DNA from: Alphaproteobacteria bacterium
GTDB taxonomy: Bacteria > Pseudomonadota > Alphaproteobacteria > Thalassobaculales > Thalassobaculaceae
DNA length: 37,125 nucleotides
Direction: 5' to 3'
Assembly (NCBI GenBank): GCA_013203465.1
Contig: JABMNR010000117.1
Span: forward strand, 1-37,125
Position 1 is the stretch's first letter. The number at the start of each line of letters is the position of its first letter. Both the position numbers and the translations under genes were made by a program. The notes under the pieces were generated by a model that did no database searches, was not told the DNA's origin, and was given only the letters and a program-made list of their open reading frames with translations. Positions 1 to 37,125 of the stretch are shown here, piece after piece.

Positions 1-554
1 TCGAGGCCGCTGGTCGGCTCGTCCATGAACACCAGCCGCGGTTTGGTCACCAGATTGCTGGCGATCTGCAACCGCTGTTGCATGCCGCCGGAGAAGGTCG
101 CCGGCATGTCGTCGATCCGGCCGATGTCCATCTCCACCCGTTGCAGCCAGTCGACCGCCTCGTCGCGGATATGGCCATAGTGGCGGTCGCCGATCGCCAT
201 CAGCCGTTCACCCACATTGGCGCCGGCGGAGACTTTCATACGCAAGCCGTCGCGGGCGTTCTGATAGACGATGCCCCAATCGGTCCGCATCAGCAGGCGG
301 CGGCGCGCCTCGCTCATGGCGTAGATGTCCACGGGCCCCTGATCGCGGGTCAGGTACTCGACCATGCCTTCGCTGGCCTGCATCTGACCCGAGATGCATT
401 GCAGCAGCGTGGTCTTGCCGGACCCGGATTCACCGACGATGCCCAGGACCTCGCCGGGGTACAGATCGAAGTTGACCTCGGCGCAGCCGAGATGGCGGCC
501 GTAGCGATGGGTCAGATCACGGACGCGCAACAGGGGGGTGCGGTTGCTGGTCAT
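1..554 (-). CDS. phnK: PhnK, C-P lyase ABC-type ATPase subunit (3' end outside window)
   Basis: ATP-binding-cassette protein of the carbon-phosphorus lyase system. In known systems PhnK binds the PhnGHIJ core instead of a membrane permease and is needed for phosphonate use. The 184 visible residues carry Walker A (GESGSGKT, about 41-48), the ABC signature FSGGMQQ (about 154-160) and Walker B LVFMDE (about 174-179), then the gene runs off the window; the family is about 250 residues, so roughly the last quarter is missing. The ATG overlaps the phnJ stop by 4 bases (ATGA), so the two are probably translationally coupled. The ATPase could be mistaken for an oligopeptide transporter subunit, but its place directly after phnJ settles the call. 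Confidence 0.95.
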   Translation of the reverse strand, partial: MTSNRTPLLRVRDLTHRYGRHLGCAEVNFDLYPGEVLGIVGESGSGKTTLLQCISGQMQASEGMVEYLTRDQGPVDIYAMSEARRRLLMRTDWGIVYQNARDGLRMKVSAGANVGERLMAIGDRHYGHIRDEAVDWLQRVEMDIGRIDDMPATFSGGMQQRLQIASNLVTKPRLVFMDEPTSGL

Positions 555-1501
555 CGGCCGTCGCTCTCCGTGTGTGGCGGGCCGCCGTCGCCGACGTGAC
601 CGGCCTCGCGCCGCTCTTGGCAATAGTCGCTGTCGGAGCAGACGAACATCTTGCCGCCCTTGTCGTCGATCACGACCTCGTCGAGATAGCTGTCGGTGGC
701 GCCGCACAGCGCGCAGTTCTCCTCCCAGCTTTCGATGGTGAAGGGGTGATCCTCGAAATCCAGGGATTCGACCTTGGTGTAGGGCGGCACCGCGTAGATG
801 CGCTTTTCCCGCCCGGCGCCGAACAACTGCAGGGCCGGCATGCGGTTCATCTTGGGGTTATCGAATTTCGGGATCGGGCTCGGCGCCATCACATAGCGAT
901 CGGCGACCTTGACCGGATAGTTGTACGACCGGGTGATGCGGCCGAACGTGGCGATGTCCTCGTACAGCGAGACGTGCATCACGCCGTATTCCTCAAGCGC
1001 GTGCATCTTGCGGGTTTCGGTCTCGCGCGCCTCCAGCTGGCGCAGGGGCTCGGGGATCGGCACTTGGTAGACCAGGATTTGTTCCTCGGTCAGCGGCTTC
1101 TCCGGAATGCGATGACGGGTCTGGATGATCGATGCGTCGGCGGTCTTTTCCGTCGTCGCGACACCGGCGGTCTTGGCGAAGAAGCGGCGGATGTTGACGG
1201 CGTTGGTGGTGTCGTCCGCCCCTTGGTCGATCACCTTGAGGGTATCGTCGGGGCCGATCACCGCGGCGGTGACCTGAATACCACCGGTGCCCCAGCCATA
1301 GGGCAACGGCATCTCGCGCGAGCCGAACGGCACCTGATACCCCGGCACCGCCACGGCCTTGAGAATGGCGCGCCGGATCATGCGTTTGGTCTGTTCATCC
1401 AGGTAGGCGAAGTTGTAGCCCTCGATCATAGCCACGGGCGTGGTCTCGGTTTTTGCGGCGCTGGGGTGTTGGGCGCTGGGATGTTGAATGACGGTGCTCA
1501 T
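551..1501 (-). CDS. phnJ: PhnJ, radical SAM C-P lyase catalytic subunit
   Basis: Iron-sulfur radical SAM enzyme that cleaves the C-P bond of ribosyl-1-phosphonate 5-phosphate, releasing an alkane and ribosyl-1,2-cyclic phosphate 5-phosphate. The C-terminal cluster motif is intact: C263-x2-C266-x21-C288-x5-C294, the unusual spacing known for E. coli PhnJ rather than the CxxxCxxC of most radical SAM enzymes. From this ATG the protein is 316 residues, slightly longer than E. coli PhnJ because of N- and C-terminal extensions. A longer reading frame runs further upstream, but that part overlaps the end of phnI and reads as non-coding, so the start at 1501, 8 bases after the phnI stop, is preferred. 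It overlaps phnK by 4 bases. Confidence 0.97.
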   Translation of the reverse strand: MSTVIQHPSAQHPSAAKTETTPVAMIEGYNFAYLDEQTKRMIRRAILKAVAVPGYQVPFGSREMPLPYGWGTGGIQVTAAVIGPDDTLKVIDQGADDTTNAVNIRRFFAKTAGVATTEKTADASIIQTRHRIPEKPLTEEQILVYQVPIPEPLRQLEARETETRKMHALEEYGVMHVSLYEDIATFGRITRSYNYPVKVADRYVMAPSPIPKFDNPKMNRMPALQLFGAGREKRIYAVPPYTKVESLDFEDHPFTIESWEENCALCGATDSYLDEVVIDDKGGKMFVCSDSDYCQERREAGHVGDGGPPHTESDGR

Positions 1502-1508
1502 CGCGGGC

Positions 1509-2615
1509 TCACTCGGCGGCATCGGAAACGGGATTGACCTCGGCCGCCGCGAACGCCTGTTTGCGCAGCGCCCGTACGGTGACCAACTCGGCTTGGAAAT
1601 CAACGTAGTGCGGCAGCTTCAGGTGCTGCACGAACCCGGACGCCTCCACATTGTCGGAATGCGCCATGACGAATTCCTCGTCCTGGGCCGGCGCCTCCAC
1701 CGGCTCGCCGAATTCCTCGGCCCGCAGCGCCCGGTCGACCAGCGCCATCGACATCGCCTTGCGCTCGCAGTGACCGAAGGTCAGGCCATAGCCGCGAGTG
1801 AATTGCGGCGGTTGGCTGGCCGAGCCCTTGAACTGGTTGATCATCTGGCATTCGGTGACGGTGATTTCGCCGATCTCGATCGGAAAACCAAGCTCCTCGG
1901 GCGCGAACTCGACGGCTACCTCGCCCAGGCGGATCTCCCCGGCGAACGGGTGGTTGTTGCCGAAGCCGCGTTGCGTCGAGTAGCCGAGCGCGAGCAGGAA
2001 ACCTTCGTCACCGCGCGCCAGATTCTGCAGCCGCGCCGGCCGGTCGGCGGGATAGCGGGGGGACTCCCGGGTCAGGTCGAACACCGGGGTATCGTCGCTC
2101 TCAGGCTCCTCGACCTCGACCAACCCCTCGTGGTTGAGGATGTCGGTGACCCGGGGCATGCCGCTGTCGACGGCTTGCTCGGCGATATCGGCTACCGGCC
2201 GGGTGTCACCGGCGGCCAGGGCGAAGTCCAGCAGACGGTGGGTGTAATCGAAGCTCGGCCCCAGCACCTGGCCGCCGGGCAGGTCCTTGTAGGTGGCGGA
2301 AATACGGCGACGGATCGCCATGTGGCCGGTATCGATCGGTTCGCTCACCCCGAAGCGGGGCAGGGTGGTGCGGTAAGCGCGCAGCAGGAAGATCGCCTCC
2401 TGCAGATCGCCGCACGCCTGCTTGATGGCGAGCGCGGCCAGCTCGGGATCGTAAAGCGAGCCCTCGGTCATCACCCGGTCGACCGCCAGGGCCATTTGCT
2501 CACGGATCTGGTCGAGCGACAGCTCCGGTACCCCGGTGTCGCCGCGCCGTTCCTCCGCCAGCAGTTTCTGCGAGTTCTCGATGGCCTGCTCGCCACCCTT
2601 GACCGCAACGTACAT
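1509..2615 (-). CDS. phnI: PhnI, C-P lyase core subunit (nucleosidase step)
   Basis: PhnI belongs to the PhnGHIJ core complex. With PhnG, PhnH and PhnL it couples a phosphonate to C1' of ATP, displacing adenine and giving ribosyl-1-phosphonate 5-triphosphate; alone it acts as a purine nucleosidase. The 368-residue protein is the normal family length (E. coli 354) and starts with the characteristic MYVAVKGGEQAI. The invariant-looking segments GGQVLGPSFDYTHRLLDFAL and FTRGYGLTFGHCERKAMSMA are easily recognised. It sits between phnH (3-base gap) and phnJ (7-base gap) on the same strand, so all are surely one transcript. The start has a good AGGAGG-like site within the phnH end (AAAGGAGGATTGAGCC). 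Confidence 0.97.
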   Translation of the reverse strand: MYVAVKGGEQAIENSQKLLAEERRGDTGVPELSLDQIREQMALAVDRVMTEGSLYDPELAALAIKQACGDLQEAIFLLRAYRTTLPRFGVSEPIDTGHMAIRRRISATYKDLPGGQVLGPSFDYTHRLLDFALAAGDTRPVADIAEQAVDSGMPRVTDILNHEGLVEVEEPESDDTPVFDLTRESPRYPADRPARLQNLARGDEGFLLALGYSTQRGFGNNHPFAGEIRLGEVAVEFAPEELGFPIEIGEITVTECQMINQFKGSASQPPQFTRGYGLTFGHCERKAMSMALVDRALRAEEFGEPVEAPAQDEEFVMAHSDNVEASGFVQHLKLPHYVDFQAELVTVRALRKQAFAAAEVNPVSDAAE

Positions 2616-2618
2616 GGC

Positions 2619-3224
2619 TCAATCCTCCTTTGGCGTATCGACGGCGACGGTGCGGGGCAGGGCGGCAAGCTTGGCTCCGTGCACCAGGATCAGATCGACG
2701 CCGCGCGGGAACAGTTCACGGTTCGCGGCCCAGTCGTCCCACAACCCGGCACGCACGCCTTCCACCGTCAGACGGTGGGTTGTCTCGATGCCGGGACCGG
2801 ACAGGGTGAGACCGCCATCGGTGCCGAGGCCGTCGACCTGGACAATCACCGTGGTCGAGTGTTCCGGATAGGCGTCGTCACCAAGCGCGAAATCGCCGAG
2901 CGGCGGTAGGTCCGCTCCGGTCGTGATGGCGAAGGCGGCGTCGGCCGGTCGGTCGATGATGGCGCAACCGCAGTGGAACCTCAAAAAAGCCGTCACCTCC
3001 GGACGATCGAACGCCGGCGCCAGCCACAACGGGGTGTCGTGATCGACCAGACCGAGGCAGATCGCGGCGGTCGCCTCGCTAAGCGGCACCGGTGGGGGAT
3101 TGCCGGTCGAGGTGCTTCGAATCACACCGGGGCGGGACATCGCGTCCAGGACCGCACGGAAACTGCGTTGCGCGCCCATCACCGGGTCGCTGAAGCCGGG
3201 TCGAATGCCAACGGTCTGGGTCAT
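2619..3224 (-). CDS. phnH: PhnH, C-P lyase core subunit
   Basis: Component of the PhnGHIJ carbon-phosphorus lyase core; structurally related to PLP-dependent transferases but without the cofactor lysine. The reading frame is open far upstream (to about 3710), but the real start is the ATG at 3224, giving MTQTVGIRPGFSDPVMGAQR, the family's normal beginning, and 201 residues (E. coli 194). Family segments include AQRSFRAVLDAMSRPG near the N terminus and DVPLWLAP-like DTPLWLAPAFD around residue 75. It follows phnG after 2 bases and precedes phnI by 3, matching the standard G-H-I-J order. Confidence 0.95.
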   Translation of the reverse strand: MTQTVGIRPGFSDPVMGAQRSFRAVLDAMSRPGVIRSTSTGNPPPVPLSEATAAICLGLVDHDTPLWLAPAFDRPEVTAFLRFHCGCAIIDRPADAAFAITTGADLPPLGDFALGDDAYPEHSTTVIVQVDGLGTDGGLTLSGPGIETTHRLTVEGVRAGLWDDWAANRELFPRGVDLILVHGAKLAALPRTVAVDTPKED

Positions 3225-3226
3225 GC

Positions 3227-3703
3227 TCAGCTTCCTCGGACCACGGTGAAGAACTCGACCTTGGTGGAGGCCGCCTTGCGGCCACGTTGATCGGTGCGCG
3301 CGTCGTGGCGTAGCGACAGTGGCGCGATCAACACCCGTTCCAAGGTGTCTCGGCGTGACGGGGTCTGCATCATCGCGTCCACCACCGCGGCCAGTTCCGC
3401 GTGCGGCTTGTTGCGCCCCATGACATAGCCGAAGCCGAGGGCGCCGTCGTCGAGTTGCACCGCGCAGCGGGTCACCGTCATCTCGCCAAGGTTGAAGCGT
3501 CCACCCGAACCACCAGCGCGGCCCCGCACCATCACCATGCCAATTTCCGGCGGCCGCACCACGGTCCAGGCCGGCTTGGACGGCAGGTTGCCCCAGAGCG
3601 CGTCGAGATCCGGGAAATCGGCCTTGGACAGCACCGACATCCAGCGCCGCCGTGACTGTTGTTCGGCCGTCTGCTCCGACGGCACGGGATGTTCGTTGCT
3701 CAT
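3227..3703 (-). CDS. phnG: PhnG, C-P lyase core subunit, first gene of the operon
   Basis: Small subunit of the PhnGHIJ complex that activates phosphonates by attaching them to ribose of ATP. The protein is 158 residues (E. coli 150) with the typical SRRRWMSVLSKAD beginning, GMVMVRGRAGGSGGRFNLGEMTVTRC-type core split around residue 65, and a GRNKPHAELAAVVDAMMQ helix. The frame is open upstream to 4255, but that part is antisense to phnF; the ATG at 3703 gives the family length. It is the promoter-proximal phn gene, with a perfect palindrome (3720-3729) 16 bases upstream of its start codon, so it is probably controlled by the divergent PhnF. Confidence 0.95.
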   Translation of the reverse strand: MSNEHPVPSEQTAEQQSRRRWMSVLSKADFPDLDALWGNLPSKPAWTVVRPPEIGMVMVRGRAGGSGGRFNLGEMTVTRCAVQLDDGALGFGYVMGRNKPHAELAAVVDAMMQTPSRRDTLERVLIAPLSLRHDARTDQRGRKAASTKVEFFTVVRGS

Positions 3704-3719
3704 CGACCACTCGTAAATT

Positions 3720-3729
3720 TGTCTAGACA
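3720..3729. promoter_or_regulatory. Probable PhnF operator (HutC-type palindrome)
   Basis: The sequence TGTCTAGACA is a perfect 10-base palindrome and matches the GTnTAnAC consensus of GntR/HutC-family operators. It lies in the phnG-phnF intergenic space, 16 bases upstream of the phnG start and about 80 upstream of the preferred phnF start, so a bound repressor could block phnG transcription. Assignment to PhnF is by family and position; no binding data can be inferred from sequence alone. Confidence 0.65.
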
Positions 3730-3785
3730 TCCATATCCATTTCGGTAACATGTCCGAGCAAACGGCCGCTGTAAAGTGTCTCGTG

Positions 3786-3803
3786 GTGAAATTTTCGTGA
3801 CAG
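3786..3803 (-). promoter_or_regulatory. Weak candidate Pho box upstream of phnG
   Basis: Read on the minus strand, CTGTCAC and ATTTCAC are separated by 4 bases, the spacing of the PhoB box (CTGTCAT-N4-CTGTCAT). The first half matches 6 of 7 positions but the second only 4 of 7. The position, about 83 bases upstream of phnG, is reasonable and phn operons are commonly in the Pho regulon. It also overlaps alternative start codons of phnF, so this is tentative. Confidence 0.25.
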
Positions 3804-3811
3804 GTGAGGCC

Positions 3812-4573
3812 ATGGTCCCGATCGAGCGGGCCTCGGGTATCGCGGTCTGGCGGCAGATCGAGGATCGGCTCGCGGCCGATATCCGCAACGGTGTGTGGGG
3901 AGAGGGCGACCGGTTGCCGACGGAGGCGATGTTGTCGCACCGCTTCGGGGTCAATAGACACACCTTGCGCCGGGCGGTGTCGTCCCTGGCTGACCGTGGG
4001 TTGCTGCGGGTCGAGCAGGGGCGCGGAATCTTCGTTCGTGAGAATGTTCTGGAATACCTGGTTGGCCGCCGCACCCGGTTTACAGAGAACGTACGCCGCG
4101 CCAATCGAGCGCCCGGCGGCCGTAGCCTGTCTTTGCGACGGACGCGGGCGGATCGCGAGACAGCGGCGGCGTTGCGATTGAAGCCGGGGACGGCGGTGGT
4201 CGTGTTGGAGACCGTGGGTGAGGTTGACGGCCGGCCGATCTCCTATGGCGAGCATTGGTTTCCAGCCAAATTATTCCCGGATTTCGCGGCGGCTTACGAG
4301 CCGAATCATTCGGTCACGGCGGTCATGGAACACCATGGCTTTGGTGATTACGAACGCGCGGTGACCAAGGTGACCGCGCGTATGCCGGACACGCGTGACG
4401 CCGAGGTTCTGGCACAACCGCGTACGCGTCCGATCCTGTATGCGGAGTCGTTGAACGTCGACGGCGTGGGGACCGCGCTGCAGTTGTCGCATGTGCGCTA
4501 CGCCGCCGATCGGTTTCAAATGGTGTTGGAGACTCGAGCCGACGTTGAGACGAGGTTTGGGTTGGATGATTGA
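3812..4573 (+). CDS. phnF: PhnF, GntR/HutC-family transcriptional regulator of phn genes
   Basis: Repressor-type regulator with an N-terminal winged helix (WRQIEDRLAADIRNGVWGEG, then LPTEAMLSHRFGVNRHTLRR and an LRVEQGRGIFV wing) and a C-terminal UTRA effector domain (about residues 95-245, with GRPISYGEHWFP). It is transcribed divergently from phnGHIJK, the usual arrangement for PhnF. The frame is open from a GTG at 3776, but the ATG at 3812 has AGGTGAG 5 bases upstream and is preferred, giving 253 residues; the GTG at 3797 is another option. The domain makeup also fits other HutC-subfamily regulators; the phn neighbourhood gives the specific name. Confidence 0.9.
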   Translation: MVPIERASGIAVWRQIEDRLAADIRNGVWGEGDRLPTEAMLSHRFGVNRHTLRRAVSSLADRGLLRVEQGRGIFVRENVLEYLVGRRTRFTENVRRANRAPGGRSLSLRRTRADRETAAALRLKPGTAVVVLETVGEVDGRPISYGEHWFPAKLFPDFAAAYEPNHSVTAVMEHHGFGDYERAVTKVTARMPDTRDAEVLAQPRTRPILYAESLNVDGVGTALQLSHVRYAADRFQMVLETRADVETRFGLDD

Positions 4574-4635
4574 AATCTGCTAATATTCAGTGATTCTCAT
4601 AGCGTTGCGTCGACAGGCGTGAAGGAAGAGACCCC

Positions 4636-5928
4636 GTGGCGTTCGATCCGAACAGTGTCGATTGGAAGACAGCGGACCTGATTCGCAAGCACGCGAACTT
4701 CCTGAACAACTACCCAGGAGGGGAGCGGGCCGACATGCGGGGCGGCCGGTTCAACGGCGCCCTGCTGAATGGTGTCGATCTGCGGCGGGCATTGATGTCC
4801 AGCGCCGATCTCCGTGGCGTACAGCTCGTTGGCGCCGATCTGTCGGAGGCGATTCTCGCGGGCGCACGCCTGCGAGCGGCGGACATGACCGGTGCCAAGC
4901 TGATCAAGGCGGATTTTCGTGGCGCCGACTTGGAACAGGCCAAGTTGGCCTCGGCCGATCTGACCGACGCGGATTTTCGCTCGACCATGGCCGGCACCAG
5001 CAACGGCGAACTTCAGCCAACTCTGCTGAACGGCGCCGACCTGAACGATGTGAAGGCGACGCGCACCAACATGACCCGGGCCAGCCTGATCGGGGCGACC
5101 GCGCGCAACGCCCATTTTGATGGAGCCACCCTTGATCGCGCCAATCTCAAGGGCGCCAATCTGCAGCACACGACCTTCGTGGGTTCCAGTTTGCGTGGCG
5201 CCAACCTGCAAGAGGTCAATTTCGCCGACGCGCGGTTGACCCGTACCGATCTGACCGGCGCCGACCTGCGTTCGTGCCATCTCGATGGCGCCGACATGTC
5301 CGGCGCGGACCTGACCGACTGTGTTATCGCGTCTGGCTTGGATGAGTTGGAACTCGACGTTCGGCACTTAGTGATCCAGCATTTTGCCTGGATTAGCTCC
5401 GGCGGCCGTAGGGGAGAGCCGGCAAGCTTCGTGGGCCGTGATCTTTCGGGCGTTAACCTGTCGGGTGCGGACCTATCGGCCGCCGATTTCACCGATGCCA
5501 ACTTGGCCGGTGCCAATCTGCGACGCTGCTCGTTCCGGTTCACCAAGTTTACCAACGCCGATTTGAAAGAAACTCAAATGCATCGCTGCGATCTGCGCGG
5601 CGTGAATTTCCGTGGCGCCGATCTGTCCTCCGCCGATCTTCAGGCAAGCAATTTGAGCCCAATGCACCTGCTGGATCCGCGCACGGGTGAGCCGAAGGGG
5701 GAGTGGCCGTCCGATCTTACCGGCGTGGTGGCGGCTGGAACGATCTTCTCACGGGTCAATTTCGGCGGCGCGAGTTTGGCCGACGGGAATTTCGACGGTG
5801 CCGATCTCGCCCATGCCAAGATGGGTGGCTGCGCCATTGACGGGGCGAATTTCGACGGCGCCAAACTTGATCGCGCTCAACTGCCCGCGGGACTGGCACC
5901 TCCACCGGTCGAGGCCGGTACCGGTTGA
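4636..5928 (+). CDS. Pentapeptide-repeat protein
   Basis: A 430-residue protein made almost wholly of A(D/N)LxX pentapeptides, predicted to fold as a right-handed quadrilateral beta-helix. Two repeat blocks are visible: residues about 30-235 and about 265-345, with a short final set at 375-420. They are separated by a non-repeat linker (RHLVIQHFAWISSGGRRGEP) around residue 245-265 and by LLDPRTGEPKGEWPSDLTG. The start is a GTG preceded by AAGGAAGAG; no signal peptide or membrane span is seen. Family members include gyrase-protecting DNA mimics and many proteins of unknown role, and nothing here identifies the function. A 62-base gap with one GANTC site (4592-4596) separates it from phnF. Confidence 0.85.
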   Translation: MAFDPNSVDWKTADLIRKHANFLNNYPGGERADMRGGRFNGALLNGVDLRRALMSSADLRGVQLVGADLSEAILAGARLRAADMTGAKLIKADFRGADLEQAKLASADLTDADFRSTMAGTSNGELQPTLLNGADLNDVKATRTNMTRASLIGATARNAHFDGATLDRANLKGANLQHTTFVGSSLRGANLQEVNFADARLTRTDLTGADLRSCHLDGADMSGADLTDCVIASGLDELELDVRHLVIQHFAWISSGGRRGEPASFVGRDLSGVNLSGADLSAADFTDANLAGANLRRCSFRFTKFTNADLKETQMHRCDLRGVNFRGADLSSADLQASNLSPMHLLDPRTGEPKGEWPSDLTGVVAAGTIFSRVNFGGASLADGNFDGADLAHAKMGGCAIDGANFDGAKLDRAQLPAGLAPPPVEAGTG

Positions 5929-5945
5929 TCACCGGCGCCGGCCTC
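5911..5945. terminator. Hairpin between convergent genes, possible bidirectional terminator
   Basis: GAGGCCGG (5911-5918) pairs with CCGGCCTC (5938-5945), and inside it CCGGT (5921-5925) pairs with ACCGG (5931-5935). The structure covers the end of the pentapeptide gene and the short gap before the aldehyde dehydrogenase stop. There is no U-rich tail on either strand, so intrinsic termination is uncertain. Confidence 0.4.
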
Positions 5946-5950
5946 AATGG

Positions 5951-7387
5951 TCAGGGCAGGGTGTAGGCGGTTTTGACCGTGGTGTAGAACTCAGCGGCAT
6001 AACGGCCTTGCTCGCGCGGTCCATAGCTCGACCCTTTGCGGCCGCCGAACGGCACGTGATAGTCGACGCCGGCGGTTGGCAGGTTCACCATCACCATGCC
6101 GGCCTCGGCGTTGCGCTTGAAGTCGCTGGCGTATTTCAACGACGTGGTGGCGATACCCGAGGACAACCCGAAAGCGGTGTCGTTGGCGACCGCGCGCGCT
6201 TCCTCGTAATTCTTGACCCGGATCACGCTGGCCACCGGGCCAAAGATTTCCTCTTGGTTGATGCGCATCGAATTGTCGGTTTCGGTAAACAGCGCCGGCT
6301 GCAGATAGAAACCCTCCTTGCCGCGATTCAACCGCTCGCCGCCAAACACCAAATTCGCGCCTTCCTTCTGACCGACGGTAAGGTAATCAAGGTCTTGCTG
6401 CAGCTGCGTTTCGTCGACGACGGGACCGATATCGGTTCCCTCGGCCAGGGCATCGTCGATCTTCAGTGTCTTCATGCGCGCGACCACGGCGTCGACGAAA
6501 CGATCGTGGATGCCTTCGGTCACGATCAGCCGGGACGAAGCGGTGCAGCGTTGTCCGGTCGAGAAAAAGGCACCGTTCACCGCACAGCCGACAGCGACGT
6601 CAAGATCGGCGTCGTCCAACACCACGAATGGGTTCTTACCGCCCATCTCAAGTTGGACCTTGGCCAGTCTGCTCACGCAGGTCGCGGCCACGTGTTTGCC
6701 GGTCGCGACCGAGCCGGTGAAGCTGACCGCGCCAATGGCCTCGGCGTTCAGGATCGCCTCGCCGACCACCGAACCGCGTCCCATCACCAGGTTGAACACA
6801 CCCTCCGGCAGACCGGCGCGGGATAAAATCTCGGCCAACGCCCAGGCGCAGCCGGGAACCAAGTCGGCGGGCTTGAAGACGACGCAGTTGCCGTAGGCCA
6901 GCGCCGGCGCGATCTTCCAGGCCGGAATGGCGATCGGGAAGTTCCACGGCGTGATGATGCCCACGACGCCAACCGGCTCGCGAGTGATCTCGACATCGAC
7001 GCCGGGACGTACGCTGGCCACCTTTTCACCCTGGATGCGTAGGGCCTCACCGGCGAAGAATTTGAAAACCTGCGCGGCGCGGGTGGCTTCGCCGATTCCC
7101 TCGGGCAGGGTCTTACCTTCCTCGCGGGACAACAGACGTCCGAGTTCCTCCCGTCGGGCCATGATCTCGTTGCCGACGAATTCCAGGACGTCGTAGCGTT
7201 GTTGCGGTGTCGACCGGTTCCAGCCGTGCGCGGCGGCCTTGGCGGCGTCGACGGCGCTGGCGACGCCGGCGGCATCGGCGTGGGCGTAGGTGCCGACGGT
7301 GTCGGCCAGATCGGAGGGATTGACGTTATCCCGGGTGTTGGCGCCCTCGGTCCAGGCGCCGCCGATAAAATTCTGTTGCACGCCCAT
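5951..7387 (-). CDS. NAD(P)-dependent aldehyde dehydrogenase, possibly 2-ketoglutarate semialdehyde dehydrogenase
   Basis: ALDH-superfamily enzyme oxidising an aldehyde to its acid. Key residues are present: N149 in TPWNFP, general base E247 in LEMGGKNP, and catalytic C281 in FFSTGQRCTASS; the cofactor loop FTGSVATGK is at about 223-231. From the ATG at 7387, preceded by AAGGGAGAG, the protein has 478 residues, the usual size; the frame is open 25 codons further upstream. The N terminus (NFIGGAW...NVNPSDLADTVGTYAHAD) resembles 2-ketoglutarate semialdehyde dehydrogenases of sugar-acid and hydroxyproline breakdown, but no such pathway genes are adjacent, so the substrate is open. It is a single-gene unit, divergent from the transporter operon. 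Confidence 0.85.
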   Translation of the reverse strand: MGVQQNFIGGAWTEGANTRDNVNPSDLADTVGTYAHADAAGVASAVDAAKAAAHGWNRSTPQQRYDVLEFVGNEIMARREELGRLLSREEGKTLPEGIGEATRAAQVFKFFAGEALRIQGEKVASVRPGVDVEITREPVGVVGIITPWNFPIAIPAWKIAPALAYGNCVVFKPADLVPGCAWALAEILSRAGLPEGVFNLVMGRGSVVGEAILNAEAIGAVSFTGSVATGKHVAATCVSRLAKVQLEMGGKNPFVVLDDADLDVAVGCAVNGAFFSTGQRCTASSRLIVTEGIHDRFVDAVVARMKTLKIDDALAEGTDIGPVVDETQLQQDLDYLTVGQKEGANLVFGGERLNRGKEGFYLQPALFTETDNSMRINQEEIFGPVASVIRVKNYEEARAVANDTAFGLSSGIATTSLKYASDFKRNAEAGMVMVNLPTAGVDYHVPFGGRKGSSYGPREQGRYAAEFYTTVKTAYTLP

Positions 7388-7625
7388 CGGTGCTCTCCCT
7401 TGACGGTGTGTGTCGACGTAATTTGACGCGTCGTTGCCGTTTGAGTACCGCCCGTAGCGCATGCTGACAAGCGGCGCTCCGTTGCGTTTGAGGCATCGTC
7501 GTGTTTACCCTCTCGCTCCGCCGCGTTGGCGGAAACAAGATGCGGGGTAACCGCACGTGGTTTATGGGACGGATTTCGTGAGACCAGCGGCGCTTGCCGC
7601 ACGATGGTCAAAAAAGGGGACACAG

Positions 7626-8927
7626 ATGAACAAGACGACGATGCTTCGCGCGGCCGGGATCGGGCTGGCGGCCATGGTGGCCGCGAGCGGATCCGCGCTG
7701 GCGCAGAATACCGTGAAAGTTGCCGTGCCGGCGTTTCTGTCGGGGCCGGCGGCCGGACCGTTCGGTGTGCCGGCGCGCAACGGCGCCGAGATGGTGATCG
7801 ACGCGATCAACAACGGCAAGCTGCCGGCACCCTACGACAGCAAGGGCTTTGCCGGCGCCACCATCGAGGTCGATTTTATCGATGAGTCCGGTGGCAACAC
7901 CAAGCAGGTCGCGGAGTACCGCAATCTGGTGCAGAAGCGCGGCATGAACGTGATCATCGGCTACATCTCGTCCGGCTCGTGCGCGGCGCTGGCGCCGGTG
8001 GTCGACGAGTTGAAGACGCTGACGGTGTTCGCGGTCTGCGGTACGCCGCGGGTCTTCGAGGAAGCGAAGCGGCAGTACGTGTTCCGCACCATGAGCCACG
8101 CCACCGCCGATAACGTGGCCGCGGCTCACTACGTCAAGGACATGTTCCCGGACGTCAAATCCTATACCGGGGTCAATCAGAATTACGCCTGGGGTCAAGA
8201 CAGCTGGCGTGATTTCGATCTGTCGATGCAGCAGCTGATGCCGTCGACAAAGGCGTCCGACAAGCTGCAGTTTCCGAAGATCTTCGCCGGCCAGTACGGC
8301 TCCGAGATTTCCGCCCTGTCGCTGGACAAGAGCGACTTGATTCACTCCTCGTTCTGGGACGGCGATCTTGAGGGGTTCATCTTCCAGGCCACCGCGCGGG
8401 GCCTGTTCAAGCAGAAGAAAGTCGTCTTCACGGTGGGCGGCACGGCGGCCTATCGCTTGGGCAAGAAGATGCCCGATGGGTTGATCCTTGGCGCCCGGGG
8501 CCCGTACGGCATCCTGGTGCGGGACCGCAAGACGGCCCTGAACGAGTGGTTCATCAATACTTACAAGGATCGTTATGGCACCTATCCGTCGGGTCCGGCC
8601 TATCAGTACGGCCAGGCGGTGCTCGCCACCAAGATCGCCTATGACAAGGCGGCCAAGGCGGCCGGTGGCTTCCCGAGCCAGGATCAGGTGATGGCGGCGC
8701 TGAAGGGCCTGGAGTTCGAGAGCTTCTCGACCACCGTCAAGATGGCGCTGGGTGACGGGCATCAGGCCGTCACCGAGAATGTCTACGGCATCACGAACTG
8801 GAATGCCGATGACGCTGAGCCCGGTGTACGCGATGTGAAGTTCTATCCGGCGGAATGCATCATGCCGCCGGCTGGCGCGACCAGCGAGGACTGGATCAAA
8901 GGCGGCATGAAGGGGGCCAAGTGCTGA
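7626..8927 (+). CDS. Periplasmic substrate-binding protein of a branched-chain amino acid-type ABC transporter
   Basis: A 433-residue Leu/Ile/Val-binding-protein-like receptor (type I periplasmic fold). The N terminus is a clear Sec signal peptide: basic start MNKTTMLRAAG, a hydrophobic core, and a SALAQ cleavage site near residue 26. The ATG at 7626 is preceded by AAAGGGGA; the frame is open slightly upstream from 7557. It is the first gene of a set with two permeases and two ATPases, which is the complete HAAT/Liv transporter makeup. The family binds amino acids, amides, urea and aromatic acids, so the ligand cannot be named. The 238-base gap before it separates it from the divergent dehydrogenase and should hold the operon promoter, which I could not place. 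Confidence 0.88.
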   Translation: MNKTTMLRAAGIGLAAMVAASGSALAQNTVKVAVPAFLSGPAAGPFGVPARNGAEMVIDAINNGKLPAPYDSKGFAGATIEVDFIDESGGNTKQVAEYRNLVQKRGMNVIIGYISSGSCAALAPVVDELKTLTVFAVCGTPRVFEEAKRQYVFRTMSHATADNVAAAHYVKDMFPDVKSYTGVNQNYAWGQDSWRDFDLSMQQLMPSTKASDKLQFPKIFAGQYGSEISALSLDKSDLIHSSFWDGDLEGFIFQATARGLFKQKKVVFTVGGTAAYRLGKKMPDGLILGARGPYGILVRDRKTALNEWFINTYKDRYGTYPSGPAYQYGQAVLATKIAYDKAAKAAGGFPSQDQVMAALKGLEFESFSTTVKMALGDGHQAVTENVYGITNWNADDAEPGVRDVKFYPAECIMPPAGATSEDWIKGGMKGAKC

Positions 8928-9022
8928 GCCACCTGCTTTGATCCGGTGATCATCGGCCGCCGGCCGGACGCGTTGTCGTCTGGCCGGCGTGCCACCGCAT
9001 TCTCTCTGCTGGAGCCGCATTG

Positions 9023-9919
9023 ATGGAAACGGCCATCACCATCCTGATCGATGGTCTTGTGTTCTCGTCTTACCTGTTCCTGGTGTCGGTCGGGCTGACC
9101 ATCATCTTCGGGGTGATGAAGATTCTGAACGTCGCCCATGGAAGCCTCTATGCCTGGGGCGCCTATACCTCGGCCTACTTGATCGGCCTCTGGTCGGACG
9201 CCGGGTTGGGCGACGGCGGCACCTTCCTGATGATCGCGGTGGCGGCGATCGTGGTCGGGGTCATCCTGGGGCTGATCCTGGAGCGCGGCCTGATCCAGTT
9301 CATGTACGCCCGTGACGAGGTGATCACGGTGCTGGCGACCTTCGCCACCTTCCTGATCCTGGAGGACGTGATCCTGCTGGTGTTCGGCGTCAACCCGTAT
9401 TTCGCCTATCAGCCGATGGCCTATCTGGACTCGGTCGAGATCGGCGGCATCCAGCGGGATGTCTACTCACTGACCTTGATCGCTGTTGCCGTGGTGGTCG
9501 GCGTCTCGCTTTGGCTCGGCCTGACCAAGACCAAGTGGGGCAAGCTGCTGACGGCGGTGATCTACGATCGCGAGCTGTCGATCGCCATGGGCATCAATGT
9601 CACCCGGGTGTTTATCGTCACCTTCGTGCTCGGGGCGGTGCTCGGCGCGCTGGGCGGCGCCTATGTGGCGCCCACGGTATCGGTGGCGCCCGGCTTTGGG
9701 GTCGAGGTGATCGTGCTGTCCTTCGCCGTCGTGGTGATCGGCGGCATGGGCAGCATTCCCGGGGCGATCATCGGCGCGTTGACCGTGGGCATCGCCCGCG
9801 CCATCGCGGTTCACCAATTGCCGGAAGTGGAGTTGTTCGTGGTCTATGGCGTGATGGCGTTGGTGCTGGTGTTCCGGCCGGAGGGGTTGTTCGCTCCGGC
9901 CAAGGCCCGCAAGATCTGA
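9023..9919 (+). CDS. livH: Branched-chain amino acid-type ABC transporter permease, LivH family
   Basis: Inner-membrane permease of 298 residues with about eight hydrophobic segments, beginning at the N terminus (ITILIDGLVFSSYLFLVSVG). The family motif GLTIIFGVMKILNVAHGSLY follows at about residues 23-42 and a C-terminal VVIGGMGSIPGAIIGAL loop, which contacts the ATPases, is near 235-252. A TTG three bases upstream is in frame, but the ATG is preferred. It is 95 bases downstream of the binding protein and 10 bases before the second permease. Confidence 0.9.
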   Translation: METAITILIDGLVFSSYLFLVSVGLTIIFGVMKILNVAHGSLYAWGAYTSAYLIGLWSDAGLGDGGTFLMIAVAAIVVGVILGLILERGLIQFMYARDEVITVLATFATFLILEDVILLVFGVNPYFAYQPMAYLDSVEIGGIQRDVYSLTLIAVAVVVGVSLWLGLTKTKWGKLLTAVIYDRELSIAMGINVTRVFIVTFVLGAVLGALGGAYVAPTVSVAPGFGVEVIVLSFAVVVIGGMGSIPGAIIGALTVGIARAIAVHQLPEVELFVVYGVMALVLVFRPEGLFAPAKARKI

Positions 9920-9929
9920 GGCCCGGGCC

Positions 9930-10895
9930 ATGGAACCCTCGCGCGATTGGACCATCCCCGGCCTGACCATCGGGTTCGCCATCGTCGCCGTCTCCGGCGC
10001 CGTGTTCCTGCCGGACTGGCTGTTGAACCAGATGGTGATCTCGTTCTCCCGCGCCTTGGCGGTCGTCGGCTTGATGGTGTTGTGGCGGACCGGCCTGGTG
10101 TCGTTCGGCCATGCGCTCTATTTCGGGCTTGGCGCCTACACCGTGGCGCTGCTGGGCAAGGAGTTTGGTGTTTCCGATGTGTTGATTACCCTGCCGGCGG
10201 CGGCGCTAGCCTCGGCGGCGGTGGGGGTCGGCCTCGGTTTCATCATCCGCAAGTACCGCGAGATCTTTTTCGCCATGCTCAGCCTGGCGTTCTCGATGGT
10301 GCTGTATGGCATCGTGGTGAAAACCGAGGCGCTGGGTTCGACCGATGGGTTCAGCGTGCTGTCGCCAACGCTGCTGGGGATGTCCTCCGATGATGCCGGC
10401 GTCACTCTGGTCAGCCTGTTCCTGGGGTTGTGCCTGGTCGGCTGGGCGGTGGCGGTGTTGGTGCACCGGTATCTCAAATCGGTGCTCGGCAGCCTGACGA
10501 CGGCGATCCGCGACAATGAGATCCGGGTCGAATACCTCGGCTATTCGGTCGCCGAGGCGATCCACGGAAAATATGTGATGTCGGCGGCGCTCGCTGGGTT
10601 GGGCGGCGGGTTCCTGGCGATCTCCCTGGGTCAGGTCGATCCGGATTCCATGATCAACTGGACGGTCTCCGGCGAGCTGGTGTTCGTCACCATCCTGTCC
10701 GGCCCCGGCAGCGTGGCGGCACCGTTCATCGGCTCGCTGATCTTCGAATTGATCCGGACCTATGCGTTTGAATGGTTGCCATACGCCTGGCAGCTGATCG
10801 TCGGTGCGACGCTGTTGATCATCATCTTCTTCCTGCCGGACGGGGTGTGGTCGTTGATCACCCGGTTGGCGGCGGGCCGGGGAGACAAGCGATGA
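9930..10895 (+). CDS. livM: Branched-chain amino acid-type ABC transporter permease, LivM family
   Basis: Second inner-membrane permease, 321 residues, strongly hydrophobic. It carries the LivM-type segment GLVSFGHALYFGLGAY (about residues 55-70), the KYREIFFAMLSLAFSMVLYG region near 107-126 and a C-terminal TILSGPGSVAAPFIGSLIFE coupling loop. It pairs with the LivH-type permease to form the translocation pore. Its TGA overlaps the ATG of the next gene by 3 bases (ATGA), so the permease and the ATPase are probably translationally coupled. Confidence 0.9.
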   Translation: MEPSRDWTIPGLTIGFAIVAVSGAVFLPDWLLNQMVISFSRALAVVGLMVLWRTGLVSFGHALYFGLGAYTVALLGKEFGVSDVLITLPAAALASAAVGVGLGFIIRKYREIFFAMLSLAFSMVLYGIVVKTEALGSTDGFSVLSPTLLGMSSDDAGVTLVSLFLGLCLVGWAVAVLVHRYLKSVLGSLTTAIRDNEIRVEYLGYSVAEAIHGKYVMSAALAGLGGGFLAISLGQVDPDSMINWTVSGELVFVTILSGPGSVAAPFIGSLIFELIRTYAFEWLPYAWQLIVGATLLIIIFFLPDGVWSLITRLAAGRGDKR

Positions 10896-11692
10896 CCGCG
10901 ATCCTGGAAGCGCGCGAGATCAACAAAACCTTCGGTGCCGTGACGGCGGCCAAGGACATCAATATTTCGGTGGTCGAGCACGAGATCGTCGGCATCATCG
11001 GCGCCAATGGCGCGGGCAAGACCACCTTCGTGAACATGGTAACCGGCTGGCTGAGGCCGAGCACGGGACAGATCTTGTTCGAGGGCCGTGACATCACCGG
11101 CATGGCGCCGCGCCGGATTACCCGGCTCGGGATCTGCCGGTCGTTCCAGGTCGCCCAGGTGTTCATGACGATGACGGTATTCGACAACCTGATGATCGCC
11201 CTTGGCATCGCCGAATCCCGCGGCCTGTTGGCGCTTCTGCCCTTGCGGCGCGGCGACTTGGAAGCGCGGGCGGATGCGATTCTGCAGCGCTATCAGATCG
11301 TCGAGTATCGGGATCAAGTGTCGAGCACGTTGCCGCAAGGGGTGCGCAAGCTGCTCGACATCGCCATGGCGATGGTGGCGCGGCCGCGCATCCTGTTGCT
11401 GGACGAGCCGACCAGCGGCATTTCCGTCGAGGAGAAGTTCGGCCTCATGGACATCGTCATGGGGGCGTTGAAGGATGAGGGAGTGACCGTCCTGTTCGTC
11501 GAGCATGACATGGAGATCGTCGAACGGTACGTCAGCCGCGTTATCGCCTTCTATCAGGGTGAGATCATCTGCGACGCGGCGCCGGCCGAGGCGTTGGTCG
11601 ATCCCAAGGTGAAGGAGTTCGTGATCGGTGGTGAACCACAGGGCTGGTCGACCCACGACACGGCCGGCGCCGGGGAGCGAGCCGATGCTTGA
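10892..11692 (+). CDS. livG: Branched-chain amino acid-type ABC transporter ATPase, LivG family
   Basis: 266-residue ATPase. Walker A is GANGAGKT (37-44), Walker B ILLLDE (167-172) and the switch histidine is H205 in FVEHDME. The C-loop normally reading LSxGQ is TLPQGVRK (146-153), so the canonical serine-glycine pair is altered although the rest is intact; the partner ATPase keeps a standard LSGGQQ. Such asymmetry occurs in heteromeric ABC ATPases. The ATG overlaps the livM stop, and the stop overlaps the start of the next ATPase by 8 bases, so the start choice is firm although the frame is open upstream. Confidence 0.9.
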   Translation: MTAILEAREINKTFGAVTAAKDINISVVEHEIVGIIGANGAGKTTFVNMVTGWLRPSTGQILFEGRDITGMAPRRITRLGICRSFQVAQVFMTMTVFDNLMIALGIAESRGLLALLPLRRGDLEARADAILQRYQIVEYRDQVSSTLPQGVRKLLDIAMAMVARPRILLLDEPTSGISVEEKFGLMDIVMGALKDEGVTVLFVEHDMEIVERYVSRVIAFYQGEIICDAAPAEALVDPKVKEFVIGGEPQGWSTHDTAGAGERADA

Positions 11693-12347
11693 GATCAAGG
11701 GGTTGGATGTCGATATCGGACCGGTTCCCGTTCTCCGTCAGGTCGAGCTGGCGGTGCCGACGGGGGAGATGTGCGGGTTGATCGGTCGCAACGGTGCCGG
11801 CAAGACCACGTTGATGCGGTCGATCATGGGGTTGTTGCGGGCCAAGGCCGGCGAGATGTTGTTCGATCACCATGATCTGGTGAAGGTGCATGACTACAAG
11901 CGGGCGCATTTCGGTATCGGCTACATGCCGGAGGACCGCAAGCTGATCCCGGGGTTGACCGCCGAGGAGAACGTGATGCTGCCGGTGTGGTCGACCGGGA
12001 TCGAGGACCCGGAGGATCGGCTCGACTGGATCTATGGGCTGCTTCCGGAGGTTCGTGAGTTCCGCGATCGTCCGTCGATGAGCCTGAGCGGCGGCCAACA
12101 GAAATTGGTCGCGTTGGCGCGGGCGCTCATGGTCGGCGAGCGGTTGCTGTTGCTGGATGAGCCGACCGAGGGGATCGCGCCGGTGCTGGCTCGGCGGATG
12201 GCTGACGTGCTGGCCGATCTGAAGCGCGAGGGCCTGTCCGTACTGGTGGCGGAATCGAACGACACTCATCTGCGCGGACTTCTCGATCGAACCTACGTGA
12301 TCGAACGCGGTAGTGTAGAAAGGCAACAAGCGGCCTCGGTCGCCTGA
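11685..12347 (+). CDS. livF: Branched-chain amino acid-type ABC transporter ATPase, LivF family
   Basis: Second ATPase, 220 residues, with all ABC motifs canonical: Walker A GRNGAGKT (34-41), C-loop SLSGGQQK (133-140), Walker B LLLLDE (154-159). LivF-specific landmarks include GIGYMPEDRKLIPGLTAEEN (about 77-96), where the usual VPE reads MPE. It is slightly shorter than E. coli LivF (237). The gene starts inside the end of livG (8-base overlap) and is followed by a 57-base gap to the cupin gene. Confidence 0.9.
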   Translation: MLEIKGLDVDIGPVPVLRQVELAVPTGEMCGLIGRNGAGKTTLMRSIMGLLRAKAGEMLFDHHDLVKVHDYKRAHFGIGYMPEDRKLIPGLTAEENVMLPVWSTGIEDPEDRLDWIYGLLPEVREFRDRPSMSLSGGQQKLVALARALMVGERLLLLDEPTEGIAPVLARRMADVLADLKREGLSVLVAESNDTHLRGLLDRTYVIERGSVERQQAASVA

Positions 12348-12404
12348 CGCCGATGCGATCCATGACGGCGGGGACAGAGGCCAACAAAATCGACGGGAGG
12401 GGCC

Positions 12405-13070
12405 ATGTCCACGACGGGGTATCAATTACGGCAGATCGTCGACCATCTGGATCCCAACACCGCGTTGACCACCCCTTTGCCGGCACTGAGCCGCGTGCTG
12501 TATTGCCATCGCGGCGCCTTCGACACCGACGACGGAGCCCATTGCGACGAGGATTCGGCGTGGTTCGGCTGCGGTGCCGTGCTCGTCACCGCCGGACCGG
12601 AGGGCGCGGTGATCTGGCGCTGGGAACTCGCCGCCGAGGATGATCCGCCGATCCTTCCCGAGCACCCGGGCATAACCTCCAAGTTAAATGTTGCCGCCGC
12701 GCTGGATGGGCCGGACAGTTCGGCCGATTGGATTTTGCGCTGCGACAGCGTGAAGTTTCCGATCGGCGGTCAGGCGTTCCCGCATGTCCACCAGGGCCCC
12801 GGCATCCGCGTCCTGCGCGAGGGCCAGATCCGGATCGACACCGCCGGAACGGCGCACCATTACCTGCCGGGTCAGGCATGGTTCGAGCCTGGGCCGGAGC
12901 CGGTGTTCGCGCAGGCGAGCGAGCTGGAATGCTCTCGCTTCGTGCGGGTCATGATCCTGCCGTCCGAGCTCAAGGGCAAAAGCTCGATCCAGTATGTGAA
13001 CGCCGAGGATCTCGAAAAACCCAAATCGCAGCGGTATCATGTCTATGTCGACGAACCCATCGAACACTGA
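12405..13070 (+). CDS. Single-domain cupin protein of unknown role
   Basis: A 221-residue cytoplasmic protein. The cupin barrel is visible in its second half: the metal motif GGQAFPHVHQGPGIRVLREG (about residues 121-140) with HxH, and a second strand motif with AHHYLPGQ (about 150-157). The N-terminal half resembles nothing I can name. A strong site, GGGAGGGG, precedes the ATG. The last 32 bases overlap the start of the ThDP enzyme gene and the gene lies 57 bases after livF, so it probably belongs to the transporter operon and may act on the same compound or its product, as a dioxygenase, isomerase or binding protein. The function is not known. Confidence 0.75.
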   Translation: MSTTGYQLRQIVDHLDPNTALTTPLPALSRVLYCHRGAFDTDDGAHCDEDSAWFGCGAVLVTAGPEGAVIWRWELAAEDDPPILPEHPGITSKLNVAAALDGPDSSADWILRCDSVKFPIGGQAFPHVHQGPGIRVLREGQIRIDTAGTAHHYLPGQAWFEPGPEPVFAQASELECSRFVRVMILPSELKGKSSIQYVNAEDLEKPKSQRYHVYVDEPIEH

Positions 13071-14748
13071 TCGCCGCAACGCCGGCAAGATCGGTGGCCA
13101 TATCCTGGTCGATTGCCTGCGTGCTCACGGCGTCGATATGGCGTTCGCCGTGCCGGGCGAAAGCTATTTGGCGGTGCTCGACGGCTTGGTCGACGCGCCG
13201 GAAATCCGCACCATCGTCTGCCGGCAGGAGGGCGGGGCGGCGATGATGGCCGAGGCCTACGGCAAGCTGACCGGCAAGCCGGGAGTGGCCATGGTCACGC
13301 GCGGTCCCGGCGCCACCAACGCCAGCGCCGGGGTACACATCGCGTTCCAAGATTCCACGCCGATGATCCTGCTGGTCGGGCAGGTCGGACGTGAGATGGT
13401 CGACCGCGAGGCGTTCCAGGAGGTCGACTACCGCCGCATGTTCGGCCAGCTGGCCAAATGGGTGGCCCAGATCGACGATCCGGCGCGCATCCCGGAATAT
13501 ATCAGCCGCGCCTTTCATACCGCCGTCTCCGGCCGGCCGGGCCCGGTGGTGCTGGCCTTGCCGGAGGATATGTTGGTCGAGCGCGCGGACGTCGCCGATT
13601 TCGATCCCTACAAACGGACCGAACCGCATCCCGGGCCCGATGACCTGGAGCGGTTCCGCGCTTTGCTGGCCAAGGCCGAGCGCCCGTTTGTCATCGTCGG
13701 CGGCGGCGGATGGGACGCCGGTGTCTCGGCGGATCTCGCCCGCTTTGCCGCGGCCAACGCGCTGCCGGTCGGCGCCTCGTTCCGCTGTCAGGATTATCTC
13801 GACAACCGGCATCCGAACTATGTCGGCCATGTGGGTATCGGCATCGATCCCAAGCTCGGCGCGCGGGTGCGCGACAGCGATCTGCTGATCGTCATCGGCT
13901 CACGGCTGGGTGAGATGACCACCAGCGGGTATGCGCTGCTCGATATCCCGCGCCCGCGCCAGGGTCTGGTGCATGTGCACGCCGGCGCCGATGAGTTGGG
14001 CCGGGTGTATCAGGCCGACCTGCCGGTCCACGCCAGCCAGCGCGCCTTTCTCAAGGCGGTGGCGGCGATGCCGCCGGTCGACCCCTCCGCCTGGGCGGAA
14101 CAGACCCCGGTCGCGCGCGCCGAGTACGAGGCGACGCGGGCGCCGATCGAAGGGCCCGGCGACGTACAGATGAGCGCGATTGCCCGCTGGCTGGATGAGA
14201 CCCTGCCCGAGGACACGATCGTCACCAATGGTGCCGGCAACTACGCCACCTGGATCCATCGCTATTATCGCTACAAGGGTTGGCGCACCTGTCTGGCGCC
14301 GACCTCCGGCTCCATGGGGTATGGTGTGCCGGCCGGTGTGGCGGCGAAGCTGGTGCACCCCGACCGCACCGTGGTCTCGGTGTCCGGCGACGGCTGTTAC
14401 ATGATGCATGGCCAGGAGTTGGCGACGGCGGTTCAGTACGGCGTTAACACCATTTTCCTGGTGGTGAACAACGGCATGTTCGGCACCATCCGCATGCACC
14501 AGGAGCGGGAGTATCCGAACCGGCTCAGCGCCACCGATCTGCGCAACCCGGATTTCGCGGCGCTGGCCCGGGCCTATGGCGCGCACGGCGAGACGGTGAC
14601 CCGGACCGAGGAATTCGCCCCGGCGTTCGAGCGGGCGCGAACCGCCGGGATCCCGGCGGTGATCGAAATCCAGGTCGACCCCGAGGCGCTGACCGTCGCC
14701 CGCACCCTGAGCCAGATTCGCGCGACCGCCCTGGCCGAAGGGCGCTAA
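13039..14748 (+). CDS. Thiamine diphosphate-dependent enzyme, acetolactate synthase-like
   Basis: 569-residue ThDP enzyme with the order Pyr domain - central domain - PP domain. Catalytic Glu64 (CRQEGGAAMMAE), the ThDP/Mg motif beginning GDG (450-452) and ending NN (477-478), and the GPGATNA loop (89-95) are intact. No regulatory acetolactate synthase small subunit is nearby, so a catabolic role (decarboxylase, carboligase or lyase) is more likely than valine/isoleucine synthesis. The start overlaps the cupin gene by 32 bases; an in-frame ATG two codons on (13045) is an equal candidate. With the transporter and cupin it probably forms one catabolic operon. Confidence 0.8.
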   Translation: MSMSTNPSNTDRRNAGKIGGHILVDCLRAHGVDMAFAVPGESYLAVLDGLVDAPEIRTIVCRQEGGAAMMAEAYGKLTGKPGVAMVTRGPGATNASAGVHIAFQDSTPMILLVGQVGREMVDREAFQEVDYRRMFGQLAKWVAQIDDPARIPEYISRAFHTAVSGRPGPVVLALPEDMLVERADVADFDPYKRTEPHPGPDDLERFRALLAKAERPFVIVGGGGWDAGVSADLARFAAANALPVGASFRCQDYLDNRHPNYVGHVGIGIDPKLGARVRDSDLLIVIGSRLGEMTTSGYALLDIPRPRQGLVHVHAGADELGRVYQADLPVHASQRAFLKAVAAMPPVDPSAWAEQTPVARAEYEATRAPIEGPGDVQMSAIARWLDETLPEDTIVTNGAGNYATWIHRYYRYKGWRTCLAPTSGSMGYGVPAGVAAKLVHPDRTVVSVSGDGCYMMHGQELATAVQYGVNTIFLVVNNGMFGTIRMHQEREYPNRLSATDLRNPDFAALARAYGAHGETVTRTEEFAPAFERARTAGIPAVIEIQVDPEALTVARTLSQIRATALAEGR

Positions 14749-14759
14749 GCGCTAAGCCG

Positions 14760-15191
14760 CTAATCCGCCGCCACGATCCGCCAGCTACCGTCCGGCTGTC
14801 GGCACGCGGTGCCGTAGATCTCGACCGGCTCGCCGTTGATCGTCGAGATGGTCGAGTACTCCCGGCACTGGCCGCCATGGCGGGGTGTTGGCGCCGGTGC
14901 CGGCCGGTAGGCCACCCGAGGCGGTTCCTGGAAGACGATCACGGGTGGTCTGCGGATTACCACCGGGGCGCCATAGGCGAAACCGTGACGTCTTTTGTGG
15001 GCGCAGACCCGCTTGCGCAGCATGGCGCCATGCCAGTCGTAGGAAACTTCGATATGGCATCGCTTACCGCCGTGACCTTGGCTCCACGCGCTGTGGTCGT
15101 GGGCACCACGTTGGTCGCGAGCGTTCGCGGGCAATGCCGCCATGCTCAAAGCGATACCCATGACGGAAACGGTCAGTAAGCGGCGGATCAT
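14760..15191 (-). CDS. Small secreted protein, surface-antigen-like C-terminal domain
   Basis: A 143-residue exported protein: MIRRLLTVSVMGIALSMAAL is a signal peptide ending at an ANA cleavage site near residue 24. The mature part is basic and His-rich, then a Pro-rich stretch (about 75-105), then a C-terminal segment with CREY and YGTACRQPDGSWRIV that resembles the end of alphaproteobacterial 17-kDa surface-antigen-like proteins. There is no lipobox cysteine. It lies 83 bases downstream of the ECF/anti-sigma gene set on the same strand. Its role is unknown. Confidence 0.7.
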   Translation of the reverse strand: MIRRLLTVSVMGIALSMAALPANARDQRGAHDHSAWSQGHGGKRCHIEVSYDWHGAMLRKRVCAHKRRHGFAYGAPVVIRRPPVIVFQEPPRVAYRPAPAPTPRHGGQCREYSTISTINGEPVEIYGTACRQPDGSWRIVAAD

Positions 15192-15274
15192 GATCTGGGT
15201 CCTCCCAATAGGGTCGATGATGCCCCCCGGCGCGACTTTGTTGCCTGCGTGATTTTGTTACTGGCGTGAACTGG

Positions 15275-15751
15275 TTACTGGCGATGGCGGCGGCCCCGGC
15301 GTTCGGCCCAGGCTCGGCTGCGCTCGACCAGACGGGCGCGCTGCTCCGGTGTCAGGTTTTGCGTGAGGTCGACCATCACCGCGTGCATGCCGACATGTTC
15401 CAACGCGCGGGTATCGCGCATGTTGGCCAGGGCGGCGGCATAGGCCGTGGCGTCGAACGGCTCGGCGGCCAGCGCCTCGATCACCTGCAACCGTGTCTGG
15501 TGAACGCGGTCGCGCAAGGCGTCGGCCTCCTGGCCGTGGCGTTCCCAGGCAGCCCGCAGCGCGGGCATACCGTCCTCGCCGAGGGTGCGGCGCAGCCAGC
15601 GCGGACCTGGCCCGTCCGGTGCCTCTGCCCACGACCATCCTAGACGCGGGCCGCCTCGTTCGATCCAGTGGCCGATGGTCAGCCCGCCAAAGAACAGGTT
15701 GATCGTCAGCGAGGCGAACAACGCCAGGACTAAGAACCGCATTCGGGTCAT
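15275..15751 (-). CDS. Periplasmic Spy/CpxP-like (metal-resistance family) protein
   Basis: 158 residues with an N-terminal membrane anchor or signal segment (about residues 4-27) and a helical periplasmic domain ending in the family motif NLTPEQRARLVE, typical of Spy/CpxP/CnrX-type periplasmic sensors and chaperones. The helix pattern (about 50-150) fits. The ATG overlaps the stop of the preceding anti-sigma-like gene by 4 bases (ATGA), so it belongs to the ECF sigma operon. CnrX-type proteins sense metals for ECF sigma systems, so this may be the periplasmic sensor; a simple chaperone role is the alternative. An ATG 3 codons downstream is possible. Confidence 0.7.
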   Translation of the reverse strand: MTRMRFLVLALFASLTINLFFGGLTIGHWIERGGPRLGWSWAEAPDGPGPRWLRRTLGEDGMPALRAAWERHGQEADALRDRVHQTRLQVIEALAAEPFDATAYAAALANMRDTRALEHVGMHAVMVDLTQNLTPEQRARLVERSRAWAERRGRRHRQ

Positions 15752-16227
15752 CGCAGTAAGTCTCCAGTGCCCGCGCCGATGGCCGATCCGGCGGCGTCGT
15801 CGAATGGGTCTTCGAAATCGGCCTCGGCGGCGGTGGGTGAGGCGTCCAACAGTGCCGGCAGGGGAAAGTCCGGTTGAGTGACGCCGATCCACAGTCCCAA
15901 GACGCCGGCGGCGACCAGCCCGGCGGCCGGTTGCCACGGCGCGGCGAACGCGCCCAGCCAGCCGAACCAGTTGCTACCGCGTGGCTGGTCAGGAAGGTCT
16001 TTCAGAGCCATCCGCAGCGCCGGCGAAGGGGAAGGTGTCGGTACCGCGTTCAGGAGGGCGTCGAGCGCATGGGCGCCGTCCAGGGCGACACGCAGCTCGT
16101 CAACCTCGGCGATCCGCGCCAAGGCGCTCGCGCGTTCCTCGGCGGGCCAGCGGCTCGAATCGGCGCCATACGCCTCGATCAGGGCGCGGACGCGGTCATC
16201 GGTCATCGTGTTGGTCTTCGCGATCAT
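15748..16227 (-). CDS. Candidate one-TM anti-sigma factor
   Basis: A 159-residue protein with a cytoplasmic N-terminal helix region (motif LIEAYGADSSRWPAEERA, about 16-33), one likely membrane span (PAAGLVAAGVLGLWIGV, about 100-116) and a short acidic C-terminal part outside. It is placed directly after the ECF sigma gene with an ATGA overlap and before the Spy-like gene with another. This topology and position fit an anti-sigma factor, but the HxxxCxxC zinc motif of the classic ASD family is absent, so the call is from context. An alternative start at the eighth codon (Met) exists. Confidence 0.6.
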   Translation of the reverse strand: MIAKTNTMTDDRVRALIEAYGADSSRWPAEERASALARIAEVDELRVALDGAHALDALLNAVPTPSPSPALRMALKDLPDQPRGSNWFGWLGAFAAPWQPAAGLVAAGVLGLWIGVTQPDFPLPALLDASPTAAEADFEDPFDDAAGSAIGAGTGDLLR

Positions 16228-16841
16228 CTCTCGCCTCCGATCAAATCGTCCCGTTGGCCGCTCAAGGCCGCACGCAGCGCGCGACGCCCCCGGGCCAGCA
16301 GGGATTCCAGCGCCTCCACCGACACCTCCATCGCCGCCGAGGCGTCGGCGCCCGACAGTCCGTCGTAATGCACCATGACGATCGCCGCCCGTTGACGTTC
16401 AGGCAACGCGTCCAGCGCGGCGCTTACCGCCCGGCCTATATCGCCGTCGATGACGGCGCGGTCGGGCCGAGCACCTGGGTCGATCAGCGTCACCGTCTCC
16501 GGGTCGACCGTGGGTTTGCGGCGTCGTACCCGGTCGATGGCGGCGTTGCGGGCGATCCGGTAGAGCCACGTGCGGACCTTGGCCTGTGGTGACCAGCGCG
16601 CCGCCGTGCGCCACAGTGACAGATAAGAGTCCTGAACCACGTCCTCGGCGGTGGCCCGGTCGCCGACCAGCCGCTCGGCGAACGCCAGCAGCCGGTCGGC
16701 ATGACGGTCGACCAAAAGGCGGTAGGCGGACGCATCACCCTCGGCAATCCGCGGCATTAGCGCCGCGTCCGGATCCTCGGGTTCGCTGCTCGTCATGGTG
16801 CCAGCCAGAACGCCACCTACCGCTATTCCGCCCTCGGGCAT
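16224..16841 (-). CDS. ECF-family RNA polymerase sigma factor
   Basis: Sigma-70 family protein with region 2 (AYRLLVDRHADRLLAFAERL, then GDRATAEDVVQDSYLSLWR and KVRTWLYRIARNAAIDRVRR) and region 4 (ALDALPERQRAAIVMVHYDG, then SGADASAAMEVSVEALESLL). Regions 1 and 3 are missing, as expected for ECF. The longest frame gives 205 residues; the ATG at 16796 gives 190 and fits the usual ECF N terminus better. Its stop overlaps the candidate anti-sigma gene by 4 bases and the EF-hand gene lies just upstream on the same strand, so all four may form one stress operon. Confidence 0.9.
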   Translation of the reverse strand: MPEGGIAVGGVLAGTMTSSEPEDPDAALMPRIAEGDASAYRLLVDRHADRLLAFAERLVGDRATAEDVVQDSYLSLWRTAARWSPQAKVRTWLYRIARNAAIDRVRRRKPTVDPETVTLIDPGARPDRAVIDGDIGRAVSAALDALPERQRAAIVMVHYDGLSGADASAAMEVSVEALESLLARGRRALRAALSGQRDDLIGGER

Positions 16842-16862
16842 GGTGCAACCGCCGCCGGTCGG

Positions 16863-17372
16863 TCAGTCGTGACCGCCGTGGCGGCCACCATGATAGCCGC
16901 CTTTGCCGCCGTGGTGGCGTGCCATGCGCTCAATCATGCGGCCCAGTTCGATCTTGTCGACCGATCCGTTCCCGTCGCGGTCCACGTGCGCCATCATGCG
17001 TCCACCCATGAAGCCGAGCTCGTCCAGGCTCAACTTGCCGTCGCCGTCGCCATCGAGCCACCGGACCATCCGCTGGGCACGCTCGACTTTACCGCCATCA
17101 TGCATCGCGGCGAATTCCTCGGCACTCAGCAGGCCGTCGCCATCGCTGTCGGCGGCTTTGAGCCGAGCGGCGCGGTGGGCGGCGAGTTCGTCCCGGGTGA
17201 CGACGCCATCCTTGTTCGTATCCATCGCCTCGAACCGCTCGATCATGCGCTCGGCACGGGGAGAGGTGGTAGCGCCGTCGCGGTCGCCGCCGCCATGAGC
17301 GATGGCCAGGGCGGGTACGGCGACAGTTGCCAGAAGGGCGGCGCCGATCGTCAGGTATTTGCTGCGGGTCAT
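16863..17372 (-). CDS. Exported EF-hand protein with four loops and a His/Gly-rich tail
   Basis: A 169-residue protein. A signal peptide (MTRSKYLTIGAALLATVAVPALAIA shortened: hydrophobic residues 7-25) leads to four EF-hand loops with canonical D-x-D/N-x-D-G spacing: D51-E62, D75-E86, D107-E118 and D131-E142. It ends with a tail rich in His and Gly (153-169, e.g. HHGGKGGYHGG), a likely transition-metal-binding segment. The ATG at 17372 is preceded by GAGAGAA; the longer upstream frame lacks a site. It is 21 bases upstream of the longest ECF sigma frame, so it may be the first gene of that operon. A periplasmic calcium-binding or metal-buffering role is likely. Confidence 0.82.
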   Translation of the reverse strand: MTRSKYLTIGAALLATVAVPALAIAHGGGDRDGATTSPRAERMIERFEAMDTNKDGVVTRDELAAHRAARLKAADSDGDGLLSAEEFAAMHDGGKVERAQRMVRWLDGDGDGKLSLDELGFMGGRMMAHVDRDGNGSVDKIELGRMIERMARHHGGKGGYHGGRHGGHD

Positions 17373-17536
17373 ATCGTTCTCTCGTGGTTGGGGTGAGGGC
17401 CGATGTCGTCCGGCCTTATTCCCCTCAACGGGGCACAACGGTAATTCCGTCGCTCGGCCGCGCGGCCCCGTTGACCGAGCCGGGGAAGCCGTTACCGTGT
17501 CGCCCAGACAGGAAATGCCACCCAGGGGGAAACACC

Positions 17537-18472
17537 ATGGCCGCGCCGCAGAACAAAGTGATCATCACCTGTGCCGTGACCGGCTCAATCCACACACCGT
17601 CCATGAGCCCGTACTTGCCGATCACCGCCGACGAGGTGGCCGAGCAATCGATCGCCGCCGCCGAGGCCGGCGCCTCGATCCTGCATCTGCACGCGCGCAA
17701 CCCCGATGGCAGTCCGACGCCGGACCCGAAGGCGTTCATGGAGTTCCTGCCGCGCATCAAGCAGAACACCGACGCGGTGGTGAACATCACCACCGGCGGT
17801 GGTCACGGGATGACCCTGGAGGAGCGTCTGGCCGCCGCCTTCACCGCCAGTCCGGAGATGACCTCGCTCAACATGGGCTCGATGAATTTCGGCCTGTTCC
17901 CGATCCTCGACAAGATGAAGGACTTTCAGCACGAGTGGGAGCCGAAATTCCTGGAAAACAGTCGTGATTTTATTTTTCGCAACACCTTCAAGGATATCGA
18001 ATACATTCTTAAGGAATTAGGCGAAGGTCATGGCGTCCGCTTCGAGTACGAATGCTACGATGTCGGCCACCTGTATAATCTCGCCCACTTCCTCGAACGC
18101 GGGCTGGTGAAGCCGCCGCTGTTCGTGCAGACCATCTTCGGCATCCTCGGCGGCATCGGCGCCGACACCGAGAACCTGATGCACATGAAACGCATCGCCG
18201 ACAAGCTGTTCGGCGACCAGTACCGCTGGAGCGTGCTGGCCGCCGGCCGGCATCAGCTGGCGTTCACCACCATGGCGGCGATCAACGGCGGCAACGTGCG
18301 CGTTGGCATGGAGGACAGCCTCTACATCGCCAAGGGCGAGCTGACCAAGAGCAACGCCGAGCAGGTGAGCAAGATCCGCCGCATCATCGAGGCTCTGAGC
18401 CTGGAAGTGGCCTCCCCGACCGAAGCCCGGCAGATGCTGGACCTGAAGGGCGGCGATCTGGTGAAGTTCTGA
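17537..18472 (+). CDS. BKACE-family beta-keto acid cleavage enzyme
   Basis: 311-residue TIM-barrel enzyme of the 3-keto-5-aminohexanoate cleavage (DUF849) family, which condenses a beta-keto acid with acetyl-CoA to give acetoacetate and a new acyl-CoA. Family motifs seen: IITCAVTGSIHTPSMSPYLP (about 9-28), the zinc-site HLHARNPDGSPTPD (about 51-64) and NITTGGGHGMT (about 80-90). The ATG at 17537 has GGGGGA 9 bases upstream; the frame is open further upstream without a convincing start. The substrate differs between family members and cannot be read here. Codons about 139-160 form a markedly AT-richer patch than the rest. The next gene starts on the last base of its stop (TGATG). Confidence 0.88.
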   Translation: MAAPQNKVIITCAVTGSIHTPSMSPYLPITADEVAEQSIAAAEAGASILHLHARNPDGSPTPDPKAFMEFLPRIKQNTDAVVNITTGGGHGMTLEERLAAAFTASPEMTSLNMGSMNFGLFPILDKMKDFQHEWEPKFLENSRDFIFRNTFKDIEYILKELGEGHGVRFEYECYDVGHLYNLAHFLERGLVKPPLFVQTIFGILGGIGADTENLMHMKRIADKLFGDQYRWSVLAAGRHQLAFTTMAAINGGNVRVGMEDSLYIAKGELTKSNAEQVSKIRRIIEALSLEVASPTEARQMLDLKGGDLVKF

Positions 18473-19287
18473 TGCCCACCCTGAACATCACCGGCAAGAC
18501 CACGGTCTACGGCATCATCGCCGACCCGATCGATCACGTGCGCGCGCCCATGGTGTTCAACCCGGCGTTCGAGGCCTATGGCATCGACGCGGTCATGGTG
18601 CCGTTTCATGTGACGCCCGACGATCTGCCGGCCGCGATCGCCGGGATGAAGGTGATGCCGAACTTCGGCGGACTGACCATTACCGTGCCGCACAAGGTGG
18701 CGATGATGGCACTGTGCGATGAGTTGGGCGCCAGCGCCCGGCGGGTCGGGGCGGCGAACGCCGCGCGGTTCACCGAGGACCGGCGGCTGATCGGCGACAA
18801 TTTCGACGGCCAGGGCTATGTCGCCGGGGTGACCAAGGGCGGTTTCGATTTCACCGGCAAGCGGGTGTTGCAGGCCGGCGCCGGCGGGGCCGGCATGGCG
18901 ATCGCCTTCGCGGTGGCCGAGGCCGGGGCGGCGGCCATCACCATCGCCAACCGCACCGTGGCCAAGGCCGCGGCGCTGGCGGACCGGGTGCGGGCGGCGT
19001 TCCCCGCGTGCGACGTCACCGGTACCGCGGCCGACATCGCTCCCGCCGGGTTCGACATCATGGTCAACACCACCTCGCTCGGCCTGCACGCGGGCGATGC
19101 GCTGCCGATCGACGTCGACGCGCTGGACCCCGGCACGGTGGTCAGCGAGATCATCATGATCCCGGAGGAGACCGAGCTGCTGGCCCGGGCCAAGGCCAAG
19201 GGGCATCCGGTGCACTATGGCCGACCGATGCTCGACGAGCAGGCGCGGCTGATCGCGGCGTTCATCGGCTGCCCGTTCCCCGACTAG
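18472..19287 (+). CDS. Shikimate dehydrogenase-like oxidoreductase with altered substrate site
   Basis: 271 residues, AroE fold. The dinucleotide loop GAGGAG (136-141), the NRT segment typical of NADP-using members, catalytic K75 (TVPHK), N96, D112 (NFDGQG) and the MLDEQ helix are present. The two serines that hold the shikimate carboxylate (DPI-x-H-S-x-S-P in true AroE) are V23 and A25 here (DPIDHVRAP), so shikimate is an unlikely substrate. It starts within the stop codon of the BKACE gene, so the two are coupled and may act on one pathway. It is probably a catabolic AroE paralogue (like YdiB/RifI-type relatives), not the housekeeping aroE. Confidence 0.75.
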   Translation: MPTLNITGKTTVYGIIADPIDHVRAPMVFNPAFEAYGIDAVMVPFHVTPDDLPAAIAGMKVMPNFGGLTITVPHKVAMMALCDELGASARRVGAANAARFTEDRRLIGDNFDGQGYVAGVTKGGFDFTGKRVLQAGAGGAGMAIAFAVAEAGAAAITIANRTVAKAAALADRVRAAFPACDVTGTAADIAPAGFDIMVNTTSLGLHAGDALPIDVDALDPGTVVSEIIMIPEETELLARAKAKGHPVHYGRPMLDEQARLIAAFIGCPFPD

Positions 19288-19401
19288 CGGTATTCGTTCC
19301 ATCCTGGCACCGCCGACCTGCTTCATGCGCCGGTTCTTTGTTCTTGCGGCGGATATAAGCTGCCCCAATCTTGATGGGGACACGGACGAAGGACCGCCGC
19401 C

Positions 19402-20409
19402 ATGACCGCCATGATGACCCCGCCGCCGATCCATGTGATCCACGAGAATCCCGAATGGCTGCCGCCGTTCGCGCGGGCCTTCGCGGCGCGGAGCGAGGCG
19501 TTCGTCGATTGGGATCTGTCCGAGGGTGCGATCGACCTGTCGGCGCCGCCGCCGGAGGGGCTGTTCTACAACCGGATGAGCGCCTCGGCGCACAGCCGTG
19601 GCCACCGCTATTCACCGGAGTTCGCCAACGCGGTGATCGCTTGGCTGGCGGCCCATGGCCGGCCGGTGATCAACGGGCCGGGCGCCATCGCGCTTGAGGT
19701 CAACAAGGCGGCGCAGATGGCGTGGCTGAAGCGGGCCGGGGTGCCGGTGCCGCGCACCGTGGCGGCCCTGGGCGACGACAAGGTGGCCGAGGCGGCGATG
19801 CGGTTCGCCCCGGGCCCGGTGATCGTCAAACCGAATCGCGGCGGCAAGGGGCTCGGTATCCAGTTGTTCGAGAACGCCGCCGACGCGGCGGAGCGGGCTC
19901 GCGCCGGCACCCTGCCGGGGTCGACCGACGGCATCACCCTGCTGCAGGAGTATATCGCCACGGTCGACGGCTCGGTCACCCGGGCCGAGTTCATCGGCGG
20001 CAAGCTGTTCTACGCGGTGCGGATCGACACCGGCGGCACCTTCGAGCTGTGCCCGGCCGATGTCTGCGCCCCCGAGGAGGCGGCGGCAACCGGTGGGCCG
20101 GTATTCACCGTGGTGGACGACGCGGTCGAGCCTGAGCTTGAGGCGGCGATCGAGGCGTTCCTGCGCGACGCCGGTATCGACATCGCCGGGGTGGAGTTCG
20201 CGCGCGACGCCTGGGGTAATCCGTTCGTCTACGACGTTAACACCAACACCAACTACAACCCCGATGCCGAGGCCGCCGCCGGTGTGTCGGCGCCGCAGGC
20301 GCTGGTCGATTATTTGATCCGCGAGCGCAACCGCCGGCTGGCCGCGCCACGTCTGGTCGGCAATGGCTGGGGCTTGGTTCCCGACCAGTGGGCGACCGGC
20401 GGGGATTGA
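19402..20409 (+). CDS. RimK-like ATP-grasp ligase
   Basis: 335 residues. An N-terminal pre-ATP-grasp part (about 10-100) is followed by the ATP-grasp core: VNKAAQMAWLKRAGVPVPRT (about 102-121), VIVKPNRGGKGLGIQLF (about 143-159, glycine-rich ATP loop with Lys), LLQEYIATVDGSVTRAEFI (about 178-196) and the Mg-binding end with EF and YDVNTNTNYNPD (about 274-285). Such enzymes attach an amino acid or other amine to a carboxylate. The site AAGGA precedes the ATG. It lies 114 bases after the AroE-like gene and 47 before the flavin-type gene. The substrate is unknown, and no partner peptide gene is evident. Confidence 0.75.
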   Translation: MTAMMTPPPIHVIHENPEWLPPFARAFAARSEAFVDWDLSEGAIDLSAPPPEGLFYNRMSASAHSRGHRYSPEFANAVIAWLAAHGRPVINGPGAIALEVNKAAQMAWLKRAGVPVPRTVAALGDDKVAEAAMRFAPGPVIVKPNRGGKGLGIQLFENAADAAERARAGTLPGSTDGITLLQEYIATVDGSVTRAEFIGGKLFYAVRIDTGGTFELCPADVCAPEEAAATGGPVFTVVDDAVEPELEAAIEAFLRDAGIDIAGVEFARDAWGNPFVYDVNTNTNYNPDAEAAAGVSAPQALVDYLIRERNRRLAAPRLVGNGWGLVPDQWATGGD

Positions 20410-20456
20410 TGCGTTTCAAGCTGGTGAACGCAGGCATGACTCACTAGAACCACTGG

Positions 20457-21086
20457 ATGGACTTCGCCACCGCCGACCTGTCCGAGCGTGACGCCTACAA
20501 GCTGCTCGGCTCGCTAGTCATTCCGCGCCCGATCGCCTTCGTGTCGACCCACAGTGCCGACGGAATGCTGAACTGCGCGCCGTTCAGCTTCTTCAACGCG
20601 GTGGGCTACGCGCCGCCGGTGGTCGCCCTGGGGCTGGAGCAGTGGGACGACGGGCGGGAGAAGGATACCGGCCTCAACATCCGCCGCACCGGCGAGTTCG
20701 TGGTCAATCTGGTGGACGAGCCGCTGGCGGAGAAGATGAATCTGGCCGCCATCGATTTTCCGCCCGAGATCGACGAGTTCGCCGAGGTCGGCCTGACCCC
20801 GGCCCCGAGTACCCGCGTCGCTCCGCCGGGCATCGCCGAGGCGCCGGTGCGCCTGGAATGCGTCCGTTCCGCGTTGGTGCAGGTCGGCTCCAAGCACACC
20901 GTGGTCTTGGGCGAGGTGGTGAGCTTTCATGTTCGCGACGATCTGATCGACGCCCAGAAACTGCACGTCTCCGAGGCGTGGCGACCGATCGGCCGGCTGT
21001 TCGGTGGCAGCTATTCGCGACTCGACAATCGGTTCGATCTGCCCCGAGTCGCGCTCGACGATTGGAAGAACCGTAGCCAGACGTGA
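20457..21086 (+). CDS. Flavin reductase-like (FMN-binding split-barrel) protein
   Basis: 209-residue protein with the flavin reductase-like fold: LGSLVIPRPIAFVSTHSADG (about 16-35), NCAPFSFFNAVGYAPPVVAL (about 39-58), NIRRTGEFVVNLVDEPLAEKM (about 72-92) and a C-terminal GGSYSRLDNRF motif. Relatives supply reduced flavin to monooxygenases or bind FMN themselves. It follows the ATP-grasp gene on the same strand by 47 bases. No obvious partner monooxygenase is adjacent; the FAD monooxygenase at 29355 is self-sufficient in type. Confidence 0.8.
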   Translation: MDFATADLSERDAYKLLGSLVIPRPIAFVSTHSADGMLNCAPFSFFNAVGYAPPVVALGLEQWDDGREKDTGLNIRRTGEFVVNLVDEPLAEKMNLAAIDFPPEIDEFAEVGLTPAPSTRVAPPGIAEAPVRLECVRSALVQVGSKHTVVLGEVVSFHVRDDLIDAQKLHVSEAWRPIGRLFGGSYSRLDNRFDLPRVALDDWKNRSQT

Positions 21087-21090
21087 CGCC

Positions 21091-21232
21091 GAGTCGCGCA
21101 GAATCGACAATTTGTAGTGTTATCCACAGAAAAATACGCCAAATCTTGTGTCCGCTCTTGGCAAGACACCCCACATTACGTAGCCTCTTGCTATTGAAAC
21201 ACTAAATGTGGGGTGAGCGAGTCGTTGGAGTC
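21091..21232. promoter_or_regulatory. gcrA upstream region: DnaA box, four GANTC sites and an inverted repeat
   Basis: The 178-base gap before gcrA holds a consensus DnaA box TTATCCACA (21120-21128), four GANTC (CcrM methylation) sites at 21091-21095, 21101-21105, 21219-21223 and 21228-21232, and a perfect 11-base inverted repeat CACCCCACATT (21167-21177) / AATGTGGGGTG (21205-21215). In Caulobacter, DnaA activates gcrA and GANTC methylation tunes many cell-cycle promoters, so these are probably true control elements. The core promoter was not confidently placed; TTGGCA (21158-21163) with TAGCCT (21181-21186) is a weak option. Confidence 0.6.
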
Positions 21233-21264
21233 GCCGCACCACGGATCGGCCCAAGGAGGCGATG

Positions 21265-21672
21265 ATGGCGGACAATCAACTAAGCGTCTGGAACGAGGAA
21301 CGCCTGGAGCAGTTGGTCATACTGTGGGGCGAGGGTCTGTCGATCACCCAGATCGGCTTGCGCCTTGGGTTGTCGCGCAACGCCGTGGTCGGCAAGGTTC
21401 ACCGCATGGGGTTGCCCAAGCGGCAGTCGCCGATCGTGCGCAGCGATAAGCCGAAGGTGCCGCGGGCGCCGATCCAACGCCGCCGGGCGGTACCGTTGAC
21501 GCTGGAGCAGTGGGACCGCAACACCTGCAGCTGGCCGAGTGGCGATCCGAAAACCGACGATTTCAGTTTCTGCGGCGAGAAGGTGGAGCCCGGCCGTCCC
21601 TATTGCACGGCCCACTGTGCGGTGGCTTACACCGTCGCGAGGGAAAATCTGAGCAAGATGAAGGTGGCCTGA
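21265..21672 (+). CDS. gcrA: GcrA, cell-cycle regulator
   Basis: Alphaproteobacterial transcription factor that binds the sigma-70 holoenzyme and activates promoters with methylated GANTC sites. 135 residues: N-terminal helix-turn-helix with WNEERLEQLVILWGEGLSIT, then QIGLRLGLSRNAVVGKVHRM, a basic linker rich in Arg/Pro, and a C-terminal domain with CSWPSGDP, FCGEKVEPGRPYC and HCAVAY cysteine segments that binds sigma region 2. Two tandem ATGs occur (21262, 21265); AAGGAGG (21253-21259) lies 2 and 5 bases upstream respectively, so the second is preferred. It is preceded by the control elements described above and followed by a strong hairpin. Confidence 0.95.
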   Translation: MADNQLSVWNEERLEQLVILWGEGLSITQIGLRLGLSRNAVVGKVHRMGLPKRQSPIVRSDKPKVPRAPIQRRRAVPLTLEQWDRNTCSWPSGDPKTDDFSFCGEKVEPGRPYCTAHCAVAYTVARENLSKMKVA

Positions 21673-21705
21673 CGCTCGGGCCGCTTCCGTTGCTGGACCC
21701 CGCCT

Positions 21706-21730
21706 CGGGCGGCACCTAAGGTGCCGCCCG
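21706..21730 (+). terminator. Strong GC hairpin between gcrA and the SDR gene
   Basis: CGGGCGGCACC (21706-21716) and GGTGCCGCCCG (21720-21730) form a perfect 11-base stem with a TAA loop, directly upstream of the SDR ribosome-binding site (AGGAGGG at about 21733). No U-run follows, so it may be a Rho-assisted terminator for gcrA, an RNA end-protector, or a translational control element for the SDR. Confidence 0.45.
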
Positions 21731-21743
21731 GCAGGAGGGTTCC

Positions 21744-22514
21744 ATGCGATTGAAGGATAAGACGGCGGTCGTCACCGGCGCCGCCTCGGGCATCGGCAAG
21801 GCGATCGCCATCCGGTTGGCCGAAGAAGGTGCGGCGGTCGTGGTGGCCGATATCACCGAGACCCCGCGTGAAGGCGGACAGACCACGGTCGCGACCATCG
21901 TGGCGGCGGGTGGACAAGCGGTCTTTCACTCCTGTGACGTGACCCGAAATGATGACCTGGAGACGGCGGTCGCCCGAGCCGTCGAGATCGGCGGCCGGCT
22001 GGATATCATGGTCAACAACGCCGCCATCGGCACCGACACGCCGTTGCATGAAACCTCCGAGCAGGACTGGGACCGGGTGATGGCGGTCAACGCCAAGGGG
22101 GTGTTCCTTGGTTGCCGGGCGGCGGTGCGGCGCATGCTGGATCAGGAGTTGATCGGCGAGGTGCGGGGCCGGATCGTCAACATCTCCTCCCAACACGGCA
22201 TGATCCGCGCGCCCAACGACTTCGACTACGGGGTGGGCAAGGCGGCCGTGGTCTACATGACCCGGCAGATCGCCGGCGACTACGCCGAGCACGGCATCGT
22301 CTGCAACGCCGTCGCTCCCGGCAAGATCCTGACCGGCAAGACCGGCCGGGCGATCGCCCCGGAGATGCTGGCGTACTCGCAGTCCCGCACGCCCTGGCCG
22401 CGGTTGGGCCGGCCGGCGGATGTGGCCAACGCCGTGCTGTTTCTCGCCAGTGACGAGGCAAGCTATATCATCGGCGAGAACCTGATGGTCGACGGCGGTT
22501 GGATGGCCAACTGA
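21744..22514 (+). CDS. Short-chain dehydrogenase/reductase
   Basis: 256-residue classical SDR. The cofactor loop TGAASGIG is at residues 11-18, the adenine-stabilising NNAA at about 90-93, the catalytic Ser in NISSQHG and the YGVGK pair (Y-x-x-x-K) follow. The acidic residue D38 after beta-2 (VVADITET) favours NAD over NADP. The C terminus ends in IIGENLMVDGGWMAN, the usual SDR end. AGGAGGG lies just upstream. It oxidises or reduces an alcohol/ketone of unknown identity and has no clear pathway neighbour; pepN follows after 30 bases. Confidence 0.87.
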   Translation: MRLKDKTAVVTGAASGIGKAIAIRLAEEGAAVVVADITETPREGGQTTVATIVAAGGQAVFHSCDVTRNDDLETAVARAVEIGGRLDIMVNNAAIGTDTPLHETSEQDWDRVMAVNAKGVFLGCRAAVRRMLDQELIGEVRGRIVNISSQHGMIRAPNDFDYGVGKAAVVYMTRQIAGDYAEHGIVCNAVAPGKILTGKTGRAIAPEMLAYSQSRTPWPRLGRPADVANAVLFLASDEASYIIGENLMVDGGWMAN

Positions 22515-22544
22515 CGGCGGCCGCGCCCTGTGACGAGGCTCCCC

Positions 22545-25214
22545 ATGGACCGAGACGCCCCCTCCACGCCGCCGCAACCGATCCGGCGCGCCGACTACGC
22601 CCCGCCGGCGTATTCGATTGAAACCGTATCCATGACCATCGCGCTGGACGATTTGGCGACGGTTGTGCGGGCGACCCTGACCGGCCGGCCGAACAGCAAC
22701 TCGACAACCGGATCGGTGCCGCTTGTCCTCGATGGCCAGGATCAGGATCTGATCGCGGTGACCCTGAACGGCCAGACGATCCCGCGCGAGGCCTGGGTGC
22801 TGGAGCTGGAGCGACTGACCTTGCCGCCGGTTGACGGCGCCTTCGAGCTGACGATCGAGAGCCGCATAAAACCGCAGGACAACACTTCGCTGGAGGGGCT
22901 GTATCTGTCCGGCGGGATGTACTGCACCCAGTGCGAGGCCGAGGGGTTTCGCAAGATCATCTATTTCCCGGACCGGCCCGACGTCATGGCGGTCTACACC
23001 GTGCGGATCGAGGCCGATCAAGCGCGGTTCCCGGTGCTGCTGAGCAACGGCAACCGGATCGACGCCGGGGATCTGCCGGGCGGGCACCATTTCGCGGTCT
23101 GGCACGACCCGTTCCCCAAACCGTCCTATCTGTTTGCCATGGTCGCCGGTGATTTGGCCTGTGCCGAGGATCGTTTCGTCACCGCCTCGGGCCGGGAGGT
23201 GGCGCTGCGAATCTTCGTCGAGCACGGTAACGAAGGGCGTACCGGCCACGCCATGCGGGCGTTGAAACGGTCGATGCGGTGGGACGAGGAGGTCTACGGT
23301 TTCGAGTATGACCTCGACATCTTCATGATCGTCGCAGTCTCCCATTTCAATATGGGAGCGATGGAAAACAAAGGCCTAAATGTATTTAATGACAAATATA
23401 TACTGGCCGATATTGAGACAGCGTCTGATGTGGATTTTGAACGGATCGAAGGCATCGTCGCGCACGAGTACTTCCACAACTGGACCGGCAACCGAATCAC
23501 CTGCCGCGACTGGTTTCAGCTTTCGCTCAAGGAAGGGTTGACGGTTTTCCGCGACCAGGAATTCTCCGCCGATGTGCATGATCGCGGAGTCAAACGGGTC
23601 GGCGATGTGCGGTTGCTACGGACCGCGCAGTTTCCCGAGGATGCCGGACCGACCGCGCACCCGGTACGCCCGGACAGCTATATCGAGATCAACAATTTCT
23701 ACACCGTCACGATCTACGAGAAAGGGGCCGAGGTGGTGCGCATGATCCATACCTTGCTGGGCCCGGACGGGTTCCGGCGGGGCATGGATCTCTATGTCGA
23801 ACGCCACGACGGCCAGGCGGTGACCTGCGATGACTTCGTTGCCGCCATGGAGGACGCCAACGGCGCCGATCTGTCGAACTTCCGGCGGTGGTACGCGCAG
23901 GCCGGCACGCCGCGGGTGACCGCCCGCTGGACGCATGATCCCGTGGATGAAACCCTGACCCTGGACGTGCAGCAAACCACCCCGCCGACGCCGGGACAAC
24001 CGGACAAACTACCGGTGCCGATCCCGATCCGGCTGGCGTTGATCGGCTCGGATGGGATGCGCCGCCCGCTTCGGATCGCCGGTGACAACGCCGGCACCGA
24101 TGGAGAGGACGAGCGGGTCGTTGTTCTGGAACAAGATCAGCGCCGCATCGTTTTCGAGGGCGTGGCGGATAGGGTCGTGCCATCGCTGTTACGCGGGTTC
24201 TCGGCGCCGGTGACGCTGGACGCGGAGTGGTCGGCCGACGATCTTGGCTTTCTGGCAGCGGCCGATGACGATCCGTTCGGCCGTTGGGAAGCGCTGCAGA
24301 TCCTGTCGACCCGGGCCCTGCTGGCCATGGTCGAGGCAATCCGGGCGGACAGGCCGGCTACCCTCGACAACCGGGTGGTGGATGCGTTTCGGGCGAGCCT
24401 GGTCGACGACCGGCTCGAGCCCGGGTTTCTGGCCGAACTGCTCAGCCTGCCCGGTGAATCGATGCTCGGGCAAGCCATGGCGGTCTGGCACGTCGACGCG
24501 GTGCACCGGGCGCGGCGTTTGGCGCTTCAGACAGTGGGGCACGCGCTCTCCGAGGCCTGGACCGCGCTGTATGATCGGCTGGCGGGTGAGGACTCCAGTG
24601 GCGATTTGTCGACCGCCGCGACAGGCCGCCGTGCCCTGAAGAACCGGGCCTTGGGCTATCTGGTGGCCTCGGAGCACGCGGCGGGGATCGCCCGTGCCGC
24701 CGCCCAAGCCGCGCGCGCCGCGTCGATGACGGATGTTATGGGGGCCCTGGTTGCCTTGAACGACGAGGATCGGCCAGAGCGCCAGATGGCTCTCCAGGCC
24801 TTCCACGACCGTTGGCGGGACAATCCCATCGTGCTGGACAAGTGGTTCGCGCTGGAAGCCGGCTCGGCCCGCCCCGGCACCCTGGAGCGGGTCAGGGGGT
24901 TGCTCGATCATCGGGGGTTCGATCGGCGCAACCCAAACCGGGTGCGGGCGCTGATCGGTGGTTTCACGATGGGCAATGCCGTGCGGTTTCACGCCGCCGA
25001 TGGCTCGGGCTATGCCTTCCTCGCCGATCAGGTGCTGGCGTTGGATCCGGTCAATCCGCAGGTGGCGGCCAGGCTGGTTCAACCTCTGGTGCGCTGGCGG
25101 AAGTTCGATGACGGTCGCCGCCGGGCGATGACCGATGCCTTGCGCCGTGTGGTGCGGCAGCCCACTCTGTCCAAGGATGTGTACGAGATCGCCTCCAAGG
25201 CGTTATCTGACTAA
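22545..25214 (+). CDS. pepN: PepN, aminopeptidase N (M1 family)
   Basis: Zinc aminopeptidase that removes N-terminal residues from cytoplasmic peptides. 889 residues from this ATG (E. coli PepN 870). Motifs are intact: the exopeptidase GAMEN (271-275) and the zinc site H307-E308-x-x-H311 with E330 23 residues after H307, the E. coli spacing. The frame opens at a GTG 5 codons earlier, but the ATG has GAGG at a better distance. The bases around 23341-23410, encoding GAMEN and the following strand, are about one-third GC, against about two-thirds elsewhere in the gene. It stands 30 bases after the SDR gene. Confidence 0.95.
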   Translation: MDRDAPSTPPQPIRRADYAPPAYSIETVSMTIALDDLATVVRATLTGRPNSNSTTGSVPLVLDGQDQDLIAVTLNGQTIPREAWVLELERLTLPPVDGAFELTIESRIKPQDNTSLEGLYLSGGMYCTQCEAEGFRKIIYFPDRPDVMAVYTVRIEADQARFPVLLSNGNRIDAGDLPGGHHFAVWHDPFPKPSYLFAMVAGDLACAEDRFVTASGREVALRIFVEHGNEGRTGHAMRALKRSMRWDEEVYGFEYDLDIFMIVAVSHFNMGAMENKGLNVFNDKYILADIETASDVDFERIEGIVAHEYFHNWTGNRITCRDWFQLSLKEGLTVFRDQEFSADVHDRGVKRVGDVRLLRTAQFPEDAGPTAHPVRPDSYIEINNFYTVTIYEKGAEVVRMIHTLLGPDGFRRGMDLYVERHDGQAVTCDDFVAAMEDANGADLSNFRRWYAQAGTPRVTARWTHDPVDETLTLDVQQTTPPTPGQPDKLPVPIPIRLALIGSDGMRRPLRIAGDNAGTDGEDERVVVLEQDQRRIVFEGVADRVVPSLLRGFSAPVTLDAEWSADDLGFLAAADDDPFGRWEALQILSTRALLAMVEAIRADRPATLDNRVVDAFRASLVDDRLEPGFLAELLSLPGESMLGQAMAVWHVDAVHRARRLALQTVGHALSEAWTALYDRLAGEDSSGDLSTAATGRRALKNRALGYLVASEHAAGIARAAAQAARAASMTDVMGALVALNDEDRPERQMALQAFHDRWRDNPIVLDKWFALEAGSARPGTLERVRGLLDHRGFDRRNPNRVRALIGGFTMGNAVRFHAADGSGYAFLADQVLALDPVNPQVAARLVQPLVRWRKFDDGRRRAMTDALRRVVRQPTLSKDVYEIASKALSD

Positions 25215-25246
25215 CGCCGCCGCGGAAGCCGGGAAAGGACCGTGTC

Positions 25247-25963
25247 ATGAGCCAACGCAAACCGATTGTCGTCATCAACCCGAATTCGACCGAGGCGGTG
25301 ACCGAGGCCATGGACCGGGCGCTCGATCCGTTGCGGTTGGCCGGCGGGCCGGGGATCGTCAGCGTCACCAACCCGAACGGTCCTCCCGGCATCGAATGCC
25401 AAGGCCATGTCGACGACGTATCGGCCGACGTGCGGGCTTTGGTGCGTGCCCATGACGCCGAGGCGAGCGCCTTCGTCATCGCCTGCTATTCCGACCCGGG
25501 CATGCACGCCGCCCGCGAGGCGACGACCAAGCCGGTGTTCGGCATCGCCGAGTCCGGCATGCTGACGGCGATGAGCCTGGGCGAGCGGGTCGGGATCATC
25601 GCTATTCTCAGCCGGTCGGTGCCGCGTCATCTGCGCTATATCCGGGCGATGGGCGTGGAGACGCGACTGGCCGGGGACCGGGCGATCGAGCTTGGCGTTG
25701 TCGAGCTATCGGACGAGGCTCGCGCCTTCGAGCGCATGGTCAAGGTGGGCGGCGAGCTGCGCGATCAGGACGGCGCCGATGTGCTGGTGCTTGGGTGCGC
25801 CGGCATGGCGCGCTACCGCGAACGGCTGGCCGAACGGTTGGGCATTCCGGTGGTCGACCCGACCCAAGCGGCGGTCGGCATGGCGATCACGGCGGTGTAC
25901 CTGGGTCAGACCAACGCCCGGCCGATCACGGCGGCCGCACCGGCGTCTCAGGCCGCCGAATGA
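25247..25963 (+). CDS. Asp/Glu/hydantoin racemase-family protein
   Basis: 238 residues. The two catalytic cysteines of the family are present: C80 in VIACYSDPG and C184 in VLGCAGMA. The N terminus VVINPNSTEAVTEAM is typical of hydantoin and allantoin racemases. The ATG is preceded by GGAAAGGA. Its stop overlaps the start of the following deacetylase gene by 4 bases (ATGA). The coupling with a PuuE-like enzyme suggests racemisation of allantoin or a related hydantoin; other racemase substrates or arylmalonate-type decarboxylation cannot be excluded. Confidence 0.85.
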   Translation: MSQRKPIVVINPNSTEAVTEAMDRALDPLRLAGGPGIVSVTNPNGPPGIECQGHVDDVSADVRALVRAHDAEASAFVIACYSDPGMHAAREATTKPVFGIAESGMLTAMSLGERVGIIAILSRSVPRHLRYIRAMGVETRLAGDRAIELGVVELSDEARAFERMVKVGGELRDQDGADVLVLGCAGMARYRERLAERLGIPVVDPTQAAVGMAITAVYLGQTNARPITAAAPASQAAE

Positions 25964-26850
25964 CGCGACGGCCAAGTCACGGCCGCTTTGCCTATACGCC
26001 AATCGTGGGACGGGAGGCGCCGGACTGGCCCGGAGGTCGGCGGCTGGCGGTTTACATAGCACTGAACATCGAGGTGTTCGCATTCAACGAGGGGCTGGGC
26101 GCCGAGTTGGCGCCGGGTGGACCGCCGCCGGATGTGCTGAACCACGCCTGGCGCGACTACGGCAACCGGGTCGGCGTATGGCGGCTGCTGGATGAGTTCT
26201 ACCGGCTGGAGTTGCCGGTCACGGTGCTGGTCAACGCCGATGCCTATACCGAGTGCCCGACCGTCATGGACGCGTTCCGGGCGCGGGGCGACGAGGTGGT
26301 CGCCCACGGCCGCACCAACGCCGAACGCCAGGGGGTGCTGTCCGAGGCCGACGAGCGCGCGCTGATCGCCGAGACCACGGAGACGATCGCCAAGGCCGAA
26401 GGCACGCGGCCAACGGGTTGGCTCGGCCCATGGATTTCCGAGAGCCGGGTGACGCCCGATCTGCTGGCCGAGGCGGGGTATGATTACCTGTTGGACTGGT
26501 GCCATGACGACCAACCGGTGTGGATGGCGGCACGCGACGGCGGGCGCATTCTGTCGGTGCCGTACCCGCAGGAGCTGAACGACATTCCCGCCGTCGTCGC
26601 CCGTAAGGTCGAGGGCCGCGCCTTCGCCGAGATGATCATCGACGGGTTTGACGAGCAACTGAAACAATCTGCCAAGCAGCCACTGGTGTTCGGCATCGCG
26701 CTGCATCCCTACATCGTCGGCCAACCGCATCGGCTGCGGCCGCTACGCGATGCCTTGGAGCACATCGCCCGGCACCTCGACGAGGTGTGGCTGTGCCACG
26801 CGGGTGACATCGCCCGGCATTGGGATGACCAGATGCCCTCTAAAAATTAA
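25960..26850 (+). CDS. Polysaccharide deacetylase-family protein, PuuE allantoinase-like
   Basis: 296 residues of the NodB-homology fold. Family segments: LAVYIALNIEVFAFNEG (about 29-45), WRDYGNRVGVWRLLDEFYRL (about 64-83), VTVLVNADAYTE (about 87-98), the HGRTN motif with H116, and GWLGPW followed by LLDWCHDDQPVWM (about 153-189). The HGxxN motif, lacking the second His of true chitin deacetylases, is characteristic of the PuuE/allantoinase-like branch, which hydrolyses allantoin without needing metal. It starts within the racemase stop codon. The gene ends just before an AT-rich gap. An amidase for another cyclic ureide is possible. Confidence 0.78.
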   Translation: MTRRPSHGRFAYTPIVGREAPDWPGGRRLAVYIALNIEVFAFNEGLGAELAPGGPPPDVLNHAWRDYGNRVGVWRLLDEFYRLELPVTVLVNADAYTECPTVMDAFRARGDEVVAHGRTNAERQGVLSEADERALIAETTETIAKAEGTRPTGWLGPWISESRVTPDLLAEAGYDYLLDWCHDDQPVWMAARDGGRILSVPYPQELNDIPAVVARKVEGRAFAEMIIDGFDEQLKQSAKQPLVFGIALHPYIVGQPHRLRPLRDALEHIARHLDEVWLCHAGDIARHWDDQMPSKN

Positions 26851-26993
26851 CGATTCTTGGACAGTTAGCGTTTATACAATTGCCATCGATCAACCCGAGT
26901 ACGCCCCTAGACGATGCCAGAGCGAGATGCCCAGCAGGTTGAGATTTCGGTCGATGAGCTGACGCATGCATTGGTGGTGGGTGATCCCGCGCC

Positions 26994-27530
26994 TTGTCGC
27001 GTTTGTTCGAGGCACGCGGTCTGGAGGTTCCTAAAGTCGTTTGGAATCCCACGCTGGATGTGGCCGGGATGCCGAAGCTGAGCTTTTTGATCGACTACTG
27101 GCGGGGTGCATGGCGTGACGGCGAGCCGCCAGGATGCGACGCGATCGACCCGATGATGCTGAAACCGGTGCTTGGGCATGTGATGATTTGCGAGCCCATG
27201 GACGCTGGGACCGATTTCCTGATCCGACTGTACGGCACGAAGATGGCACAGCACATGGGCCGGGATTTGACCGGAGAGCGGATGTCCCGGTTTCAACCGG
27301 ACTCATACATCAACGATTTTTATCTCGCGACGTATCGGGCCGTGGCCGCTCGGGGAGAGCCCCTGTACACCCATCACTGGCCGTCCACGCAGGCCTTTGC
27401 CAACGAGATTCCACGCATTCTTCTGCCTTTCTTCCAGGATGGAAAAGTCACCCGCATCTTGGGGTGTACAGATGCGAAGCCGAGAAAACCCGTCATTCGG
27501 CGTGGTTGGGAAATCAACCAACCGAGATGA
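26994..27530 (+). CDS. PAS-fold protein (PF07310-like), copy 1
   Basis: 178 residues in the longest form, one PAS-like domain: FLIDYWRGAWRDGEPPGCDA (about 31-50), LGHVMICEPMDAGTDFLIRL (about 60-79), YGTKMAQHMGRDLTGER and a final IPRILLPFFQDGKVTRILGC strand pair. This is the layout of a small soluble alphaproteobacterial PAS family of unknown signal and partner. The only early starts are TTG at 26994 and others up to ATG 27069; none has a good ribosome site, so the N terminus is uncertain. A GATTC site sits in the upstream gap. It converges with a second PAS gene of the same family. Confidence 0.7.
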   Translation: MSRLFEARGLEVPKVVWNPTLDVAGMPKLSFLIDYWRGAWRDGEPPGCDAIDPMMLKPVLGHVMICEPMDAGTDFLIRLYGTKMAQHMGRDLTGERMSRFQPDSYINDFYLATYRAVAARGEPLYTHHWPSTQAFANEIPRILLPFFQDGKVTRILGCTDAKPRKPVIRRGWEINQPR

Positions 27531-27578
27531 TCGGCCCGGGATAATTGGCCCGGGATAATTGGCCCGAGATGACCGGCG
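27523..27578. repeat. Four tandem 14-base repeats
   Basis: Units CGAGATGATCGGCC (27523-27536), CGGGATAATTGGCC (27537-27550), the same again (27551-27564) and CGAGATGACCGGCG (27565-27578). The inner two are identical. They cover the stop codon of the PAS copy 1 gene and the gap after it. They are too short and regular for CRISPR; slippage duplication is likely. Confidence 0.85.
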
Positions 27579-27632
27579 TCGTGCCATGAGCCTTGGAATC
27601 AAGGGACCAACCCACCGCCGTGGTTGGGGAAG

Positions 27633-28181
27633 TCAAGAGAACGCGTAGCCGCCGAGAATGATGTCGACCGAGTTGCCATTCAGGGTCAGTGGCAAGAGGA
27701 GACGCGAATACCCCCGGTAACAGCGGTCCGCCGAGATGCTGCGGCCTGTCAGATAACTGGGTTGCATGGTACGGCGCACGCGCTCGAAATCCGCGTAGGC
27801 CTCTTCGAAATTGTCGACGTGGCGAAGATCGGCGAACCGCTTGCCGGTCCGGTCCTCGCCGAACTCCTGCACCAGCGCGGTGCCAAACAGCCGAATTCTG
27901 AAAGCGTCAAGAGTGTCGGCGGCCTCGACCAGCATCAAACTCGGCAGCATGAACCGCAGATCGTTCGGGTCGATGTCGGACCGGAAAGCAAGGGCGTTGT
28001 CGCCGCGCACCGTCTCCCAATGCGCCTTGAGCTGAAGCAGCAGCGGCTCCCGGGGCACTTGTCCTGCATGGGCGGAGGCAACGGGGCTGGAAATCGAGCG
28101 CTCGGCCGACACGGAAGCGGTTACGGCTTCGGGCGATGTTCCAAAACGCTGGATTCGGGTACGATTATCGTTCGCTAACAT
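27633..28181 (-). CDS. PAS-fold protein (PF07310-like), copy 2
   Basis: 182 residues with a disordered N terminus (Ser/Ala-rich, to about 45) followed by one PAS-like domain: LQLKAHWETVRGDNALAFRS, then LRFMLPSLMLVEAADTLDAF, RIRLFGTALVQEFGEDRTGK and a terminal LLLPLTLNGNSVDIILGGYA. The block order matches copy 1 (domain start, RLxGT, DxTG, LPxxxNG). The ATG at 28181 has GGAGGAGAGG (28191-28200) 9 bases upstream, which favours it over the in-frame ATG at 28202. A GANTC-bearing palindrome (28201-28219) lies directly upstream, so cell-cycle or methylation control is possible. Ligand and role are unknown. Confidence 0.7.
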   Translation of the reverse strand: MLANDNRTRIQRFGTSPEAVTASVSAERSISSPVASAHAGQVPREPLLLQLKAHWETVRGDNALAFRSDIDPNDLRFMLPSLMLVEAADTLDAFRIRLFGTALVQEFGEDRTGKRFADLRHVDNFEEAYADFERVRRTMQPSYLTGRSISADRCYRGYSRLLLPLTLNGNSVDIILGGYAFS

Positions 28182-28200
28182 GGCATCTTGCCTCTCCTCC

Positions 28201-28219
28201 ATCGAGTCTTTGACTCGAT
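28201..28219. promoter_or_regulatory. GANTC-containing palindrome upstream of PAS copy 2
   Basis: ATCGAGTC (28201-28208) and GACTCGAT (28212-28219) form an 8-base inverted repeat with a 3-base spacer. Each arm holds a GANTC methylation site. On the minus strand TTGCGT (28256-28251) and TAAAAT (28232-28227), 18 bases apart, could be a promoter that starts transcription at about this palindrome. Confidence 0.45.
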
Positions 28220-28300
28220 AAAGGGTATTTTACGGACAATTTTATTGAATACGCAATAGGTATGTTTCACCTGCGGGCTCAGGCATCTGAAATGGTTCTC

Positions 28301-28329
28301 TTGCCTTTCGTTTCATATGAAACTAATTT
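28301..28329 (+). promoter_or_regulatory. Candidate promoter with a 14-base palindromic operator
   Basis: GTTTCATATGAAAC (28310-28323) is a perfect palindrome. It lies between TTGCCT (28301-28306) and TAATTT (28324-28329), which are 17 bases apart and could serve as -35 and -10 elements for the MBL-fold gene starting at 28359. A repressor bound there would block polymerase. The regulator is not in the window. Confidence 0.5.
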
Positions 28330-28358
28330 GCCGATACCGACCAGAAGAGGAAGATTTC

Positions 28359-29333
28359 ATGGCCAAAGCCTTCGCGTCCGCCGCCGATCTCGACGAGAAG
28401 AAGATTACGTTCGATAAGCTGGCCGAGGGCGTCTACGCCTTCACCGCCGAGGGTGATCCGAACACCGGCGTGATCATCGGTGACGAGGGGGTCATGGTGA
28501 TCGATGCCCGCGCCACGCCGGTGCTGGCGCGCGAGCTGATGGACTACATCGCCACCGTGACCGACCTGCCGGTCAGCCATGTGATGCTGACCCACTACCA
28601 CGCGGTCCGCGTGCTCGGCGCGTCGGGTTATCCGACCAACACCATCATGGCCTCGCGCGATACCTGGGATCTGATCGTCGAACGCGGTCAGCAGGACATG
28701 GACAGCGAGATCGGCCGCTTCCCGAGGTTGTTTCAAGCGGTCGAGACCATCCCCGGCCTGACCTGGCCGACCGTGGTCATCGACGGCGTGCTGCGGATGA
28801 AGTTCGGCGATCGCTGGCTTGAGATCAAGCAGGTCGGCCGCGGTCACACCAAGGGCGACACCATCGTCTGGTTGCCCGACGACAAGATTCTGTTCGCCGG
28901 CGATCTGGTGGAAGAGGGAGCGACCCCGTATTGCGGTGACGCCTACTACACCCATTGGCCGACCACGTTGGACAATCTCCGTGCGCTCGGCCCGGCGCAG
29001 ATGATGCCGGGACGGGGCGAGGCGATGAAGACGCCGGAAGACAGTATCCGGGCGATTGAGGGCACGCGATCCTTCACCGCCGACCTTTACGGCTCGGTCA
29101 AGGCGGGCGTGCAGGCCGGCAAGTCTCTGGGGGACATCTATGTCGATGCCTATCGGGCGCTGCACCCGACCTACGGCCACTGGGTGATCTTCGATCACTG
29201 CATGCCGTTCAACGTCAGCCGCGCCTTCGACGAAGCGAGCGGGATCGCCGATCCGCGCATCTGGACGGCCGCGCGCGACAACGAGATGTGGCATTCACTG
29301 CAAGACGCCTTGGCCACGCTCGACAAAACATAG
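28359..29333 (+). CDS. Metallo-beta-lactamase-fold protein with altered HxHxDH motif
   Basis: 324 residues of the MBL fold. The usual HxHxDH is H79-Y-H81-A-V83-R84: both metal-1 histidines remain, while the metal-2 Asp and His are replaced by Val and Arg. H163 (GRGHT) and D182 (FAGDLV) are kept. Thus one metal site at most looks complete, so a classical binuclear hydrolase mechanism is doubtful. The ATG at 28359 is preceded by AGAGGAAG. It is the first gene of a set with an FAD monooxygenase (21-base gap) and a DUF2783-type protein. A role in handling a product of the monooxygenase is inferred. Confidence 0.8.
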   Translation: MAKAFASAADLDEKKITFDKLAEGVYAFTAEGDPNTGVIIGDEGVMVIDARATPVLARELMDYIATVTDLPVSHVMLTHYHAVRVLGASGYPTNTIMASRDTWDLIVERGQQDMDSEIGRFPRLFQAVETIPGLTWPTVVIDGVLRMKFGDRWLEIKQVGRGHTKGDTIVWLPDDKILFAGDLVEEGATPYCGDAYYTHWPTTLDNLRALGPAQMMPGRGEAMKTPEDSIRAIEGTRSFTADLYGSVKAGVQAGKSLGDIYVDAYRALHPTYGHWVIFDHCMPFNVSRAFDEASGIADPRIWTAARDNEMWHSLQDALATLDKT

Positions 29334-29354
29334 GGCGATCGCGGGGAGACCGGC

Positions 29355-31022
29355 ATGGTGTCCAGCTACACGCATCCTCGTTATGCCGCCGCCGTGCCGC
29401 CGGAGCTGTCAGACGGCTCGGTGAGGCGGGTGCCGGTGGTGATCGTGGGCGGCGGCCCGGTCGGCTTGGCGGCGGCGGGGGAGTTCGCGCGGCTCGGCCG
29501 GGAGACGGTGCTGCTGGACGAAGACGACACGGTGTCCACTGGCAGCCGGGCGATCTGTTGGGCCAAGCGCAGCCTTGAGGTGTTCGACCGTATCGGCGTG
29601 GCCGATCGCATGGTCGACAAGGGCGTGGTCTGGAAGCTCGGGCGGCTCTTTCACCGTGACCGGGAGGTGTACAATTTCGATCTGCTGCCCGAGGACGGGC
29701 ACAAGATGCCCGCCTTCATCAATCTGCAGCAATACTACGTCGAGGACTATCTGGTCGACGCGGTGACGGCGCTGGGCAAGACCGACATGCGCTGGAAGAA
29801 CCGGGCGATCAATCTGGAGGTTCTGCGGGATGGTGCCGCGCGGCTGACGGTCGTAACCCCGCATGGGCAGTATGCCATCGAGGCCGAGGTGGTGTTGGCC
29901 GCCGATGGGGTCCGCAGCCCGATCCGCACCAGCCTTGGTCTGGATTTCGAGGGCAAGGTGTTCGAGGACCGGTTTCTGATCGCCGACGTCCGGATGAAGG
30001 CCGATTTCCCGTCCGAACGCTGGTTCTGGTTTGAGCCGCCGTTTCATTCCGGCCAGTCGGTATTGCTGCACAAGCAGCCGGACGACGTCTACCGCATCGA
30101 CTTCCAACTCGGTTGGGACGCCGACCCCGAGCACGAGAAAAAGCCCGAGGTGGTGATCCCGCGCCTCAAGCAGATGCTGGGCGAAGGGGTGGCATTCGAC
30201 CTGGAATGGGTCAGCGTCTACACCTTCACCTGCCGGCGGATGGCGCGCTTCCGGCACGGCCCGGTGTTCTTCGTCGGTGACAGCGCCCATGTGGTCAGCC
30301 CGTTCGGCGCCCGTGGCGGCAACGGCGGGATCCAAGACATCGACGATCTGTGCTGGAAGGTCGACCGGGTGTTGAAGGGCGAGACGCCGGCGGCCCTGCT
30401 CGATACCTATGACGACGAGCGCATCCCGGCGGCCGACGAGAACATCCTGAATTCCACCCGCTCGACCGATTTCATGACTCCGAAAAGCCAAGCCAGCGCC
30501 GATTTCCGCGAGGCGGCGCTGGAGATGGCGGCGGATCTGCCGTTCGCCCGGCGGATCGTCAACTCCGGCCGTCTATCGATGCCGCACACCTATCGGGTGA
30601 CGCCGTTGAACACATCGGATGACGAGGTGTGGGCCGGAGGACCGGCGCCGGGTGCGCCGGCGCTGGATGCGCCGGTGTTGGCCAAGAGCGCGCCGTGGCT
30701 GCTCAATCACCTCGGTCATCGGCTCGTCGCTCTGCATTTCACCGAACACGCGTCAGCCGTCGAGCCGTTCGCGATCGATGGCGTCGAAACCGTGGTTGTC
30801 GCCCGCCAAGGTCAAGCATCGCGGGCCACAACCCTGATCGACCCGGATGGCACGGTATTCCGGCGTTACGCCGCCCATGACGGCACGGTCTACCTCATCC
30901 GGCCGGACCAGCACGTGGCGGCGCGTTTCGGTACCGCGAGCATGGCGGCGGTTGAGCGAGCGCGGGATCGGGCGCTGGGCTTGGTGCACGATCAGCAGCC
31001 GCGCCGCGCGGCGGGAGCCTAG
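29355..31022 (+). CDS. FAD-dependent aromatic monooxygenase-like protein
   Basis: 555 residues of the PHBH/MhpA-like flavin monooxygenase family, which hydroxylate phenolic compounds with NAD(P)H and oxygen. The FAD loop VGGGPVGLAAAGEFARLG is at 31-48, the DG motif VLAADGVRSPIR at about 180-191 and the second FAD motif GDSAHVVSPFGARGGNGG starts at 308. A C-terminal thioredoxin-like domain (about 440-540) is typical of MhpA/PheA-type members. GGGGAGA precedes the ATG. It is between the MBL gene and the DUF2783-type gene, so these three are probably one operon for an aromatic substrate not identifiable here. Confidence 0.85.
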   Translation: MVSSYTHPRYAAAVPPELSDGSVRRVPVVIVGGGPVGLAAAGEFARLGRETVLLDEDDTVSTGSRAICWAKRSLEVFDRIGVADRMVDKGVVWKLGRLFHRDREVYNFDLLPEDGHKMPAFINLQQYYVEDYLVDAVTALGKTDMRWKNRAINLEVLRDGAARLTVVTPHGQYAIEAEVVLAADGVRSPIRTSLGLDFEGKVFEDRFLIADVRMKADFPSERWFWFEPPFHSGQSVLLHKQPDDVYRIDFQLGWDADPEHEKKPEVVIPRLKQMLGEGVAFDLEWVSVYTFTCRRMARFRHGPVFFVGDSAHVVSPFGARGGNGGIQDIDDLCWKVDRVLKGETPAALLDTYDDERIPAADENILNSTRSTDFMTPKSQASADFREAALEMAADLPFARRIVNSGRLSMPHTYRVTPLNTSDDEVWAGGPAPGAPALDAPVLAKSAPWLLNHLGHRLVALHFTEHASAVEPFAIDGVETVVVARQGQASRATTLIDPDGTVFRRYAAHDGTVYLIRPDQHVAARFGTASMAAVERARDRALGLVHDQQPRRAAGA

Positions 31023-31025
31023 GCG

Positions 31026-31232
31026 ATGGCGGACCTGATCACCGAGCCTAATCTCGCCGACGTTGATGGGTTTTACGAGCGCCTGATCGCCGCCCACGCC
31101 GGGCTGGACGATGACGCCTCGCGCCAATTGAACGCCAAACTGATCCTGTTGCTGGCCAACCATATTGGCGATAATGCGATCCTCGACACCGCGCTCAAGC
31201 TCGCTCGTCGCGCCCGCGACGGGAGCGATTGA
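31026..31232 (+). CDS. Small DUF2783-type protein
   Basis: A 68-residue, probably all-helical protein starting 3 bases after the monooxygenase stop. The pattern DVDGFYERLIAAHAGLDDDA followed by LNAKLILLLANHIGD and AILDTALKLAR matches what I know of DUF2783, a family commonly found beside such monooxygenases. No signal peptide or metal-binding motif is seen. It may be a stabilising or coupling subunit; the function is unknown. Confidence 0.75.
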   Translation: MADLITEPNLADVDGFYERLIAAHAGLDDDASRQLNAKLILLLANHIGDNAILDTALKLARRARDGSD

Positions 31233-31302
31233 CGCGCGTCGTCCCACAAGACACCGTCCTTGATCATCTGGCAAAGACGCGGCGGCGACCGGGGGAGTAG
31301 TC

Positions 31303-32271
31303 ATGCCGACACATGGATACGAGAGTGGACGGCTGAATCTGCCGTTCGTCGGCCACTGCACCTTCGCCAAGGCGCCGGTGGTCACCAATTGGGAGGCGAT
31401 CGACGCCGACGTGGCGGTGCTGGGCGTGCCGTTCGACATGGGCACGCAGTACCGCCCCGGTGCCCGGTTCGGGCCGCGCGGCATTCGCGAGGCGTCGACC
31501 CTGTTCTCGTTCGGGCATAGCGGCGCCTACGATCACGAAGACGATGTCACCTATCTGGCGCGCGACAAGGTAGGCATCGTCGATCTCGGTGATGTCGACA
31601 TGGTGCACACCGATACCGTCGCTTGCCACGCCAACACCGAAGCGGCGGTTCGACAGATCCTCGCCTCGGGCGCGATGCCGTTGCTGTTGGGCGGCGATCA
31701 CGCGATCGCGGCACCGTCGATCGCGGCGTTTTCCGAGCATGGGCCGATCCACGTGGTGCAGTTCGACGCCCATCTCGATTTCGTCGATGAGCGTCACGGT
31801 GTGCGCTATGGCCATGGCAACCCGATGCGCCGGGCGTCGGAAATGGACCACGTCACCGGGCTGTCGCAGCTCGGCATCCGCAACGTGTCGTCCTCGAACC
31901 GCCAGGATTACGACGACGCCCGAGCCGCCGGCTCGACCATTCTCTCGGTGCGGCAAATCCGGGCGATGGGCAATCAGGCGGTGCTGGAGACGATTCCGGC
32001 GGGCGCGCGCTACTACGTCACCATCGATATCGACGGCTTCGATCCGTCGATCGCCCCGGGAACCGGCACACCGAGCCACGGCGGGTTTCAATATTACGAG
32101 GTGTTGGAACTGATCCAGGGGCTGACCCGGCGGGGCGAGATCGTCGGCATGGATTTGGTCGAGGTGGCGCCGGCCTACGATCCGGCGGGGGTGACCGCGA
32201 TCCTGGCGGCGCAAATCCTGATGAACGCCATCGGCTTCATCTTCCACGCCCGTGAACACGCGGAGCGGTGA
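31303..32271 (+). CDS. Ureohydrolase family protein (agmatinase / guanidino-acid hydrolase)
   Basis: 322-residue Mn-dependent enzyme that splits a guanidino compound into urea and an amine. All metal ligands are present: H133 (GGDHA), D155, H157 and D159 (DAHLDF), D242 and D244 (DIDGFDP). The conserved YGHGNPMRR loop is at about 169-177. The start site is preceded by GGGGGAG. It may be agmatinase, guanidinobutyrase or a related enzyme; the residues seen do not decide. A stand-alone Lrp-type sensor domain is encoded convergently just downstream. Confidence 0.87.
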   Translation: MPTHGYESGRLNLPFVGHCTFAKAPVVTNWEAIDADVAVLGVPFDMGTQYRPGARFGPRGIREASTLFSFGHSGAYDHEDDVTYLARDKVGIVDLGDVDMVHTDTVACHANTEAAVRQILASGAMPLLLGGDHAIAAPSIAAFSEHGPIHVVQFDAHLDFVDERHGVRYGHGNPMRRASEMDHVTGLSQLGIRNVSSSNRQDYDDARAAGSTILSVRQIRAMGNQAVLETIPAGARYYVTIDIDGFDPSIAPGTGTPSHGGFQYYEVLELIQGLTRRGEIVGMDLVEVAPAYDPAGVTAILAAQILMNAIGFIFHAREHAER

Positions 32272-32273
32272 CC

Positions 32274-32516
32274 TTAGCTGAACGCCTTGAAGGTGATCAG
32301 GGTAAAGGTGTCTTTGACCCCGGGCAGGGTTTGAACTCGTTCGGTCACGAAGTGGCCGATGTCGGCGCCGTTCGGCAGGTAGCACTTCATGATCAAATCG
32401 TACTGGCCGGAGGTCGAATACACCTCCGACACCTCGTCGATGTTGAGCATCGCCTCGTCGGCGACCGTGTAGGCCTTGCCGAGATCGCACTTCAATTGGA
32501 CGAAGATCGTCTGCAT
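32274..32516 (-). CDS. Stand-alone Lrp/AsnC-type ligand-binding (RAM) domain protein
   Basis: An 80-residue protein equal to the C-terminal ligand-binding domain of Lrp/AsnC regulators, without the DNA-binding helix-turn-helix. Landmarks: IFVQLKCDLGKAYTVADEAM, then VSEVYSTSGQYDLIMKCYLP and a VQTLPGVKDTFTLITFK end. Such single-domain proteins form multimers and may bind amino acids or modulate full-length Lrp members. It ends 2 bases from the ureohydrolase stop on the opposite strand and lies downstream of the helicase gene by 87 bases. Confidence 0.85.
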   Translation of the reverse strand: MQTIFVQLKCDLGKAYTVADEAMLNIDEVSEVYSTSGQYDLIMKCYLPNGADIGHFVTERVQTLPGVKDTFTLITFKAFS

Positions 32517-32603
32517 CGCTTCACCGGATCAGACCATTAGGACGCCACCATGGTCACGCAGACGGCGTGTGAAATCAACGCCGCCGCGCGCATCTGCATA
32601 CGA

Positions 32604-34184
32604 TCAGCCGAGAGCCTTTTTGGGGACCGGGCGTAGCAGGAAGGCAGGCACCTCGTCGCCGAATCCGATGACCCTCGCCCGGTCGTCACGGCCCTTGCCA
32701 CGTCCACGATCGGCGTTTCGGTCCGTTCCATTCGGGAAGTTGACCACACCGCCGCCGGTTAGCGAGGGCTCGCGTGCGGTTTTCTCTGGCGCTTCGGCCA
32801 CGACCGCATCGGATGTCTTGGGCGGCTCGGCGCGCCGCCGGCTCACGGGCTTGGTTTCAACGGCCGCGGTCTCGCTTGACTCCACAATCACCGCTGAATC
32901 CGCGGCCACGGCGTCGACAATGTCCGGCTTGGCCGTCCGACCGCGTCCGCGGCGGCTCCTCGGTTTGCTCTCCGCGCGCGCTTCGGTGGCGGGTGTCGCA
33001 ATGGCGGGTGCCGCAGGGGCGGGTGTCTCCACCGCCGCTGTCACGGAGCCGTCGCCATCAAGCGTGGTGACCGGGATCGATTTCTTGATCAATTTCTCGA
33101 CCGCGGCCAGGTATTTGTTGTCGTCGCGGGTCGACAGCATGAAGGCGCGACCCGTCTGACCGGCCCGACCGGTGCGGCCGATACGGTGCACGTAATCCTC
33201 GGCGTGCGAGGGGACGTCGAAATTGAAGACGTGGCTGAGATCCTTGATGTCGAGGCCACGGGCGGCGACATCGCTGCACACCACCAGCCGGGCTTCGCCA
33301 TTTTTGAATTTCTTCAAGGTCGCTGTCCGCGCCGGCTGCGTCATGTCGCCATGCAGCTGCACCGCGTCGAAGCCGTGTCGAATAAGCGAGCGGTGCAACA
33401 CGCCGATGTCGCGCTTGCGGTTGCAAAAGATCAGCGCGCTCTCGACGTTCTCGCGTTGGATGAGCTGACGCAGGATGTCCCGCTTGTCCTTGGCGTCACA
33501 GCGGATCAGGTGCTGAACCACATTCTCGGCCGTTGACGCGGGTGGCGACACCGACACTTCCTTTGGGTTCATCAGGAACTTGTCGCCAATTCGCTTGATC
33601 TCCGGCGCCAGGGTCGCCGAGAAGAACAGCGTCTGCCGGATAACCGGCAGCAGCGAGACGATGCGCTCGACATCCGGGATGAACCCCATGTCGAGCATGC
33701 GGTCAGCCTCGTCGATCACCAGGATCTTGACGTCGTTCAGCAGCACCTTGCCCCGCTCGACATGATCGAGCAGACGGCCCGGCGTGGCGATCAGCACGTC
33801 GACACCGCGGTCGAGCTTGCTTTCCTGGTCGGAAAAGGACACACCGCCGATCAACAACGCCATGGTCAACTTGGTGTTGACCCCATACTTGACGAAGTTC
33901 TCGGACACCTGCGCCGCGAGTTCGCGCGTGGGCGCGATGATCAGCGAACGCGGCATCCGCGCCTTGGCCCGTCCGACCGACAGAATGTCGATCATCGGCA
34001 AGGTGAAGGAGGCGGTCTTGCCGGTTCCGGTCTGTGCGCAGCCCAGGACGTCCCGGCCCATCAGCACATAAGGGATGGCTTTTTCCTGGATCGGTGTCGG
34101 CGTGGTGTAGCCCGCGGCATCGACGGCGCGTACGATCTCGTCGGAAAGGCCGAGATCGGCGAAAGAAACGGATTTTTCTGTCAT
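32604..34184 (-). CDS. rhlE: DEAD-box RNA helicase, RhlE-like
   Basis: 526-residue ATP-dependent RNA helicase. Motifs in order: F-containing Q motif (SFADLGLSDEIVRA, TPTPIQEKAIP), motif I AQTGTGKT, PTRELAAQ, TPGRLLDH, DEAD in VIDEADRMLDMGF, SAT, and the C-terminal HRIGRTGRAG. The core ends near residue 380, followed by a low-complexity Ala/Glu/Arg-rich tail of about 140 residues that ends basic, typical of RhlE/DeaD-type proteins in ribosome assembly and RNA decay. AAGAAG lies upstream of the ATG. RhlE is the closest type by the N-terminal pattern; other DEAD-box names are possible. Confidence 0.9.
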   Translation of the reverse strand: MTEKSVSFADLGLSDEIVRAVDAAGYTTPTPIQEKAIPYVLMGRDVLGCAQTGTGKTASFTLPMIDILSVGRAKARMPRSLIIAPTRELAAQVSENFVKYGVNTKLTMALLIGGVSFSDQESKLDRGVDVLIATPGRLLDHVERGKVLLNDVKILVIDEADRMLDMGFIPDVERIVSLLPVIRQTLFFSATLAPEIKRIGDKFLMNPKEVSVSPPASTAENVVQHLIRCDAKDKRDILRQLIQRENVESALIFCNRKRDIGVLHRSLIRHGFDAVQLHGDMTQPARTATLKKFKNGEARLVVCSDVAARGLDIKDLSHVFNFDVPSHAEDYVHRIGRTGRAGQTGRAFMLSTRDDNKYLAAVEKLIKKSIPVTTLDGDGSVTAAVETPAPAAPAIATPATEARAESKPRSRRGRGRTAKPDIVDAVAADSAVIVESSETAAVETKPVSRRRAEPPKTSDAVVAEAPEKTAREPSLTGGGVVNFPNGTDRNADRGRGKGRDDRARVIGFGDEVPAFLLRPVPKKALG

Positions 34185-34257
34185 GTCTTCTTAAGTTGTT
34201 TTCCCTTGTGGTCCAAGCCCGACAAGGTGCGCGCGGACTATAGGCACAATTGTATGA

Positions 34258-34884
34258 GTGTCAATCATGGACGTAGGAAAACTGGCGGATACTCTAGATT
34301 TTCATCAAGCTGACAACGCTCGGGCGTCCGCCGGCGAGACCTTGGTGCTGTTGGTTGACCCGCAGGGCCGTCTGATGCCGGCGATCGAGCATGCCGCCGC
34401 CGTGACCGCGGCCCTCGACCGGCTATTACGCGGCGCCGACTTGCTCGGTGTACCGGTACGGGCGACCGAGCATTGCGCCGAGGCGATCGGATCAGCCGTG
34501 GCGGTGCTTGCCGGACGACTGGGCCCTGAGCGAATCATCGCGAAACGTAGTTTCGATGCCATGGCGGAGCCGGGCGCCCGCGCCGCGGTCGCCGCGCTTG
34601 ACCGCCCCGTCATCGCGATCGCCGGGGTGGAGGCCCATGTCTGCGTTGCCCAGACCGCGTTGGGATTGCGTGCGGCCGGATATCGCGTGCGCGTGGTCGA
34701 GGACGCGTGCGGCAGCCGCCGTGCCATCGATCGCGAGGCTGGGTTGGCGCGATTGCGCGCCGCCGGCTGTGTCCCGGTCACGGTGGAGGCGCTGATGTTC
34801 GAATGGTGCGGCTCCGCCGATCACCCGGCGTTCAAAGCGGTTCTGTCGATTATCAAGGAGGCGGGCATCACGGGAGCCGGTTGA
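34258..34884 (+). CDS. Isochorismatase-like cysteine hydrolase
   Basis: 208 residues in the longest form. The catalytic triad is complete: D34 (LLVDPQGR), a lysine in IIAKRSFDAM and a cysteine in GVEAHVCVAQTALGL. The start is uncertain: GTG at 34258 gives the full form and ATG at 34267 removes three residues; no clear ribosome site is seen. The family covers isochorismatases, nicotinamidases, ureidoacrylate and biuret hydrolases; the substrate cannot be told. It is divergent from the helicase gene. Confidence 0.82.
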   Translation: MSIMDVGKLADTLDFHQADNARASAGETLVLLVDPQGRLMPAIEHAAAVTAALDRLLRGADLLGVPVRATEHCAEAIGSAVAVLAGRLGPERIIAKRSFDAMAEPGARAAVAALDRPVIAIAGVEAHVCVAQTALGLRAAGYRVRVVEDACGSRRAIDREAGLARLRAAGCVPVTVEALMFEWCGSADHPAFKAVLSIIKEAGITGAG

Positions 34885-34890
34885 GCCGCC

Positions 34891-35976
34891 CTAACCGACG
34901 CGAAACGGCTCCAGCGCCGCGAAGTTCATCTCGACCCCATGTCCTGGCCGGTCCGGCGCCACCGCGCGCCCATTCTCGATCACCAGCGGTGTCTCGATAA
35001 ACCGCTCCAACCCGAAGCCGTGGTTCTCAAGATACGACGCGTTCGGCACCGCCGCCATCAGGTGCACGTGCAGATCATGCACCCCATGAGAGGTGACCGG
35101 CAGGTGCGCCGCCTCGGCCATGCGGGCGATCTTCATCCAGGCGGTCACCCCACCACAGACCGCGAGATCCGGTTCGACATAATGCACGCCGCCGGCGTTG
35201 ATCAGCTGAGAGAACTCGGCGGTGTTGTGCAGGTTCTCACCGGCGGCGATCGGGGTGCCAAGGGCCGCGACCTGGGCATGGCCGGCCACGTCCTCGGGCT
35301 CCAGCGGCTCCTCGATCCACACCAGGCCATAGGGGCCAAGCGCCCGGGCGGCGGCCAGTGCCCGCTCCCGATCCCAGCCCATGTTGGCGTCGACCATCAG
35401 TGGGAAATCGGCGCCCAAATAGTCGCGCATGGCGGCCACCCGCTCCACATCCTCGGACAGTTTCTGGCGGCCGACCTTCATCTTGATCGCCTCGAAACCC
35501 CGGTCGAGATTGGTGCGGGTCTGGTCCAACAGATCGTCCAGGGTGAAGTAGAGATCGATGCCACCGGCGTAGACCGCCACGGTCGGGTCGTTGCCGCCGA
35601 GCAACCGCCACAATGGTTGGCTGGAGTGCTTGCCAAGGATGTCCCACAGCGCGATGTCCACCGCCGAGATCGCGAACGCCACCGGCCCGCCACGCCCGAC
35701 CCAGTGCAAACCCCACCACATCTCGCGCCAGCAGTGCTCGATCCGGCCCTCGTCGGCGCCCTTGAGAATCGCGCTGATTTCGCGGTCGATCAGCGCGTGC
35801 ACCGCCGCTCCGCCGCGCCCGACGGTGTAGGTGTAGCCCAAACCCTCCACGCCGTCGGTGGTGGTCACGCGCGCGGTGATCAGCTCGAAATGGGTGATCT
35901 CCTTGTGTGTCGAGTCCGACAGCACCACCGGTAGGGGGATGCGGTAGTGGTCGGATTGGATGCGGTCTATGGCCAT
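34891..35976 (-). CDS. Mandelate racemase/muconate lactonising enzyme-family protein
   Basis: 361-residue enolase-superfamily enzyme of the mandelate racemase subgroup. The general base lysines are in KMK (K165, K167), metal ligands D196, E222 and E247 are present, and the D270-H297 dyad (SHGVHD) is complete, so it should act as a racemase, epimerase or dehydratase on an alpha-hydroxy or sugar acid. The N-terminal capping domain (1-130) is normal. The family's substrate is set by the capping loops and cannot be named. It is encoded convergently with the isochorismatase-like gene (6-base gap). Confidence 0.88.
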   Translation of the reverse strand: MAIDRIQSDHYRIPLPVVLSDSTHKEITHFELITARVTTTDGVEGLGYTYTVGRGGAAVHALIDREISAILKGADEGRIEHCWREMWWGLHWVGRGGPVAFAISAVDIALWDILGKHSSQPLWRLLGGNDPTVAVYAGGIDLYFTLDDLLDQTRTNLDRGFEAIKMKVGRQKLSEDVERVAAMRDYLGADFPLMVDANMGWDRERALAAARALGPYGLVWIEEPLEPEDVAGHAQVAALGTPIAAGENLHNTAEFSQLINAGGVHYVEPDLAVCGGVTAWMKIARMAEAAHLPVTSHGVHDLHVHLMAAVPNASYLENHGFGLERFIETPLVIENGRAVAPDRPGHGVEMNFAALEPFRVG

Positions 35977-36052
35977 TGTCCTCGTCCCCCTGTAAGCGTT
36001 GCGCCATCATCGTCCGAAGGACGGTGCGCGAACAAGCCGAAGAGCGACCGCC

Positions 36053-36754
36053 GTGCCCGCCGATACCCTTGTTCTCATTCCCGGCCTGTTGAACGACAGC
36101 GCGCTGTGGGCGCACCAGATCGACCAGCTATCCGACCTGGTCGACCGCATCGTCGTGCCGGACATCAGCCGCTACGAGGATATCGCGCCGATCGCCGCCC
36201 AGGTGTTGGCCGAAACCGAGGGCGACCTTGCCGTCGCCGGGCTGTCCATGGGTGGGTATGTCGCGTTTGAAATTTTGCGTCAGGCGCCGGAACGGGTGGA
36301 GCGCCTCGCCCTGATCGACACCTCGGCACGCCAGGACGCCGACGAACAGCGCCGCCGCCGTCGCGGGCTGATCGAGCTGGCCGAGAAAGGCCGCTTCAAG
36401 GGGGTCACCCCGCGTCTGCTGCCCATGCTGGTGCACGAAAGCCGGCTCGGAGACGCGGCGGTGACCAAGCCGATCTTCGAGATGGCCGCCCGCATCGGCA
36501 AGGACGGTTTCATCCGCCAGCAGAAGGCGATCCTTGGCCGCCCGGACAGCCGCGCGCTGTTGCCGGCCGTCACGGTGCCGACCCTGGTGATGGTGGGGCG
36601 GCAGGACCAACTGACCCCGCCGCATCTCGCCGAGGAAATGGCGTCGGGGATTCGGGGGGCCGTGCTGCACGTGGTCGAGGACTGCGGCCACCTGCCGGCG
36701 CTGGAACGGGCGGAGGAGACGACCGAGGTTATGCGGGGTTGGTTGCTCGCCTAA
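36053..36754 (+). CDS. Alpha/beta hydrolase
   Basis: 233 residues from the GTG at 36053, which follows an AAGAG site; the frame is open further up to 35999 from a TTG. The N terminus DTLVLIPGLLNDSALWAHQI has the oxyanion strand, the nucleophile elbow is GLSMGG (Ser) and the C-terminal acid and His are in GRQDQLTPPH and DCGHLPALE. The substrate is unknown; esterases, lactonases and C-C hydrolases share this layout. Its stop overlaps the stop of parE on the other strand. Confidence 0.82.
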   Translation: MPADTLVLIPGLLNDSALWAHQIDQLSDLVDRIVVPDISRYEDIAPIAAQVLAETEGDLAVAGLSMGGYVAFEILRQAPERVERLALIDTSARQDADEQRRRRRGLIELAEKGRFKGVTPRLLPMLVHESRLGDAAVTKPIFEMAARIGKDGFIRQQKAILGRPDSRALLPAVTVPTLVMVGRQDQLTPPHLAEEMASGIRGAVLHVVEDCGHLPALERAEETTEVMRGWLLA

Positions 36755-37125
36755 ACGTCCACGTCCCGGACGAACCGGGCGTTCTCCTGGATGTAGATGA
36801 AGCGTTTTTCCGGCTTTTTGCCCATCAGAATCTCGACGGTATCGCGGGTACGGTTGTATTCGGCTTCCAGCTCCGGCTCGACCATCAGCCCGGGGCCGCC
36901 CGACGGCGGGATTTTGACCCGCAGCAGGGTGCGGGTCGCCGGGTTCATGGTGGTGTCCTTCAACTGCTTCGGCGGCATCTCGCCCAGGCCCTTGAAACGG
37001 CTGATCTCGACCTTGCCACGGCCGGAGAACTCGCCGGCCATCAGCTCGTCCTTGGGGGCGGCGTCGCGGGCGTACACGGTGCGGTTGCCCTGGACCAGCC
37101 GGTAGAGCGGCGGCAGGGCCAGGAA
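36751..37125 (-). CDS. parE: ParE, DNA topoisomerase IV subunit B (C-terminal part)
   Basis: The last 124 residues of a type II topoisomerase ATPase/Toprim subunit; the gene continues beyond the window. The visible part starts with LPPLYRLVQGNRTVYARD and contains the end of the Toprim region ISRFKGLGEMPPKQLKDTTM and the NPATRTLLRV strand. GEMPPKQLKDTTM is the ParE form; GyrB normally has LGEMNPEQLWETTM. The end (RFIYIQENARFVRDVDV) is also ParE-like. It probably helps decatenate daughter chromosomes. Confidence 0.93.
   Translation of the reverse strand, partial: FLALPPLYRLVQGNRTVYARDAAPKDELMAGEFSGRGKVEISRFKGLGEMPPKQLKDTTMNPATRTLLRVKIPPSGGPGLMVEPELEAEYNRTRDTVEILMGKKPEKRFIYIQENARFVRDVDV

Follow-up and report, generated by a model that had tools for sequence, protein, structure and literature searches.

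How far adjacency can be trusted as a guide to function is the question raised by a pair of overlapping genes in the window, by which we mean the whole 37,125-nucleotide stretch of DNA that was analysed, from an alphaproteobacterium of the family Thalassobaculaceae. One gene encodes a beta-keto-acid cleaving enzyme (BKACE), and the other a dehydrogenase that resembles the shikimate dehydrogenase AroE and lacks residues by which AroE recognizes its substrate. An initial annotation, made from the sequence alone, described a BKACE next to an AroE-like enzyme, with the genes sharing one base (TGATG), and suggested that the two proteins may jointly break down a cyclic or beta-keto acid. The description of the locus stands: base 18472 is common to the stop codon of the BKACE gene and the start codon of the dehydrogenase gene, and the family assignments agree with PF05853 and NF053538 for the former and with PF08501 and PF01488 for the latter. 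The dehydrogenase gene and its protein are referred to here as DE. The positions of both genes, of residues discussed below and of three synteny markers, whose names (EF-hand-type, GcrA-like and aminopeptidase-N-like) are our presumption, are collected in Table 1. The pair is probably co-transcribed. Genes in unannotated loci of other genomes were called by a simple codon-score script, whose starts may be missed or misplaced.

Table 1. Features of the BKACE–DE locus, in positions of the window.
Feature	Position	Strand	Evidence
BKACE gene (311 aa)	17537..18472	+	PF05853; NF053538 subgroup (3,5-dioxohexanoate:acetyl-CoA model); closest structures
DE, shikimate-dehydrogenase-family gene (271 aa), non-canonical pocket, NRT motif	18472..19287	+	PF08501; PF01488; residues; tree; AlphaFold2/Foldseek
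TGATG stop/start overlap of BKACE and DE	18470..18474	+	Overlap in 4/17 adjacent-pair genomes
Codons V23-R24-A25, counterpart of AroE S-x-S	18538..18546	+	Alignment
Codon M229, Tyr in canonical AroE	19156..19158	+	M in 46/46 clade rows; Y in 42/43 canonical rows
Codon R251, candidate new carboxylate anchor	19222..19224	+	R/K in 45/46 clade rows; 0/43 canonical rows
Divergent EF-hand-type gene (presumed name), synteny marker, cluster c3	16863..17372	-	Upstream of DE in 10/16 SAR116-type loci
GcrA-like gene (presumed name), synteny marker, cluster c1	21262..21672	+	Downstream of DE in 14/16 SAR116-type loci
Aminopeptidase-N-like gene (presumed name), synteny marker, cluster c4	22545..25214	+	Downstream of DE in 16/16 SAR116-type loci

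The identity of the BKACE is straightforward. The protein scores 355.5 bits with the Pfam model PF05853 (threshold 24.8) and 536 bits with the NCBIfam equivalog NF053538 (cut-off 430), passing both; the latter is titled '3,5-dioxohexanoate:acetyl-CoA acetone transferase'. The solved structures nearest to it by sequence are 3e49, 3e02 and Paracoccus denitrificans BKACE15 (8rio/8rip). DE, by comparison, matches PF08501 (Shikimate_dh_N; 73.5 bits) and PF01488, and scores below the cut-off of every aroE-, quinate- or YdiB-type NCBIfam model listed, its best aroE-model score being 168.4 against 200.2 (TIGR00507) and its score against the YdiB-type model NF009390 being 103 against 349. The fold is nonetheless that of the family: with an AlphaFold2 model of DE (mean pLDDT 91) as query, the best solved match in Foldseek is 4k28, then Geobacillus AroE and 5-ketofructose reductase (7cok/7col, at ranks 3-5); all 50 matches listed are shikimate dehydrogenase (SDH) family or SDH-containing proteins, and TM-scores to AroE structures such as 1nyt, 2hk8 and 2egg lie at about 0.82-0.87.

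Within this family, a maximum-likelihood tree of 136 rows assigns DE to an 82-row superclade (SH-aLRT 99) that is separate from the AroE and YdiB rows, so that the AroE/YdiB placement suggested in the initial annotation leaves DE outside both branches. The tree was built quickly and carries no bootstrap values; its longest branch (2.5) leads to E. coli AroE, and re-fetched duplicates and rows L001-L007 were omitted from it. 5-Ketofructose reductase does not group with DE either, since 7cok sits with row L139 outside the superclade. Nested in the superclade is a 46-row clade (SH-aLRT 95) that contains the window row and consists of L065, 16 SAR116-type rows (eight of which carry SAR116 or Puniceispirillum in their titles) and 29 rows from the window's family or its near kin; five identical pairs are included, so the 46 are rows rather than independent genomes. 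The clade has apparently been inherited vertically.

E. coli AroE contacts shikimate through S14, S16, N59, T61, K65, N86, D102, Y215 and Q244. The two serines hold the carboxylate of the substrate, and the pocket can be divided into a carboxylate side (Ser, Ser, Asn and Tyr), a hydroxyl side (Thr, Asn and Gln) and a catalytic Lys/Asp pair. To see how DE departs from this arrangement, we compared the 46 clade rows with 43 rows counted as canonical, a set that includes L139 (with a GNPTG motif, beside 5-ketofructose reductase) and the duplicates L219 and L240; the GARSP-type rows L057, L184 and L214 belong to neither group. In the alignment, gaps fall on the motif in L119, L133 and L073, the L045 row is short, and L109 has no called dehydrogenase gene.

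Inspection of the pocket bears out the residues read in the initial annotation (V23, A25, K75, N96 and D112, all exact), and the loss of both carboxylate-binding serines proves to be common to DE's clade: in the 44 rows with a letter at these positions, the first serine is always V or I and the second always A or V. The changes also go further than the two serines. The histidine is replaced at position 29 by F, L, Y or M (F29 in the window), the asparagine at position 69 by A, S, T, C or V (T69 in the window, a threonine found in 6 of the 46 rows), and the tyrosine, which we take to be Y215 of E. coli AroE, by methionine at position 229. None of the carboxylate-side Ser, Ser, Asn and Tyr of AroE is therefore present in the clade, which has V/I, A/V, A/S/T/C/V and M in their place. 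At position 251, in turn, an arginine or lysine has been gained where canonical rows have L, V, I, T, A or Y. T71, K75, N96, D112 and Q257, by contrast, are present in all 46 clade rows, and DE carries an N160-R161-T162 (NRT) motif, varied to NRS or NRN elsewhere in the clade, that we take to be NADP-type. Because the carboxylate-side change is common to the whole clade, it does not reflect decay; rather, the catalytic and hydroxyl sides were kept and the carboxylate side rebuilt, and R251 may be the new carboxylate anchor. R24 was considered for the same part and set aside: every one of the 44 clade rows that have a residue at this position carries R or H, yet R is found in 12 of the 43 canonical rows as well.

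The search for the same pair in other genomes that the initial annotation had suggested finds its adjacency kept in 17 genomes. Searching the 36 genomes of the window's order yielded 29 that encode a DE homologue of at least 50% identity (its own included), 15 of which show BKACE upstream of DE in the fetched locus; G058 (locus L065) and G059 (L085, a MAG titled Asaia) supply the two further pairs. The one-base overlap occurs only in G000, G030, G058 and G059, the spacing being 4-136 nt in 12 of the 17 genomes and 961 nt in G027. The BKACE–DE neighbourhood is thus more than chance, and the one-base overlap is not general.

The two genes are nevertheless separable. At E up to 1e-80, 28 of the 36 order genomes encode a BKACE, among them 10 of the 14 in which DE occurs without adjacency. 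In the 16 SAR116-type loci, DE is surrounded by the window's markers, a synteny shared with the window, and window-type BKACE was found in none of these loci; at 60% identity or above, BKACE was detected anywhere in only five of the 16 genomes (G036, G040, G050, G051 and G052) and not found in the other 11, all of which have DE. BKACE, for its part, keeps other company. In 12 BKACE loci of the family (L141, L142 and L151-L160; all non-adjacent BKACEs, two from genomes without detected DE), the next gene is dimethylargininase-like in nine, the one member scanned scoring 171 against a cut-off of 450. In the non-family loci L143-L150, a gene of the 3-hydroxyacyl-CoA-dehydrogenase type (clusters d22 and d51, two members of which were scanned) lies adjacent or two genes off in seven of eight, and the eighth, L146, has no dehydrogenase of this or the SDR kind beside BKACE. 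Among seven plasmid BKACE regions, four have the 3-hydroxyacyl-CoA-dehydrogenase type within two genes, one has only an SDR, and those of Sphingopyxis and Pararhizobium have neither type adjacent. The window's genome itself holds a 59% identical copy of that 3-hydroxyacyl-CoA-dehydrogenase-type gene on another contig, beside a 734-aa gene. With other dehydrogenases so often beside BKACE, DE is a possible oxidising partner and not a needed one, and the window BKACE is predicted to be a separate beta-keto-acid cleaving enzyme rather than an obligate partner of DE.

A joint catabolic pathway might also have betrayed itself through constant partner genes around DE-type enzymes; several unrelated settings appeared instead. 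These comprise a Liv-type ABC transporter with GMC and SDR genes; an amidase with enolase-superfamily and PrpD genes; a lactonase with an ABC transporter; and an SBD_N/NBD_C kinase with an aldolase. From such unrelated neighbourhoods no single substrate follows. Because several plasmid clusters, like the window, have a Liv-type transporter and a TPP enzyme, which we liken to IolD, upstream, a ring-opening pathway built on the TPP enzymes was considered and then dropped.

If DE does not depend on BKACE, where does it occur as the only member of its family? DE is the sole PF08501 protein in eight of the 36 order genomes (G001, G002, G004, G006, G007, G010, G031 and G034), in 14 of the 16 SAR116-type genomes (G041 has three such proteins and G043 two) and in G058. 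Of these 23 sole-copy genomes, whose pocket signature is near-identical to the window's, 20 were examined for further pathway genes: chorismate synthase (AroC) is present in every one of them (in G045 and G051 as a partial gene at a contig end) and type II dehydroquinase (AroQ) in 17, the latter not being found in G002, G010 and G044. Completeness is 91-96% for G001, G002 and G031, and genomes reached through loci carry no completeness figure. PF08501 was detected in 14 of 14 control genomes. The single-contig, 1.5-Mb relatives G022 and G023 (99% complete) have no PF08501 protein, and chorismate synthase and type II dehydroquinase were not found in them either. A canonical NADP-type AroE (HSxS/GP, Tyr and NRT) occurs in only three of the 36 order genomes (G003, G008 and G028), alongside the clade gene; outside the order search, G041 likewise has a canonical-type gene next to its clade member in the genome. 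The remaining PF08501 matches of the order, two of which are fragments (G030 C16 and G016 C1), proved by their motifs to comprise a GARSP-type paralogue in 19 of 36 genomes (the window's own included), mostly with an NADP-type motif and able in principle to carry out the step there, together with genes that have a canonical-like pocket and an NAD-type motif and others with a 4k28-like QV[RK][ST]P. The initial annotation had named grouping with housekeeping AroE, together with normal shikimate activity, as the outcome that would count against its reading; in the tree DE does not group with AroE, yet in its distribution it behaves like housekeeping AroE.

Examination of the site where aroE would be expected points the same way. 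In the controls Xanthobacter and Bosea, maf and coaE flank aroE and are spaced 853 and 884 nt apart. We detected coaE in 25 of 28 genomes, the two controls among them; maf and coaE are both visible in 20 of the 23 non-control loci, and in 19 of these 20, the window's own genome included (gap about 3 nt), they are direct neighbours without aroE. Estimated from BLAST matches extended to full length, the gap is about 0-36 nt in 17 of the 19, 191 nt in G002 and 206 nt in G001; in G059, a different gene stands between the two. No shikimate dehydrogenase match at E 1e-5 was found in any of the 23 non-control coaE loci. We infer that ordinary aroE was lost from the maf–coaE site rather than never having been there.

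The window's own genome is less simple than the sole-copy genomes, as it encodes three PF08501 proteins, DE, C70 and C133. C70 has GARSP, a tyrosine at the position equivalent to 229 and NRT, and lies beside a gene that we read as a DAHP synthase; C133 has an NAD-type motif, retains the His, Asn and Tyr, and is near two genes that we take to be dioxygenase-like. Neither passes TIGR00507. With C70 and C133 present, the biosynthetic step in this genome could rest with either, and DE is not the only candidate; under the reading favoured below, the window's DE copy would still perform it.

Taken together, these data favour, with a probability of roughly 0.55, a biosynthetic role for DE, as a shikimate dehydrogenase that is particular to its lineage and has a remodelled carboxylate site; the direction of the reaction is inferred, as is the substrate, the latter from distribution. 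The DE clade would convert 3-dehydroshikimate and NADPH to shikimate in the window's family and in SAR116-type bacteria, taking over this step where the maf-aroE-coaE locus lacks its ordinary aroE. The catalytic Lys/Asp pair, T71, N96, Q257 and the NADP-type motif would be retained for this reaction, the carboxylate site would have been rebuilt from S, S, H, N and Y to V, A, F, A/T and M with Arg/Lys251 as candidate anchor, and in the window's branch the gene would have come to be placed behind that of BKACE. Whether the whole lineage makes chorismate with this second class of shikimate dehydrogenase, defined by an Arg/Lys251 site, after loss of aroE and with one branch behind BKACE, we regard as an even call. 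The stand-in role is favoured by the sole-copy distribution, the clade, the absence of aroE at maf–coaE, the NR[TSN] motif and the shared synteny. The strongest evidence against it is the pocket itself, since five polar residues of the carboxylate end have become mostly hydrophobic or small, which makes for an odd shikimate site. The role is weakened further by the failure of DE to pass any NCBIfam aroE model, by other superclade members that lie in catabolic-looking clusters, two of them in aroE-bearing genomes (Xanthobacter and Bosea), by C70 and C133, the GARSP-type paralogues and the canonical genes of G003, G008, G028 and G041, by scanned neighbours that include no aro gene, and by G002, G010 and G044, in which AroQ was not found.

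The hydrophobic pocket could instead mean that DE is a core oxidoreductase for some other hydroxylated, carboxylate-poor (polyol-like) substrate, with shikimate made by an unrecognised enzyme from outside the family. Several superclade relatives have neighbours in keeping with such a role: L096 is near an SMP-30-type lactonase that follows what we take to be an ABC transporter, L090 is near an SBD_N/NBD_C kinase and a class II aldolase, and the P. denitrificans relative is near altronate dehydratase and dihydrodipicolinate synthase family genes. A precedent with a sugar substrate exists in SDH-related 5-ketofructose reductase (PMC7954740): the T. morbirosei enzyme, a relative of 7cok/7col, reduces a keto sugar. 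In the tree, 7cok falls with L139 outside the superclade. The same proposal requires that no fewer than 20 genomes have an unrecognised shikimate dehydrogenase, and we consider it unlikely, at about half the weight of the biosynthetic role or a little less.

Less likely still is the pathway of the initial annotation, in which DE would oxidise a beta-hydroxy or cyclic acid and BKACE would use acetyl-CoA to cleave the beta-keto acid so formed. The adjacency in 17 genomes (four with the stop/start overlap) and the occurrence of BKACE in most order genomes, including most of those with a non-adjacent DE, speak for it, as does a pairing of BKACE with a dehydrogenase, an SDR making the 3-keto acid, in a pathway proposed for deoxyribonate use (PMC6365646). 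Set against this, the pair is not adjacent in 14 of the 29 order genomes with DE, 11 of the 16 SAR116-type genomes keep DE without a BKACE of at least 60% identity, and L065 and L170 have a 3-hydroxyacyl-CoA-dehydrogenase-type gene directly upstream of BKACE even though a superclade dehydrogenase is also present; an NADP-type motif, moreover, would fit reduction better than oxidation. Since DE is kept without BKACE and BKACE occurs with other dehydrogenases, joint degradation of a cyclic or beta-keto acid finds weak support here. A part in quinate or shikimate catabolism, which the SDH fold and the retained hydroxyl-side residues would permit, is very improbable: no quinate-catabolism gene was recognised among the called window genes, ten of them scanned, under the names we presume for them; C133, with its NAD-type motif and dioxygenase-like neighbours, is the likelier catabolic member; and DE is the sole copy in 14 of 16 SAR116-type genomes.

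If DE is indeed a biosynthetic shikimate dehydrogenase, then annotation by pocket residues would wrongly discard the only aroE candidate of a marine bacterial group, and the two-serine carboxylate rule would have a lineage-wide exception; if it is not, these lineages must contain an unrecognised shikimate dehydrogenase. The locus also cautions against taking the adjacency of two genes as a sign that they share a pathway. Our literature search matched no paper on beta-keto acid cleavage together with shikimate dehydrogenase, none uniting shikimate dehydrogenase-like enzymes, quinate and substrate specificity, and none on missing aroE in alphaproteobacteria; these statements extend to that search and no wider.

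With E. coli AroE (TIGR00507), DE shares the fold, the Lys/Asp pair, the Asn, Thr and Gln, the NADP-type motif and the proposed role; it differs in lacking both serines as well as the His, Asn and Tyr of the carboxylate side, in having gained R/K251, in its separate branch and in its sub-cut-off scores. The best solved relative by both profile and fold is 4k28, a 'shikimate dehydrogenase family protein' of Pseudomonas putida KT2440 from the same superclade, which, like DE, has a valine at the first serine position and, unlike DE, keeps the second serine; it has no NRT motif (CDPS in its row) and sits on a long branch (1.1). 5-Ketofructose reductase (7cok/7col) has the same SDH fold, and its row begins only at the second serine position, with no S-P there. 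The catabolic-looking clusters around other relatives suggest that the SDH-like fold of the superclade serves other reactions as well. The BKACE, for its part, is matched over its full length (398 bits) by BKACE15 of Paracoccus denitrificans (8RIO, 8RIP and 9HNF).

In the sister genera (L048-L055), the clade gene, that is, the counterpart of the window's AroE-like dehydrogenase gene, is flanked in most loci by MFS, amidase and enolase-superfamily genes on one side and by EamA, MmgE/PrpD and IclR genes on the other. Dehydrogenases of the superclade, the broader tree group that holds this clade, also occur in plasmid or chromosome clusters (L163-L169, L072 and L081), most of which share a Liv-type ABC transporter, an SDR and a GMC oxidoreductase, with an acetolactate-synthase-type TPP enzyme in four; the P. 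denitrificans locus (L163) differs in carrying altronate dehydratase, DHDPS and FAH families in place of the transporter, SDR and GMC set. Elsewhere (L090 and L091), the superclade dehydrogenase is immediately preceded by a class II aldolase gene and an SBD_N/NBD_C gene, the latter presumably four-carbon-acid-sugar-kinase-like. In the conserved rhizobial-type block, the superclade dehydrogenase is accompanied by another SDH paralogue (cluster c0) and by a gene for a 655-aa FG-GAP-repeat protein; five of the six loci of this type add a xylose-isomerase-like gene.

Features discussed, with coordinates
Feature	Locus and position	Strand	Basis
Second unusual SDH-family gene, GARSP motif	L057 (own genome, contig C70), 6653-7534	-	motif reading
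Conserved block, rhizobial-type	L100:6028-10449; relatives L097, L099, L101, L103, L110		
BKACE gene row, Bosea	L149:2483-9695		
Kinase-like gene and class II aldolase, then superclade dehydrogenase	L090:6040-8792; also L091		
phn genes, which we take to be phosphonate-lyase-like	window, 1509-3640	-	
Branched-chain-type ABC transporter, then PRK08199-type TPP enzyme	window, 7626-14748	+	

The genome of the window encodes a further SDH-family protein that carries the GARSP motif and retains the Tyr; genes of this type are found in 19 of the 36 genomes searched in the order, this one included. The copy here sits in a sugar-nucleotide or glycan-like cluster, and its immediate neighbor is, we assume, a DAHP-synthase-like gene.

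In Bosea, the BKACE gene lies in a row of consecutive genes, preceded by an ABC transporter (presumably sugar-type), an SDR and a 3-hydroxyacyl-CoA-dehydrogenase-type gene, and followed by a gene that we take to be lactonase-like, for which an NCBIfam search returned no match. Taken as a row, these genes look like an oxidative deoxysugar pathway.
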